Shown here: in pieces, positions 1 through 56,516 of the stretch | Numbering within the stretch: position 1 is the stretch's first letter | How the letters are laid out: the number at the start of each line of letters is the position of its first letter | Assembly: GCA_026417555.1 (NCBI GenBank) | Contig: JAOADA010000008.1 | Span: 1-56,516, forward strand | Origin: Brevinematales bacterium | GTDB lineage: Bacteria > Spirochaetota > Brevinematia > Brevinematales > Thermospiraceae | Length of the DNA: 56,516 bases | Direction of reading: 5' to 3' | The notes under the pieces: generated by a model | What the model was told of the DNA's origin: nothing | Seen by the model: only the letters and a program-made list of their open reading frames with translations | Database searches by the model: none | Program-made: the position numbers and the translations under genes

Positions 1-3000
1 GCCGTGATCACCCCAGGCCTGTCCTCCCCAGCCTTGCTGAAAACCCCATACACACTATGAAGATAACTCACCTTGGCTACCACTCGCTTCCCCCCAGTGT
101 CTACCTCCCCACCTACACGTACCCACCGAGGATTCAGCCCATTGTCATCCCAGTAGTAGATCGCAAGATCCCCCTCATTCCACCCACGAGAGGCTATATC
201 CGCCCCATCATACGCCAGATACAAAATCGCATCCCTCTTCACCATCGCCCCATCCATCGGCTTGTCATCACGCGTATTGAGACTAAACCGATATCCATAC
301 ATGTTGACCGTCGTCGACGGCGACTTCACCGTCTTGTTCTCTGTCAGATTGCGCTTCTGCTCAGCCGTGAGTGGCACCCTCGTGATATCCACAGAAAATT
401 CCCTCCCCACCGATCCACCAGGGAACACCACCATCGTGTTCGTATCCTCATAACACTCCACTACCTGCACCGCCTCCTCACCACCTAAAAGTGGAGCATT
501 GCGCATAGTTATCACAGGAAGTCTGACCGTTTGGTTAGCCGGAACAATCACATTGGTCCGTATCATACGATAATAAGGAGCTGTAAACTCAAGAATATAG
601 GATCCCTGCGGGACATGGGTGAGTCTATAACTCCCTGAGTCCATTTGAATTGTCTGAGAAAGAGGATTGCCCTCATCATCAAGTCCTATACTCACGCCAT
701 CCATCCCATACATCTTGACATACACAAGTTTTTTGCTAGGGAACACACTCCCACACACAATACCCCAGATCGAATTGGTAATAACCACCCTCTTTTTCTT
801 CTCATCAAGAGAAAAGGTTTCATAACCACTCACATTTGTTCCCCCTGCCCCCAAAGAGACAATATCTACCTCCATCCGAACAGGAATGACACCAATATTA
901 CTGAGTGTATAGAAAAAGTGTATCTTGATATCCTCGTTTTCCTGGCTTCCAATACCATTGCCAGGTGCATACTCCAAAAGGAATTGGTTGGCATTGGTTA
1001 CAAGCCTCGTCACTCCAGCCCTCGTGTTGGTGATCACAATGTTTGAGAATACCACAAGAGTATTCGTTTCAAAAGTCAGCAGGGCTCGTCTCACTTCACT
1101 CTTGAAGGTTCTATTCATGAGACGATACGTAAGTATTGCCTTATTCTCTACAATATAGAGGGCATTATCCCCCACAAAATACCCCTCTACAGCCACAGGT
1201 GGATAATTCACAGGTAACGTACTATACATCTCTCCACTCACAGAGGGCAACACCGAGACATGATCAGAAAGATGACTAGCCCTCACCATAAAACGCAGAT
1301 TCGTAGGAGCTCGATAGGTATTACTGAAAAGAAAACTGACCTCATCCATCATATGAGAGAGAAGTCCTGAAACATACCTCACTCGAAGGGTATGGGTCCC
1401 CGGATCATAAGAAGCTATCCCACGGGTACTTGCCACATTTTGGATACTCACAAGCCCCTCAGGTAAACTTATCTCCACATTCGAGATGGTATTGGCCGTA
1501 GAAGCCGTATTGGAAATATATACCGTAAGATTGGAAATGGTCGTATCTATATAAATAGAACCAATATTCAACCATTGCTTTCCCGTGGGAAGAGGCATCA
1601 CAAACCTAATCTCATTGGTACGTCCAGACATAACAGGAAGAGGTAGGTCTCCCCAAGGATCAACCACCCATACCCGTATGGTATTGGTGACATAACCAAC
1701 CTCAAAATTATCCAGCACGTCATGTTGAAGAATATCATACTCCCCCACACCCAAAAGACTATTGCCACTTTGATAATCAACCACAATATTGGTAGGATAC
1801 CCACTAATGAAAGCCCCACTTATTTTACGACTTGCCGTCGCCAAACGGTTGGTAAAATACTCTGGTAAGGAGATCCGAATCTTTGAAATCGGTATCTCTG
1901 CAGATACATCATTGACTACTTGTACCACTACACGGTTACTATGGGTGGTGGCATCAATATCCTGCTGATTCTCATTGCCATTCACATACACCGCATAGGC
2001 CGGCATAGAAGAAATAGTTACATAACTTTCTCCTAATGCACCGGCATTGGTTACAAAACTTCTCACATTCACCTGAAAACTCTTTTGAGATGGTACCATT
2101 ACCGTATTCGAAAGCCAGAGAATAAGTGTGTCCTTCTGGCCTGCGGCAAGTGGTATGCCATATCGTAATACCAGCACCCCGTCACTATAGTTAGTAGCAG
2201 TGGCCAATGTGTTCGACACCCGTACCACAGAAAAGCCACTTCGAAATTCCTCTGGTAACGTTATCCTCACCTCATCAATGGCACTTGTCGACTTTCCCGC
2301 ATTGGAAAGAACCATCTGAAGAGAAAAATACTTCCTCTCACTATATATCACCGAGGGAGAAAAAGACACCACAACGAGAGGAGGGGGAGCAATATACGAA
2401 ACAGAAAGGCTTCTTCCTGGTTGAGCAGAGACACTCTTCAGCTTATCATCGGTGGTATTGTACGCTGCCTCTACCTGCCAGAGAACATTGGTATTGCTAT
2501 AAAAGATCCTATCATGGAGTTGCACCCATATCTCATCACTCTCTGTAGGAGAAAGAGGATTGCCTCGATAATCCAACCACATTGCCCCATTCGAGAAGAC
2601 ACGACTTACCCCAGGTCGGAGATTCGTAAACATAAGGGAATTCGTTATCAAAAGGCTCCCAGAAGAGGGAACAGTGATTTTTACCATCCTGATAAGATTT
2701 CCTGTCTCGCTATTGTTGTAAAGGTAGAACCGGAGCCCATTATTTGTCTCTGTAGTCCACAGCGCATTCGTCTGCATAAGAGAAATAGCATTGGTAACCT
2801 CTAGATAGGCTGACGCTCTATACCCCGGTTGAAGTATAGCCAACTCCAAGCTTCGAGCAGGGTAGATACCCGCCAAAGCAGGTTTCGTATAGCCTGTGGT
2901 ATTGTCCGCATACACCTTCCACACTATATTGGTTTCTTCTCCCTCACCAAGGGCATCCCAACCCCAAAAACCCACCTCATCATATGCTCCTACAGGAAGC

Positions 3001-6000
3001 AGAGAAGAATAGTATACCCAGATCGCCCCATTGGTATTAGTAAGTGTAGCTCCCCGAAGAGAGGTAAGTCCAGAAACATTGGTCATAAATCCAGGCAGTT
3101 CAATCTTTATCCAGCGAATATCATTCCCTTCTCCCCCCACATTCGTAAACCCAAACACATACCGATTGGTTGTAAAATCTTGCCCCACCTTATTTGGAGT
3201 ACTATAGGCCCAAAGAGAGGCGAGAGGATGCACAAAAGCCACCCGATTCGTGTACCCTTGACGAACAACTGCCATGTTAGTAAAAGAAGCATTGTTGGTA
3301 TACCATACCCTCACAAAAACAGAGAAATTCGTATCCCCTGACACCCACGTATCGTATCCCCTCAACACCACCCATTCACCATTGTTGGGCATAAGCCCAA
3401 AGGGATAGTCTATACGTACGCGACTCCCACTCACCGTTGCATTCCCCACTGTAGAAAGTACCTCAAGGTTGGTAAAGAAATCTGAGGGATACTCTATCTC
3501 CACAGCAGAAACCAACCGCCCACCATTTTCAAGACCATTCTCAATCCGATTTGAATATATTGCCCTTGTTGCTGGTGAAGAAACCTCTCCAGGCAATACG
3601 AAAAACCGGACAGGATCTACCACAGTTATGACATTCGTCCCTGAGAGCATTGAAGAACCCATAACGTAGTTTGTCCATTTTGGCGTTCCATCTACGTTTG
3701 TGGAGTTATTCGCCGCATGAACAACACACCAGTTTGTGATAATGGTATTGGTCCATACTGCCACAAAAAGATAAAAATCATCCACCCCTCCCGGTGGAAT
3801 ATGCGTATTCGAAAGCTTATAATTCACCTCGACGATATTTGTTCCACCAAGAACAGAAAAACTCATAGCACTACCTGGAGAAGTGAGTCCTAAAGAAGCG
3901 TTGCTCACACGAAATACCTGATTGGAGAGAGCCCCTGGTAACACAATACGAAGCCTCTCGAGACGGTTACTCCCCCATCCTAGGTTACTTACACACAGAC
4001 GGATCACATTGGTGTTGGTTCGCCCGTTATAACTTCGATAAACTACCGTTGGCAAAAGGGCATAGGCATACAACGTAGGCGGTGGAATAATAGCCACTTT
4101 TTGGGTACCTTCTGGCATCACAGCAATGGTGTTTGACCACATACGCTGATTAGACACAGACGCTGTGATGAAAAACTCCGCCTCTGTTTCTACTCTATCC
4201 CACATGGTAAAGGAAATGGTATCACTTCTTCCCCCAAAAAACTGTGATCCATAGTCTATCACCATGCGATAATAGCCGGGAGCATGGTATTCAAATCCAC
4301 CAAACGTTCCCCCCAGAGAAGAAGAGACATCGCTCACATTCGTCACATAATTCGTAGGAATAATCAGAAACACTCGTTTCATCAGGTTTTCAGAAGATCC
4401 CTCATTGGAAACAATATAAGTAATCGTAGCCCGGTTTGTTGCCGCATCAATAAACCCACCCGGCACCATCACAGCCCCACTTGCCCTGGGGCGAGGATAA
4501 ATAAATCGCAATTCAGTATTATCGACCCCATCATTCTCTACAGGGACATAGTTTGTCGTATTTCTTGCCTCAAGGCGAAGAGGGGCATTGGTAGGAAGAG
4601 CTATATCATCCATCACATAACAACTCACAATATCATTACTCCCGGACCAAAGGGCGATGGTATTGGTATAGGCGATTTCCATCACCCAATTACTTCCTCC
4701 ATTGATCTTGCTCAGGCTTATCTGGTTTGATCCTACTAACATGGAGTAAGGATACCTCACATTGGTAATCCCATAAGGAAAAATAACCCTCACACGAAAA
4801 ACGGTATTGTCTGTCTCTCCTGTATTGCGAATATTCAGACACACAAAAAAGGGCTCATTCTCGTCAACATAGTGATGATGGTTATACGAAGCATCGGCCA
4901 CCCCATCCTCATTCAGTGGTTGAAGAAGAGACGCCTTCACCTCAGCTGGTGGAGTATAAAAACAATAACTCCAGAGATTTGCACTCTCTTCTTTTGCTTC
5001 TGTCCAACCATCTCCATTCCCATTATCCACATAGGCTATGTTTGTAGCCCAGATAACAACATTTGTTAATGATCGGACGTTATCATAGCCACGAAAACGT
5101 ATTGTTTCAGTATAATCCTTGGGAATATTGGTACTTTGACTCGCATAATCCACGAGAATCCAGAGATACCCATTCGTGTTTGTGATATTCCCATTGGTGA
5201 TATTCCTACTGACGGTAACCGTAGCTGGTCTTCCTGGTATCACCGAGGTAATATTCGTGATCACCCTATCCACCCGAATCAAAAGCCGACGAATATTATT
5301 GCCGGGATTCTCAGCCCGATTTTTCACTACAAAACTATATTCTTCAGAAGAAAGAATATTCTTCACCTGACGAGGGGTCTGGTAGGCCTCTGCCTTCGGT
5401 GGCTTTTTTCGAACCAAAAAAGATTGTGTGGGATAGGATAGACTCACCCCATTGGTCACCGGTTTTGTCCCAGGAAGAGCCGAATAACTCACCACAAGAA
5501 TACGGTTTGAGAGTTCATTCGTACCAGGGGATGGTATATCAAGATTGGTTGTAGTAAGGTTTAAAAAACTAACCGTATCATTCCCGCTCCCTGCTGCAAG
5601 TACGCGATTATCATTCGAATAAAGAAGTGAAATTTTACGAAGCACGGGATCATACAAAAGAGAAGAACACACGGAACTCTGAAGAGAGGACGAATCCACA
5701 GAGAATCCCACCGGCAAAAAGATATCAACATGGGAAATATCTGCATTGTTGTCCACCATTTCATTGGTATCCTTAGCCGCAATATCCACAAACCAGGTTT
5801 TGGATTCTCCCTCATAGACAAAGTTGGGACGAAGTGAGGCCACACCCACAGGATCATTGGCTGTACGAAAAGTGAGAGTATTTCCATCAAGAAAATTCCC
5901 CCCCCAATGGGCCACATGACCTGCCATAGCCTTCGCTGGCCCTGTTGTTGCCACACGTCCCCACGTGGTATCAGGATACTTCTCATTGTTCACATAGACT

Positions 6001-7391
6001 TCAAAGGTTTTTCCCATCACATCCCCAACCGCACTTGTAAAAAAATTGCTCACTATCACCACGATCATGTACTGGTGCGTGGTACTCAAATCCCCACCAA
6101 AAGAATCCGGATGAAACACATCTGGCGAAACACCGGCATTGAAACGTATCTTGAGAAGCCTACCGTTCTCTTTAAGAGAGATCGACACATTTCCAGAGGA
6201 AGGATTGGCGTCCCCATAGGCACGTCCAAACACACGATACACTGTCCGATTGGTATGCATCCAAAATACCCCAAGACTATTGGTAAATGCTGTCCAATTG
6301 GTATGCCCATATCCCTCTGGAAGACGAATCCACACCTCTTCTACCCCTGCTTCCGTCGAAGTACTAAACCATGGTTTTATTGCCACCGTCAAAAGATTTG
6401 TCGACCCAGCCTTCGTGAAAACAGGTGAGATCTCAGCCACATTACTTGCCGCTATACTCCTGATGGTAAAATTATCTACACTCAGAAGGAGTCTCTCGGC
6501 ATCCCCTCGGTTGTTGGCCAAGCCCAACATCACCATCAATTCATTTGAAAAAATCACTGGAACCCGTTCCACAAGATAAAAAGTATTCAAATAAGACGTC
6601 GTTGTTCCGTCCCAATTTTGTTGGGAGGTACCATTCGGGTTTGGGTTAATATAGAGAGAAGCGTATTGACCATCGAAAGTAACGCGTATCTTTATATGGT
6701 TATTATTGTTGGAGTAAATATTCAGAGTCCCAGCGGGTTCTACGGTATTGGCCCCCCACCGATCATCATAACACCAGTTCAAAAGACCCCTCAGGTCAGT
6801 AGTGCCAGCATCATCTGGCCGCATCACAGAGGAGAAATCTATGACATTGCTCGGAGAACCACTTTCATTGAGCGACCACAAACTCCTCGGTTGGGTATTG
6901 GCTTCTCCTGCCAATTTTGGGTGATACACCTCAGAAAAGAAGAGATAATTTCCATACCGATTGGAAACTCCCACTACTGAAGCATCGTACTGAATCACCC
7001 CTATATCAAAAGCGGCTTTTTTGCGACCTGATTCCTCATAAATCCCTTCATCACTATCAAGAGAAAGGAGGGTTCTTGTGATTTCAAAACCAAAGGGAAG
7101 TTCCGACGTAGCAAAAAACCGTACATTCGTATAACGTGCATAAAAGCCAAAGAGTTCTGCATAATACTCACTACTCAGTCCATCCCCCGAAAACTGGAGA
7201 AGCCCCCCACTCGGCCCAATGGTCATGTTGTGGGCTTCACTATGAATCCCTGCTTGAAGAGAATAGAGAAACTTGTACTGCCACGCCCCATTTGAAGACG
7301 AAAAATCATCATAATATACATACGTCCATCCATTATTCATCATCAGCATGGCCAAAAGCCACGCCTTCACCCATCCTTTTCTTGCCCGCAT
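1..7391 (-). CDS. Giant exported surface protein, 3' end cut by the window edge
   Basis: An uninterrupted reading frame runs from ATG at 7391 to the left edge (about 2,463 codons). I followed the reverse-strand codons through to base 3 and saw no stop. A GAGGGAG ribosome site precedes the ATG. Residues 1-24 look like a signal peptide (MRARKGWVKAWLLAMLMM, then polar residues). A concanavalin/LamG-like beta region seems to follow (start YYDDFSS). Most of the protein is a long array of diverged beta-sandwich-like units of the DUF11/CARDB kind. They repeat a pattern of an IxLPEGF-like strand, a TN or SN dipeptide and a GxxDEVxFW-like strand, and are extremely rich in Thr-Asn. Near the visible C-terminus lies a carboxypeptidase-regulatory-like segment (GSYRLTHVPQGSYILEFTAP), then a module with YYWDDNGLNPRWVRVGGEVD. 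A role as adhesin or surface-layer-like protein is inference. The missing C-terminus might carry a sorting or FlgD-like domain. Confidence 0.85.
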   Translation of the reverse strand, partial: MRARKGWVKAWLLAMLMMNNGWTYVYYDDFSSSNGAWQYKFLYSLQAGIHSEAHNMTIGPSGGLLQFSGDGLSSEYYAELFGFYARYTNVRFFATSELPFGFEITRTLLSLDSDEGIYEESGRKKAAFDIGVIQYDASVVGVSNRYGNYLFFSEVYHPKLAGEANTQPRSLWSLNESGSPSNVIDFSSVMRPDDAGTTDLRGLLNWCYDDRWGANTVEPAGTLNIYSNNNNHIKIRVTFDGQYASLYINPNPNGTSQQNWDGTTTSYLNTFYLVERVPVIFSNELMVMLGLANNRGDAERLLLSVDNFTIRSIAASNVAEISPVFTKAGSTNLLTVAIKPWFSTSTEAGVEEVWIRLPEGYGHTNWTAFTNSLGVFWMHTNRTVYRVFGRAYGDANPSSGNVSISLKENGRLLKIRFNAGVSPDVFHPDSFGGDLSTTHQYMIVVIVSNFFTSAVGDVMGKTFEVYVNNEKYPDTTWGRVATTGPAKAMAGHVAHWGGNFLDGNTLTFRTANDPVGVASLRPNFVYEGESKTWFVDIAAKDTNEMVDNNADISHVDIFLPVGFSVDSSSLQSSVCSSLLYDPVLRKISLLYSNDNRVLAAGSGNDTVSFLNLTTTNLDIPSPGTNELSNRILVVSYSALPGTKPVTNGVSLSYPTQSFLVRKKPPKAEAYQTPRQVKNILSSEEYSFVVKNRAENPGNNIRRLLIRVDRVITNITSVIPGRPATVTVSRNITNGNITNTNGYLWILVDYASQSTNIPKDYTETIRFRGYDNVRSLTNVVIWATNIAYVDNGNGDGWTEAKEESANLWSYCFYTPPAEVKASLLQPLNEDGVADASYNHHHYVDENEPFFVCLNIRNTGETDNTVFRVRVIFPYGITNVRYPYSMLVGSNQISLSKINGGSNWVMEIAYTNTIALWSGSNDIVSCYVMDDIALPTNAPLRLEARNTTNYVPVENDGVDNTELRFIYPRPRASGAVMVPGGFIDAATNRATITYIVSNEGSSENLMKRVFLIIPTNYVTNVSDVSSSLGGTFGGFEYHAPGYYRMVIDYGSQFFGGRSDTISFTMWDRVETEAEFFITASVSNQRMWSNTIAVMPEGTQKVAIIPPPTLYAYALLPTVVYRSYNGRTNTNVIRLCVSNLGWGSNRLERLRIVLPGALSNQVFRVSNASLGLTSPGSAMSFSVLGGTNIVEVNYKLSNTHIPPGGVDDFYLFVAVWTNTIITNWCVVHAANNSTNVDGTPKWTNYVMGSSMLSGTNVITVVDPVRFFVLPGEVSSPATRAIYSNRIENGLENGGRLVSAVEIEYPSDFFTNLEVLSTVGNATVSGSRVRIDYPFGLMPNNGEWVVLRGYDTWVSGDTNFSVFVRVWYTNNASFTNMAVVRQGYTNRVAFVHPLASLWAYSTPNKVGQDFTTNRYVFGFTNVGGEGNDIRWIKIELPGFMTNVSGLTSLRGATLTNTNGAIWVYYSSLLPVGAYDEVGFWGWDALGEGEETNIVWKVYADNTTGYTKPALAGIYPARSLELAILQPGYRASAYLEVTNAISLMQTNALWTTETNNGLRFYLYNNSETGNLIRMVKITVPSSGSLLITNSLMFTNLRPGVSRVFSNGAMWLDYRGNPLSPTESDEIWVQLHDRIFYSNTNVLWQVEAAYNTTDDKLKSVSAQPGRSLSVSYIAPPPLVVVSFSPSVIYSERKYFSLQMVLSNAGKSTSAIDEVRITLPEEFRSGFSVVRVSNTLATATNYSDGVLVLRYGIPLAAGQKDTLILWLSNTVMVPSQKSFQVNVRSFVTNAGALGESYVTISSMPAYAVYVNGNENQQDIDATTHSNRVVVQVVNDVSAEIPISKIRISLPEYFTNRLATASRKISGAFISGYPTNIVVDYQSGNSLLGVGEYDILQHDVLDNFEVGYVTNTIRVWVVDPWGDLPLPVMSGRTNEIRFVMPLPTGKQWLNIGSIYIDTTISNLTVYISNTASTANTISNVEISLPEGLVSIQNVASTRGIASYDPGTHTLRVRYVSGLLSHMMDEVSFLFSNTYRAPTNLRFMVRASHLSDHVSVLPSVSGEMYSTLPVNYPPVAVEGYFVGDNALYIVENKAILTYRLMNRTFKSEVRRALLTFETNTLVVFSNIVITNTRAGVTRLVTNANQFLLEYAPGNGIGSQENEDIKIHFFYTLSNIGVIPVRMEVDIVSLGAGGTNVSGYETFSLDEKKKRVVITNSIWGIVCGSVFPSKKLVYVKMYGMDGVSIGLDDEGNPLSQTIQMDSGSYRLTHVPQGSYILEFTAPYYRMIRTNVIVPANQTVRLPVITMRNAPLLGGEEAVQVVECYEDTNTMVVFPGGSVGREFSVDITRVPLTAEQKRNLTENKTVKSPSTTVNMYGYRFSLNTRDDKPMDGAMVKRDAILYLAYDGADIASRGWNEGDLAIYYWDDNGLNPRWVRVGGEVDTGGKRVVAKVSYLHSVYGVFSKAGEDRPGVIT

Positions 7392-7776
7392 AGACTCCCT
7401 CTTTTCTTATATCTACGTATTCTCTTCTTCATCGTTTTTTGGGTTAATCAACCCTTTTTCTTTCTTTGGGTCATGCCGCTCCCTTTCTCCATCTCTTTTC
7501 TGAGGAAAGGGGCCCATCTCACTGGTGAACTCTGCGTCTATTATTTTGTCCTTTCAAATATATATATCTCTTTTTTTCTCAAAAATGGAAATTTTTGAGA
7601 AAAAATCTTAAGGCCTTTTCCCACTATGCTCTTGTGAAGCTTTTCATTTTCAAGAACATGTATTCCTCAAAAACTCACCCATACAAACATACACCAAAAC
7701 GATTTTTCTCTCAAAACTATAAATTTCTTTGCCCTCCCTTTCCGATAATAAAGCAAAAGATCCCAAGGAGGTTACC
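7392..7776. other. 385-base divergent intergenic region
   Basis: This space separates the giant minus-strand gene from the plus-strand HAMP gene, so it should hold both promoters. I see two dyads: a short one (GGGTT, 4-base loop, AACCC) at 7441-7454 with a T run on its plus-strand side, and the long AT-rich dyad at 7572-7605. I could not assign a convincing -35/-10 pair to either direction. A TATAAA at 7719-7724 is a possible -10 for the plus-strand gene but has no good -35. Short open frames here lack ribosome sites and look non-coding. Confidence 0.6.
7572..7605. repeat. Perfect AT-rich inverted repeat
   Basis: Arms of 15 bases (7572-7586 and 7591-7605) pair perfectly around a GGAA loop. 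Each arm is TTTTTT-CTC-AAAAAT or its complement. It sits between two divergent genes rather than after one. It could be an operator, an RNA hairpin in the 5' leader of the giant gene, or a bidirectional transcription barrier. The structure is plain; its function is unknown. Confidence 0.6.
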
Positions 7777-8283
7777 GTGAAAGACACAAAGAATAAGAAA
7801 ATGCGCTGGAGATATTTTATCGACAAACCATTCCAGATTCGGTTTATTGCAAGATTTTCACTTCTCATTATTTTAGGACTTGTTATTTCTCTTCTCTTTA
7901 TGGGGGTATTTTACAGACAACGATACTCAAAGAATCTTTTCTACCAGGTAAAGAACGTCGAAGAGTTCAAAGAAAAGGCCAAGACAAATCCAGACCTTCC
8001 TTACTACGAGGTTTTTGATATGAGTAAGGCTTATAATGAGTTTCAAATCCAGATGTGGCCTATGATCTGGCTTAGTGTGGTGTATCTTGTACTCATTGCT
8101 GTTTTTGGCCTCTTCATCTCTCATAAAATGGCGGGTCCTATCTACCGTATTAAAAAGACACTTGATGAAGCTACCGACGGCAAGATTGACATAAAAACCC
8201 TTGAGTTTCGTCTCCGAAAACAGGATGAACTCCACGATCTTGTCAAGAGCCTCAACCGTTTCCTTAACAAGATAAACAAATAA
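7777..8283 (+). CDS. Two-TM membrane protein with C-terminal HAMP domain
   Basis: I chose the GTG at 7777 because AAGGAGG lies just upstream (7764-7770); a TTG 16 codons earlier has no ribosome site. The 168-residue product has a basic N-terminus, TM1 at about 18-42, a short periplasmic segment of about 50 residues, TM2 at about 92-114, and a HAMP-like signalling helix pair at about 115-165 (KMAGPIYRIKKTLDEATDGK is typical HAMP). There is no kinase, methyl-accepting or cyclase output domain, so it is a HAMP-only membrane protein that would have to act through a partner. A terminator follows, and the gene appears monocistronic. The HAMP call is fairly sure; the role is unknown. Confidence 0.8.
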   Translation: MKDTKNKKMRWRYFIDKPFQIRFIARFSLLIILGLVISLLFMGVFYRQRYSKNLFYQVKNVEEFKEKAKTNPDLPYYEVFDMSKAYNEFQIQMWPMIWLSVVYLVLIAVFGLFISHKMAGPIYRIKKTLDEATDGKIDIKTLEFRLRKQDELHDLVKSLNRFLNKINK

Positions 8284-8309
8284 CAAGGGACACATCCATC
8301 CAGCATCGA

Positions 8310-8350
8310 AGCCAGCCTTTTTCCTTTTCAAAAAAGGCTGGCTTTTTTCT
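8310..8350 (+). terminator. Intrinsic terminator after the HAMP gene
   Basis: A 13-base stem (AGCCAGCCTTTTT at 8310-8322 with its complement at 8331-8343) with an 8-base loop is followed by a T-rich run. It lies 27 bases past the HAMP gene stop. Confidence 0.85.
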
Positions 8351-8424
8351 TTTCCCGTGGTGAACTCCCCCACGATGTTTTAGAATTTTTTGAGTCATCT
8401 CTCTCTTTTCTTTGGAGGAATACT

Positions 8425-8478
8425 ATGCCACGTTCACCTCGAAAATGTGGCAAAAAAGAAAAACCTTCATTACAATAA
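8425..8478 (+). CDS. Possible 17-codon ORF upstream of ilvD
   Basis: ATG at 8425 is preceded by a good Shine-Dalgarno site (TTTGGAGGAA at 8411-8420) and opens a 17-codon frame (MPRSPRKCGKKEKPSLQ) ending with TAA at 8476. It ends 50 bases before ilvD. It is basic and has one Leu and no Ile or Val codons, so it does not look like a classical branched-chain attenuator peptide. It may be a real micro-protein, a translational leader, or chance. Confidence 0.3.
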   Translation: MPRSPRKCGKKEKPSLQ

Positions 8479-8528
8479 TACTGATATAGTCCTAAAATCT
8501 CTCAAATTTACAAAAACGGAGGAAAAAT

Positions 8529-10202
8529 ATGCAAAGCGATGCGGTTAAAAAGGGTTTTCAAAGGGCCCCTCATCGTTCGCTTTTTCGAGCTATGGGATTT
8601 GATGATTGGGAACTTGAACGTCCCCTGATTGGTATAGCCAACTCATTCAATGAGGCTATTCCAGGGCACATCCACCTCAATAAAATTGCCGACGCAGTGA
8701 AACGTGGGATCTATGCCGCTGGTGGCATGCCGATCGAATTTAACACTATTGGGGTATGTGATGGTATCGCGATGGGACACAGGGGCATGAAATATTCCCT
8801 CCCCTCTCGTGAACTTATTGCTGATTCTATAGAGGTCATGGCCGAAGCCTATCAATTTGATGGGATTGTTTTTATCGCTTCGTGTGATAAGATTATCCCT
8901 GGCATGCTGATCGCGGCTATGAGACTCAATCTTCCCTCCATTTTCGTGAGTGGAGGCCCCATGCTTCCTGGAACCCTGGTCAATCAGTCAAAAGTTGATC
9001 TCAGCACTGTGTTTGAAGCTACGGCAAAATACGCCAAGAAAGAGCTCTCAGACGATGAGCTTTATGATCTTGAATGCCGAGCCTGTCCTGGAGACGGTTC
9101 TTGTGCGGGCATGTTCACAGCCAACACCATGAGCAATCTTTCAGAGGCCCTTGGTATCTCTCTCCCCTTCAATGGAAGTGCCCCGGCTGTGTTTGCTGAC
9201 CGTATCCGTATTGCCAAAAAATCAGGCCTCAAGATTGTAGAACTGGTCCAGAAGAATATCCGCGCAAGAGATATTATGACTCGCAAAGCCTTTGAAAATG
9301 CCATTGCTGTGGACATGGCTCTTGGCGGTTCTACCAATACAACCCTTCATCTCCCGGCAATTGCGTATTATGGAGAGGTTGAACTTGAACTCAAGGATTT
9401 TGCTCCATTCACGGAAAAGGTTCCTCATCTCACTACCATATCTCCTGCTGGCCCTCATCATATCCTTGATCTGTATCGAGCAGGGGGAGTACCAGCGGTA
9501 CTTGCCGAACTCTCCAAGAAAAATCTTGTCCATCTTGACACCATGACAGTCAACGGCAAAACCCTCGGAGAAACTCTCAAAGAGTACAAGGCCTCTATCA
9601 AAGACAGTTCTGTGATCCGTCCTATTGACAAGCCCGTACATGAAACAGGTGGTCTTGCTGTTCTCACGGGCAATCTGGCTCCAGAGGGATGTATCGTCAA
9701 ACAAGCCGCTGTGGCTCCAGAAATGCTCCACCACAAGGGACCAGCTCGGGTTTTCAACAGTGAAGAAGAGGCTGTTGATGCCCTTCTCAAAGGCAAAATC
9801 AAAAAAGGTGATGTTATCGTCATCCGCTATGAAGGACCAAAGGGTGGGCCTGGAATGAGAGAGATGCTTGCTCCCACTTCAACGGTAGCAGGGCTTGGAC
9901 TTGACAAAGAGGTGGCTCTCATCACCGATGGGCGTTTCAGTGGTGCCACACGAGGAGCTTCTATTGGACATATTTCTCCTGAGGCTGCAGCCGGTGGATT
10001 GATTGGCCTCGTAGAGGAAGGAGATCTCATTGAGATTAACATTCCCCAAAAAACGATCACTCTCCTCGTAGACGAAAAAGAGATAGCTCGTCGAAAAGCC
10101 CACTTCTCCCCTCTTCCACCAAAGATTACAACAGGGTATCTTGTTCGTTATGCTCAACATGTCACCTCTGCCAACAAAGGGGGAGTCTTTGAGAAACGCT
10201 AA
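8529..10202 (+). CDS. ilvD: Dihydroxy-acid dehydratase
   Basis: IlvD dehydrates 2,3-dihydroxy-3-methylbutanoate and -pentanoate to 2-keto acids, the third common step of Val, Leu and Ile synthesis in the cytoplasm. The 557-residue length is normal. Signatures include an early CDKIIPGML (about 118-126), the Fe-S loop [16 protein letters not shown] (about 187-202) and [16 protein letters not shown] in the middle. The C-terminal half has [12 protein letters not shown] and [15 protein letters not shown]. Three cluster cysteines are visible in these motifs. The start has GGAGG at 8519-8523. No other ilv or leu genes are next to it, so the pathway is scattered. A strong terminator follows. Confidence 0.97.
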
Positions 10203-10233
10203 TATCCCTTCGCTGTACATTTGCTCTTTTTTG

Positions 10234-10266
10234 ATAGCCCTGCTTCTTTCGCAGGGCTATCTTTTT
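10234..10266 (+). terminator. Intrinsic terminator of ilvD
   Basis: A 10-base perfect stem (ATAGCCCTGC at 10234-10243 with 10251-10260), a 7-base loop and a following CTTTTTCCC run, 31 bases after the ilvD stop. Confidence 0.88.
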
Positions 10267-10339
10267 CCCTCCATTCCCTGGGACAAAAACTCTTCTTTGT
10301 CTCCCCCAAAAAGGTCTTTTCCCTGGCATGGAAAACACG

Positions 10340-10416
10340 CACTCTCCCTTCAAAATCACTTCTCAAAAAAAACGAGAGGGCTTTGCCTCAAAGCCCTCTC
10401 ATTCATACCATAAAAC
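10340..10416. repeat. 77-base exact repeat, copy A
   Basis: Bases 10340-10416 are identical to 56440-56516, the last bases of the window (offset 46,100, same orientation). The block contains the terminator hairpin for the minus-strand lipoprotein gene. To the left the match stops at 10339 (G versus A). To the right the window ends, so the true repeat may be longer. Confidence 0.95.
10364..10400 (-). terminator. Intrinsic terminator of the 10435-10872 lipoprotein gene, within the repeat
   Basis: An 11-base perfect stem (10374-10384 with 10390-10400, core GAGAGGGCTTT) with a 5-base loop. On the minus strand it is followed by G and eight T residues (complement of 10365-10372). It is well placed 34 bases after the stop of the lipoprotein gene. 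Confidence 0.88.
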
Positions 10417-10434
10417 CTTATCACCTTCTTGAAA

Positions 10435-10872
10435 TTATGGAACCTCCTTCAACGTCACCGTGTAGGAAAGAGGAGCTGAATCCGAACGAACCTTCACATA
10501 CCACACTTTCCCATCCCCAGAGAAAGTAAGCGTAGGAGTAGAACCAGACTTAGAGGCTCGCCAATTCGTCAATTCGTTACAAAGCGCTATCCACCCCTCC
10601 GAACCCCCAAAGTCGTTACTCACTATGTAGTACTTCCCATTCACCGTCGATATCTTGATCCAATCAACATCAGTGGACACATGAAGATTCCGATTCTGCG
10701 TCTGCCCAACACTGATCGCTTTCGCTGAAGACATATCATCATCCACCTCATACGAATCAGAAGAAAAGGAGGAAATTCCTTGTCCCTTCTCCCTATTATC
10801 TCTTGCCCGAGTACAACCCAACAACACAACCATCCCCATCAAGACAACCAACAAGGACAATAACTTCTTCAT
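10435..10872 (-). CDS. Small lipoprotein with pre-peptidase-like (PPC) beta domain
   Basis: I start at ATG 10872 because AAGGAG precedes it and the protein then begins MKKLLSLLVVLMGMVVLLGC, a textbook lipoprotein signal with lipobox VLLGC (Cys20). An upstream extension would hide this. The product is 145 residues. A Ser/Asp-rich linker (about 30-45) follows, then a compact beta domain with VDWIKI and a C-terminal YTVTL, reminiscent of the PPC domain of exported proteases and collagenases. No catalytic part is present. It has its own promoter (10906-10934) and terminator. The terminator is part of a 77-base repeat, which hints at a paralogue beyond the right edge. Binding role unknown. Confidence 0.8.
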   Translation of the reverse strand: MKKLLSLLVVLMGMVVLLGCTRARDNREKGQGISSFSSDSYEVDDDMSSAKAISVGQTQNRNLHVSTDVDWIKISTVNGKYYIVSNDFGGSEGWIALCNELTNWRASKSGSTPTLTFSGDGKVWYVKVRSDSAPLSYTVTLKEVP

Positions 10873-11220
10873 GTCTATCTCCTTACCAAATTTTGCTTTG
10901 TCTTCATTACAGACAATATTTTTTCTTGTGTCAAATTTTAAGACATTATGTCTCAAAAAAAATATCATCCCCTCTCACAAAAAAAAACAGCCCTTAAAGG
11001 AAGAGAGACCATCTTCTCCTCCCCTTTCTTCTCGGAAGGTTTTCTGTTTGGGGATGTTTCAAAAAGAGATGGTGGAAGTGGAAGAACACGACAAATATCC
11101 CAGAGGGGGAGAAACAACGCCCTTTCACTTCCTTGCGGATATTTTCCATCCATTGTCGTATAAAAAATACTCCAAACACCACTCCCTCATCCAAGAAACC
11201 TTAACTATCGAAGGCATGTT
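10873..11220. other. 348-base intergenic region
   Basis: It holds the promoter of the lipoprotein gene (10906-10934). The rest, purine-rich on the plus strand near 11020-11120, has no hairpin I would call a terminator for the upstream phosphatase gene. Several overlapping short frames on both strands lack ribosome sites and composition of real genes. Confidence 0.6.
10906..10934 (-). promoter_or_regulatory. Sigma-70-type promoter of the lipoprotein gene
   Basis: Read on the minus strand: perfect TTGACA (10934-10929), 17-base spacer, TGTAAT (10911-10906). The predicted start lies about 27 bases before the ATG, leaving room for the AAGGAG site. Confidence 0.8.
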
Positions 11221-12318
11221 TTATCCATGATCTTTTTTTGCCCTGGAGAGAAATTCTACACAGAGCAGTGCCTGATCATCCACATTTTTCTCCCCCCACC
11301 CGAAACGGATTACCTCCTGACGAATTGCCTCCACACACCTTTCCGGAGAAAGGTGTGCACTATGAAGAATAACCTTTTCCAATTTCTCTACCCCAAACCA
11401 TTCTCCTTCTTTGTTCTGAATATCTACAAGCCCATCCGTAAAAAGAAACATTTTGTCATGAGGCGCCATTTCTAACTGCTGGCTCTCAAAAACAGGATCA
11501 GGGAAAACCCCAAGAATTGTCCCTTTTGTGTGAAGAGGGGTAAGGGTATGTTGATGAGAAGAATAGTAAAGAAGAGGCATATGCCCCGCAGAGGTATACA
11601 ACAATTTTCCCTCTTCAAGATTCAAAAAAGCATAAAATGCCGTCACATAAAACCCCACATCTCGAAGCGTCTTGAGGAAATCGCGATTCACCTCGGCACA
11701 CACCTGGGCTGGATCCTTATTCCACGCTGAGTGATTGATGAAGGCCACCTTGGTCATAGAAGTTAACAAGGCCGAGGGAATCCCATGACCTGAGACATCA
11801 GCCACTACAAAGGCATATCCATTCCGTCCTACACGAATAATATCCAACAGATCTCCGCCTATAGTTTCCGCTGGTTGATACCAAAAAGACCATCGAAACT
11901 CACTTCGCTGGACCGTCGTTTGAGAGATAGGCATAAAAGCCATCTGTACCTTACGAGCCATCGCAAGTTGCTCATTAAGATTGAGATTAATAGAAGCAAG
12001 CAGAGAAGTGGTTTCTTTCTCTTTCTCTTCAACAAGGTTTTTGAGTTCCTCATAGTATTCTTTGAGCTTCTGGTCGGCCACCTGATGCCGAGAGAGATAT
12101 TTTCGCAAACTCTGGAGAAATTGCCGATATTCAAGAGACTCAAGAGACGTATGTTGAGAGAAAGAAAACCACACTCCCACCCCAAACACCACATTGATTA
12201 CCAAAAGCCCCACCAAAACCCAAAAAGACACCCCCTGATGAAACCAGAGCGCACTTCCCCCTATACCTACCGTCGTGACCATCAGTACCCCACACATGAT
12301 CCGGCAAACATCCCTCAT
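11221..12318 (-). CDS. Membrane-anchored SpoIIE/RsbU-type PP2C serine phosphatase
   Basis: The 365-residue protein has two hydrophobic helices (about 8-27 and 29-51), a coiled-coil linker (about 75-115) and a SpoIIE-type phosphatase domain (about 125-360). Metal-site motifs are visible: GGDLLDI, DVSGHGIPSALLTS, FTDGLVDIQN and a terminal VDDQALLCVEF. The family dephosphorylates anti-sigma-factor antagonists or similar phosphoserine proteins, usually in partner-switching pathways. No antagonist or anti-sigma kinase is next door. It is the last gene of the minus-strand unit starting with the nitroreductase gene, 23 bases after the glycerol-1-phosphate dehydrogenase gene, with a strong GGAAGGAGG ribosome site. 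The coiled coil may carry a signal from the membrane. Substrate unknown. Confidence 0.9.
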   Translation of the reverse strand: MRDVCRIMCGVLMVTTVGIGGSALWFHQGVSFWVLVGLLVINVVFGVGVWFSFSQHTSLESLEYRQFLQSLRKYLSRHQVADQKLKEYYEELKNLVEEKEKETTSLLASINLNLNEQLAMARKVQMAFMPISQTTVQRSEFRWSFWYQPAETIGGDLLDIIRVGRNGYAFVVADVSGHGIPSALLTSMTKVAFINHSAWNKDPAQVCAEVNRDFLKTLRDVGFYVTAFYAFLNLEEGKLLYTSAGHMPLLYYSSHQHTLTPLHTKGTILGVFPDPVFESQQLEMAPHDKMFLFTDGLVDIQNKEGEWFGVEKLEKVILHSAHLSPERCVEAIRQEVIRFGWGEKNVDDQALLCVEFLSRAKKDHG

Positions 12319-12341
12319 AGAAACCTCCTTCCAAGCCCCTG

Positions 12342-13388
12342 TTATTGAAGCATAGAACGCAGGAGGGGATTTTCCTCAAGATACAACAGAAGCTTTTCGA
12401 CACTCCCTTTTTCAGACAAGATCGTATAATAGTTTTCCTTCATCTGAGGAGCCAATTTAACAGCTTCCCGGAAAACCTCAAGAGAGAGGGGATTCTCTCG
12501 CATGAAAGCAAGAAATCCAGACTCTTCAATGGCTTTTCGAATGAGGGGTTCTGTCTTCTCCTGAAGAAGACTCACCGCATAACTTGCCACACCCACCTGA
12601 AGTCCGTGGAGACTTGGTTTGTCCGCTATCTTGTCGTAAGCATGAGAGATGAGATGCTCGCTTCCACTCGCAGGGCGACTACTTCGGGCAACCTCCATAG
12701 CAATCCCCGACATCATCAGCGATGTTGCAATAATCCGCAAAAAGTCCGGGTTATCCAAACGTTTCTCATCATAATAAAGAAAAGTATCCGCAGCACTTCT
12801 GGCCATATTAGCAGCAAAATCATTCACAGGTTCCCGTGTGCGACGATACGCAAGTTTCCAATCATACACTGAAGTAATCTTGCAAAAGAGGTCCCCCATC
12901 CCTGAATACAAAAACTTTACCGGAGCCCGTTGGAGAACCTCAGTATCCACAATCACTGCTTGAGGCAATTCCACACGAAAACTGGTTTTCTTTCCCCGAA
13001 CAGTAAGAGATGCCATAGGAGAACAAAATCCGTCATTAGAAACCGCTGTGGGAACAGAAAAAAGGGGAAGCCGTTTCAAAAAGGCAAGATACTTCCCTAT
13101 ATCAAGGGCTTTACCTCCACCAATGGCCACAATCGCCTCCACCGTCTGCGGTAGCTCCACCGCCATACGAAAAATAGCCTCTACCTCGGTGTCCGTCACA
13201 GAAGTCTCAGCAATAACCTCTATCTCCGCAGAGAGAAGACTCACCTCTACAATGGGCTTGAGAATCTCAGCTATTCCCTCCCCCCACAAAAGGACAATCC
13301 GTTTGTGGTGTTCGTCTCTCAGATACTTCCCTATCTTGTAAAGTGCCTTGGGTTTGATCCGAACAAGCGACGGAACAGAGATCTCCAT
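12342..13388 (-). CDS. egsA: sn-Glycerol-1-phosphate dehydrogenase (EgsA/AraM family)
   Basis: The 348-residue protein matches the iron-alcohol-dehydrogenase-like G1P dehydrogenases. It has a dinucleotide site AIGGGKALDIGKY (about 86-98), VPTAVSNDGFCSPMASL (about 112-128), and a metal-binding histidine region with SGSEHLISHAYD (about 241-252). It would convert dihydroxyacetone phosphate to sn-glycerol-1-phosphate with NAD(P)H, in the cytoplasm. In archaea this makes the lipid backbone; in Bacillus the product goes to heptaprenylglyceryl phosphate. The start follows GGAGGGATAG, and its ATG abuts the stop of the HAD gene upstream, so translation is probably coupled. No PcrB/GGGP synthase is in this window. 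Family assignment is strong; whether ether lipids result is unknown. Confidence 0.9.
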   Translation of the reverse strand: MEISVPSLVRIKPKALYKIGKYLRDEHHKRIVLLWGEGIAEILKPIVEVSLLSAEIEVIAETSVTDTEVEAIFRMAVELPQTVEAIVAIGGGKALDIGKYLAFLKRLPLFSVPTAVSNDGFCSPMASLTVRGKKTSFRVELPQAVIVDTEVLQRAPVKFLYSGMGDLFCKITSVYDWKLAYRRTREPVNDFAANMARSAADTFLYYDEKRLDNPDFLRIIATSLMMSGIAMEVARSSRPASGSEHLISHAYDKIADKPSLHGLQVGVASYAVSLLQEKTEPLIRKAIEESGFLAFMRENPLSLEVFREAVKLAPQMKENYYTILSEKGSVEKLLLYLEENPLLRSMLQ

Positions 13389-14165
13389 CTATCCCTCCAG
13401 CTTCTCTATCTCTATCTCTCCTACATGCTCAAACACATAATCCGGTTGATAAGGAAAATCCTTGAGTGTCTCCCGGCTACTCACTCCTGAAAGGACAAGA
13501 GCTGTTTTCATCCCCGCTTCCATTCCCCCAAGAATATCCGTATCCATCCGGTCCCCTATCATAAGGGTTTCACTAGCATGACAACCAAGCCTACGTTTGG
13601 CTACCAGCATCATCATAGGATTTGGTTTGCCCACAATGTAGGGCTTTTTCCCAGTGGCAGCCTCAATAGCCGCAAGAAGACTTCCACATGCCGGTTCTAT
13701 CCCATCTTCTGAGGGATCAATGACATCTGGATTTGTTCCTATAAACTTTGCCCCTTTCTCGATGAGGCGAATGGCTTTTTTGAGCATCTCAAAATTAAAA
13801 CTTGCCGTTTTTCCTACAACCACATAATCTGCCTGACTTTCATTGATAGAAAACCCAACCCTATACAATTCCGCAGCAAGTCCACCTCCCCCAATAACGT
13901 AAACCGTAGCCCCAGGTTTCTGTGCCCTAAGAAACTCCGCCGTTGCCATAGCCGACGTAATAAAATGCTTTTCATCCACCCCAGAGATACCCAACACCTC
14001 CAATTTTCTTTGGAGATCAAGCGGAGTTTGTTCGGAATTGTTGGTAAGGAAAAGAAAAGGCATCCCTGACTGGACAAGCCTCTCCACAAAATCCTTTGCC
14101 CCAGGAATCAGATGTTTCCCCCTATAAAGCACCCCATCCATATCAGAAATAATTGCTCGAATCAT
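13389..14165 (-). CDS. HAD-IIA (NagD/phosphoglycolate-type) phosphatase
   Basis: The 258-residue protein has all HAD motifs: DMDGVLYRG (8-16; two Asp catalytic), FLTNNS (about 39-44), and KPNPMMM followed by MIGDRMDTDILGG with the acidic motif IV. The cap between motifs II and III is the C2 type of subfamily IIA. Relatives act on phosphoglycolate, 4-nitrophenyl phosphate, glycerol phosphate or nucleotides. Its stop touches the start of the glycerol-1-phosphate dehydrogenase gene, so a role on a glycerol phosphate is tempting but is inference. Ribosome site AGGGAAAGGG. Confidence 0.9.
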   Translation of the reverse strand: MIRAIISDMDGVLYRGKHLIPGAKDFVERLVQSGMPFLFLTNNSEQTPLDLQRKLEVLGISGVDEKHFITSAMATAEFLRAQKPGATVYVIGGGGLAAELYRVGFSINESQADYVVVGKTASFNFEMLKKAIRLIEKGAKFIGTNPDVIDPSEDGIEPACGSLLAAIEAATGKKPYIVGKPNPMMMLVAKRRLGCHASETLMIGDRMDTDILGGMEAGMKTALVLSGVSSRETLKDFPYQPDYVFEHVGEIEIEKLEG

Positions 14166-14174
14166 ACCCTTTCC

Positions 14175-14693
14175 CTAGACAAACTTTACAATATCCTTCA
14201 GATCCTTACGCTTCTTGAGAGCAGGACCAGGATAATCTGATCTTGGGTACCCTAGTGGGGTCAGTCCGTATACCTCCTCATGATCTGAAAGCTCCAATAC
14301 TGTTTTGACCACCTCAGGCTGAAAGGCGGCAATCCAACACGTCGCCACCCCTTCATTCGCAGCAGCCAATATCATAAAAGTCAAAGCAATCGCTACATCT
14401 GTCTCAAGAGAGGAATACCCATCCTGAAGCCTTCGCCATGCCTCATTCTTATCCCCCACTACAACAAGAACTTGAGGAGCATCATAGAACCAATCCCTTG
14501 CATAGGCATGCCGAAGAAGAGCCAACTTCTCAGGAGACTGCACCACAACAAACCGCCAGGGTTGACGATTGGCCGCGGAAGGGGCAAGCCTTCCCGCCTC
14601 CAAAATCCTGTGAAGGACATCTTCTTCTACTGGCCGATGCGGATCATAACTTCGAATACTTGCACGAGTACGAATAAGATCCCAAAAATCCAT
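14175..14693 (-). CDS. Nitroreductase-family FMN oxidoreductase
   Basis: A 172-residue protein of normal size for a compact nitroreductase. The N-terminus has the FMN-binding RTRASIRSYD (9-18). APSAANRQPWRFVVV (about 37-51) follows, and the middle helix has TDVAIALTFMILAAANEGVATCWI. These enzymes are dimeric, use NAD(P)H and reduce quinones, nitro compounds or flavins; the physiological substrate cannot be told. It is the first gene of a four-gene minus-strand unit and has a good promoter (14721-14749) and GGAGGG site. It ends 9 bases before the HAD gene. Confidence 0.9.
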   Translation of the reverse strand: MDFWDLIRTRASIRSYDPHRPVEEDVLHRILEAGRLAPSAANRQPWRFVVVQSPEKLALLRHAYARDWFYDAPQVLVVVGDKNEAWRRLQDGYSSLETDVAIALTFMILAAANEGVATCWIAAFQPEVVKTVLELSDHEEVYGLTPLGYPRSDYPGPALKKRKDLKDIVKFV

Positions 14694-14720
14694 GGTTTCC
14701 CTCCGACTTCTTCTCCTTCA

Positions 14721-14749
14721 AGTATATCATAGAGCAAGTTTTTCGTCAA
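14721..14749 (-). promoter_or_regulatory. Sigma-70-type promoter of the nitroreductase-HAD-G1PDH-phosphatase operon
   Basis: Read on the minus strand: TTGACG (14749-14744), 17-base spacer, TATACT (14726-14721), about 28 bases before the nitroreductase ATG. Confidence 0.82.
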
Positions 14750-15088
14750 ACTTTCAAAAAAAGATTTCACCAAAAGACCCTCATATAGGCACAATATCTT
14801 CCATTTCTTTTCTCTCTTGCCATCTCCTTTGCTCAAGCAGAATTCACCCAAGGTGGCACCCTAAAAAAAGAGAAAAAACTTTTTTGAAAAAACCAAAAAA
14901 ACACTACGTGCTGTGTTGTGGGAACAAGATGCCCCTTCTCTCACCTTTTGAGAAGACTCCTTCATTCACACCACAAAAAACAAGAGAACACCCATGGGAG
15001 GTTTTCTCTTTCCTCACCTCGATGAGACGTTCTCCTCAAGCAAGGATTCCTCTTTCTTGTGCCCATATTTTCACCAAAGATAGCCCAT

Positions 15089-15107
15089 TTGATTATTTTT
15101 TAATCAA
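15089..15107. promoter_or_regulatory. Candidate activator-binding dyad upstream of the sigma-54-type promoter
   Basis: TTGATTA (15089-15095) and TAATCAA (15101-15107) form perfect 7-base arms around five T residues. The centre is about 84 bases upstream of the start expected from the sigma-54-type promoter, within the range used by enhancer-binding proteins. It does not match the classic NtrC site. Assignment is inference. Confidence 0.35.
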
Positions 15108-15156
15108 GAGAGAATTTGTATTGCACAATAAATGTATAAAAATGCGCACAAAAAAA

Positions 15157-15172
15157 TGGCACACTTCTTGCG
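15157..15172 (+). promoter_or_regulatory. Sigma-54 (RpoN)-type -24/-12 promoter
   Basis: TGGCAC (15157-15162), five bases, TTGC (15168-15171) matches the RpoN consensus TGGCAC-N5-TTGC exactly at every fixed base, with the correct GG-to-GC spacing. Transcription would start near 15182, about 27 bases before the CheY-like ATG at 15209. It needs an ATP-dependent enhancer-binding protein, none of which is encoded in the window. Confidence 0.7.
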
Positions 15173-15208
15173 AAAAAGAAAATGTATTTTTATTTTCTGG
15201 AGGAACAC

Positions 15209-15595
15209 ATGCTCAAGATGTTGATAGTAGACGATTCGGGCGTGGTCAGAAGAATCATTGAAAACCTTCTCAAAAATCTTCAGATTTCTCTTGTCGGTAC
15301 TGCTTCCAATGGGAAAGATGCTCTTTGCCTTTTTCAGCAATTCAAACCAGATATTGTCACTCTCGACATCACTATGCCAGAAATGGATGGCTTAACCTGC
15401 CTGGAAGAGATGAAGAAAATTCACCCCAAAAGCCATATCATTGTGGTAAGTGCCCTCAAAGACAGAGAAACCGCTCTTCGTGCCATACGATTGGGGGCGT
15501 ATAGCTTTATCACCAAGCCTTTCATTGGTGAAGAATTACGAGCGGAGATCTACTCTCTTATCGAGAAGATCCAAGCCCAACCGGACCTGGTGTGA
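15209..15595 (+). CDS. CheY-like single-domain response regulator
   Basis: I start at ATG 15209, preceded by CTGGAGGAA; the upstream ATG at 15182 would fall at or before the transcription start. The 128-residue receiver has the acidic pair Asp8/Asp9, phospho-acceptor Asp53 (VTLDITMPEMDG), Ser81 and Lys103 (TKPF), and no output domain. It should accept phosphate from the HPt of the Amt-kinase two genes downstream and be dephosphorylated by the CheX-like protein in between. Alternatively it could feed the main flagellar switch. First gene of a three-gene operon behind a sigma-54-type promoter. Confidence 0.92.
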   Translation: MLKMLIVDDSGVVRRIIENLLKNLQISLVGTASNGKDALCLFQQFKPDIVTLDITMPEMDGLTCLEEMKKIHPKSHIIVVSALKDRETALRAIRLGAYSFITKPFIGEELRAEIYSLIEKIQAQPDLV

Positions 15596-15605
15596 AGGAT
15601 ATGCC

Positions 15606-16061
15606 ATGAGAGAAAAGGATATTCATTACTTTATTCAAACACTGAAAGCCTATTTTCTCTCTCTCACTCAAGAGGAGATCGTTATCAATATACCCTTTCT
15701 CAAAGAACCAGAGAATGTATTTCCCCTGGAATGGAATAGCCTCATAGGTATCTCAGGGGCTGCAAAGGGGGTAGTTTTCTTCTCCTCGGAAAAGAAACTT
15801 CTCTACCACCTGTATAAGGAGTTTGTCCTGCCAGAGCGGGAACCTTCTCCTCAGGAACTGTGTGATCTTCTCGGAGAAATCACCAATACCATTGCAGGCA
15901 ATATGAGAGAATTCTACGGCAAAGATTTTCTTATTTCTGTACCTATTACCTTCGTTGGGAAAGAGATGGGCATGTATATTCATATTCCTCGCCCGTTATT
16001 TGTTTTCCCCGTCAGTTGGAGAAGTTTTTATGCCTTTTTTACCGTGGCTTTAGAGCAGTAG
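15606..16061 (+). CDS. CheX-like CheY-phosphate phosphatase
   Basis: ATG at 15606 is 11 bases after the CheY-like stop, with AAGGAT upstream; a longer frame would overlap the previous gene without a ribosome site. The 151-residue protein fits the CheX/CheC fold. The key helix reads LLGEITNTIAGN (88-99), giving the ExxN catalytic pair Glu91 and Asn94 and the conserved GN. In CheX these residues position water for dephosphorylation of CheY-P. A single active-site helix, as in CheX rather than CheC, suggests a dimer. Its place between receiver and kinase argues for a dedicated phosphatase of this pathway. Confidence 0.82.
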   Translation: MREKDIHYFIQTLKAYFLSLTQEEIVINIPFLKEPENVFPLEWNSLIGISGAAKGVVFFSSEKKLLYHLYKEFVLPEREPSPQELCDLLGEITNTIAGNMREFYGKDFLISVPITFVGKEMGMYIHIPRPLFVFPVSWRSFYAFFTVALEQ

Positions 16062-16083
16062 GAAAACACCAAGGGGAAAGAAG

Positions 16084-18810
16084 ATGGAAAAGAGCATGCT
16101 TGACATCTTGTGGGTCAATGTCTCAGCCATCCTGGTTTTTTGCATGCAACTCGGGTTTGCTTTTTTAGAGGCAGGACTCACGAGAAGCAAAAACTCAATT
16201 AATGTTGCTCTTAAAAATCTCTGTGATTTTGGTATCTCCGTGATTGCTTATTGGGCGGTAGGTTTTGGTCTCATGTTTGGTTCGTCATGGTATGGTTTTG
16301 TGGGAACCAATGGCTTTCTTTTCACGATGAACCATTTCTGGGAAATGTCTTTTTTCTTTTTTCAGGCGGTATTTTGTAGCACAGCGGTAACCATTGTCTC
16401 TGGGGCTGTGGCAGAAAGGGTCAAGTTTCATGTGTATCTCATTTCCACGTGTTTTCTCTCTCTTTTTATCTACCCTGTTGTGGGTCATTGGGCATGGGGA
16501 GGGGGACTCCACGGAAGCCTCAGCGGCTGGCTTGGCAAAAATGGCTTTGTCGATTTTGCGGGTTCTACGGTAGTTCACAGCGTGGGGGGATGGATGGCGT
16601 TGGCCTACCTTCTTCTCATCGGCCCAAGAAAAGGTATCTTCCACACCAAAAATCATCAATTCGTAGCAAGCAACATTCCCTTGGCTATTGGGGGAGTGTT
16701 CATTCTTTGGTTTGGATGGTTTGGTTTTAATGGTGGAAGTGCCCTTCTTTTTGGGGAAAATGTCCCAAAAATTCTGGTAAACACTATGCTTGCCGCATGC
16801 AGTGGTATGATCATGGGATTGCTTGCAGAAAGTATAGGAAAAAATGCCTACAAAGTAGAGGGGGCTATGAATGGTACTCTCGGAGGACTTGTAGGTATCA
16901 CGGCAAACTGCCATGCTGTCAACGAATATGCCGCTCTTCTCATAGGGGGAGGAGCTGCTATTCTTGTGGTCTTTCTCACCAAGATCTTGATCCGTCTTCG
17001 GATTGATGACGCTGTAGGGGCTATTCCTGTTCACCTTGGGGCAGGCATATGGGGAACATTGGCTGTCGCTCTCTTTGGCCAACCAGAAATGCTTGGAACA
17101 GGCCTTTCCTTTTTTGAACAACTCCGTATCCAGATCTTTGGAATCCTTGCCATAGGGGCTTTCACCTTTTTCTCTTCTCTTAGTTTTCTTTGGGTGGTAA
17201 ACAAGGTGACACGAATCCGTGTCTCTCCGGAAATCGAGGAAATGGGACTCAATTGGGGGGAACACGGCGTAAAAACAGAAAGCTACGATCTTCTCATGAC
17301 GATCAAGCAACAGGCTATATCAGGAGACATCAGCTCACGAGTCCCCGTAGATCCCTTCACCGAATACGGAATTATTGGCTACTATTACAACAAAGCTCTT
17401 GATGAAATAGAGAAACACGTTGTTTCCAAGGAAGATTACCTCCAGATCATGGATACCATTTCAGAAGGACTCTGTCTCATTGAAAAAGATCTCACCATTT
17501 CTCCATCGTACTCAAAGCATCTTGAAACCATCTTTGAAGAAACCTCTTTAGGAGGAAAAAATATTCTTGATCTTTTTCGTCCTCATCTCTGTCCCAAAAA
17601 TCTGGAGATCCTCTCAGAGTATTTCTCGCTCTATTTTGACCCTCACATAGAGGAAAGAAACCTTCAGAAAGTGAATCCCTTTGAACGTCTAGAGTTCGTA
17701 TTTGACAATCTTTCTTCCGGTACACGAAAAAGCAAATATCTCTCTGGAAAATTGATACGAATCAAAGGGAAAAAAAATGAAGGTATTGAAAAACTCCTCC
17801 TCCTGGTCCAAGACGAGACCACCCTTGTCCTCACCGAAAAAGAGACTGAGAAAAACAAGGAGAAATCAAAAAGAGAGATGGAATTACTCTACAAGATTAT
17901 CCACATTGATCTTGGGATACTCGAAGAATTTCTCCATGATACCACGATGAAAATGCATACGATCAATCACACCATGCAAGAGTTATCTCATCACCACCAT
18001 CTCTCTCAAGAAAAGCTTCTGGAATTCTTGGACTCCACCTACAGACATCTTCATAGCCTCAAAGGGAACGCTCGTCTGTTAGAACTGGAGGATTTGGCTA
18101 CCTGTTTTCATACTCTCGAATCCATTCTTCAGAAGATTCGTCATACCCCCAATGTGGAGGGAGAAACCTTTGTCGAATTTCTCACCCAGCTTTCTGCGGC
18201 TCAGGATCTTCTCTCTCAGTTGCAAAACCTTCTTGAAAAACTGAAAGCTATTCCCAAAAAAGACAAACAACACTTCTTTTCTCACTTAGAAGCCTTTGCC
18301 CATAAGATAGCCAAACAAGAAAAAAAAGAGATCATTTTCTCAGTTGAAGGAAGTGAGGTTTTAGAATCTTTGCCCTTCAAGAAAGAGATTCAAGATATTC
18401 TCATCCAACTCATAAAAAATGCCATTGTTCACGGAGTGGAGCCCCCAGAAGACCGAAAAAACAAAGGAAAGAATCCCCAGGGGCTTGTCCGGGTACGTCT
18501 CCACAGAAAACCGTCCTCTTTTGAGTGTTCTGTTTTTGATGATGGTCAAGGGATACACTTTGACAAAATCCGTGAAAAAGCCGTACTGTTAGGTTTTCTC
18601 TCTCCCCATCAAGAAGTCTCCCCCAAAGAACTCGTAGGTTATCTTTTTCAAAAAGGTTTTTCGACGGCAGAGCGGCTCTCCCATGAGGCAGGTCGTGGAA
18701 TTGGACTCGATATTGTGTATGATTGGATTGTTCAAAAGAGAGGAAAAATTCTTGTGAAAACCCGTCCTCAAGAAATGTGTGAGTTCATTCTCCACCTTCC
18801 GCTTTCCTAA
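16084..18810 (+). CDS. Ammonium transporter (Amt) fused to a CheA-like HPt/ATPase kinase
   Basis: A 908-residue fusion. Residues 1-385 are a full Amt/Rh channel: FCSTAVTIVSGAVAERV, DFAGSTVVHSVGG with pore His165, WFGWFGFNGGSA, and VGAIPVHLGAGIWG with pore His317. Both twin-His residues are kept. Residues 400-445 form a HAMP-like linker, and 446-580 a PAS-like region (LQIMDTISEGLCLIEKDL). An HPt-like helix bundle at about 605-715 has HSLKGNA with likely phospho-His657. The ATPase domain (about 745-908) has N-box LIKNAIVHGVE, DDGQGI and GRGIGLDIV. The order HPt then ATPase is CheA-type, not the HisKA of ordinary sensors, and the CheW-like P5 domain is absent. It probably senses ammonium occupancy or flux and phosphorylates the CheY-like partner. 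Amt-HisKA fusions are known; this CheA-style version is unusual. Ribosome site GGGGAAAGAAG. Confidence 0.93.
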   Translation: MEKSMLDILWVNVSAILVFCMQLGFAFLEAGLTRSKNSINVALKNLCDFGISVIAYWAVGFGLMFGSSWYGFVGTNGFLFTMNHFWEMSFFFFQAVFCSTAVTIVSGAVAERVKFHVYLISTCFLSLFIYPVVGHWAWGGGLHGSLSGWLGKNGFVDFAGSTVVHSVGGWMALAYLLLIGPRKGIFHTKNHQFVASNIPLAIGGVFILWFGWFGFNGGSALLFGENVPKILVNTMLAACSGMIMGLLAESIGKNAYKVEGAMNGTLGGLVGITANCHAVNEYAALLIGGGAAILVVFLTKILIRLRIDDAVGAIPVHLGAGIWGTLAVALFGQPEMLGTGLSFFEQLRIQIFGILAIGAFTFFSSLSFLWVVNKVTRIRVSPEIEEMGLNWGEHGVKTESYDLLMTIKQQAISGDISSRVPVDPFTEYGIIGYYYNKALDEIEKHVVSKEDYLQIMDTISEGLCLIEKDLTISPSYSKHLETIFEETSLGGKNILDLFRPHLCPKNLEILSEYFSLYFDPHIEERNLQKVNPFERLEFVFDNLSSGTRKSKYLSGKLIRIKGKKNEGIEKLLLLVQDETTLVLTEKETEKNKEKSKREMELLYKIIHIDLGILEEFLHDTTMKMHTINHTMQELSHHHHLSQEKLLEFLDSTYRHLHSLKGNARLLELEDLATCFHTLESILQKIRHTPNVEGETFVEFLTQLSAAQDLLSQLQNLLEKLKAIPKKDKQHFFSHLEAFAHKIAKQEKKEIIFSVEGSEVLESLPFKKEIQDILIQLIKNAIVHGVEPPEDRKNKGKNPQGLVRVRLHRKPSSFECSVFDDGQGIHFDKIREKAVLLGFLSPHQEVSPKELVGYLFQKGFSTAERLSHEAGRGIGLDIVYDWIVQKRGKILVKTRPQEMCEFILHLPLS

Positions 18811-18901
18811 AAGAAAGTTTTTCTTGGCACCCTCCGCCCTCTTTCACGTGACATAAGTTCTTGTTTTTTTGCTTTCAGAGAGAAAAAATTTCCAAATCCC
18901 C

Positions 18902-18929
18902 TTGATTTTTTCCGGAAAATCTTTAAAAT
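18902..18929 (+). promoter_or_regulatory. Promoter of the galTK fusion gene with a palindrome in its spacer
   Basis: TTGATT (18902-18907), 16-base spacer, TAAAAT (18924-18929). The spacer contains the perfect 12-base palindrome TTTTCCGGAAAA (18908-18919), a plausible repressor site. Promoter call moderate, operator call weak. Confidence 0.55.
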
Positions 18930-18931
18930 AA

Positions 18932-18950
18932 ACATAAACAAACTTTATGT
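18932..18950. promoter_or_regulatory. Dyad just before the galTK start
   Basis: ACATAAA and TTTATGT form perfect 7-base arms around CAAAC. It lies at about the transcription start of the promoter at 18902-18929, so it could be an operator or a small 5' hairpin. Nothing shows which. Confidence 0.35.
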
Positions 18951-18964
18951 GAAAAGGATCTTCT

Positions 18965-21127
18965 ATGGCTGAACTCAGGTGGAACCCTCTCCTCAAGACC
19001 TGGACAATGGTAGCAAGCCATCGTCAGAATAGGCCGCATCTCCCCAAAGACCGGTGCCCTTTTTGTCCTGGTTCAGGAAAAGTACCGGAATCTTTCGAGG
19101 TGATTTCTCTCCCCAATGATTTTCCTGTGATGATGCCAATCCCCCCTCAGCCAGATCCTGTCGCTACCTCTTTTTTCCGGACGATGCCCTCGTATGGCAA
19201 ATGTGAAGTCGTGCTCTACTCCTCAGAACACGCCATCACTCTCCAAGAGCTTTCTCTCGAACATATACAAAAACTTGTCCAACTCTGGAAATCCAGATTC
19301 TTAGAGATTCGTAAAGATCCTCATGTAAAGTATGTGTTTCCTTTTGAAAACAAGGGTGAAGAGGTGGGAGCTACCATTGCTCATCCTCATGGGCAAATCT
19401 ATGGGTATCCTTTTATCCCTCTCAAGCTTGAAACAGAATACCATGCCTGTCAGGAGCATTACCAGAACGCTGGCGAGTGTCTTCTCTGTCGGATAACCCA
19501 AGAGGAAAAAAACTCTCGCCTCCGTCTCATCCATGAAAATACTTCCATGGTGGCCTACGTCCCGTTTTTTACTGATTATCCATGGGGAGTATTTATTGTA
19601 AGCAAACGGCACTTCAGTCATATCGATCATATGACCAATGATGAGGAGAAAGATCTTGCCGAAATGCTCAAGATCGTCGTCGGGGCATTTGATTTTCTCT
19701 TTGATAGACCTTTTCCTTATATGATGGTAATGCACCAAGGTCCCGTTAATCACGAACTCGAAATACCAAGCCACGACTTTTTTCATTGGCATATAGAGTT
19801 TTATCCCCCCCTTCGGGCTCGAGATAGAATCAAATTTTACGCTTCTTCAGAAATGGGTGCCTGGGCTGCAGCGAATGTGGTAGCTGTGGAAGACTCGTCT
19901 CAACACCTTCTTGAGAGCAAAATCCGTTTTCTTGCCACGTGGGAGGAATCCCGTGCTCTTCACGAAGTGCAAAGGCTTTTCATAGATCGCTATGGCCCTA
20001 GCCCTCAAGATATCTCCTTCTACAAAAGCCCCGGCCGGATCAATCTCATAGGAGAACATATTGACTACAATGGGGGAAAGGTATTGCCAGCAGCTATCAA
20101 TCGTTTTATTTACGCTCTTGTGCGTCCAAGAAAAGACAACCGTCTTCGTCTCTGTAGTCTTCAATTTCCGGGTGTTTTGGACATCTCTCTTGAAGAGATC
20201 AGCCCTCAAAAAGAACTCTCATGGACAAACTATCCCCTTGGGGTCCTCTCCGAATGGAAAAAGGCAGGGCTTCCCATCCTCCATGGAATGGATGTGCTTT
20301 TCTTGAGTACCATTCCCCCTGGATCAGGAGTCTCCTCTTCAGCCGCCTTTGAGGTTGTATTTGCCACGGCCCTCAACGATCTTTTTGGTGGAAACCTCTC
20401 AGGAAAAGAAATAGCCCTTCTCTGCCAGCGGGCAGAAAACCAGTTTGTCGGTGTGTCATGTGGGATCATGGATCAATTTGCTGTGGCTATGGGAACAAAA
20501 AACCACGCTCTCCTTCTGGATTGTGAAACGCTGGCCTATCAGCCGATTCCGGTTTCTCTGGGGGAGTATGTTTTCATTCTCACCAACTCCAACAAAAAAC
20601 GAGAACTCCGAGAATCCGCCTACAACACCCGCCTCGAAGAATGTCGGGAAGCCCTCTCTTTCCTTCAACAACGGTTTCCTATAAAAAACCTCTGTGAACT
20701 CTCCGAACATGAACTTATCTCCTCTCGTGACCTTTTTCAAGGGAGAGAGACCATTTTCCGACGGGCACTCCATGCCATCACAGAAAACCAGCGTACCCAA
20801 GAGGCAGCAAAAAGACTTTCTGCCGGAGATATCGAAGGCTTTGGATGCTTGCTCAATGCTTCTCACCAATCTCTCAAGGAAAACTATGAGGTCACTGGAG
20901 AACATTTGGATACCCTCGTTTCGTTAGCCCAAGAGGTGGAAGGTTGCGTAGGGAGTCGAATGACGGGGGCCGGGTTTGGAGGATGTACTATCAGCCTTGT
21001 GAAACGAGAGGCTATTGATCGATTCAAAACCAAGGTGGGCTCAATCTACAAAGAGAAATGTGGTATCACCGCAGATTTTCTTGTGATTTCTCTTGAAGAC
21101 GGTGCAAAAAAAATAAAAGGAGAATAA
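18965..21127 (+). CDS. Bifunctional GalT-GalK fusion
   Basis: A 720-residue protein that joins two Leloir-pathway enzymes. Residues 1-335 are galactose-1-phosphate uridylyltransferase: zinc CPFC (31-34), HPHGQ (140-144) with nucleophile His142, and WHIEFYPP. Residues 345-720 are galactokinase (GHMP kinase): GRINLIGEHIDYN (357-369), PPGSGVSSSAA (451-461), CGIMDQFAVAMG with likely catalytic Asp503, and GAGFGGC (668-674). One polypeptide would thus phosphorylate galactose and exchange it with UDP-glucose. The join lies near 335-348 with almost no linker. Both halves look complete. No galE, mutarotase or transporter is adjacent. The next gene starts 19 bases on. Confidence 0.95.
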   Translation: MAELRWNPLLKTWTMVASHRQNRPHLPKDRCPFCPGSGKVPESFEVISLPNDFPVMMPIPPQPDPVATSFFRTMPSYGKCEVVLYSSEHAITLQELSLEHIQKLVQLWKSRFLEIRKDPHVKYVFPFENKGEEVGATIAHPHGQIYGYPFIPLKLETEYHACQEHYQNAGECLLCRITQEEKNSRLRLIHENTSMVAYVPFFTDYPWGVFIVSKRHFSHIDHMTNDEEKDLAEMLKIVVGAFDFLFDRPFPYMMVMHQGPVNHELEIPSHDFFHWHIEFYPPLRARDRIKFYASSEMGAWAAANVVAVEDSSQHLLESKIRFLATWEESRALHEVQRLFIDRYGPSPQDISFYKSPGRINLIGEHIDYNGGKVLPAAINRFIYALVRPRKDNRLRLCSLQFPGVLDISLEEISPQKELSWTNYPLGVLSEWKKAGLPILHGMDVLFLSTIPPGSGVSSSAAFEVVFATALNDLFGGNLSGKEIALLCQRAENQFVGVSCGIMDQFAVAMGTKNHALLLDCETLAYQPIPVSLGEYVFILTNSNKKRELRESAYNTRLEECREALSFLQQRFPIKNLCELSEHELISSRDLFQGRETIFRRALHAITENQRTQEAAKRLSAGDIEGFGCLLNASHQSLKENYEVTGEHLDTLVSLAQEVEGCVGSRMTGAGFGGCTISLVKREAIDRFKTKVGSIYKEKCGITADFLVISLEDGAKKIKGE

Positions 21128-21146
21128 ACTACAAAAGGAGGTTGCC

Positions 21147-22787
21147 ATGATAGAATGGCCAAAAACCAATGACGTTCTCGGAACGGTCAACCGAGGAACC
21201 CCTGCAGAATCAGGACTCTGTACTCTTTGCCGTGCTGATTGTCAAGGAAAATGTGAAACATGGCTTGCCAGCATGCGAGGGAGAAAACTCCTCTACCCGA
21301 GAGATTTCGGATATGTGACTGCTGGAAGTGCCAATACCACCCACCTTGGGGTAAACTACAATGCCCTCCGTATCCAGGGATACAACTATGGAGCAACAGG
21401 TATGCCAAAGGGGCTTTCTAATTCCCCTGATGATTGTATCTTCCCCAATGTGAACATTGAAACCTCTTTTGGAGCCAATGTGAAAACCAAAGTGAGGATT
21501 CCTATCATGACAGGAGCGTTGGGTTCTACTTTTGTGGCTGCTAGGTACTGGGATTCCTTTGCTATCGGGGCAGCGCTTGTGGGTTTTCCCATTGTGGTAG
21601 GAGAAAACGTGGTAGGTATTGACAAACAGGCTGTCATCGAAAACGGCCGTATTAAAAAGGCCCCAGAACTTGATCGCCGTATTGATACCTATCTGCGCTA
21701 CTACGACGGTTATGGAGCCATTCTTGTCCAGATGAATGTTGAAGATACTAGAAACGGTGTGGCCGAATATGTTATCGAAAAATATGGTGACAAGGTCATC
21801 ATTGAACTCAAGTGGGGACAAGGCGCCAAGGATATTGGTGGAGAGATCCAAGTCACAGATCTCGACTATGCCATCTTTCTCAAAAATCGTGGCTACGTTG
21901 TCGATCCAGATCCTACCAAACCAGAGGTTCAAGAAGCCTTTAAGCATGGGGCTATCAAGGCATTTGCCCGCCATAGCCGACTTGGGTATACCAACCTGAA
22001 TACCCCAGAAGCCGTCTACAAAGAATTCATGAAAGGAGTGAAACATTTACGTAAACTTGGTTTCAAACGTATTACTCTCAAGACGGGCTCGTATGGGATG
22101 GAAGCTCTTGCTATGGCTATCCGTTTCGCCACCGATGCCAAACTGGATCTCCTCACTATCGATGGTTCAGGAGGTGGAACAGGGATGAGTCCATGGAACA
22201 TGATGGAAACATGGGGGGTTCCTTCTCTTCTCCTCCATGCCAAAGCCTATGAATATGCCTCTCTTCTTGCTTCCCGAGGCAAAAAGGTTGTGGATATGGC
22301 CTTTGCCGGAGGACTAGCACGAGAAGACCATATCTTCAAAGCATTGGCTCTTGGTGCTCCCTTCACCAAGCTCGTCTGTATGGGAAGGGCCCTCATGATC
22401 CCTGGATTCTTGGGAGCTAATATCCAAGGAGTTCTTGACCCATCCAGTAAACAGCGTCTCCATGGCAATTGGGATAGCCTTCCCAAAACTGTCACAGAGA
22501 TTGGCACTCAACCGGAGGAGATCTTCGCAGGGTATTACGACGTCCAGAAGAAGGTAGGGGCCTCCGAGATGAAAAACATCCCTCTAGGCGCTATTGCTGT
22601 CTGGACGCTCGCTGATAAGATTGCTGCTGGTCTTCAACAACTCCTGGCGGGAGCACGAAAATTCGACGTCAAAGAAATCTCTCGAGACGATATTGCATCC
22701 GTCAACCGAGAAACAGAAAAGGAAACGGGTATCCGATTTATCACTGACGTTCAGGATGAAGCGGCGAAAAAGATCCTCACGATGTAA
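21147..22787 (+). CDS. Stand-alone FMN-binding glutamate-synthase-like protein
   Basis: The 546-residue protein corresponds to the FMN/glutamate-synthase central domain (TIM barrel) without the amidotransferase domain. Typical parts are PIMTGALGSTFVAARYWDSFAI, KWGQGAKDIGGEIQ (about 218-231), LTIDGSGGGTGMSPW (about 337-351) and VDMAFAGGLAREDHIFKALALGA. The N-terminus has CTLCRADCQGKC (25-36), a CxxCx3Cx3C pattern that could hold an iron-sulfur cluster. Such proteins are made in many anaerobes and archaea as split glutamate synthases needing a separate glutaminase and electron donor; none is adjacent. It may instead act on another substrate. Start well supported by AAAGGAGGTTGCC; 19 bases after galTK. 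Confidence 0.88.
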   Translation: MIEWPKTNDVLGTVNRGTPAESGLCTLCRADCQGKCETWLASMRGRKLLYPRDFGYVTAGSANTTHLGVNYNALRIQGYNYGATGMPKGLSNSPDDCIFPNVNIETSFGANVKTKVRIPIMTGALGSTFVAARYWDSFAIGAALVGFPIVVGENVVGIDKQAVIENGRIKKAPELDRRIDTYLRYYDGYGAILVQMNVEDTRNGVAEYVIEKYGDKVIIELKWGQGAKDIGGEIQVTDLDYAIFLKNRGYVVDPDPTKPEVQEAFKHGAIKAFARHSRLGYTNLNTPEAVYKEFMKGVKHLRKLGFKRITLKTGSYGMEALAMAIRFATDAKLDLLTIDGSGGGTGMSPWNMMETWGVPSLLLHAKAYEYASLLASRGKKVVDMAFAGGLAREDHIFKALALGAPFTKLVCMGRALMIPGFLGANIQGVLDPSSKQRLHGNWDSLPKTVTEIGTQPEEIFAGYYDVQKKVGASEMKNIPLGAIAVWTLADKIAAGLQQLLAGARKFDVKEISRDDIASVNRETEKETGIRFITDVQDEAAKKILTM

Positions 22788-22796
22788 ATCAACGCT

Positions 22797-22819
22797 GGGG
22801 CTGTCTTCTAGACAGCCCC
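22797..22819 (+). terminator. Probable terminator hairpin after the glutamate-synthase-like gene
   Basis: A perfect 9-base GC-rich stem (GGGGCTGTC with GACAGCCCC) and a 5-base loop, 9 bases past the stop. The following T run is short (A then TTTG), so termination may be weak. Confidence 0.65.
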
Positions 22820-22886
22820 ATTTGTTCACCAACCCACCCTACAATCATGTGAAAACACACAAGGCTACATACTTTTCCTACAACGT

Positions 22887-22915
22887 TTGCCCATCTTTTG
22901 CTTTTGCTTTATAAT
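22887..22915 (+). promoter_or_regulatory. Sigma-70-type promoter of the metallo-hydrolase-queA unit
   Basis: TTGCCC (22887-22892), 17-base spacer, perfect TATAAT (22910-22915), 37 bases before the ATG at 22953. Confidence 0.7.
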
Positions 22916-22952
22916 ATCTTGCTTTTCAAAATTGTTTAGAGGGAGACCCTTC

Positions 22953-23549
22953 ATGGAGCTTTTTGCTTTTACTTCTTCTGATTTTGCCTCCAACACCTAT
23001 GTTGTACGGGACGAAACACGTATGCTCTGTATTGATCCCGCTTGTCCTGAGGCCAGAGAAAAACTCTCTCATCCCTTCCTGATGGTGGCCACGCATGGCC
23101 ATTTTGATCACATCCTTCTGGCATCTCGCTTGGCAGAAACCTATGGGGCTCCATTGTATATTCATCCTCAGGATATGCCCATGCTCAAGGATCCTTATCT
23201 CAACCTCTCGGCCTACTTTGGGGAACCCCTTCTCTATACCCATACTCTCTTGCCTCTTCAAGAAGGTCCCTGGCAAGCATGGGATGCAGAAATCTGGAGC
23301 CTCCCTGGTCACTCACCAGGCTCTGTTGGACTCTATTTTCCTCGCACCGGCTGGTTTTTTGGAGGAGATCTCCTCTTTGCTTTTTCCGTGGGAAGAACGG
23401 ATCTCCCAGGAGGGGAAGAGGCTCTTCTCTGGCAGTCTGTGGAAAAAGCCCTTTCTCTCCCGGATGAGACAAAGGTTTTTCCAGGCCATGGAGAACCTTT
23501 CACGATCGGGGAGTTTCGTTCTCACTATCAACGATGGAGGAAACGATGA
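22953..23549 (+). CDS. Metallo-beta-lactamase-fold hydrolase (glyoxalase II-like)
   Basis: I start at ATG 22953 behind AGGGAGA; an ATG 22 codons upstream lies inside the promoter. The 198-residue protein has the metal motif THGHFDH (about 47-53), the downstream ligand in GHSPGS, GGDLLF with the bridging Asp, and FPGHGEP. This is the YcbL/GloB-like short hydrolase family acting on thioesters or similar. The substrate cannot be told. It overlaps queA by ATGA (23546-23549), indicating coupled translation. Confidence 0.9.
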   Translation: MELFAFTSSDFASNTYVVRDETRMLCIDPACPEAREKLSHPFLMVATHGHFDHILLASRLAETYGAPLYIHPQDMPMLKDPYLNLSAYFGEPLLYTHTLLPLQEGPWQAWDAEIWSLPGHSPGSVGLYFPRTGWFFGGDLLFAFSVGRTDLPGGEEALLWQSVEKALSLPDETKVFPGHGEPFTIGEFRSHYQRWRKR

Positions 23550-24613
23550 ATATTCAACCCTATCTTGAGGATATCGCCTACGAACTTCCAGAAGACAGGA
23601 TTGCTACCCAGCCTCTCCCTAACCGAGAGGATTCTCGTCTTTTAATTATCCCTCCAGGGAATGGTCCCTTTGAGGATAAACACTTCTCGGATATTCTCAC
23701 CTACTTGAGACCCAAGGATTGTCTTGTTTTCAACAACTCTCGTGTGTTCAAAGCTAGACTTTTCCTCACCAGAGATGATGGCAAGGTATTTGAATGTCTC
23801 CTCGTAGAACGCCTCACAGAGACGACATGGCGAGCCATGGTCAGAAATGCTCGACGTCTCAAATCAACCCATTCTCTTCGTTTCAATCATTGGACAATCT
23901 CTCTTCAGAGAGACGAAACCGAGAGTGGCTATTTCTTGCTCTCTTTTTCTCCCCCTCTCTCTTTCGAAGACATTGAAAAACTCGGTGAACTCCCTCTCCC
24001 TCCTTACATTGTCAAAAAAAGAGCAAAAGAAGGTCACCCCCTCCTCACGCCTGAGGACGAAACCCGCTACCAAAGCGTTCTCGCCTCTCTCTATGGTTCT
24101 GTAGCCGCCCCTACCGCCTCATTTCATTTTTCCGAGGCCTTGTTAGAGCGTATCAAGGCAAAGAACATCACTCTTACCACCCTTACCCTCCACGTGGGAC
24201 CGGGAACCTTTCGTACGATTTCCCCAAGTGATAAGGAATTTCACATTCATCGAGAGTGGATCACCATCCCTCAAGAGACAGTTGATACCCTCCGTGAAAC
24301 CAAGAAACAGGGGGGACGTATCATTGCCATAGGCACAACCTCAACGCGGGCCCTAGAAACCATGGGCATGCTCTTTCCAGACACGTGGCAACCTTACACA
24401 GGGTATACAGATCTTTTTATCTATGGAGATTTTGACTTTCGCGTTGTGGATGGGCTGGTCACCAATTTTCATATGCCATATTCTACCCTCCTGTTGCTTG
24501 TCCAGAGTTTTGGTGGCAAAGAAAGGGTCAAGGCAGCCTATCAGCATGCCCTCTCTCACGGCTACCGTTTCCTGAGTTACGGTGACGCTATGTTTATGTG
24601 GAGAGAAAAGTGA
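23546..24613 (+). CDS. queA: S-adenosylmethionine:tRNA ribosyltransferase-isomerase
   Basis: QueA transfers and isomerises the ribosyl part of AdoMet onto 7-aminomethyl-7-deazaguanine at tRNA position 34, giving epoxyqueuosine. The 355-residue frame from ATG 23546 has LPEDRIATQPLPNREDSRLL, FNNSRV, RYQSVLA...GSVAAPTASFHF, TLHVGPGTF and NFHMPYSTLLLLVQSF, all family hallmarks. An in-frame ATG four codons earlier exists, but the later one overlaps the upstream stop as ATGA and has GGAGGAAACG in front. No other queuosine gene is in the window. Confidence 0.96.
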   Translation: MNIQPYLEDIAYELPEDRIATQPLPNREDSRLLIIPPGNGPFEDKHFSDILTYLRPKDCLVFNNSRVFKARLFLTRDDGKVFECLLVERLTETTWRAMVRNARRLKSTHSLRFNHWTISLQRDETESGYFLLSFSPPLSFEDIEKLGELPLPPYIVKKRAKEGHPLLTPEDETRYQSVLASLYGSVAAPTASFHFSEALLERIKAKNITLTTLTLHVGPGTFRTISPSDKEFHIHREWITIPQETVDTLRETKKQGGRIIAIGTTSTRALETMGMLFPDTWQPYTGYTDLFIYGDFDFRVVDGLVTNFHMPYSTLLLLVQSFGGKERVKAAYQHALSHGYRFLSYGDAMFMWREK

Positions 24614-24874
24614 TCTCTCTTTTGTCTCCTCTTTCTCATTGTGAGGAAAAGCCTCTCCCTACCACAACCAAAAAAGTGTCCTCATATCCATAGTCTCCAG
24701 GCCACTTTCGTCACTTCCGAAGAGCCCATACACTCCTATCTCCCCTTCTCCAGAGAAGCCACCTTGAGACTCTTAGATGTGGTGATCACAACAAAAAAAG
24801 AGGCCTCTTTGGACCTCTCCCCAAGCAATGAAAAAGATCAGGTGCGGAAAAACTCAACGAGACGCCCTTCACTC

Positions 24875-25255
24875 CTATGGCAACTCCTTGACCATTTCCA
24901 GGGCATACCACGTCTTTTTTCGAAGTTCCTCATAAGCACGAAATGTTTCTTCTGAAGGCGTTTCCACAAAACTCATGAGCCCATTTGCCTGAAAAAGAAG
25001 ATGCTCATACGCTACCCTCAAAGCCTGTACCCGAGCCTCGTTTCCCGCCTGATAAAGGCTCTTGAGTGTCGTTTGAGCAATGACCCTCACTTCACGTGCT
25101 CGATTGACCACTTCTGCAGCTGAATATATGCCATTGGTGTACAACAGAGAGAGATATCCTAGGGAAAGATACCCCAAGTACGCCTGACTATACCACACAT
25201 CGTTGGCATAGCCAAAAGAGATACAGAAAAAAATCCCTATGATAGCCTTTTTCAT
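24875..25255 (-). CDS. Small exported helical protein, unknown
   Basis: A 126-residue protein beginning MKKAIIGIFFCISFGYA, a probable signal peptide cleaved after about residue 17. The rest is predicted helical, with Tyr/Leu-rich YLGYLSLGYLSLLY and a basic helix (REVRVIAQTTLKSLYQ). I recognise no family. It is the last gene of the minus-strand TPR operon, 42 bases after the winged-helix regulator. A possible weak terminator (AGAGG/CCTCT stem then a T run) lies about 60-70 bases downstream. Confidence 0.6.
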   Translation of the reverse strand: MKKAIIGIFFCISFGYANDVWYSQAYLGYLSLGYLSLLYTNGIYSAAEVVNRAREVRVIAQTTLKSLYQAGNEARVQALRVAYEHLLFQANGLMSFVETPSEETFRAYEELRKKTWYALEMVKELP

Positions 25256-25297
25256 ACCTACTCCTCATCCACTTATCGGACAGCAGAAGAAAAAACT

Positions 25298-25594
25298 TCA
25301 CTGCGTTCCATCCTTTCTAAAAAGCCGCTGTATGTCCTGAAAATATTTGTCTAACGCGTTCATTCCCTTTTCCGTCAGAAGAATCTCTGTCAACCGAGGA
25401 GACACTGCCTCCACAGAAAGATACCCCCCTTCTTCAAGGCGCTTGATTTGTACCCACAGATTCCCACTACTCAGCCCTGTGAGTTCCTTCAGCTTAGAAA
25501 AGGAAAGCCGTCCATTCTCTGCCTGCAAAAGTCCTGTGAGGATAAGAAGCCTCGCCCTCTCATGAATCAAAGGATCAAGAAACCCCTCTGACAC
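25298..25594 (-). CDS. Small winged-helix DNA-binding regulator
   Basis: A 98-residue protein starting at GTG 25594 behind AAGGAAAT. The fold is a MarR/HTH_34-type winged helix: helices around LILTGLLQA, recognition helix TGLSSGNLWVQIKRLEEGGYL, then the wing and a C-terminal helix (KGMNALDKYFQDIQRLF) for dimerisation. It starts 2 bases after the stop of the membrane protein gene. Regulators of this type often sit beside a small membrane protein, as here. Target unknown; the operon itself is the simplest guess. Confidence 0.85.
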   Translation of the reverse strand: MSEGFLDPLIHERARLLILTGLLQAENGRLSFSKLKELTGLSSGNLWVQIKRLEEGGYLSVEAVSPRLTEILLTEKGMNALDKYFQDIQRLFRKDGTQ

Positions 25595-25596
25595 AT

Positions 25597-26244
25597 CTAT
25601 TTCCTTATATGAGCCTGAATTTCAAGCCATACGAAAAGCCCCACATAGCTTAACCCAAACACAACCAAAAGACTAAGCCCTACCCCTGACCAATCCATAG
25701 GCTTCCAGAAAAGGGTCCAAAACCCTCCAAGGACTGACCATACCCCCACCAAAAAAAGAGAAACCAACGAGAGAAAAGCCCCATACATGACATACACAAA
25801 CCCCACCCCAATAGCCCACAACGGAAACAGGTACCACCATGTCCCCTGAAGCATAATCCACACATGCAAAACCACAAAAATCACTATCCCCACGCCATCC
25901 ACCACAAGAAGTGGTTTGCCCAAAGCATCAAAAAGAGATCGCAAAGAGGCCTGATCAGGCGAAAGATCCTTCCACACACGAAGTTTAAGCCATGCACCCC
26001 CCATTCCTATCCCAACAACAAGCACCACCCATACCCAAGGAGAAGATACCCACCACTGAACCACCTTCTCTCCTGCGATCACAAGGGCTCCACTTACTCC
26101 CACAAGCAAAAGTGCCCACCCCCCAATCAAAGCCCGCATAAAGGGAGAGAGCAAAAAACGCTCAAACATATGCCTACGTCTCAAAAGAAGACCCTTCACC
26201 TCAGAGAGAAGATCCAGCGCATCCTTGATTTTAGGATCCTGCAT
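25597..26244 (-). CDS. Polytopic membrane protein, unknown
   Basis: A 215-residue protein with a soluble N-terminal stretch (1-35) and five or so hydrophobic segments at about 37-58, 69-86, 110-133, 136-165 and 186-205. These are rich in Val, Gly and Trp. No transporter motif is seen. It lies between a secreted protein gene and a winged-helix regulator gene in a tight minus-strand operon (9 and 2 base gaps). Ribosome site GGAGGG. Similar membrane/wHTH pairs occur widely without known function. Confidence 0.75.
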   Translation of the reverse strand: MQDPKIKDALDLLSEVKGLLLRRRHMFERFLLSPFMRALIGGWALLLVGVSGALVIAGEKVVQWWVSSPWVWVVLVVGIGMGGAWLKLRVWKDLSPDQASLRSLFDALGKPLLVVDGVGIVIFVVLHVWIMLQGTWWYLFPLWAIGVGFVYVMYGAFLSLVSLFLVGVWSVLGGFWTLFWKPMDWSGVGLSLLVVFGLSYVGLFVWLEIQAHIRK

Positions 26245-26253
26245 AGAACCCTC

Positions 26254-26802
26254 CTATTTTGGATAGTAAGGTGTCTCTCCCTCCATACCTATCAACCCCG
26301 AACTCCTGTCCCATAATAAACGAAAACGGTGTGCTCCGAAAACAAGGGTAGCAGCTACCACCTCAGGATAGGTCTTGCCCCACGTAAACCGACCAAGCCG
26401 AGATGCTTTCACAAGGGATATCCCCTCCCCAAAGGTTCCCTCAACAAAACGTCCTGTAGCATCAAGCAAAAGAATCCGTGGAAAAAAAGACCTCGTCTGC
26501 CAACCGTCGGAAAGAGAATCTACATACACCTCTCCATCCATCGTCACCACAAAGCCTACCCTATATCCAAAAGAGAAACTCCCTGTGTGAGAGATATGCC
26601 ATTCAATCCTCACATCAGATTCGTTATCCTCATCATTGAGAATCACAAATTTAGTGACTTCCCATCGAAGAACTTCTCCTTTTGTGTTGGTGAGTTCTTG
26701 AGACAAACCCACCCTCATCGGAAAAAGTGAGGCAGACGGCAACGTGACAGCCAGCAGCATCGTTGGACACCACACAAAAACCCAGAAGAAACTACTCTTC
26801 AT
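26254..26802 (-). CDS. Secreted protein of unknown function
   Basis: I start at ATG 26802, giving 182 residues that begin MKSSFFWVFVWCPTMLLAVTL, a signal peptide. A longer frame starting at 26922 would bury this inside the TPR gene. The start overlaps the end of the TPR gene by 11 bases, suggesting translational coupling. The mature part looks like a beta-rich domain (VRIEWHISHTGSFSFGYRVGFVVTMDG, FRLLWDRSSG). I recognise no family. Confidence 0.65.
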   Translation of the reverse strand: MKSSFFWVFVWCPTMLLAVTLPSASLFPMRVGLSQELTNTKGEVLRWEVTKFVILNDEDNESDVRIEWHISHTGSFSFGYRVGFVVTMDGEVYVDSLSDGWQTRSFFPRILLLDATGRFVEGTFGEGISLVKASRLGRFTWGKTYPEVVAATLVFGAHRFRLLWDRSSGLIGMEGETPYYPK

Positions 26803-27922
26803 CCAGGTCATTTTCAGAAAACTCTTCGATGTCACTCTTGAAATGATCAAGCGTCGTACTTGCAAGTTTCGAATCGAAGTCCTTTCTCCCAGCAAACATA
26901 CTCTGGTAACGCTCATAGACACTCAAAGATTTCTCGGTGTCACCATTGTCTTCATAGAGCTTGGCCAAAAGCAAGGCTACCCGCACATCAGAGGGAAATT
27001 GCTCAAGATATTGTTCACAAAGCTGGGCTGCTTTGTAGTAGTGCTTTTGCTCCACTTCAATCCGGATCAACCCAATCAAGGCATACTTATTTGTGCTATT
27101 TTCAAGGACCTTGTTGTAGATAGCCGCCGCTTCGGCGTACTTCCCTATACGAATATAGCTATCTCCCAATCGTGTCAGAATCCTGTCATTGTCCGGCTCT
27201 TTGTCCAAGATCTTTTTCCAATACTTGATAGCATCTCGGAAACGCCGCTTCCCTCGAAGAGAATCAGCAATCCCATACAGGGCATAAAAATTATTCCTGT
27301 CAATCTCCAGAGCCCTCTGATAATAATCAATAGCCTTGTCATACTGTTTCCAGTTACGATAGATATTGCCGATCATCGTAAGGATGTTAATGAACTTGGG
27401 ATTCACGTCCAAGAGTTTTTTCCAGTATTCAAGCGCTTGATTGTACTTTTTATTCTTGTAGTAGAGATCCCCCAATCCCATCAGGGCAAATTTGTTTCTG
27501 GGATTGAGTTCAATAGCCAACAGATAATACTTCTCGCTTTGCTCAAACTCACCCAATTTTCGGTAAGCATCCGCAATACGGGTATAAATAAGAAAATCCT
27601 GGGGATTGAGCCTCACAATCTCAAACCAGTAGTGCAAGGCTTTATTCCAATCTTTCAAACCCCGATAACTATCGGCAATCCCGGCCAAAGAGCGTTTGTG
27701 GATAGGATCCAGTTCCAGTGCCCTTTCGTAATAAGGGATAGCTTCCTCAAAATAGAGTTGTTCCCTCAAACAGTCCCCAAGCCCGGCAAGGATATCGGCC
27801 TTCTCATCTGAGGTTGCCTCATCCATCCGCTGATAAAGCTCATTATAGAGTCTTTGGGCTTCTTCATAATCCTGTTCTTTTAAAAGCTCCTTGGCCTTTT
27901 CTAATTGTTCTTGCATACTCAT
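26792..27922 (-). CDS. Cytoplasmic TPR-repeat protein
   Basis: The 376-residue protein has no signal peptide and consists of about nine consecutive tetratricopeptide repeats from residue 5 to about 340. Clear examples are FEEAIPYYERALELDP, YNQALEYWKKLLDVNP and YDKAIDYYQRALEIDR. The C-terminal 35 residues are acidic and unstructured (DIEEFSENDLDEE). TPR arrays bind partner proteins. Similar soluble TPR proteins are common in spirochaetes, but no partner can be named. It leads a five-gene minus-strand operon with a strong promoter at 27965-27993. Confidence 0.92.
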   Translation of the reverse strand: MSMQEQLEKAKELLKEQDYEEAQRLYNELYQRMDEATSDEKADILAGLGDCLREQLYFEEAIPYYERALELDPIHKRSLAGIADSYRGLKDWNKALHYWFEIVRLNPQDFLIYTRIADAYRKLGEFEQSEKYYLLAIELNPRNKFALMGLGDLYYKNKKYNQALEYWKKLLDVNPKFINILTMIGNIYRNWKQYDKAIDYYQRALEIDRNNFYALYGIADSLRGKRRFRDAIKYWKKILDKEPDNDRILTRLGDSYIRIGKYAEAAAIYNKVLENSTNKYALIGLIRIEVEQKHYYKAAQLCEQYLEQFPSDVRVALLLAKLYEDNGDTEKSLSVYERYQSMFAGRKDFDSKLASTTLDHFKSDIEEFSENDLDEE

Positions 27923-27964
27923 ACGGTGCCTCCCTTTTATTGTATCCTTTATTCAGCCATGTTA

Positions 27965-27993
27965 ATTATAACATAAAAAATCTTTTTTGGCAA
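27965..27993 (-). promoter_or_regulatory. Sigma-70-type promoter of the TPR operon
   Basis: Read on the minus strand: TTGCCA (27993-27988), 17-base spacer, perfect TATAAT (27970-27965). The -35 box directly follows the T run of the upstream terminator. Confidence 0.8.
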
Positions 27994-28028
27994 AAAAATC
28001 ACTCTTTTTCTATCGGGTGATTTTTTTT
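27992..28028 (-). terminator. Terminator overlapping the end of the HMA-like gene
   Basis: AAAAAAATCAC (27992-28002) pairs with GTGATTTTTTT (28017-28027). On the minus strand the stem starts inside the last codons of the 28010-28261 gene, the TAG stop sits in the loop, and a seven-T run ends the stem. Confidence 0.7.
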
Positions 28029-28261
28029 GCCTCTATGCCAAGTGCTGTGAGGGCCTCAAGAAAAGCCTCTCCATCAAAATCGTGTTGTGCCTGAAAAGAA
28101 ATTCTTTCCTCTTCAATCACAAGGTCCCGTATCCCTCCCATAGTCTCTAACAGAGCCTCCACCTCATAACGACAGAAGACCCCTTTCACCTCCCACACAT
28201 ATCGCTTTGTCCTCACTACAACAGATGAAACACGCCGTTTTCGGCATCCACAATCCCTCAT
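28010..28261 (-). CDS. Small protein with degenerate heavy-metal-associated (HMA-like) fold
   Basis: The 83-residue protein overlaps the stop of the kinase gene by ATGA. Residues 19-83 fit the beta-alpha-beta-beta-alpha-beta layout of copper-chaperone/HMA domains (YVWEVKGVFCRYEVEALLE, then GGIRDLVIEEE and a final helix). The metal-binding CxxC is reduced to one Cys (GVFCRYE). The N-terminal tail has CGC. It may thus not carry metal and could instead bind the kinase. Translation is coupled to the kinase, pointing to a functional link. The fold call is my reading of the pattern. Confidence 0.55.
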   Translation of the reverse strand: MRDCGCRKRRVSSVVVRTKRYVWEVKGVFCRYEVEALLETMGGIRDLVIEEERISFQAQHDFDGEAFLEALTALGIEAKKITR

Positions 28262-30702
28262 GGTTTGGGAAACTCCAATCTCACACGAAGCCCGTTATCA
28301 TTCACAAAAGAGACCTTGCCTCTCAATTGTTCTGCCAAGATAAAGAGAAGCTTAAGCCCCAAGGAACCACTCGACTTACTCGGTTCAAATGCAAGACCAG
28401 GACCATTGTCCGCCACCTCAAGAAACAACTGATCCCCTTCCTGACCCATAGTAATACGAATCACAGGGTTTTCCCCTCCACTAGCATATTTAAAAGCATT
28501 CGTTAAGGCCTCAGATACCCAGAGTCCTAACGGAATGCAACTCTCCAGAGAAAGAAAGATTTCCTCCGTTTGAAAATCTATCCGAAGAGAGGGTGTCATT
28601 TCATAGATGCTTCGTACCGCATCCACCAGATCGGAGAGATACTCTCCAACTCGAATGGTGGAAAAAGAGTGCGTCTGATAGAGCTTTTCATGCACAAGAG
28701 CCATAGATCGCACTCTCACTTGACTGTCTAGCATTACTCGCTTGATAGTAGCCTCTGTCGATTGATCCGCCTGAAGCGAAAGAAGACTCGAGATAATCTG
28801 CAGATTGTTTTTGACTCGATGATGAATCTCTCGAAGAAGAACTTCTTTTTCTGCTAGGGACTCCTCAATCTGTTTCTGTTGCTCTTTGATAGTGGTAATA
28901 TCTACCATCACGCCAATCAAACGAAGCGGCTGTTGAAAGATATCCCGTTCCACCACGTGGGCCTTGTTAAGCACCCATATCTCATTTTCTTGTCTTCCAG
29001 GAATACGATGCTCCAAGGAAAACTCTTGTCTACGCCCATTACAGTATTCAAAGATAGCCTCCCGAAGTTGAGATGCCTCTTCCTCTTCCAACTGTGACAA
29101 CCACTCCTGAAAAGAAGATGGCAATGTTTTCCCTGTTCTTCCCTCCCACTCCTCAGAAAGAAGAAGACGATCACCAGGAACCATCCAATCCCAGAAGATT
29201 GCCTTGGCGGCTTCTAGGGCTGTAGCAAGCCGTTTTTCGGAAACCTGTAACCTCTGCTCATACAGGCGTCTTTGGGTAACATCTGACAGCATCACCATCT
29301 TGCCCAAAAATCTTCCATCAGGAGCACACCAGTCCTTACTCTGGACAAAAAGCCAGAGTTTCTCTCCTTCGGCAGTGGAAATCATCACCTCCTCTCGTGC
29401 CTCATAAAAACGTTCATACGGCTTAATAGTCATCAATAGGGGCAGCGGTACCACAAAACCACTCCCACTTTTTCCTTGGACCAAACCCTCTATCTCTATC
29501 TTTGGTGGTACCCCAAGCAAACGTGCTCCTTCCGGGTTAATGTACACTGCTGTCCCGTCCGGACGAACAATAAGAAGCCCCTCACTGAGAGACTGGACAA
29601 TCTCCTGGATCACTTGACGAGAGTATTTCAGATTCTCTTGTTCTGCCCGAAGAGAAGTCGTGAGCTGTTCCACCGTCGAAACAAAAAATTCCATCTCTGG
29701 AAAAGAGTGTCCCACTCTCTTTTCATAAGGCTGTCCCATCAGCATAGCTTTCACGTACTCCACAAAAAAACCAAAAACCTCCTGCAATGTCATAGAAAAA
29801 CGAATAGCAATAAACAACGAAAAGATAAGAATGGTGACCAACACCATCCCCATCATGATGACAAACCTATACACAAAATCCAACCAAAGGGAAGGCTCTA
29901 TCTCTTCAACCACATACCATGGAAGTTTTGGAAGTCGAATCATGAGGTAGGTTTTTGCCAAATTTCCCGTTCCCTCTGAGATCCAGACAAAATCCTTTCC
30001 TGAATCCACAAACTCATGAAAACCAGAAAGATGTCCTATACCCTCCGAGGTCATCACTCTCGTAGGATCGGTATGGACAATGAAACTTCCATACACATCC
30101 ACTACCCCCATCGCAATCTTATACACCTGAAGCTGGGAAGAAAAATGCGCTAACACCGACGCAAGAGAAAATACAAAAACCCCTCGCTTCGTAGGGGTAT
30201 CATACCCCAAAAAAAGATATGATTTCCTCTCTCCTGGATAGGTCACCACCTCATACCGAAAATTGGACAAAGCAAGAGACGAAGAAGAAAACAACCCCAA
30301 AAGATCAATCTCTTTCCACTTGGCATCCCCAATAAAAAAAACTTTTCGTCCCGAAGCCTCATAGAGGCCTACCCCCTCAAGCTCTGGGAAATAGGTCTGT
30401 ATTTTCTGAAACATGAGCTGATGTTTCTGGGTCATGTCCTTTGCCTCCAACGGAAGCTGATCAAAAGACGAAAGAACAACCCGACGAAACATCTCTATAT
30501 CTGTTGAGACAAGATCCACCGCCAAGAGCCCACTCACCGCTACCTGTCTCTTGTATTCTGCCCTCCACCACTGAAAGAAAAGTACCGCCGTAAATATACC
30601 TGCAAGAAAGGTGACCATCACCAGGAGAATCACCGTCACCACTTGCACCTGACGGCTCAATGGCCAAGATGCCCAAAACGGACGCCATCTATTTGACATC
30701 AT
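28258..30702 (-). CDS. Membrane sensor histidine kinase, HisKA_2 type with two PAS domains
   Basis: An 814-residue inner-membrane kinase. TM1 is at about 20-45, a Cache-like periplasmic sensor at 46-275 and TM2 at about 282-308. PAS1 is at about 370-480 (SLSEGLLIVRPDGTAVYINPEG) and PAS2 at about 495-615. HisKA_2 at about 628-700 has the family motif EIHHRVKNNLQIISSLLSLQ, with the phospho-His inside HHR. The ATPase domain is at about 720-814 (SEALTNAFKYA, DNGPGL, GSLGLKLL). HisKA_2 kinases usually signal to receivers lacking DNA-binding domains; none is adjacent. The gene starts within the end of the binding-protein gene, so periplasmic ligand capture and kinase control are likely linked. Confidence 0.93.
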   Translation of the reverse strand: MMSNRWRPFWASWPLSRQVQVVTVILLVMVTFLAGIFTAVLFFQWWRAEYKRQVAVSGLLAVDLVSTDIEMFRRVVLSSFDQLPLEAKDMTQKHQLMFQKIQTYFPELEGVGLYEASGRKVFFIGDAKWKEIDLLGLFSSSSLALSNFRYEVVTYPGERKSYLFLGYDTPTKRGVFVFSLASVLAHFSSQLQVYKIAMGVVDVYGSFIVHTDPTRVMTSEGIGHLSGFHEFVDSGKDFVWISEGTGNLAKTYLMIRLPKLPWYVVEEIEPSLWLDFVYRFVIMMGMVLVTILIFSLFIAIRFSMTLQEVFGFFVEYVKAMLMGQPYEKRVGHSFPEMEFFVSTVEQLTTSLRAEQENLKYSRQVIQEIVQSLSEGLLIVRPDGTAVYINPEGARLLGVPPKIEIEGLVQGKSGSGFVVPLPLLMTIKPYERFYEAREEVMISTAEGEKLWLFVQSKDWCAPDGRFLGKMVMLSDVTQRRLYEQRLQVSEKRLATALEAAKAIFWDWMVPGDRLLLSEEWEGRTGKTLPSSFQEWLSQLEEEEASQLREAIFEYCNGRRQEFSLEHRIPGRQENEIWVLNKAHVVERDIFQQPLRLIGVMVDITTIKEQQKQIEESLAEKEVLLREIHHRVKNNLQIISSLLSLQADQSTEATIKRVMLDSQVRVRSMALVHEKLYQTHSFSTIRVGEYLSDLVDAVRSIYEMTPSLRIDFQTEEIFLSLESCIPLGLWVSEALTNAFKYASGGENPVIRITMGQEGDQLFLEVADNGPGLAFEPSKSSGSLGLKLLFILAEQLRGKVSFVNDNGLRVRLEFPKP

Positions 30703-31768
30703 ACACCTTCCATTGGTTACTTACCACCATCATGATATGCAACGTTCTTGTCGCATCCCCATATTGATCAAGGTACACCGAGGATTGCAATCCTTCAAAC
30801 GTCAAAGGAAACAGCGAAAACCACTTTTTTCTGAGATGGCCTCGACTTTTTTTGTAGAGATCCACAGCAAGCAAAACAGACTCATACCCATAGACAAATC
30901 CAAAAGAAGGCTCTTGATGATAATGAGATACAAACCGATCATAGAGATGACGATACAAGGCATTGGTGTGAGAAACCACAAAATGCTGAATTGCCTTGGT
31001 CCCCTCACCATACTTTCCACTCCAGCGCAAAAAGTGGCGATCCATCGTCCATCCTGAAACATACACGGAAAGCCCAGGCCACCTTCCCTTCACCCTTTGA
31101 ACAATCATCCCCCCTTCATCTCCTCCCGTAACCAAAAGAAGCGCCTGGGGCCTCCAACCAACAACCTCCTCCACTATGGCCTCAAGAGCGTCCTTCACAG
31201 AAGAATGGTACGACACCACCCGATAACGTTGCCCTCTTTTCTGCCAAAAGTTGGTGAATTCCTCAACCCATGCCCTGGCATACGGTTCATTTGCCTCAGC
31301 GTAAACAAGAACCGGTCTTGTAACCGCATCCTCTGCCATAAGATACAAGATACTCCGGATCTCCTGAAGATTTTCCGGCACCAGACGGGTCATGAAATCC
31401 CTCTGCCTACTCCAAAGAGAAGAACTCACCGTGGGACAAATCACAGGCATCTCCAGGGCATTGGCCAAAGGAATCACCTTCATCGCCGTAGCTGAATCAA
31501 ACGGTCCAAGAAGAATATCCGGATGGTATTGTCTTATCTGTTCTTTGAGTTGTTCTTCATCCATGGCATGAATATTTACGATACGATACGTTATTTTGTG
31601 TACAGAAGAGAGGTCACCGATAGCCCAGAGTATCCCCTCCCTTCCCTCCACATGAAGCGCTGAGGTAGAACCAGAAAAATCCCCCACAACCATGATTCGC
31701 ATAGGACGACTACATCCCACCACCACACAAAACACCACAAGAAGAAAGGCAGAGAAGCACCCTCTCAT
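30689..31768 (-). CDS. Periplasmic ligand-binding lipoprotein (type I, LivJ-like fold)
   Basis: I start at ATG 31768 behind AAAGGAGGCAGAT; seven codons upstream another ATG lacks a site. The 359-residue protein has a lipoprotein signal (lipobox VVVGC, Cys about 19) and a Peripla_BP_6-type body: MRIMVVGDFSG, DILLGPFDSATAMKVIPLA, PVICPTVSSSLWS, RPVLVYAEANEPYARAWVEEF and SFGFVYGYESVLLAVDLY. No ABC permease or ATPase follows. It overlaps the sensor kinase gene by 14 bases, so it likely serves as a co-sensor rather than a transporter component. The ligand (amino acid, amide, urea or similar) is unknown. Confidence 0.87.
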   Translation of the reverse strand: MRGCFSAFLLVVFCVVVGCSRPMRIMVVGDFSGSTSALHVEGREGILWAIGDLSSVHKITYRIVNIHAMDEEQLKEQIRQYHPDILLGPFDSATAMKVIPLANALEMPVICPTVSSSLWSRQRDFMTRLVPENLQEIRSILYLMAEDAVTRPVLVYAEANEPYARAWVEEFTNFWQKRGQRYRVVSYHSSVKDALEAIVEEVVGWRPQALLLVTGGDEGGMIVQRVKGRWPGLSVYVSGWTMDRHFLRWSGKYGEGTKAIQHFVVSHTNALYRHLYDRFVSHYHQEPSFGFVYGYESVLLAVDLYKKSRGHLRKKWFSLFPLTFEGLQSSVYLDQYGDATRTLHIMMVVSNQWKVYDVK

Positions 31769-31789
31769 ATCTGCCTCCTTTTCCCCCAC

Positions 31790-31818
31790 ATTATAGGGAA
31801 GAACACCCTTTTTTGCAA
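31790..31818 (-). promoter_or_regulatory. Sigma-70-type promoter of the binding-protein/kinase operon
   Basis: Read on the minus strand: TTGCAA (31818-31813), 17-base spacer, perfect TATAAT (31795-31790), 21 bases before the ATG at 31768. Confidence 0.8.
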
Positions 31819-31852
31819 CCTTCCTTTGAAGATAAGAAAAATTTTTCCCTCG

Positions 31853-32320
31853 CTACCCCAATCTGCTAAAGAAAACAATCAAGCGCTGTGTCCATTCCCC
31901 AAGAAGGAGACCAAATGGAAACTCTTGAGAGATCCATGCGTGGGGCACAAAAGGTATTCTCACAACCAGAAGAAAAACCAAACCCACAATAAGCCCAAAT
32001 TGAAAAAGTCCTAACATCCCTCCCAAAAGGGCATCCAACCATTCAAGCTCTAAAAACTCAAGAACATCTTCAAGCCAATAAGAGATCCTCTTGATCGCAA
32101 AATATCCCCCCGTAAAACATACAACAAAAATCACCCAGAACCACACCTGCCGATAGGCAAGAGGAAGCCAAGAGACAACCAATTTTCCCACAAGGATCCC
32201 TGCCGCCAATCCTACTACAACCGCAAACAGGGCAAAAAGCATCGTGATAAACCCCCGACTGAATCCATACACAAACCCTACAAGAAGAAACACTACAATA
32301 AAAAGATCATAATACGCCAT
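31853..32320 (-). CDS. CvpA-family membrane protein
   Basis: A 155-residue protein with four hydrophobic helices (about 6-26, 28-50, 58-80 and 100-125). The CvpA start pattern is clear: YDLFIVVFLLVGFVYGFSRGFITM. In other bacteria CvpA is needed for colicin V export or bile and envelope stress tolerance; the molecular role is unclear. It follows the 632-residue membrane protein gene on the same strand after an 86-base gap. It may be cotranscribed or have its own promoter. Confidence 0.83.
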   Translation of the reverse strand: MAYYDLFIVVFLLVGFVYGFSRGFITMLFALFAVVVGLAAGILVGKLVVSWLPLAYRQVWFWVIFVVCFTGGYFAIKRISYWLEDVLEFLELEWLDALLGGMLGLFQFGLIVGLVFLLVVRIPFVPHAWISQEFPFGLLLGEWTQRLIVFFSRLG

Positions 32321-32406
32321 ACCCTATGCCCTTTTCCCCCTCTCTTAAAACTCTTCCCTCACAGCAAGGTTTTCCCCTCATGCCTAAAAGGTTATTTTTC
32401 ACTTCT

Positions 32407-34305
32407 TCACTGGGATGACGTCCCCTCTCCTGCCTGAGAGAGAACCACATCCGCAACACGAAGCTGTTGGGCAAAGCGTGCCTGGAGTTGAAGATTTCCT
32501 TCGCAGAGAGATTTGAATCGCCTCATGTATTCCTTCGCCTGAAGGATATTCTGGTTCTGATAGGCAAGGATACCAAGATTGTAGGCCACTTCAGGAATAG
32601 GTTGTTGAACAAATGCCTCATGCCGGAGAATCTTCTCTCCAATCACCAAGGCTTTTGTGTACCACTCCGGTACCTGCATCGCAATCTGCCAGGCAAAAAG
32701 AAGTATCTGAAAGTCTGTCTCCAAAGCCAACACATCCATAATCTCTCCCGCAAGCCTTGCATAAGGAGCATAGGGGGCTAACTGAGTACGCTGAATCAAT
32801 TGAATGAGTATCATTTGTTTCTGTTCAAGAGAATACCCCTTTGGATTTTTCACCAGATCTTTTCCCTTTTGCTCAATATCATCGTAGAAGGACGACCGCA
32901 TATCCTTGATAACCCCTTCCAACATATCAGCATACTGTTTCCACTGAAGATACTCTTGATAAGACTGATATGCCGGATTGAGATATCCTCCTAAATCACG
33001 AGGAGGAGCTTCCTTGAGTTTCGCCTCGGCACGAAGAACAAGCATCCGGCGAATATGACGAAGGTTTTCATCCAGATACGAAAGAAGTGAATTTTTTCTT
33101 TCTAAAGAGCGGTAGAGAGTCCGAAGAAGAAGCTGATTGTACGTCATAGCAATCCCAAAAAGAGTGCGTGATTCTACATAATAGCGCAGAAGTCTTCGAA
33201 AATGTGGCCATGCCTCTTCAGAGAGATCTTCTCCTACCTCATTCTCCACAAACGCTGCCAATGCCCCAAGAATAGAGACACTGTCATACCCATACCGAAA
33301 AGCCTCACGATACACCTTCTTTGTCTCATTCCAAGCATTGCTAATCTCCGTAGCAATTTTTTGTCGTACCTCAGGACGAGTTTCCCGGTCATACATGGTT
33401 TGGAGATTCCTGATCCTTTCCCGATAAATATCTCCCATCTGCATATCATACCCAATAGCAATCTCCCTGGTCATTCGATCAAGATAGGGAAGATTAGGGA
33501 TTTGTTGCCAGCGTAGCCTATACCGAGAGAAATACTCCGCCAGTGGAGAAGGGGTATTCGTAACAAATATGATCCTGTCCCCCTCAAGTTTCACATATCC
33601 CTGTGAGGAGAGATATTTCACCTGTTCCAAAACATATCCCCTCTCTACAGGACGACGGAGCCACTCTGAGAAAAGATACTGGGCCTCAGAAAGCGTCACT
33701 GACCCACGAAGAGAGAGATCATCAAGAAGCCGGTGGGCAATAGGTTCCACCTTGTACATGATTCCATACCGTCGATAAGTATAGTCACCAAGTTTCCATA
33801 CCTCTGGTCTCTGCCAGGTAAGATAGACAGGACGCCTTCCCTGCCAATAGGGAATAAAATAGGGATCCAGATTCACACGAGGATCATTGATGTTCGAAAT
33901 CTGGACATAAAACGGCTCAAGACCGGCAAAGATATTGCTATCCACCAGATCCTTTCGACGGCTTAAAGCCCGAGGATCGGTATACAACATAAGTCCATAG
34001 ATCTTTTTAAACACGTTTCCCATCTGATCATAAGCCGAAAGATCAGGACGTAGTCGTGCCGCATAAATAAAATACAATGAGGAAAAAACCTGGTTGTCCC
34101 CGCCCTCTGTCATATAGACAGAACCAGCTTCCGCAGATGCCATGAGATTTTTTCCATAATCATGGTTGAGATAATCAAGATGATGATCGGCTGTTTTGTA
34201 GTTGCTCAGATAGGGATACACCCCCAAGCCAATAATCACGATTACTCCCACCCATACCAAAAGTTCTGAACCAAAGGACACCTTTTTCTTTATCTGCATC
34301 TGCAT
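32407..34305 (-). CDS. Membrane-anchored protein resembling the soluble tail of DUF2723 proteins
   Basis: I start at ATG 34305 (MQMQIKKK) because GGAGGAAG lies just before it; earlier ATGs have no site. The 632-residue product has one TM helix (about 15-37), then a large exported helical region. Residues 40-90 read HDYGKNLMASAEAGSVYMTEGGDNQVFSSLYFIYAARLRPDLS in blocks. This recalls the segment after the membrane part of DUF2723 glycosyltransferase-like proteins (DYxxNLLxSxxPxAIxFTNGDNDTFPLxYLQ). The multi-TM part is absent. The rest is rich in long helices with TPR-like pairs near 540-620. Function unknown; the likeness is to be tested. Confidence 0.6.
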   Translation of the reverse strand: MQMQIKKKVSFGSELLVWVGVIVIIGLGVYPYLSNYKTADHHLDYLNHDYGKNLMASAEAGSVYMTEGGDNQVFSSLYFIYAARLRPDLSAYDQMGNVFKKIYGLMLYTDPRALSRRKDLVDSNIFAGLEPFYVQISNINDPRVNLDPYFIPYWQGRRPVYLTWQRPEVWKLGDYTYRRYGIMYKVEPIAHRLLDDLSLRGSVTLSEAQYLFSEWLRRPVERGYVLEQVKYLSSQGYVKLEGDRIIFVTNTPSPLAEYFSRYRLRWQQIPNLPYLDRMTREIAIGYDMQMGDIYRERIRNLQTMYDRETRPEVRQKIATEISNAWNETKKVYREAFRYGYDSVSILGALAAFVENEVGEDLSEEAWPHFRRLLRYYVESRTLFGIAMTYNQLLLRTLYRSLERKNSLLSYLDENLRHIRRMLVLRAEAKLKEAPPRDLGGYLNPAYQSYQEYLQWKQYADMLEGVIKDMRSSFYDDIEQKGKDLVKNPKGYSLEQKQMILIQLIQRTQLAPYAPYARLAGEIMDVLALETDFQILLFAWQIAMQVPEWYTKALVIGEKILRHEAFVQQPIPEVAYNLGILAYQNQNILQAKEYMRRFKSLCEGNLQLQARFAQQLRVADVVLSQAGEGTSSQ

Positions 34306-34342
34306 ATCTTCCTCCATGTGTTTCTCAAGAGCATAGCATAAT

Positions 34343-34370
34343 CCCATAAAAACGAGGGGGCAGAGCCCCC
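34343..34370 (-). terminator. Terminator after the ferredoxin gene
   Basis: GGGGGC (34356-34361), 3-base loop, GCCCCC (34365-34370). On the minus strand the stem is followed by TCG and a TTTTT run. It lies 14 bases past the ferredoxin stop and just upstream of the next gene. Confidence 0.8.
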
Positions 34371-34383
34371 GAGATTTTCACCC

Positions 34384-34554
34384 TTAGGCAAGAATAGCAT
34401 CAAAGGCACAGGTTGCAGCACACGCACCACAATCAATACAAGCCCCTGCATCGATCACTCGCTTTCCACCCTGTTCACTAATAGCAGACACAGGACATGC
34501 GGGTTCACATGCACCACAGTTTGTGCACTTCGCTGCATCAATTTTGTATGCCAT
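34384..34554 (-). CDS. 2[4Fe-4S] clostridial-type ferredoxin, 56 residues
   Basis: Too short for many gene finders. It opens with MAYKIDAAKCTNCGACEPAC and has two complete cluster motifs, CTNCGACEPACP (10-21) and CIDCGACAATCAF (39-51). Eight cysteines in CxxCxxCxxxC spacing is the classic low-potential electron carrier of anaerobes. AAAGGAGG precedes the ATG at 34554. It lies 23 bases after gatA on the same strand and is followed by a strong terminator, so it probably ends the exbB-plsY-gatA unit. Confidence 0.95.
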   Translation of the reverse strand: MAYKIDAAKCTNCGACEPACPVSAISEQGGKRVIDAGACIDCGACAATCAFDAILA

Positions 34555-34577
34555 TTTGGCCTCCTTTGAAAAATTCT

Positions 34578-36008
34578 CTACTTCACATGTTCAATCCCAT
34601 AGGCAATATCCAGCAATTTGTGTTCAGCTAACGTGTCCCCCATCAGCTGCATCCCTATGGGAAGTCCCTCTTGTGTCCATCCCGACGGAAGAGAAATCGC
34701 CGGAATACCCGCAAGGTTCGCGGAAATCGTATAAATATCAGAAAGATACATAGCAATAGGATCACTGACTTTTTCCCCAAGGCGGAAAGGAGGTGTGGGC
34801 GTTGTTGGCCCCAAAATCACATCGACCTTCTCGAAAACTCTCTGAAAATCCTGTTTGATCAGTGTCCGTACCTTGAGTGCCTTGAGATAATACGCGTCAT
34901 AATATCCAGCAGAAAGTACATACGTTCCCAGCATAATACGGCGTTTTACCTCTGCTCCAAACCCCTCACTCCGTGTCTTCACATACATCTCAGAGAGGCT
35001 CGACGCCTGTGCTCTATACCCATATTTCACACCATCATAACGCTCCAGGTTAGAGCTTGCCTCAGCCGTTGCAACAACATAATACGTAGGAACCGCATAT
35101 TCACTATGAGGAAGAGAAACCTCCACAACGGTAGCTCCAACACGTTCAAGCGTATGGATGAGAGTATCCAGGTTTTCTTTGATTGTGGGATCCAACCCTT
35201 CAAGAATAAACTCTCGAGGAACACCCACCCGCACCCCTTTGAGGTCTCCCTTGAGGGTGAAAGAGGGGGTATAGGAAAGGCTTGTGGCATCCTTTGGATC
35301 ATGCCCAGCCATAGCCTCATACACCCAGGCAGCATCCTCTACTGTCCGAGTAATAGGCCCAATCTGATCAAGAGAAGAAGCAAAGGCTACCAAGCCATAC
35401 CGCGAGACTGTCCCATACGTAGGTTTTAACCCCACACATCCACAAAAAGCCGCGGGTTGACGTATTGAGCCACCCGTATCACTTCCAAGAGCCACCGGTG
35501 CCAATTTGCCTCCCACGGCAGCAGCAGAACCACCTGATGATCCCCCTGGTACCCGCGTACGATCAAAAGGGTTGCGAGTGACCCCATAGGCAGAAGTCTC
35601 TGTCGATGATCCCATGGCAAACTCGTCCATATTGGTTTTGCCAAGCATCACCATCCCATGGTCCCGAATAAGTTTCTCTATTACCGTAGCATCATAACTT
35701 GCTATATACCCCTTGAGAATTTTTGAACTACAAGTGGTTTCATACCCCTTGACATTGATATTGTCTTTGATGGCTATCGGAATACCAGTGAGTTTGGTCG
35801 CCTGCCCAGTAGCCCGTTTTTTATCAGCCTCTCGAGCCATAGCCAAAGCATCCTCAGGACGTACGGAAACATAGGCATGAATAGGCTCAGAAGAGGCCTC
35901 ATCATTCTCAATAGCCTTGAGATACGCCCGTGTGATTTCCTCAGAGGAGAGTTCTTTTTTCTCGAGTGCTTCACTCAGTTCACGTACAGACAAATCTCTT
36001 ATATCCAT
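34578..36008 (-). CDS. gatA: Asp-tRNA(Asn)/Glu-tRNA(Gln) amidotransferase subunit A
   Basis: The 476-residue amidase-signature protein has the catalytic Lys in GIPIAIKDNI (about 75-84), GGSSGGSAAAVG (about 152-163) with the cis-Ser, and GSDTGGSIRQPAAFCG carrying the nucleophilic Ser. GatA releases ammonia from glutamine for conversion of misacylated Glu-tRNA(Gln) or Asp-tRNA(Asn). GatB and GatC genes are not in this window, so the three subunits are scattered or gatC is elsewhere. It follows plsY by 9 bases and precedes the ferredoxin. Ribosome site GGAGGAAGAG. Confidence 0.95.
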   Translation of the reverse strand: MDIRDLSVRELSEALEKKELSSEEITRAYLKAIENDEASSEPIHAYVSVRPEDALAMAREADKKRATGQATKLTGIPIAIKDNINVKGYETTCSSKILKGYIASYDATVIEKLIRDHGMVMLGKTNMDEFAMGSSTETSAYGVTRNPFDRTRVPGGSSGGSAAAVGGKLAPVALGSDTGGSIRQPAAFCGCVGLKPTYGTVSRYGLVAFASSLDQIGPITRTVEDAAWVYEAMAGHDPKDATSLSYTPSFTLKGDLKGVRVGVPREFILEGLDPTIKENLDTLIHTLERVGATVVEVSLPHSEYAVPTYYVVATAEASSNLERYDGVKYGYRAQASSLSEMYVKTRSEGFGAEVKRRIMLGTYVLSAGYYDAYYLKALKVRTLIKQDFQRVFEKVDVILGPTTPTPPFRLGEKVSDPIAMYLSDIYTISANLAGIPAISLPSGWTQEGLPIGMQLMGDTLAEHKLLDIAYGIEHVK

Positions 36009-36017
36009 CTCTTCCTC

Positions 36018-36695
36018 CTACTCCTTTGCACCAAAAAGCTGAGCGATATTTTTTCGATGTTTCACAATAACCAAGAGAGCAATCCCCACAGTAATCACTT
36101 TCAAAGCCAATCGTTGTGGCTCAAGTATCCAGACACTCACGGGAAGGGCAAGAGAAGCCAAGACGGACGAAAGACCTACACCCTTTTGCAGATTTTTGAA
36201 AAATCCCTGTTTTCTTTCTTCTAGGTTGACAAGCACCATCCACGCCCGGAACGAAAACAACACCACGAGAAATACCCCAAGAGCCACCAAAAGCTCTGTA
36301 GGGGCCAAAAAAGCAAACACTCCCGCTGAGGTCGCTACTCCTTTTCCCCCATGAAACTTCAGATACACAGGATACAAATGTCCCAAAATCGCCGCCACCC
36401 CAATACACATAAGCATCACATCCCTTTCAAAGAAATACCCTGCTCCCCCAAAAAGAACCCTCTCCACCCACGGATACACCAAAATGGGCAATCCCCCTTT
36501 TAGAAAATCAAGGACAAATACAGGAACAAAACCACCCCAAAAACCAAATACCCGACTCACATTGGTAGCACCAATATTTTTTGATCCTACCGTCCGAATA
36601 TCCACTCCCCTCAAAAGACCATAGACAAGACCAAATGGAATAGCCCCTAATAGATATGCAAGCACCACATACCCACCATAGACAACATATACCAT
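36018..36695 (-). CDS. plsY: Acyl-phosphate:glycerol-3-phosphate acyltransferase
   Basis: PlsY makes lysophosphatidate from acyl phosphate and glycerol-3-phosphate in the inner membrane, the first step of phospholipid synthesis. The 225-residue protein has several TM helices and the family motifs GSKNIGATNVSR (about 37-48) and FHGGKGVATSAGV (about 112-124). Its presence shows ordinary G3P-based lipids are made, in contrast to the G1P dehydrogenase at 12342-13388. Second gene of the exbB-plsY-gatA-ferredoxin unit. Confidence 0.95.
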   Translation of the reverse strand: MVYVVYGGYVVLAYLLGAIPFGLVYGLLRGVDIRTVGSKNIGATNVSRVFGFWGGFVPVFVLDFLKGGLPILVYPWVERVLFGGAGYFFERDVMLMCIGVAAILGHLYPVYLKFHGGKGVATSAGVFAFLAPTELLVALGVFLVVLFSFRAWMVLVNLEERKQGFFKNLQKGVGLSSVLASLALPVSVWILEPQRLALKVITVGIALLVIVKHRKNIAQLFGAKE

Positions 36696-36722
36696 ACTTT
36701 TTTCTCCTTTTTTTCTTGGAGG

Positions 36723-37364
36723 TTACCACTTTGGCAAAGAGGAGGAAACCTCTCCCTTGGCTGCTTTCAAAAGCTGAATCAGCTCTGTAGTAGAAATCTC
36801 GATATCTGAAATAATATTCTCTACCTGAGCCACAATATAGTTATAAGCCACCTGAGCCGGAATAGCCACAATAAGCCCATACGCTGTCGTGATCAATGCC
36901 TGCGCAATACCACCAATCAGTTTGGAAGGGTTATTCATCCCTTGAGTGGAAAGTACCGTACTTGAAATAATCATACCAAGCACCGTCCCAAGAAGCCCCA
37001 ATAAGGTAGCCACACTCGTCACCGTGGCAAGTACCGGTATATTCCGATGGAGTTTAGGAATCTCATAGACAGCCGCATCTTCCATGGCTTTCTCAATCTC
37101 CTCACGGCTCTTGTTGTATTGCGTAAGCCCTGCTCGAATAATGTTGGCTGCCAATCCAGGATAGTTCTCACACACAGCAATGGCTTCATCAATCCTGTGA
37201 CCTTTGAGTTTTTCTCGCATCTTTTCCTGAATAATCTTGGCATTTTGTCTCACCTGACGAAAGAAAAGTACCCGCTCAATAAAAACCGCCAGGCCAACCA
37301 CAGACACAAGCAGAATAAAATACATCACCGGTCCGCCCTGCTGGAAATACTCAAGGACCACCAT
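36723..37364 (-). CDS. ExbB/TolQ/MotA-family proton channel protein
   Basis: I start at ATG 37364 behind AAGGAGGCGTCC; the longer frame lacks a site. The 213-residue protein has TM1 at about 12-33, a cytoplasmic helical loop with a VCENYPGLAANIIRAGL-like region, and two further TM helices (about 110-145 and 150-180) with TLLGLLGTVLGMI and GIAQALITTAYGLIVAIPA, hallmark ExbB/TolQ motifs. Such proteins work with an ExbD/TolR partner to couple proton flow to envelope work. No ExbD or TolR gene follows; plsY does. It may be an orphan or share a distant partner. Confidence 0.9.
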   Translation of the reverse strand: MVVLEYFQQGGPVMYFILLVSVVGLAVFIERVLFFRQVRQNAKIIQEKMREKLKGHRIDEAIAVCENYPGLAANIIRAGLTQYNKSREEIEKAMEDAAVYEIPKLHRNIPVLATVTSVATLLGLLGTVLGMIISSTVLSTQGMNNPSKLIGGIAQALITTAYGLIVAIPAQVAYNYIVAQVENIISDIEISTTELIQLLKAAKGEVSSSLPKW

Positions 37365-37404
37365 GGACGCCTCCTTTTTGCTTATTTGAGAATTTTCTTG
37401 GTGT

Positions 37405-37433
37405 AGTATAAGGACAAAGAAAAAAAATTTCAT
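37405..37433 (-). promoter_or_regulatory. Probable promoter of the exbB-plsY-gatA unit
   Basis: Read on the minus strand: ATGAAA (37433-37428), 17-base spacer with a T run, TATACT (37410-37405), 40 bases before the ATG. Confidence 0.55.
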
Positions 37434-37481
37434 CTTTTTTCAAAAACAAACGCAAAAAGTATCTCCTTTTTTCTCTAAGAG

Positions 37482-37511
37482 TTGCAAATTCTCTCCGCCT
37501 TCCTTTATACT
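37482..37511 (+). promoter_or_regulatory. Sigma-70-type promoter of the ttuB-ttuA pair
   Basis: TTGCAA (37482-37487), 18-base spacer, TATACT (37506-37511), 29 bases before the ATG at 37541, diverging from the exbB promoter. Confidence 0.65.
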
Positions 37512-37540
37512 ATTCATTCAGGCAAAAAGGAGTATACCTC

Positions 37541-37744
37541 ATGACCTTTGAGATTCTCTATCGGGGAGAAAAAAAGACTCTCACCACCCTCTCGTCCCAC
37601 CCCACCGCTGGGGAGATCCTCTCACAACTCAATCTCTCCCCTGTGTATGCTTTCGTCGTGTGTGACGGTGAGGTAGTGAGTGAGGATACCCCTCTTTCTC
37701 CATCCTCAACCATCGAGGTCATCAACGCCATTTCTGGAGGATAA
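37541..37744 (+). CDS. Ubiquitin-like sulfur carrier protein (ThiS/MoaD/TtuB type)
   Basis: A 67-residue beta-grasp protein ending in SGG, the di-glycine that becomes a thiocarboxylate after adenylation by an E1-like enzyme. The pattern LSPVYAFVVCDGEVVSEDTPL followed by IEVINAISGG is typical of ThiS/MoaD proteins. Its stop TAA is directly followed by the ATG of a TtuA-like thiolase gene, which makes TtuB, the sulfur donor for tRNA 2-thiolation, the best reading. AAAAGGAG precedes the ATG. The E1-like activating enzyme is not in this window. Confidence 0.87.
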   Translation: MTFEILYRGEKKTLTTLSSHPTAGEILSQLNLSPVYAFVVCDGEVVSEDTPLSPSSTIEVINAISGG

Positions 37745-38683
37745 ATGACTCCCCCAAAATGCACTCTCTGCAAAACTCAACAGACGAACTTTCCCGTCAA
37801 GGTTTATCTTTCCTCGTACAACCTCAAACTCTGTCAGAAACATTTCATTGAATGGTTTGAGAACCGTGTTGCCACTACCATTGAAAAATACCGGATGTTC
37901 ACCCCTCACGACAAAATCCTTGTCGCTGTTTCTGGCGGCAAAGACAGTTTGGGACTGTGGTTTCTTCTCAGTCGGCTCGGGTATCATGCTGAGGGACTCT
38001 ATATTGACCTGGGTATTCCTGAGTACTCTTCACAATCCAGAACATATGCCCAGAATCTTGCCTCCAGGATCCAGCGCCCACTTCATGTGGTAGACCTTGC
38101 CAGTGAACTTGCCAGCATTCCCGAACTTCGTCAGTGGAGCCGAAAACCAGCCTGTTCTCTTTGTGGAACCCTCAAACGCTACTATATGAATCGTATAGCA
38201 AGAGAAAACGCCTACACCGTGCTTGCCACAGGACATAACCTTGATGATGAAGTGGCCGTCCTTTGGAATAACGTCATGCACTGGAATATGGAGTATCTTG
38301 CCAAACAGTACCCTGTCCTCCCAGCCGAGGGACCCTTCCTCAAAAAAGTCAAACCCCTCTGTCGCATCTCTGAAAAAGAGAGTGCGCTCTACACCCTCTT
38401 CCACAACATCCCTTACATCAAACCCGAATGTCCCTACAGCACCCATGCCTCTTCATTAGAAAACAAACGTATTCTTCAGCAACTCGAAGAAGAAAAACCA
38501 GGCACAAAAATCACTTTTTATACAGGTTTTCTCAAAAACCTCTCCCCCCTTCTCAGACACCCAGAAAGGATTTCCTCCCCTCTGACCCTTTGCATTGTAT
38601 GTGGAGAACCAACAACAACAGAGGTATGTGCTGTCTGTCAACTCAAACAAAAAATACAGGGTGACAACCATCCACCCTCATAA
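37745..38683 (+). CDS. TtuA-like tRNA 2-thiolation enzyme (TtcA/TtuA family)
   Basis: The 312-residue protein has an N-terminal zinc finger (CTLCKTQQ...LCQKHF, first Cys at 6 and 9), the PP-loop VAVSGGKDSLGLWF (about 58-71), the Fe-S cysteines around RKPACSLCGTLKRYYMN (about 131-147) with a third Cys near KPECPYS, ATGHNLDDE, and a C-terminal zinc finger CIVCGEPTT...CAVC. This is the TtuA layout. TtuA thiolates ribothymidine 54 to m5s2U in thermophiles, taking sulfur from TtuB. Adjacency to a TtuB-like gene strengthens the call. NcsA-type activity at U34 is an alternative. Confidence 0.88.
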   Translation: MTPPKCTLCKTQQTNFPVKVYLSSYNLKLCQKHFIEWFENRVATTIEKYRMFTPHDKILVAVSGGKDSLGLWFLLSRLGYHAEGLYIDLGIPEYSSQSRTYAQNLASRIQRPLHVVDLASELASIPELRQWSRKPACSLCGTLKRYYMNRIARENAYTVLATGHNLDDEVAVLWNNVMHWNMEYLAKQYPVLPAEGPFLKKVKPLCRISEKESALYTLFHNIPYIKPECPYSTHASSLENKRILQQLEEEKPGTKITFYTGFLKNLSPLLRHPERISSPLTLCIVCGEPTTTEVCAVCQLKQKIQGDNHPPS

Positions 38684-38732
38684 CACCCCTCCAGAAACTG
38701 CCCCTTTCCGAAAGATCCAACCAAAAACACCT

Positions 38733-39887
38733 TTAGAGAGGACTTGTCAACAGTTTGCTTCCTTTGTGGATAGGAAGGTACAAGGTAAATACTGTTCCCT
38801 CACCAGGTTTTGATTGTATTTGAATATCCCCATCATGCTCCTTGATAATCTTGTAGGTAATGGTGAGTCCAAGTCCCGTCCCATACTCCTTGGTGGTATA
38901 ATAGGGCTCAAAAATTTTCTGCAATTGATCCTGGGGAATTCCACACCCTGTGTCCGCAATCTCAATAACGGTGGCATCTCTCGTGGTATCATACCATGTC
39001 CTCACCGTTAACACCTTCAACGAACTCTTCTCCATCGCCTCTATAGCATTCTTGACAAGATTCAGGATAGCCTGTTTGAGATAATCTCGATCGATGAAAT
39101 TCTTTGGCATGTGCTGATATTCCTCACGAAGCGCCACCTGTTTCTCCTCTAATTCTGGCCTCAGCAATTGTAGTGTTTCCTGCAAAAAGAGGTTGATGTC
39201 CTCAAAGCTGAGTTTGAGCTGCCTACTTCTGGCAGCGAGAAGAAAATCATTGAGGATTTGGTTGAGACGCTTCGTTTCATCAGAAATCGTTTTGATGTAC
39301 TGACTCAAATTTTCATCAAGACACACAAGATTTTTCTGGACAGCCCGTTGAATCAACTGGGTATGGAGATCTATAGCAGTGAGTGGGTTTTTGATCTCGT
39401 GGGCTATTCCTGCTGCCAAAGTATTCAAAGCCGCCAGGGACTCAATATTTTTGAGCTGAAACTGGAGTTTTTTGTTCTCCGTTTGGTCCATGATTTTATA
39501 GAGAACCACATCCTCAGCCACACTTCGTTTCTCGATGAGATAGTATTTTGGTTCCTGCTGCATCACAGTAAATTCCTTGCGAATATCCTCCTCACCAAAA
39601 AGAAGCCGCAAAATATGCCAAAGGGTACGATTAACCACAAATTTCTCCATCTCAGCAAGTGTTCCATAGTACCTGTTTTTACATCCTAAGATCACTCTTG
39701 CCACATTGTTCATTGCCACCACCCTTTCCTCAGAAACAATAATGATCCCTTCATCCAAGGCTTCAAAAACCAGATGTAAAATTCGCTGTCTCTGCTGTAA
39801 ATTTTCAATGAGATTTTTCAATCCATTCTTGTCCAGGTGATCAATCCTGTCCATAATCTTTTCAAAAAAACGGTCCTGTTCTCTCAT
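38733..39887 (-). CDS. NtrB-like cytoplasmic PAS histidine kinase, orphan
   Basis: I start at ATG 39887 behind GAGGAG. The 384-residue protein has no TM helix. A coiled coil leads into a PAS domain (about 45-150; EALDEGIIIVSEERVVAMNN), then HisKA with AAGIAHEIKNPLTAI (about 164-178, phospho-His in HE) and an ATPase domain (about 270-380; LNLVKNAIEAM, DTGCGI, GTGLGLTI). The layout is that of NtrB-type kinases, which usually phosphorylate NtrC-type activators of sigma-54. No response regulator is adjacent: the upstream neighbour is divergent and the downstream one convergent. With the sigma-54-type promoter at 15157 this is suggestive but not proof of a link. Confidence 0.92.
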   Translation of the reverse strand: MREQDRFFEKIMDRIDHLDKNGLKNLIENLQQRQRILHLVFEALDEGIIIVSEERVVAMNNVARVILGCKNRYYGTLAEMEKFVVNRTLWHILRLLFGEEDIRKEFTVMQQEPKYYLIEKRSVAEDVVLYKIMDQTENKKLQFQLKNIESLAALNTLAAGIAHEIKNPLTAIDLHTQLIQRAVQKNLVCLDENLSQYIKTISDETKRLNQILNDFLLAARSRQLKLSFEDINLFLQETLQLLRPELEEKQVALREEYQHMPKNFIDRDYLKQAILNLVKNAIEAMEKSSLKVLTVRTWYDTTRDATVIEIADTGCGIPQDQLQKIFEPYYTTKEYGTGLGLTITYKIIKEHDGDIQIQSKPGEGTVFTLYLPIHKGSKLLTSPL

Positions 39888-39972
39888 AGACTCCTCACAC
39901 AAACTGGTATTTTGTCGATAGATATAGTATAATGAAGGAGATCAGTTTTGCAAAATAAGCGAGGGGTAACCT

Positions 39973-40815
39973 ATGATTAAGCGCGTTCCCAAGGAAAAGG
40001 TTGAGGCCTTTAATGCGGTGGTCACCGACCTCAAAGATCAAGTGGATGCCATCCTCAAAAAAGCCAAAAAATTTGAAAGCGAGGGCATACGAAACAATAC
40101 TATCGAAGGCTATTACAAACGCGTGGTAGCAGCCAATCTCTACCTTGATAGTGTCAACCTTTACTGCAAGATGAACGATTATAGTATTCAGATCAAGGAT
40201 GTCAAAAGCGATCTTTACCTCACCAACGCTCGAAAGAACGTATATCAAGCCATCAAACTCCTTGAGTCAATTGTGACAGGACACGTGGATCTTGCTCTCA
40301 CAGAAAATGCCGAAAAACTCGCTTCTCTTTCCGAGCTCACTCCCCCTCGTCTTCTCCACCTTTTCAAAAAAATAGAATTCTCCATTGCCCTCGTAGAAAA
40401 AGAAGAGGGAGAAAACTCCAAGGTCAAGTGGAATTTCGTGGAAATGTATGGGAATCTCTCCATTGTGATCAAGAACTTCATTAACTTCAAAGTCTATGCC
40501 CAAGCCATGAACGATCCGAGGATCCCCCATTACAATGAGATCCGAGAACTCATTCGTTACTGCAAAGAAATGCTGGACAAAGCCGCCCAAAAGTACCGTA
40601 CCAAGTATGAACTCAGCTCTCCCCAAGACTCCATGGATATGAACAAAGCAATCAACCTCATGGAAGCCCTGATAAAGATCCATAATATCCTCGGTGAAAA
40701 CGAGCAAATGCTTGAAGTCAAAAAAACCGTCGAAAAATGGCGAGAAAAACTTGAACTTGATCTCAAACGTCGGGAAGAAGAAGCCAAGAAAAAACAACGA
40801 GAAAAGGGACGATAA
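39973..40815 (+). CDS. All-helical protein of unknown function
   Basis: A 280-residue soluble protein without signal peptide, starting at ATG 39973 behind GAGGGG. It appears almost wholly helical, with a lysine-rich beginning (KDQVDAILKKAKKFESEGI), a central domain (RLLHLFKKIEFSIALVEKEEG) and a charged terminal coiled coil (EKWREKLELDLKRREEEA, then a Lys/Glu tail). I recognise no family. TATAAT at 39928-39933 may be its -10, with a poor -35. A hairpin at 40927-40945 may end its transcript. Confidence 0.7.
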   Translation: MIKRVPKEKVEAFNAVVTDLKDQVDAILKKAKKFESEGIRNNTIEGYYKRVVAANLYLDSVNLYCKMNDYSIQIKDVKSDLYLTNARKNVYQAIKLLESIVTGHVDLALTENAEKLASLSELTPPRLLHLFKKIEFSIALVEKEEGENSKVKWNFVEMYGNLSIVIKNFINFKVYAQAMNDPRIPHYNEIRELIRYCKEMLDKAAQKYRTKYELSSPQDSMDMNKAINLMEALIKIHNILGENEQMLEVKKTVEKWREKLELDLKRREEEAKKKQREKGR

Positions 40816-40926
40816 ACCCCAAACATCCAGAAGACTCTCCCAAGGACTGACTACCTTCCTCGTAAATTTCCCTATCCAAGGCAAGAGAGTAGGGTGGCTA
40901 AGGTAGACCTTCTCCGAATGTTTGGC

Positions 40927-40945
40927 AAAAAGAGGATCTCTTTTT
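40927..40945 (+). terminator. Possible terminator of the helical-protein gene
   Basis: AAAAAGAG, loop GAT, CTCTTTTT (perfect 8-base arms) followed by one more T. It lies about 110 bases past the stop, and the stem is AT-rich, so this is tentative. Confidence 0.4.
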
Positions 40946-41169
40946 TCAAAACACAATCGTTGGATCACACAAAAACCATCCCAAATCTCACAAAAGAAGA
41001 GAAGAATGTTTCCGGAAAAACAAAGGGAACCTACCAAGCTTTTGTTTCTCTCTAAGATTTTTCAAACATGCAAAACTCTCGAGAAGAAAACACTCACAAA
41101 TCCACAACCTTCAAGCTCTCTTCTCCTCAGGTATTCCTCGTGAATCGTAACAAAAGAAAGGGGAAAAAC

Positions 41170-41198
41170 TTGACCCATCCCTCTTTTTATGCTATAAT
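41170..41198 (+). promoter_or_regulatory. Strong sigma-70-type promoter of the PadR gene
   Basis: TTGACC (41170-41175), 17-base spacer, perfect TATAAT (41193-41198), 38 bases before the ATG. Confidence 0.85.
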
Positions 41199-41236
41199 AC
41201 TCACATTCACTGGGGGCAAAAGAGAGGAGCACAATC

Positions 41237-41791
41237 ATGAAATATTCCAATGTGGAACTTATTATTTTACACCTCATTCACGAAAAGAAATCCCTCTCAG
41301 GGTATGAGATCAACCGTCTGGTGGAGGAACGGGGGTACAGAAACTGGGCAGAAATTGGCACTTCTTCTATCTACATCGGTCTTGAAAAGCTAGAAAACAA
41401 AGGGCTTGTGGTTTCCTCACTGGACACCCAAAAACAAGGCAAAGGTCCCCTTCCAAAAAAGTATACCCTGACCCCAGATGGAGAGAAAGCCCTTTTGGAG
41501 GAGATGCGCAAAGCCCTCACAGGAGAAGCCGATATTCCAGGGAGATTCACCATCGGCCTCTCAGGGCTCATCCTTTTTTCTATTGAGGAATCCATCGTCT
41601 ACCTCAATCAGAAAAAAGAGCAACTTGCCACTCACATTACTGCCCAAAAGGAGCAATGGGAAGCTATCGGTGGAAACAAAGCCCCTTTCCACGTGTGGGC
41701 ACTTTTTCGCCACACCACCTACATGCTTGAAAAAGAGCTCGAGTTTGTAGAACAACTCATCACAGATCTCAAAAACCTCTTGAAGACGTAA
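41237..41791 (+). CDS. PadR-family transcriptional regulator
   Basis: The 184-residue protein has the PadR winged helix at 1-85: ELIILHLIHEKKSLSGYEINRLVE, then TSSIYIGLEKLENKGLV (recognition helix region) and KYTLTPDGEKALLEEM. The C-terminal half (about 100-184) is a Vir_act_alpha_C-type coiled coil for dimerisation (KEQLATHITAQKEQWEAI). PadR proteins often repress a transporter gene nearby and respond to drugs or phenolics. The convergent MATE gene 29 bases downstream is a candidate target, but no operator was identified. Ribosome site GAGAGGAGC. Confidence 0.92.
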   Translation: MKYSNVELIILHLIHEKKSLSGYEINRLVEERGYRNWAEIGTSSIYIGLEKLENKGLVVSSLDTQKQGKGPLPKKYTLTPDGEKALLEEMRKALTGEADIPGRFTIGLSGLILFSIEESIVYLNQKKEQLATHITAQKEQWEAIGGNKAPFHVWALFRHTTYMLEKELEFVEQLITDLKNLLKT

Positions 41792-41820
41792 CTCATCAGA
41801 TTCTTTCCCCTCACAAAAAA

Positions 41821-43194
41821 CTAACGAAGTTCCTCTTCTGCCATGCTCACCGCAGGAGAGAGGGGGGGCTGTGTTTTCCATACTTCTCGGAAAAATACCC
41901 GGAAGAAAACCACCGCAAGCACCACCACGGTACACGTTAACCCCACCCATGCCCCTATCACCCCCCATTCAAGGAGAAAAATACCTACCCAGGCCAAGGG
42001 AAGCCAAAGAAAATAATCCAGTACCAATGCAACATTGCGGATGAGTGCTGTTTTCCCCAACCCTTCCAAACCCGCACGATAAGAAAGAAAAAGAGCATCA
42101 GCAATCTGATAAAGCGCCATAAAGCGCAAAAGCCTCGTGCTTGCCTCTACAAGTTCTTTATCCTGTGAAACAAGCCCTATCAAAACACCAGGAAAAAACC
42201 AATATGCCACCCCAATCACCCCCATAACAAAGGCATTGAGTTCTGCACCACGCTTCACTACACGACATGCTTCCTCGGGTTTACTCTGCCCTACAAAAAA
42301 ACTCACCTGTTGGGTGATCACGTTAGCCACTGCAATCCCCAACAGAAGGGAGATATCCTTGATTTTGAGTGCAATCTCATGAACAGCAACCGCCATCGTT
42401 CCCAATTTTGCAATCATGGTAACAAAGAGCGTCCAGGCAACAATTTCTATCAAATACGTCATCCCCATCGGCCAACCAACACGGGTAAACTCCTTCACAA
42501 AAGACCACGAAAAAAAACTCCCTTTTTCCTTATTCACGAGAGATTGCCACCCACACCCCACCATCAGAACAACATTCACCACCTGGGCAAAAAGCGTAGC
42601 AAAAGCTGCTCCCCGTACCCCAAGAGCAGGAAAAGGCCCTACCCCAAAGATCAGAAGCCAATTTCCTACAATATTTATTCCCACCACAAGATAAGAAAAA
42701 ACAGCCACAAGCATGTTCTTTTCCAGAGCAAGAAACACACGGTACCACAAAAGCGAGACTGTCCACACTCCTCCCCCCACTACACGAATAAAAAGATACT
42801 CCCGAGCAAGGCGAAGTACCGTCTCATCAGAACTCATAGTCCCCAGATACCACGAAAGAAAAGGAAAAGAAGCAAAAACTACCATTCCCAAGGCTAAAGA
42901 AACAATGGTAAGCGTCTCAACCGCTGTACGGAGTTTTGTGATGGCCTTTTGAGCCACCAAAGCTGGCAAAACAATCAATGCCGCCCCTAAAAAGCCCTCA
43001 ATCGGAGCAATCAGGAAGAAAAAAAGCGTATTGGCAAGACCAACAGCAGCCAAAGCCTCCCGTCCCAATCTCCCTACCATAACGACATCGACAACCCCCA
43101 ACACATGAAACGCCAAAAAACCAGCCATCACAGGGATAGCAAGGCGTACGACACGTTCGTATTCCCTCCACGGAATCCTCCACGCTACTCTCAC
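41821..43194 (-). CDS. MATE-family multidrug/sodium antiporter
   Basis: I start at GTG 43194, with AAAGGAGGAATC in front and a GTGA overlap with the recX stop. An ATG seven codons upstream has no site. The 457-residue protein has twelve TM helices in two halves, with MATE features such as LAIPVMAGFLAFHVLGVVDVVMVGRLGREALAAVGLANT (read in parts) and the second-half AVHEIALKIKDI. It would export cationic drugs or metabolites using sodium or protons. Last gene of LOG-recX-MATE; a PadR regulator converges on it. Confidence 0.92.
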   Translation of the reverse strand: MRVAWRIPWREYERVVRLAIPVMAGFLAFHVLGVVDVVMVGRLGREALAAVGLANTLFFFLIAPIEGFLGAALIVLPALVAQKAITKLRTAVETLTIVSLALGMVVFASFPFLSWYLGTMSSDETVLRLAREYLFIRVVGGGVWTVSLLWYRVFLALEKNMLVAVFSYLVVGINIVGNWLLIFGVGPFPALGVRGAAFATLFAQVVNVVLMVGCGWQSLVNKEKGSFFSWSFVKEFTRVGWPMGMTYLIEIVAWTLFVTMIAKLGTMAVAVHEIALKIKDISLLLGIAVANVITQQVSFFVGQSKPEEACRVVKRGAELNAFVMGVIGVAYWFFPGVLIGLVSQDKELVEASTRLLRFMALYQIADALFLSYRAGLEGLGKTALIRNVALVLDYFLWLPLAWVGIFLLEWGVIGAWVGLTCTVVVLAVVFFRVFFREVWKTQPPLSPAVSMAEEELR

Positions 43195-43643
43195 GATTCC
43201 TCCTTTGTTCTCCACACACGAACATAGTCCCTTGCCTTCTCATAGGGATATCCTCTCCTCACGAGAAGTGACACCAAATAAGCCTCATCCTTTTCACCCT
43301 TGTCTTTCTTGTGTAACAGTGCCCATACCACCTCTTTCTCGTTATATACCACCTCTGAAAGAGCCTGCTCAATCACCTCTTCAAGGATTCCTTTTCGACG
43401 AAGTTCTCGATGAATAGAAGCCAACGAAAGTCCCCGCGTCCTCAATCGTTCCTCCGCCCATTCTTTCGCAAGACGAAAATCATCAAACCATCCCTCTTTT
43501 TCGAGTTCAACAAGTGTATCAACTATCACTTCCTCTTCAAAACCCTGTCTGATCAAACGCCTTTTTACCTCCTCCCGAGAGCGGGGACGATACTTGAGAT
43601 AACGAAGAGCTACTTTTTTCGCAATGCTTTTTCTCTCAGGCAT
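43191..43643 (-). CDS. recX: RecX regulator of RecA
   Basis: Starting at ATG 43643 behind AGGGGAGA gives 150 residues, normal for RecX. Three-helix repeats are visible: ALRYLKYRPRSREEVKRRL (about 12-30), DTLVELEKEGWFDDFRLAKEW, RRKGILEEVIEQALSE, and a terminal RRGYPYEKARDYV. RecX modulates RecA filaments. recA is not in the window. It overlaps the LOG gene by 8 bases and the MATE gene by 4, so the three are probably translated in a chain. Confidence 0.9.
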   Translation of the reverse strand: MPERKSIAKKVALRYLKYRPRSREEVKRRLIRQGFEEEVIVDTLVELEKEGWFDDFRLAKEWAEERLRTRGLSLASIHRELRRKGILEEVIEQALSEVVYNEKEVVWALLHKKDKGEKDEAYLVSLLVRRGYPYEKARDYVRVWRTKEES

Positions 43644-44184
43644 GGATTCTCCCCTTGAGTTGTTCCCAGAGAAGATCGACATCCCCCTCTACCAAAAGAG
43701 AGCGCCGAAGAGACGCATCAATAAACCCCTCCTCAAGCATCATATCCAATTGTTTCAAAAATCCGTCAAAAAATCCCCGAAAATTCAAAAGAGCGATTTC
43801 TCCACGGTAGAGATCAAGCTTTTTCCAGGAAATAGCCTGACTCAGTTCTTCAAGGGTACCCACTCCTCCAGGAATAGCAATGACAGCGCGAGAAAGGGCA
43901 AGCATCTGACGCTTCCGCTCGTCAATATCACTTGTGATACGGAGCTCAGAGAGGGAGGGATAGGCTACCTCTATGTGCCGAAGAAACTCCGGCAAAATCC
44001 CTATCACCCTTCCATTGTGCTTCACCACTGTTTCAGCAAGCCTTCCCATCAAACCCACCGATGTCCCCCCATACACGAGCCCAACCCCATCTCTCACAAG
44101 ACGCTGCCCTAAAGCCTCCGCAATGTTCACATACATCGGATCCCTGCCCATTTGGGAACCACAAAATACCGTGACATAGTACAT
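43636..44184 (-). CDS. LOG-family nucleoside 5'-monophosphate phosphoribohydrolase
   Basis: The 182-residue protein has the lysine-decarboxylase-like/LOG signature PGGVGTLEEL (about 105-114), preceded by MLALSRAVIAI with the conserved Met-Arg region (DERKRQMLA), and GLVYGGTSVGLMG near the N-terminus. Members cleave ribose-5-phosphate from cytokinin or purine nucleotides. The true bacterial substrate is often AMP-like. First gene of the LOG-recX-MATE unit; start behind GCGGAGGAG. Confidence 0.9.
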   Translation of the reverse strand: MYYVTVFCGSQMGRDPMYVNIAEALGQRLVRDGVGLVYGGTSVGLMGRLAETVVKHNGRVIGILPEFLRHIEVAYPSLSELRITSDIDERKRQMLALSRAVIAIPGGVGTLEELSQAISWKKLDLYRGEIALLNFRGFFDGFLKQLDMMLEEGFIDASLRRSLLVEGDVDLLWEQLKGRIHA

Positions 44185-44304
44185 GTACTCCTCCGCTTTT
44201 CCAAGATCTGGTGTGTTTTTCGCATTTTTCCCTTTTTCCTTGCTTTCTCCTCACATCATTGAAAACAAGAGAGGCTCCCTCGCCCCCTTGAGGTTTGGTT
44301 CTTC

Positions 44305-46770
44305 TTAGATAAAGAGGTTGGTATCTGCTCTCTCCGCCGTCTCAAGGTAAGTCGCCACTCCCCCTACCTCAATCCCATCAATCAGTTCTTCCCGGCGGAT
44401 CCCCATGAGATCCATAGACATCTGACACGCTATCAACCGTGCTCCTCCAGCAATGGCGCTCTGAATCATCGTTTCCAGAGTATCAACCCTCTTTCGTCTC
44501 ATCAGAAACCGGATCATACGAGGTCCGATACCCCACATATTCATTTTTGAGAGAGGAAGTTTGGTACTCCCCCGTGGAAGCATCCAACCAAACATTGTTT
44601 CAATGAGGTTTTTCTTAAGACCTCGGACTTTTTTTGTTTTACGAAGAATTGTCAGTCCCCAGAATGTGAAAAACATGGTCACTTTGCGTCCCATGGCAAG
44701 GGCTCCATTGGCGATAATAAAACTGGCAATAGCCTTGTCAAGATCTCCATCAAAGACAATAATTGTCTTCTCATTCCCACTGGAAATCACTTGACTTCCC
44801 GGGATATTGTCCTCTCCCTTGACAATCTTGGCATGGACAATCCCCTTTTCGAGAGAGAGACTCTCCACACGGTTTCCTGTTGCCTTGGCCCAGGCCCCCA
44901 CATCATTGTAGAAACCAGGATCACTGGCAAGAACCTCCAAGGTGTCCCCCGGACGAAGCTTATCGATCTCTTGTTTCACCCGCGAGATAGGACCAGGACA
45001 CTGAAGCCCGCACACATCAAGTTTCACTGTCTTTGAAGGAAATGAAACCTGCAAAGGTATTGAATGGACCCCTGTATCTACGCCTTCCTCGAAATGCCCA
45101 TCGGTTGATGATTGTTTTTTCATCACCGCACTATACGTGAGATATCCACCACTGAGGTTATATACCTCCTTCCATCCGGCTTGAACAAGAATGCGGCTCG
45201 CAATATACCCACGAAGCCCAACCCGACAATAGACAAAAATTTTCTTGTTTCGAGGAATTTCAGAAAGTCTTTCCCGGAGATGATCCACAGGGATATTCAC
45301 TGCCCCAGGAATAGCCCCCGATGCAAACTCTTGTGGCGTACGTACATCAAGAAGAAAAACTCCATCGCCCTTCAGTTTTTCCATGGTTTTATAATCAATA
45401 GTTTTTACCAGTCCAGAGAGAACATTCTCGGCCATAAATCCCACCATATTCACAGGATCCTTGGCTGAAGAAAACGGAGGGGCATAGGCATGGTCCCAAT
45501 CTGTCAGATCATAGATTGTGGCCTCTTTGAGAAGAGCCATGGCAAGCACATCCACACGTTTATCTACCCCATCGTAACCAACTGCCTGGGCCCCAAGGAT
45601 TTTTCCATCGGTAGGAGAAAAGAGAAGCTTGAGACTCAGCTGAGTTGCCCCTGGATAATACCCCGCATGGTGTCCCCCATGATAAATCACGCTCGTAAAA
45701 GGAACCCCAGCCATCTCAAGGGACTTTTCGTTTGCCCCAGTAGTAGCCACTGTGAGGTCAAATACCTTGGCAATCGCTGTCGCAAAATCCCCTTTGTAGG
45801 GCTTAGTATGCCCTAACACCAGGTTATCTGCCACAAGCCTCCCCTGCTGGTTTGCCGGCCAGGCAAGAGGAAGAGATTGAATCTTTCCCGTTACCCTGTG
45901 GCGGATCTCAATAGCATCCCCAATGGCATAGATATCAGGATCAGAGGTCTGAAGATATTCGTTCACCTGGATACCACGATCTCCTAACGCAAGCCCAGCC
46001 TGAGAAGCCAATCTCGTTTCAGGCTTGACCCCTATAGACATAATCACAACATCTGCCCGAATCTCCCTGCCACTCTTCAGTTTCACCACCACCTCAGAAC
46101 CCTCTCGACGAAATCCCTCCGCTGCTTCTTCTAAGAAAAGAGCCACCCCCTTCGAGCGAAGATGATCATGCACCAGTGCTGCCATCTCAAAGTCAATCAC
46201 AACCATCACTTGGGGAGCTAATTCCACAAGAGTCACCTGAAAACCAGCATGGTGAAGATTTTCGGCCATTTCCAATCCAATAAATCCCCCACCAATCACC
46301 ACAGCCCGTTTATGTGGTTTAACAATAGCCTGAATATACTCTTTCAACCGGAGGGTATCCTCAACCGATCGCAAGGTAAAAATACCCTCCTCTTCTATAC
46401 CAGGCAAGGGGGGACGAACAGGTTCTGCCCCTGGGGAAAGAACAAGCTTGTCATACGGTTCTGTGAACTCTTGCCCTGTCATCAGATTTTTCACACGGAC
46501 ACGTTTCTTCTCTCTCTCAATAGCAAGGACCTCATGTTTCACCAACACCTTTACTCGAAAACGGTTATAAAAAGCTTCTGGCGTTTGAAGAAAAAGCTTT
46601 TCCTTGTCGGTGATCACATCCCCAATATAGTAGGGAAGCCCACAATTCGCATAGGAGATATACCCTCCTTTTTCAAAGACTGTGATATCCGCCGTCTCAT
46701 CAAGCCTCCGTAGTCTGGCTGCTGCTGACATTCCCCCGGCTACCCCACCCACAATAACATACTTTGCCAT
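44305..46770 (-). CDS. Four-domain CoA-disulfide reductase-rhodanese-TusA-DsrE2 fusion
   Basis: An 821-residue protein. Residues 1-445 are a CoA-disulfide/persulfide reductase: FAD motif VGGVAGG (7-13), redox Cys43 in SYANCGLPYY, NAD motif VIGGGFIGLEMA (158-169) and SDPDIYAIGDA. Residues 455-550 are a rhodanese with active Cys515 (VYCRVGLRG). Residues 580-650 are TusA-like with CGLQCPGP (587-594; Cys591 in CPxP). Residues 667-821 are DsrE2-like (VFDGDLDKAIASFIIANGA, LIACQMSMD). All parts keep their key cysteines, so persulfide sulfur could pass among the domains. Likely roles are reduction of CoA persulfides or polysulfide and delivery of sulfane sulfur. It has its own promoter (46813-46841). 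Similar fusions are known in anaerobes. Confidence 0.93.
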   Translation of the reverse strand: MAKYVIVGGVAGGMSAAARLRRLDETADITVFEKGGYISYANCGLPYYIGDVITDKEKLFLQTPEAFYNRFRVKVLVKHEVLAIEREKKRVRVKNLMTGQEFTEPYDKLVLSPGAEPVRPPLPGIEEEGIFTLRSVEDTLRLKEYIQAIVKPHKRAVVIGGGFIGLEMAENLHHAGFQVTLVELAPQVMVVIDFEMAALVHDHLRSKGVALFLEEAAEGFRREGSEVVVKLKSGREIRADVVIMSIGVKPETRLASQAGLALGDRGIQVNEYLQTSDPDIYAIGDAIEIRHRVTGKIQSLPLAWPANQQGRLVADNLVLGHTKPYKGDFATAIAKVFDLTVATTGANEKSLEMAGVPFTSVIYHGGHHAGYYPGATQLSLKLLFSPTDGKILGAQAVGYDGVDKRVDVLAMALLKEATIYDLTDWDHAYAPPFSSAKDPVNMVGFMAENVLSGLVKTIDYKTMEKLKGDGVFLLDVRTPQEFASGAIPGAVNIPVDHLRERLSEIPRNKKIFVYCRVGLRGYIASRILVQAGWKEVYNLSGGYLTYSAVMKKQSSTDGHFEEGVDTGVHSIPLQVSFPSKTVKLDVCGLQCPGPISRVKQEIDKLRPGDTLEVLASDPGFYNDVGAWAKATGNRVESLSLEKGIVHAKIVKGEDNIPGSQVISSGNEKTIIVFDGDLDKAIASFIIANGALAMGRKVTMFFTFWGLTILRKTKKVRGLKKNLIETMFGWMLPRGSTKLPLSKMNMWGIGPRMIRFLMRRKRVDTLETMIQSAIAGGARLIACQMSMDLMGIRREELIDGIEVGGVATYLETAERADTNLFI

Positions 46771-46812
46771 AGGCTACTCCTTTGTGCCTTGTATCGGCAC
46801 CTGTTTGGTAAA

Positions 46813-46841
46813 AGTATACATCTTTTCAGGCTTTTTGGCAA
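46813..46841 (-). promoter_or_regulatory. Sigma-70-type promoter of the CoA-disulfide reductase fusion gene
   Basis: Read on the minus strand: TTGCCA (46841-46836), 17-base spacer, TATACT (46818-46813), about 43 bases before the ATG. Confidence 0.78.
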
Positions 46842-46864
46842 GGAAAGAACGCATTAATATATAC

Positions 46865-46888
46865 TTATATGATTATTTTTTCATATAA
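46865..46888. repeat. Inverted repeat upstream of the CoA-disulfide reductase promoter
   Basis: TTATATGA (46865-46872) and TCATATAA (46881-46888) form perfect 8-base arms with an 8-base spacer. It is 24 bases upstream of the -35 box. An activator site or an AT-rich hairpin between two same-strand genes are both possible. Confidence 0.45.
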
Positions 46889-46982
46889 AAAACGATTATG
46901 TGACATTTTCCAAAAAGCACGCAAAAACTCTCTTGTCAGTAAAAAATCTGCTCCTACAATGAGGTCACTCTTGGGAGATCTC

Positions 46983-47282
46983 TTATTCTATGGCGATAAA
47001 TACAAGCCTCACCAGCGGCACACCATCCTCCCTTTTGGCTACTTCTTCATAGTGAAAATATACCCTCAGCCTATGGACCTTGAGGGCAGGAGAAAGGTTG
47101 AGGGGCACAAGCCGTCTCCCTTCACTATCAACAAGTTGCCATTCCCCTCCCCCCTTCCCAGAAACGAATAGCACATAACCAGAGTCTTTTTTGGCCTCTG
47201 GAAGAGGGGACATTGGTCGAGTAGGTTTGGCACATCCTATCACCATCCCTATGATAACCAAAAACCACACATGTTTTGTCAC
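46983..47282 (-). CDS. Small lipoprotein, unknown
   Basis: I start at GTG 47282 behind GGGAGGTAAC. The 99-residue product begins VTKHVWFLVIIGMVIGCAKP, a lipoprotein signal with lipobox MVIGC (Cys about 17). The mature part is a short Pro-rich linker and a beta-rich domain (YVLFVSGKGGGEWQLVD, LRVYFHYEEV). I recognise no family. It follows pcm on the same strand by 42 bases. Confidence 0.72.
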   Translation of the reverse strand: MTKHVWFLVIIGMVIGCAKPTRPMSPLPEAKKDSGYVLFVSGKGGGEWQLVDSEGRRLVPLNLSPALKVHRLRVYFHYEEVAKREDGVPLVRLVFIAIE

Positions 47283-47324
47283 TGTTACCTCCCTTTTTTT
47301 TATCGACACCACAAAGACCCTTCT

Positions 47325-47969
47325 TCAACGCGAATCTTTGGTGTATTCCGGCGAAGGAACCATCGGGACAAAAATCACATCACAGAGATACTCTTCTTGC
47401 CAGTGTTTCTCCCCTGTTCGGGTGTACCGTATGAGACGTTGATACCCCACACCCACAGGAGCCACAATCTTTCCTCCTATTTTTACCTGTTCCAAAAGAG
47501 ATCGAGGAAGGTGTGGAGGAGCGGCTGTGAGCAGTATCCTATCAAAAGGCGCTTCATCTCTCCATCCCTGATACCCATCTCCGAGAAGGCACACTACATG
47601 AGGATAGTCCTTGAGATTTTCCTTCGCCTGCTTCCAAAGGGGTTCGATCCTTTCTATAGTAAAGACCATCGAAGCCAAGAGACTTAAAATCGCCGCTTGA
47701 TATCCTGATCCCGTGCCGATCTCAAGGACCTTGTGATCCTTTTGCACATCAAGCGCCTCTGTCATGAGGGCTACAATATAGGGCTGAGAGATTGTCTGTC
47801 CATAACCGATGGACAGAGGATAGTCCTCATACGCCTGAGAACGAAGAGAAGGGGGAACAAAAAGATGTCGAGGAACACGAGAGAGAGCCTCTAGAACACG
47901 AGGATCCCGCACTCCTCTTGCTACTATTTGATGCTCAATCATCGCCTTGAGGGACATTTCATAAGACAC
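47325..47969 (-). CDS. pcm: Protein-L-isoaspartate O-methyltransferase
   Basis: PCMT methylates isoaspartyl residues of aged proteins with AdoMet, starting their repair. The 214-residue protein has VPRHLFVPP, the substrate loop YGQTISQPYIVALMTEAL (about 55-72), the AdoMet motif VLEIGTGSGYQAAIL (about 80-94) and a C-terminal IVAPVG. The start is GTG 47969 with AGGAGGG seven bases in front. tRNA-Pro lies 24 bases upstream on the same strand, and the two may share the promoter at 48095-48123. Confidence 0.95.
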   Translation of the reverse strand: MSYEMSLKAMIEHQIVARGVRDPRVLEALSRVPRHLFVPPSLRSQAYEDYPLSIGYGQTISQPYIVALMTEALDVQKDHKVLEIGTGSGYQAAILSLLASMVFTIERIEPLWKQAKENLKDYPHVVCLLGDGYQGWRDEAPFDRILLTAAPPHLPRSLLEQVKIGGKIVAPVGVGYQRLIRYTRTGEKHWQEEYLCDVIFVPMVPSPEYTKDSR

Positions 47970-47993
47970 TCTCGTCCCTCCTTACAAGAAAAT

Positions 47994-48069
47994 TCGGGGT
48001 GGCCAGATTTGAACTGGCGGCCCCTACCACCCCAAGGTAGTGCGCTAAACCGGACTGCGCTACACCCCG
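47994..48069 (-). tRNA. tRNA-Pro (anticodon GGG)
   Basis: A 76-base cloverleaf on the minus strand. Acceptor CGGGGTG pairs with CACCCCG, discriminator A, and the D stem is GCGC/GCGC. Anticodon stem CTACC/GGTAG carries loop TTGGGGT, giving anticodon GGG, and the T stem is GCCAG/CTGGC with TTCAAAT. CCA is not encoded. It reads codons CCC and CCU. Confidence 0.97.
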
Positions 48070-48094
48070 AATCTTTCCTCTTCAAGAGAATATT

Positions 48095-48123
48095 ATTATA
48101 GGGAAAGGAAAGAAAAAAGTCAA
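48095..48123 (-). promoter_or_regulatory. Promoter of the tRNA-Pro-pcm unit
   Basis: Read on the minus strand: TTGACT (48123-48118), 17-base spacer, perfect TATAAT (48100-48095). The -35 box covers the stop codon of mtaB. Confidence 0.82.
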
Positions 48124-49361
48124 CTTTTTTCAGCACGTAGTGAAATAGCCCCTTGATACACCCAAGTATCACAAGGCACTACTGAAACAAAAGTATTGGG
48201 AGCAAAAACCCCTTGTATTTTCGTATAAAGGTAATGTTCCGTATACCCATAAGAAAATTCGCCATCATGTTCCTCAACCAATACTGTGGCCTCTCTCCCA
48301 AGGAGGGTATCCTTCACCCACTTCTCTGCCGTCGATAGTACCACTCTCTCCAAGTCATGAAGACGCGCCTTTTTCACCTCTTCACTAAGCTGCTTCTGTG
48401 TGGCTGCCCATGTTCCCGCCCGTGGAGAATACGAAAAAAGATGAACACGACTAAAAGCCACGTGCTGAACAAGCCTTTTGGTCTGTTCAAATTCCTCATC
48501 CGTCTCCCCAGGAAAACCCACAATAATGTCTGTGGTCAAAGAAACATCCTGGCGTGTCTCTCGAATACGAGCACACAACTGTCGAAAATCCTCTACTCTA
48601 TACCGCCGACGCATCCGCTCCAACACCGTATCACTCCCCGATTGAAGAGAAAGGTGAAGGTGGGGAGTCATCTTGGGATGAGAGAGTACCTCCAAAAGCC
48701 CATCCTCCCATTGATCAGGCTGAAGAGATGAGAGCCTCACTCGATACTCTCCCGACAAAGCGACGAGTTCCTGGACAAGCGCAGACAAACCCTTTTCCCC
48801 ATCTTTATAGTCGCTGATATTGACTCCTGTGAGAACAATCTCCCGATACCCACGTTCCACAAGGTTTTTCGCCCGTCTTATGACCTCTTCGGCCACAAGA
48901 GAACGGCTTCTCCCCCGTCCATAGGGAATTTTACAATAACTACAAAACCGATTACATCCATCTTGGATCTTCACATAGGCACGTGTCCTCTCGTATTCCA
49001 CCACAAGGGGAAAATCCTCCTTCTCCCCCACAAACGACTCAAGGAGAAGAGAGGGGAGAGTAAACTTCTCCTCATTCGGCACAACCATATCCGCCAAACC
49101 TCTTCTCTGGATCTCCTCCCCATCTGTGGTAGCATAACAGCCGGTAACCACAACCCTTTTCCCCAACTTTTTAGCCTGTTTCATATAAGAGCGAGACTTG
49201 CTATCTGCCGTATTGGTTACCGTACAGGTATTGACAATCACCAGATCTGCCTCTTCCATCTCATGTACAACCTCAAGGCCACTTTCTTTCAATCTCTGGC
49301 TCAAGGCACTAGATTCACATTGATTGAGTTTACACCCTACTGTGATAAGAGCGACCTTCAC
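48120..49361 (-). CDS. mtaB: tRNA t6A37 C2-methylthiotransferase
   Basis: MtaB is a radical-SAM enzyme that converts t6A37 to ms2t6A in tRNAs. The 413-residue protein has the MTTase N-domain with VGCKLNQCES (8-17), VNTCTVTN (about 44-51) and VTGCYA supplying one Fe-S cluster. The radical-SAM motif is CNRFCSYCKIPYGRGRSRS (about 135-153), followed by a TRAM-like C-terminus (VLVEEHDGEFSYGYTEHYL). The short length and GCKLNQ start fit MtaB rather than MiaB or RimO. Start is GTG 49361 behind GGAGGAGG. Confidence 0.93.
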   Translation of the reverse strand: MKVALITVGCKLNQCESSALSQRLKESGLEVVHEMEEADLVIVNTCTVTNTADSKSRSYMKQAKKLGKRVVVTGCYATTDGEEIQRRGLADMVVPNEEKFTLPSLLLESFVGEKEDFPLVVEYERTRAYVKIQDGCNRFCSYCKIPYGRGRSRSLVAEEVIRRAKNLVERGYREIVLTGVNISDYKDGEKGLSALVQELVALSGEYRVRLSSLQPDQWEDGLLEVLSHPKMTPHLHLSLQSGSDTVLERMRRRYRVEDFRQLCARIRETRQDVSLTTDIIVGFPGETDEEFEQTKRLVQHVAFSRVHLFSYSPRAGTWAATQKQLSEEVKKARLHDLERVVLSTAEKWVKDTLLGREATVLVEEHDGEFSYGYTEHYLYTKIQGVFAPNTFVSVVPCDTWVYQGAISLRAEKS

Positions 49362-49420
49362 ACCCCTCCTCCCTATCTAAAAGCTCTCGAAATCTCGTCA
49401 CGAAACAACCCTCTCTTCTC

Positions 49421-49453
49421 AAAAAAGATCCCCCCACCTGGCGTGGGGGGATC
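49421..49453 (-). terminator. Strong terminator of the manC-OMP-lipoprotein unit
   Basis: An 11-base perfect GC-rich stem (49427-49437 with 49443-49453; core GATCCCCCCAC) and a 5-base loop. On the minus strand it is followed by a six-T run. It lies 17 bases past the lipoprotein stop. Confidence 0.92.
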
Positions 49454-49469
49454 CTTCTTGTCTCCTCAA

Positions 49470-50294
49470 TCAATACTCTTCTTCCATCTCTCCCCCATCA
49501 TAATTTTCCTCTGTATAATCCTCTTGAATGGGGGGATAAATCAAACGTCGAAGTTCATCCACAAGATTAGCCACATAGAGACCTGCCAACTCAGAACCAG
49601 AATTTCCACCATAATTTTTGATGGCCTTCTCAAGAAAGATAATCTCCTTTTCAATCTCATTACTCATGGAAAGCTTCTTATTCTCTTCCGTCAGGGTTGG
49701 CCATTTCCCCTTCCATTCGCTGAGCATGCGATAGGTTGTGTAAGCCATAGCAAGCAAATCCGCATCCTTGGCATTGGTCGAAATATCAGAAAGCTTCACC
49801 CACTCATAGGACGTCCAATCCGTTCTTCCGGTAAACACTTTGTAGGCACTCATATACCACTGCACCCTTGCCCAATCCTGTTGGATCTCCACTACATACC
49901 CAATCATAGGAGCCACCATAGTAAAGAAGTCACGAGACACCTCGTTCGGTGTTTTGTAAATCTGGGTAGTATTCAGAAGCGTGGCCTTGGCAATGGGCTT
50001 TTTGACAACAGAAGAGAGATTCACCCACCCCCTTTCCTTGGTTTCTTGGTTTTGAACAAGGACGTACACCACATCATTGGTTTTGTCTTTCACCACCTCC
50101 TGGTTGGTCTGGGTTTTTCCCGCATACACCAAAGGCTTCCCCCAATCAAGATATACCACTTTCTTATCCGCTTGATCCAGCGTCATTTGAGTAAAGTGCG
50201 CCTTTGGATAATAGACATCTTTGCCGCCTAAACTACACCCCACTCCCATAAGCACCACCATTCCAGCCATGATCAGTTGGCCATACCACCTCAT
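49470..50294 (-). CDS. Lipoprotein with SH3-like domain
   Basis: I start at ATG 50294 behind GAAAGGAG. The 274-residue product begins MRWYGQLIMAGMVVLMGVGC, a lipoprotein signal with lipobox MGVGC (Cys20). Two SH3b-like beta regions seem present: about 45-100 (KVVYLDWGKPLVYAG, then VVYVLVQNQETKERGWVNLSS in pieces) and about 105-180 (KTPNEV, IGYVVEIQQDWARVQW, YEWVKLSD). The rest is helical with an acidic tail (EDYTEENYDGGEMEEEY). This recalls spirochaetal SH3-type surface lipoproteins; cell-wall or ligand binding is possible. It follows an outer-membrane barrel gene by 83 bases. Confidence 0.78.
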   Translation of the reverse strand: MRWYGQLIMAGMVVLMGVGCSLGGKDVYYPKAHFTQMTLDQADKKVVYLDWGKPLVYAGKTQTNQEVVKDKTNDVVYVLVQNQETKERGWVNLSSVVKKPIAKATLLNTTQIYKTPNEVSRDFFTMVAPMIGYVVEIQQDWARVQWYMSAYKVFTGRTDWTSYEWVKLSDISTNAKDADLLAMAYTTYRMLSEWKGKWPTLTEENKKLSMSNEIEKEIIFLEKAIKNYGGNSGSELAGLYVANLVDELRRLIYPPIQEDYTEENYDGGEMEEEY

Positions 50295-50377
50295 TTTTTC
50301 TCCTTTCGTCGATTCTTTTAATAGTATAAGAGAAAATTCTCTCTTTTGCAAATCTCTTTTTTCCCTCACCATATTTT

Positions 50378-52063
50378 TCACAACTCATACCCCACCGTGA
50401 GACGAATAGCCAATCCCTCCTGGACTGCCCAGTTCTGGGACTTCTGAACTTGATACAGAGAATTCCCTCTCTCATCCTGAAGAACCTGAGAAAAGGCAAG
50501 ACTATACAGCAAAGGGGAGAGAAACTCACAACGAACCTGATAAGGTGCCTGACGATACGAAACCCCAAGCATCGTATGGATCCATGCCTCTCTCCTCAAT
50601 GTTCTTCGGCTTGCCACTACATCAAAGGCCGTCTCAGAGGAAGTAAAACGATTTGTTCCATAGTTTTTGGTAATCCAACTCCACTGAGTGTTTTCAAATA
50701 CATTCAGGATGAGTCCTATCTGACGTACCTTTGAGCCATACAAAGGAAGATAAAAGATCATGTCCACCCCAACATGAAAAGCCAGGGTATCTACATATGA
50801 AAAACCTTCCCACCCGTATTCAGGACCAACAAAGGGGGTCGCATTCTGCCAACTCTCACGGGATGCCCCCATAAGGGGATTATAATACTCCCCTCTCTGC
50901 TCTGTTCTATGCCACTCCCCGCTCAAAAGAAGGGCTAGATCCATTTTCATTTCTTGAGAGGGTTTCACAGAGAGATTGGGATTCACCTCCACCAGAAAGC
51001 CCCCACTTTTGGTTTTTCCCCACCCTTCAGAGACAAGATCATTGGAAAGCACAGGCCTGGTCTCCTTCCCATCCAACCCCAAAAAAAGAAGGGTATTGAA
51101 CTTCCATATGCCCCCATCTTTCCAGGTAATATTCGCATAGGTCCGATTGAGCCACCCATCTGTCTTCTGGAGGTATGGTTCACGGATATATTTTCCCTCG
51201 AAATTGGTCTGCAAAAGAGTCGAGGCATTGGAAGCCCTTTGCCAGGTATACTCTTCTTGCAAGGCACCTATGAGACGAAAACGGTTGCCAAAACGAACCT
51301 TTTCACTACTTATCCCCCCTTGGACATCCCACTGCCACACCGGCCCCTTGACAAAGCTATCCTGAAACCAGGCGTCTGCATTGATATACCTATACCCAAA
51401 GATATGGTTACACCCCACGGTTGTCCATCCCCACACAAGCCTCTCCGATGAGATGGTTTTTCCATCTACCGTCGCTCGAAAGGAATTTTCAAGCGACGCC
51501 GTATTCTCATAGGAGAAAGCCATTTTCAAACCTACGGGAAATCCCTGCAAACGTCCTGCCACAATCCCTTCGACAGACAAAGCATTGATGAGATGTGAAG
51601 CCTCATAAGAAAAAGGGATATAGTGATATTCACCATTCGTTTCCCCCCTGAGATTTCCCTTTGCTGAGGTGATCATCCATCTCGGTTGATACCCAAACCG
51701 AACAAAGAAAGAGGTTTGTTTTTGTCTTCCGAAATATTGAAGATTGACTCCCATCACATGGGTAGATCCATAGGTTTGAAAATAGGATTGTTGAGTTTCT
51801 CCGGCCTGTTTAACAAACTGGATGTTCTCCTCTGTCGAGGTGTACCCTTCATTGGGCCTATTCGTGGGGTTATCTATATCTCCCCACCACGGAAGACTCT
51901 GATACGACACCCCCACCGCCACAAACGGCTTCTCCCACAACGTGAGATCCTGAGGAAAAGCCACAATGGATAGGCCAGGATGTGACCCCACAAAGAACAC
52001 CCTTCCCCAGAGGACCCCCACACACAAAGAGCCTATCAGACAAAGAAAATAACGAGGTTTCAC
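50378..52063 (-). CDS. Predicted outer-membrane beta-barrel protein
   Basis: The 561-residue protein starts with a GTG at 52063; the GGGAGG nine bases earlier lies in the end of manC. It has a signal peptide (MKPRYFLCLIGSLCVGVLWG) and then an alternating polar/aromatic pattern typical of barrels, with many Trp, Tyr and Phe and strands such as TSFFVRFGYQPRWMI and GLKMAFSYENTASL. The final strand AIRLTVGYEL ends close to the usual aromatic-C-terminal pattern. No substrate or family is recognised. It lies 3 bases after manC, so surface-polysaccharide synthesis and this porin-like protein are cotranscribed. Confidence 0.8.
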   Translation of the reverse strand: MKPRYFLCLIGSLCVGVLWGRVFFVGSHPGLSIVAFPQDLTLWEKPFVAVGVSYQSLPWWGDIDNPTNRPNEGYTSTEENIQFVKQAGETQQSYFQTYGSTHVMGVNLQYFGRQKQTSFFVRFGYQPRWMITSAKGNLRGETNGEYHYIPFSYEASHLINALSVEGIVAGRLQGFPVGLKMAFSYENTASLENSFRATVDGKTISSERLVWGWTTVGCNHIFGYRYINADAWFQDSFVKGPVWQWDVQGGISSEKVRFGNRFRLIGALQEEYTWQRASNASTLLQTNFEGKYIREPYLQKTDGWLNRTYANITWKDGGIWKFNTLLFLGLDGKETRPVLSNDLVSEGWGKTKSGGFLVEVNPNLSVKPSQEMKMDLALLLSGEWHRTEQRGEYYNPLMGASRESWQNATPFVGPEYGWEGFSYVDTLAFHVGVDMIFYLPLYGSKVRQIGLILNVFENTQWSWITKNYGTNRFTSSETAFDVVASRRTLRREAWIHTMLGVSYRQAPYQVRCEFLSPLLYSLAFSQVLQDERGNSLYQVQKSQNWAVQEGLAIRLTVGYEL

Positions 52064-52066
52064 CTC

Positions 52067-53452
52067 CTATGACCTCCCATAATTGTCTGTCACACGCTCA
52101 ATATCATCCTCCCCAAGATACTCTCCATTCTGAACCTCGATCATCTCAAGAGGAATCTTGCCTGGATTAGAGAGTCGATGAAGAGCAGATTTTGGGACAT
52201 AGACACTCTCGTTTTCGTGAACAAACTGCTGTTTGCCCTCAATCTCCACAAGGGCTGTTCCTTTCACGACAATCCAGTGTTCGCTTCGGTGTTGATGTCG
52301 TTGCAAGCTCAAGGCTGCCCCTACATTCACCACGATTTTTTTAATCTTGTAACGATCAGCCTCCTCAAGGACGGTATACGACCCCCACGGCCTGTACACT
52401 GTTACGTGTTCACTCACCTCTGGCCGCTTTTGGGACGCAAGAAGTTGTACCATATCCTTTACCTTCTGTGTCTGGTGCCTATTTGCAATCAAAATAGCAT
52501 CCTCTGTCTCTACAACCACCAGGTCATTCACCCCAATCAAGGCAGTGAGATGCTTTTTTGAAAGCACAAGACTCCTTTTGGTATCCAGACACACCACATC
52601 CCCAGACGTCGCATTGCCATGCTCATCTGGCGAGAAAAGATCATATACCGAATCCCAAGAGCCCACATCGTTCCACAAAACATTTAACCTATAACAGAGA
52701 ATATTAGATGCCTTTTCCATCACTCCATAGTCAATAGAGATACTCGGAAGCTCACTATACCGTTTCACCATCTCCTGATAATCCAAGGTGGTGATGGCCT
52801 GATAAAGTTCTGGCATATACGTCTCAAAAGCCTCGAGAATCACCCGAAGAGAAAAGAGAAACATCCCCGCATTCCAAAGATAATTGCCATCCTGGAGATA
52901 CTGCTCTGCCGTTTCCCGATTGGGTTTCTCAACAAAACGGTGTACCTGGTACACATCCTCGCGTTTCTGTTTCCCCAATTGAATGTATCCGTATCCCGTC
53001 TCAGGCCTTGTGGGCACAATCCCAAACGTCACAATATGAGTACGTGCCTCTTTCTCTACGGATTGCACTGCCTCTGCAAACACAGATACTGGATCTATCA
53101 CATGATCCGATGGGGAAAAAAACACGACCGTTTCCGGATCATACCCCTTTTCCAAAAGATACTTCACTGTCAGGGCTATCGCCGGCGCTGTATTCCTTCC
53201 CATGGGTTCAAGCACAAGGTTGGTAAATTCACACCCAAACACTTGGCACAAATGATCCATAATGGTAAACCGATACTGCTGCCCTGCAACCACATAAATC
53301 TCCTCAAGAGGAGAAAGCGCTCGAAGCCTCTCTGCTGTCATCTGGAGAAGACTCTTGTTACCCACCAAGCTCAAAAACTGCTTGGGAAAATTCTGCCGGG
53401 AATAGGGCCAAAGCCGAGTACCACTCCCACCCGCAAGAATAATAGAAACCAT
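52067..53452 (-). CDS. manC: Bifunctional mannose-1-phosphate guanylyltransferase / mannose-6-phosphate isomerase
   Basis: The 461-residue protein has the two-domain layout of ManC/AlgA. The nucleotidyltransferase (about 1-340) has LAGGSGTRLWPYSRQNFPKQ (6-25 region) and FVEKPN. The type II phosphomannose isomerase cupin (about 345-455) has RPWGSYTVLEEADRYKIKKI, QRHQHRSEHWIVVKG and ENESVYVPKSALHRLSNPG. Together they turn fructose-6-phosphate (via a mutase) into GDP-mannose for surface glycans. Strong promoter at 53482-53510; first gene of a three-gene unit. Confidence 0.95.
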   Translation of the reverse strand: MVSIILAGGSGTRLWPYSRQNFPKQFLSLVGNKSLLQMTAERLRALSPLEEIYVVAGQQYRFTIMDHLCQVFGCEFTNLVLEPMGRNTAPAIALTVKYLLEKGYDPETVVFFSPSDHVIDPVSVFAEAVQSVEKEARTHIVTFGIVPTRPETGYGYIQLGKQKREDVYQVHRFVEKPNRETAEQYLQDGNYLWNAGMFLFSLRVILEAFETYMPELYQAITTLDYQEMVKRYSELPSISIDYGVMEKASNILCYRLNVLWNDVGSWDSVYDLFSPDEHGNATSGDVVCLDTKRSLVLSKKHLTALIGVNDLVVVETEDAILIANRHQTQKVKDMVQLLASQKRPEVSEHVTVYRPWGSYTVLEEADRYKIKKIVVNVGAALSLQRHQHRSEHWIVVKGTALVEIEGKQQFVHENESVYVPKSALHRLSNPGKIPLEMIEVQNGEYLGEDDIERVTDNYGRS

Positions 53453-53481
53453 ACTTCTCTACTCCATTTCTTTTATAAAAT

Positions 53482-53510
53482 ATTGTAAAGGGAAGAAACA
53501 AAGCTTGCAA
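53482..53510 (-). promoter_or_regulatory. Sigma-70-type promoter of the manC operon
   Basis: Read on the minus strand: TTGCAA (53510-53505), 17-base spacer, TACAAT (53487-53482), 29 bases before the ATG. Confidence 0.78.
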
Positions 53511-53528
53511 CCCCAGAGATACCTCTTT

Positions 53529-56303
53529 TCACAGAAGCCCATGATACCGTTGAATAATCTGATAGCGTTTTGATACCCCCAATTTCTTGAAGATCCGTTT
53601 GAGGTGCCCCTTGACAGTTTCCTCAGAGATTTCTTGAAGAGTTGCAATTTCAGCATTGGTTTTTCCCTGAACAAGCAAGACAAGAATCTTGCGTTCTGTC
53701 TCTGTGAGAGAAAAAAGTTCTGGCATTTGCTGACGAGGGAAAGGAGGTGTGGTGAGAACCTCTTTCCCCTCCCGCTGAATCTCTTTCTGAATCCCCTGAA
53801 GTGTTTCTGTAAAAAGCGACAATTGATGGAGAAAAAGTGGAAGCATCTCTTTGTCAGGTGAAGAACCCTCACCATCAAAGAAAAACAGCATAGCATGCTC
53901 TTCAAAAACAAAGAGATACACTTCCTTGAAAAAGACTTCTTCCCGCTTATTTCGAAGATACGCTGTCACGACGGTATATGACGGGGGAGAAGAAAAACGG
54001 ATCTGTTTTGCAAGACCACTTTCTTTGATCATTTGAGAAAGAAACTGCCCATGAGGGGCCTGAAAGTGAAAAACCTCAAAAATCACGGGGTGCCATTCCA
54101 CAACCTGAAACTCTTTATCAATGATCACCCACGGTACTGGAAACGTATACAACATGTTTCTCATCACTTGTTTGGTATCTGTATGATTGAAAAACCACCC
54201 AAAGACGAGATACAAAAGAGGATACCTCGGTACTACGATGACCGTTCCATCACCTTTATAAGAAAAAGAACTCACCTCTTGGGGAGGAGGGGATGGCAAA
54301 GGAAAAGAAAAAGCCATCTCCTGGGCCTTACTGTTCGCAAAGAGCTGGTGCCCATACTTATCCATCACCACCACAGGTATAGGCCAGGAGGCAACCCACT
54401 CCCACTGTTTCTCAAAGAGGCAAAACTCAGGAGGAAAGATTGTCAAAACAAGATAGACACGACCCTCAAAAGAGAGGCGATACCCCTGCATAACCAACCA
54501 CACATTTTCCCTCTCAACAGGACACGGTAAAGAAAACGAAAAAAACTGGCTCTTCTCTTGGGAAAGAAGTTCCTTAAAAGCAAAATAAATATCCTTGGCA
54601 TAGGGATCCCCAATCTTTTCTAAAAAAGCCGTAAGTCGATTGTGTGCCAAGGGAAAAAGATCCTCAAATCTTTTGTTCCAACGATGAAGGCTCATACTTT
54701 CTACGTCAACAACTACCATAGCCAGGGGTGACTGATCAAACAACAGAGAAAAATCCTGCCGATAAGCCAAAAGATCACTTCGCATGAGTATCAACTGTGA
54801 CACATCCCTTCCAATGCACCGATACCCTTCTCTATGCCCATCCCTCATCAGAGGAGTAGACACCACCTCAAGAAGAACTGAATGCTCTCCCCTCTGAAGC
54901 GAAAGCAAATGTCCTGTGAGTCTCCCCTCTGATTGCTGCAGCGCCCTCTTTAAGATAAAAAAGGCCTCCTTCCCAATAATAGGTTCCATCGATTTTTTTA
55001 CCGCGTCTTCAGGGGCAATACCAAGCAAACTTTCAATACGAGGTGAAGTATAGGTAATCACAAGATTGTTGTCCATCTCCCAAATCCAATCTGAGAGATT
55101 TTCCACAAGATCCCGATATTTTTTTTGCTGAATCTCATACAGATGCACCAGCTGAGCCTTCTGATGGCTCTCTTTTTTCAGGGCCACCACCGTCTCTTGA
55201 AGTTTTCGGTTACTCTGGGCCAAATATCCCTTGAGAAGTCTGTTGGTATTTTGATAAAACTGATAAAGACTTTTGTCTAGGTATATCTCCTTAAACAACT
55301 CCCAACACTCCACCATAAGATACACCACAAGCCCCAAAACAATCCCCCAAGGCGCCAGAGGAGACCATTCTGTCCACACCCCCATCATCTCCCAGAAGAA
55401 AACAATCCAGGAAACAAGAAAAAACAAATGCCAGGGAAGAAACTTGCCCCTCTCAGAAAGTTGATAATAAAAAATCAAAAGAATCAAATTGAAGTGGATA
55501 GCCACCCCAAACAGAAAAAAACCTATCACCGGAGAAACAATCCCGGCAATTGCCATTCCCACCGCCAAAAGAAGAAAAAGACCATGCAAAAGAAGCATGT
55601 CTGGCCGCCTTAGTTCTGGATGCATCACCAGCTGATACCCTGTCCAGGAACACCCAAATACACCCATCATCACCAACATAAACGAGAGGGCATGTTCCCC
55701 AGGAAAAATCACACAATACGTCAAAATCCCAAGGAACAAAAAATTCAACGTTTTCCACAAACGAACCATGTCCTTTCTTCGGAAAGCCCACACCCCATAC
55801 CAACCCCAAAAAAAAGAAAAAAGAATGCCAATCACCATGACATGTGTAGAAACAATCATCGTCTTCTGAAAGAATTGCTCCGCTTCGATCACCCTAGGAA
55901 AAATCACCAGCGGATGACCTTCCAGTTCTACATCCAAAACAAGAGATGAAATCCCCACCGGAAGAAAAAAAGAGGTTTTCCCAACCTTTTCATACCCCCA
56001 AAAAGGAAGATTGTTCGTATCATAAAAAAACACCTGCTTTACTCTCACCCATCGAGTTCCAGTAAAAAAAACATAATTTTTTTCTCTCTGAAGACCCTGT
56101 ACCTCAAGCCGAAGCCACTGTCTTTCTTTTAGCCATCCAGAAAAAAAGAAATCCTTGGAAAGACGACGAGCAGGTATGCCCCGAATAAAAACACTCTCTT
56201 TCTGCCCATCCTTTGGATCAAGCAGATACACAGACGTCTCTACCCCATACCCAAAAGAAAGCCAACCAAAAATCAAGCACCAAAATACACACCCCTTTCT
56301 CAT
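53529..56303 (-). CDS. Membrane-bound LuxR-type regulator: 7TM receptor, PAS tandem, HTH
   Basis: A 924-residue single-chain receptor. Signal peptide about 1-20; periplasmic beta domain 21-145; seven TM helices between about 148 and 340, in the manner of 7TMR-DISM receptors; coiled coil about 350-395. PAS domains start near 400 (ENLSDWIWEMDNNLVITYTS), 520 (FDQSPLAMVVVDVESM), 635 (PIPVVVMDKYGHQLFANS) and 715 (FPVPWVIIDKEFQVVEW). The C-terminus (about 864-922) is a LuxR/GerE helix-turn-helix: LTETERKILVLLVQGKTNAE and ETVKGHLKRIFKKLGVSKR. There is no kinase or receiver, so the DNA-binding domain would act while tethered to the membrane, or after proteolysis. Promoter at 56310-56338 leaves almost no leader. 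manC lies downstream. Confidence 0.9.
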   Translation of the reverse strand: MRKGCVFWCLIFGWLSFGYGVETSVYLLDPKDGQKESVFIRGIPARRLSKDFFFSGWLKERQWLRLEVQGLQREKNYVFFTGTRWVRVKQVFFYDTNNLPFWGYEKVGKTSFFLPVGISSLVLDVELEGHPLVIFPRVIEAEQFFQKTMIVSTHVMVIGILFSFFWGWYGVWAFRRKDMVRLWKTLNFLFLGILTYCVIFPGEHALSFMLVMMGVFGCSWTGYQLVMHPELRRPDMLLLHGLFLLLAVGMAIAGIVSPVIGFFLFGVAIHFNLILLIFYYQLSERGKFLPWHLFFLVSWIVFFWEMMGVWTEWSPLAPWGIVLGLVVYLMVECWELFKEIYLDKSLYQFYQNTNRLLKGYLAQSNRKLQETVVALKKESHQKAQLVHLYEIQQKKYRDLVENLSDWIWEMDNNLVITYTSPRIESLLGIAPEDAVKKSMEPIIGKEAFFILKRALQQSEGRLTGHLLSLQRGEHSVLLEVVSTPLMRDGHREGYRCIGRDVSQLILMRSDLLAYRQDFSLLFDQSPLAMVVVDVESMSLHRWNKRFEDLFPLAHNRLTAFLEKIGDPYAKDIYFAFKELLSQEKSQFFSFSLPCPVERENVWLVMQGYRLSFEGRVYLVLTIFPPEFCLFEKQWEWVASWPIPVVVMDKYGHQLFANSKAQEMAFSFPLPSPPPQEVSSFSYKGDGTVIVVPRYPLLYLVFGWFFNHTDTKQVMRNMLYTFPVPWVIIDKEFQVVEWHPVIFEVFHFQAPHGQFLSQMIKESGLAKQIRFSSPPSYTVVTAYLRNKREEVFFKEVYLFVFEEHAMLFFFDGEGSSPDKEMLPLFLHQLSLFTETLQGIQKEIQREGKEVLTTPPFPRQQMPELFSLTETERKILVLLVQGKTNAEIATLQEISEETVKGHLKRIFKKLGVSKRYQIIQRYHGLL

Positions 56304-56309
56304 AGGTAT

Positions 56310-56338
56310 ATTGTATCCTCATATCCTCAAATTGTCAA
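56310..56338 (-). promoter_or_regulatory. Consensus promoter abutting the 924-residue regulator gene
   Basis: Read on the minus strand: perfect TTGACA (56338-56333), 17-base spacer, TACAAT (56315-56310). Only six bases (ATACCT) separate the -10 box from the ATG at 56303, so transcription should begin at or next to the start codon. Confidence 0.75.
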
Positions 56339-56439
56339 GACTTCACTCTTTTTTTCCATTTTTCCCAAGAACCTCTTCACACCCAAGAAAAGATGCCCCC
56401 TACTCCAAAAAATCTCTTTTTGCTCCCCTCCCTCTCCGA

Positions 56440-56516
56440 CACTCTCCCTTCAAAATCACTTCTCAAAAAAAACGAGAGGGCTTTGCCTCAAAGCCCTCTC
56501 ATTCATACCATAAAAC
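56440..56516. repeat. 77-base exact repeat, copy B, at the window end
   Basis: Identical to 10340-10416 and same orientation; it runs to the last base of the window. It includes the same hairpin, which on the minus strand would end transcription of a gene lying beyond the right edge. Confidence 0.95.

Follow-up and report, generated by a model that had tools for sequence, protein, structure and literature searches.

A predicted seven-helix membrane receptor joined to PAS-type units and a LuxR DNA-binding domain in a Brevinematales spirochaete

Most bacterial seven-transmembrane (7TM) receptors signal by way of kinases, cyclases, phosphatases or MCP domains, and a gene in a Brevinematales spirochaete (2.04 Mb assembly in 33 contigs; GCA_026417555.1) raises the question of whether such a receptor may address DNA by itself. 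The gene occupies positions 53529–56303 of the window, by which we mean the whole 56,516-nucleotide stretch of contig JAOADA010000008.1 that was analysed; it lies on the minus strand, as do all features given below by window coordinates. It is a single intact open reading frame of 924 codons plus a stop, beginning with ATG. A preliminary description of this DNA had proposed a large one-component system made of a signal peptide, a beta ectodomain, seven transmembrane (TM) helices, a coiled coil, PAS-like units and a LuxR helix-turn-helix (HTH), with no kinase or receiver. Each part of that layout was recovered. Pfam matched GerE and PAS above their cut-offs, with NCBIfam in agreement, and neither collection gave a kinase, receiver, GGDEF or PP2C domain anywhere in the 924 residues, so that a periplasmic/7TM input and a DNA-binding output are predicted to share one chain with no phosphorelay domain. 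Compared with an ortholog of 70% identity, the frame differs at 0.26, 0.15 and 0.53 of first, second and third codon positions, respectively; as third positions change most, the frame is under constraint at the protein level. From its sequence, we consider it very probable that the gene encodes a real, conserved and large membrane-integrated LuxR-type one-component regulator.

The N-terminal half of the protein has the predicted features of a membrane receptor. Residues 1–20 (56244–56303) resemble a signal peptide, with a hydrophobic segment at residues 5–23 following M-R-K, and the corresponding segment of the more distant ortholog (genome G001) is hydrophobic as well. Residues 21–147 (55863–56243) form a predicted periplasmic ectodomain that has no Pfam match, is 39% identical to that of the G001 ortholog and is beta-rich in a low-confidence AF2 model. 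Seven TM helices are predicted in residues 148–341 (55281–55862) from hydropathy, AF2 and positive-inside loops. The hydropathy scan showed the hydrophobic N-terminal segment and, after it, six clear TM segments, and AF2 gave seven long helices (148–175, 179–199, 205–227, 234–256, 258–283, 289–310 and 317–341), the seventh coming from AF2 secondary structure and not being among the six clear hydropathy segments. The full-length AF2 model was built from two input sequences and has a mean pLDDT of 39, too poor to decide folds, with most TM helices at about 45–74 and the last one below 45. Loop 1 has four lysine and arginine residues and loops 3 and 5 have two each, while loops 2, 4 and 6 have none; as both orthologs share this bias, the odd-numbered loops come out on the inside in each of the three proteins. 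The ectodomain is therefore expected to lie outside and the PAS chain and HTH inside. After TM7, a cytoplasmic coiled-coil or signalling helix is predicted at residues 342–393 (55125–55280), where the low-confidence model has long helices at 344–376 and 382–416. This coil is the most conserved segment of the protein, with 71% identity to G001 and 92% to the closer congener, G002.

The coil leads into a chain of PAS-type units. For PAS1 (residues 394–505; 54789–55124) the assignment is certain by profile matching: Pfam PAS matches residues 395–501 with an E value of 5.8e-11 and 42.8 bits against a cut-off of 22.6, TIGR00229 matches at 5.8e-13, and hhalign against a reference profile of 80 PAS domains from other spirochaete proteins, from which the regulator family was excluded, gives P = 2e-31. 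The units that follow are divergent. PAS2 (517–618; 54450–54755) has a sub-threshold PAS_8 match of 4.3e-4 and an hhalign P of 2.4e-5. Neither PAS3 nor PAS4 is matched in a Pfam search; hhalign gives P = 1.7e-5 over 28 columns for PAS3 (629–708; 54180–54419), which at about 80 residues is short and probably degenerate, and P = 4.3e-5 over 38 columns for PAS4 (709–812; 53868–54179). Each of the three is aligned in register with the beginning of the PAS fold, not one of 150 column shuffles came up to the score observed for any of them, and control segments of the same protein (ectodomain, TM and linker) gave P values of 0.03–0.75. An AF2 model of PAS2–PAS4 places strands and helices of PAS4 in a PAS-like order, although with two input sequences and a pLDDT of 53 the folds are not confidently modelled. 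A Foldseek search with this model returned mostly PAS proteins (HIF/ARNT, FixL, DosP, TraJ and PpsR), with a best E value of 2.2e-3 and none at 0.001, a list that is supportive of a PAS fold but not proof of it. Comparing the regulator's units among themselves, for which the profiles are thin, gave no signal. By these comparisons the regulator carries four PAS-type units, as had been proposed, but unevenly so, with PAS1 firm and PAS2–PAS4 resting on hhalign and the shuffles.

At its C terminus the protein has a predicted DNA-binding output. A variable helical linker (residues 813–861; 53721–53867), with 27–35% identity to its orthologs and an AF2 helix at 820–848, precedes a LuxR/GerE HTH (862–921; 53541–53720) in which Pfam GerE matches residues 865–918 with an E value of 2.5e-15 and 56.3 bits against a cut-off of 23.5. 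The orthologs also pass this cut-off, and the solved relatives of the domain are DNA-binding structures of the GerE/NarL type (GerE, VraR, NarL and VpsT). GerE, and not a non-DNA-binding domain, is thus the best match of the C terminus, and the HTH appears intact. The same genome encodes a soluble multi-PAS LuxR protein of 433 residues (L005) that is 31% identical to the last 90 residues of the regulator; the match spans linker and HTH, the region upstream in L005 has weak PAS-like matches, and unlike the regulator L005 has no membrane part. It is plausible that the output half arose by fusion of an L005-like soluble regulator to a 7TM receptor.

Orthologs in the two congeners show the same fusion, indicating that HTH and membrane part belong to one polypeptide. 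The G001 ortholog has the same length, 924 residues, and is 46% identical with an identical domain fusion; the HTH is accordingly not on a separate polypeptide. The G002 ortholog (70% identical) has 814 residues and lacks its N terminus at a contig end. Identity to G001 and G002, respectively, is 67 and 87% in the HTH, 57 and 76% in PAS1, 52 and 67% in PAS4, 50 and 72% in the 7TM region, 33 and 67% in PAS2, 25 and 69% in PAS3, and 27 and 35% in the linker. When 393 spirochaete genomes were searched by alignment, full-length relatives came only from the three genomes of the genus, the other matches centring on PAS1 or the HTH. A pattern scan of the GTDB collection gave the G002 species only, a search of plasmids gave domain-level matches only, and a 70% identical copy is carried by 'Brevinematales bacterium isolate Ch60'.

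How might such a protein work? We regard it as highly likely, on the evidence above, that it is a membrane-integrated one-component transcription regulator that acts on DNA from the membrane. A ligand in the periplasm or the membrane would be sensed by the ectodomain and 7TM region, and in a dimer the signal would then travel down the strongly conserved coiled coil to PAS1 and on along the PAS chain, where PAS2–PAS4 may be modulatory and the chain may add cytoplasmic input. By analogy with comparable systems, the two HTH domains would then be freed or paired and bind target promoters while the regulator stays in the membrane. A signal from outside or from the membrane would in this way probably be turned directly into gene control.

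The origin of the receptor half is less clear-cut. The preliminary description had set it beside the 7TMR-DISM receptors (PF07695 with PF07696 or DISMED1), whose layout of ectodomain, 7TM, coiled coil and output it shares, including, by prediction, seven helices after a periplasmic domain and a C terminus inside. It differs from them in its PAS–LuxR output, in a 7TM region that fails both profile and profile–profile tests and in an ectodomain that fails PF07696; in the low-confidence AF2 model the ectodomain is beta-rich. No workable threshold gave a match of PF07695 or PF07696 to the regulator, both were silent on its orthologs and its N-terminal third, and a genome-wide HMM search of the host for PF07695 recovered other loci only. 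In hhalign, the regulator's 7TM region, queried with a profile of only three sequences, scored 13.5 against 31 DISM segments, with a shuffle mean of 13.3 and 33 of 80 shuffles reaching 13.5; true DISM members from its own genus, used as positive controls, scored 98–99% in the same comparison. Membership is thus unsupported by Pfam, by the genome-wide search and by profile–profile comparison, which stands at chance level. It may be, at less than even probability, that ectodomain and 7TM make up a receptor family not yet described, confined to the genus and without kinship to 7TMR-DISM, which with four serial PAS units would send a periplasmic or membrane signal straight to a membrane-tethered LuxR HTH. 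At a similar, slightly lower probability, the protein is a genuine 7TMR-DISM receptor that has diverged strongly and traded its output for PAS–LuxR, an ancestry that would be compatible with the one-component mechanism. The common topology speaks for it, as do the occurrence of 7TMR-DISM proteins in 28 of 60 genomes of the phylum, the three such loci above cut-off in the host genome and the existence in the same order of a DISM-like 7TM region joined to PAS–LuxR (P0004, below); the silent profiles and the chance-level alignment speak against it. In the literature covered, which did not include the founding 7TMR-DISM paper, we found no paper joining 7TMR-DISM to LuxR.

What the regulator controls was approached through its neighbourhood. 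Its own promoter is predicted at 56310–56338 (TTGACA-17-TACAAT, 11 of 12 consensus matches). Because the ATG follows the −10 hexamer after six bases, or after seven in G001, which has the same hexamers and spacing (the counterpart region is L041:11518-11582), the mRNA is probably leaderless. A strong terminator-like hairpin upstream (56470–56504; a 16-bp stem with a T-run), which would end the preceding unit, suggests that the gene is probably its own transcription unit. Downstream lies manC (GMP/PMI; 52067–53452; TIGR01479, E = 3e-166), with a predicted promoter in the 79-bp gap (53482–53510; TTGCAA-17-TACAAT) that is also found before manC in the congeners (TTGAAA/TTGCAA-17-TACAAT in G002 and G001).

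That the regulator is a local controller of the downstream manC–outer-membrane-protein–lipoprotein operon, as had been suggested, would be compatible with one-component action on DNA but is unlikely. The adjacency itself stands, in the window species and in G002 only: manC begins 79 bp past the regulator gene, on the same strand and behind a promoter of its own, the gene order is kept in G002, and TM-LuxR proteins of Eggerthella lenta control neighbouring genes (PMC9734109). Synteny beyond these two species argues the other way. In G001 about 860 kb separate the manC–outer-membrane-protein–lipoprotein genes (about 0.30 Mb) from the regulator (1.16 Mb); the manC promoter form is kept there, and the G001 regulator has lolCDE-like ABC genes on one side and an amylase gene on the other (gene names assigned by eye). 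Nor did the motif expected to be shared at the manC promoter appear, there being no operator motif common to the manC and regulator promoters by eye. The only palindrome, in the G001 manC promoter just upstream of L122 position 4171, is a perfect GCAAGAAG-TTT-CTTCTTGC between −35 and −10, and it is absent from the other two species. Outside two species the neighbourhood therefore lends no weight to manC control, while control in trans is possible. The G001 manC gene (L122:4171-5516; G001:C1:300170-301512) is split over two frames by a frameshift or an assembly error.

It is very unlikely that the HTH half works only once it is free of the membrane, either cleaved off by regulated proteolysis or made from an internal transcript, and then serves as a soluble PAS–LuxR factor. 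Some membrane-bound regulators are known to be released by proteolysis, the gene contains a promoter-like site (TGGACA-17-TATACT) at 55075–55047 and the soluble multi-PAS relative shows a half of this kind existing by itself, but promoter-like matches in the region are at chance (5 found against 3.8 ± 2.3 expected), no protease site was identified in the regulator, and the conservation of the coil between TM7 and PAS1 above all other segments suggests mechanical coupling.

The preferred reading, a regulator that acts from the membrane, can be set beside known systems. Like the regulator, ToxR and CadC run in one chain from periplasm to DNA, but in reversed domain order, with an N-terminal OmpR-type winged HTH, a single TM helix and a C-terminal periplasmic domain. 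Among spirochaetes, proteins of about 310–340 residues (L003 in the host genome; L023, L025, L026 and L034 in others) combine 6–7 predicted TM segments with a LuxR HTH; they are one third of the regulator's size and have neither its large ectodomain nor its PAS units. In the host genome, the gene for a 325-residue 7TM–LuxR protein (L125:2532-3509; G000:C28) begins within the end of a glycogen/starch synthase-like gene. LuxR domains occur in other settings in this order. A 318-residue protein of the host genome (L124:4832-5788; about 219331-220287 on G000:C27, plus strand) is an unusual fusion in which an ABC-transporter ATPase domain (PF00005, 4.1e-11) is followed by a LuxR HTH (4e-16) at the C terminus, with sugar ABC transporter genes nearby. 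Several large soluble proteins in one family of Brevinematales (L078, L081 and L082, in G004 and G007) begin, by eye, with a LacI-type sugar-binding-like region and end in a LuxR HTH.

The closest counterpart in layout is P0004, a 657-residue protein from another genus of the same order (G006:C51:18616-20586; L088:1617-3587), whose equivalent in G003 is in two halves on two contigs. Like the regulator it combines a signal peptide, ectodomain, 7TM, coil, PAS and LuxR HTH with no kinase or receiver. It has one PAS unit as against four, and homology links its ectodomain and 7TM to MCP-type receptors with 7TMR-DISM matches: over roughly the first 400 residues it shows 25–32% identity to proteins from other families of the phylum, receptors that in many cases terminate in MCP-type helices (a reading that comes from Pfam for L101 and was made by eye for the rest). 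As L101 has a 7TMR-DISM_7TM match above cut-off and an MCP output, this kinship makes P0004 look like a member of the DISM lineage with a PAS–LuxR output. Its 7TM region has no detectable similarity to that of the regulator, which suggests that the 7TM–PAS–LuxR layout arose at least twice. In the regulator and in the apparently independent P0004, a 7TM receptor would feed straight into a LuxR DNA-binding domain, suggesting that one-component signalling from receptor to DNA evolved more than once in spirochaetes. With input and output on one chain, ligand and regulon could be identified by reporter fusions.

The idea that one-component regulators in the membrane are always of simpler layout was too strong given P0004 and the LuxR regulators with 10–12 TM helices, an established family in Coriobacteriia (PMC9734109). 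In Eggerthella lenta, genetic work showed that the 12-TM members DadR, CadR and HcdR switch on their neighbouring genes when they respond to substrates. These proteins share with the regulator a multi-spanning membrane domain and a C-terminal LuxR HTH, have 10–12 helices with no large ectodomain or PAS chain described in the part of that paper considered here, and usually lie beside the genes that they control. With seven predicted helices the regulator does not belong to that family, but it broadens the theme of membrane-bound LuxR proteins familiar from Coriobacteriia. Its exact design is new; the general principle has precedents.
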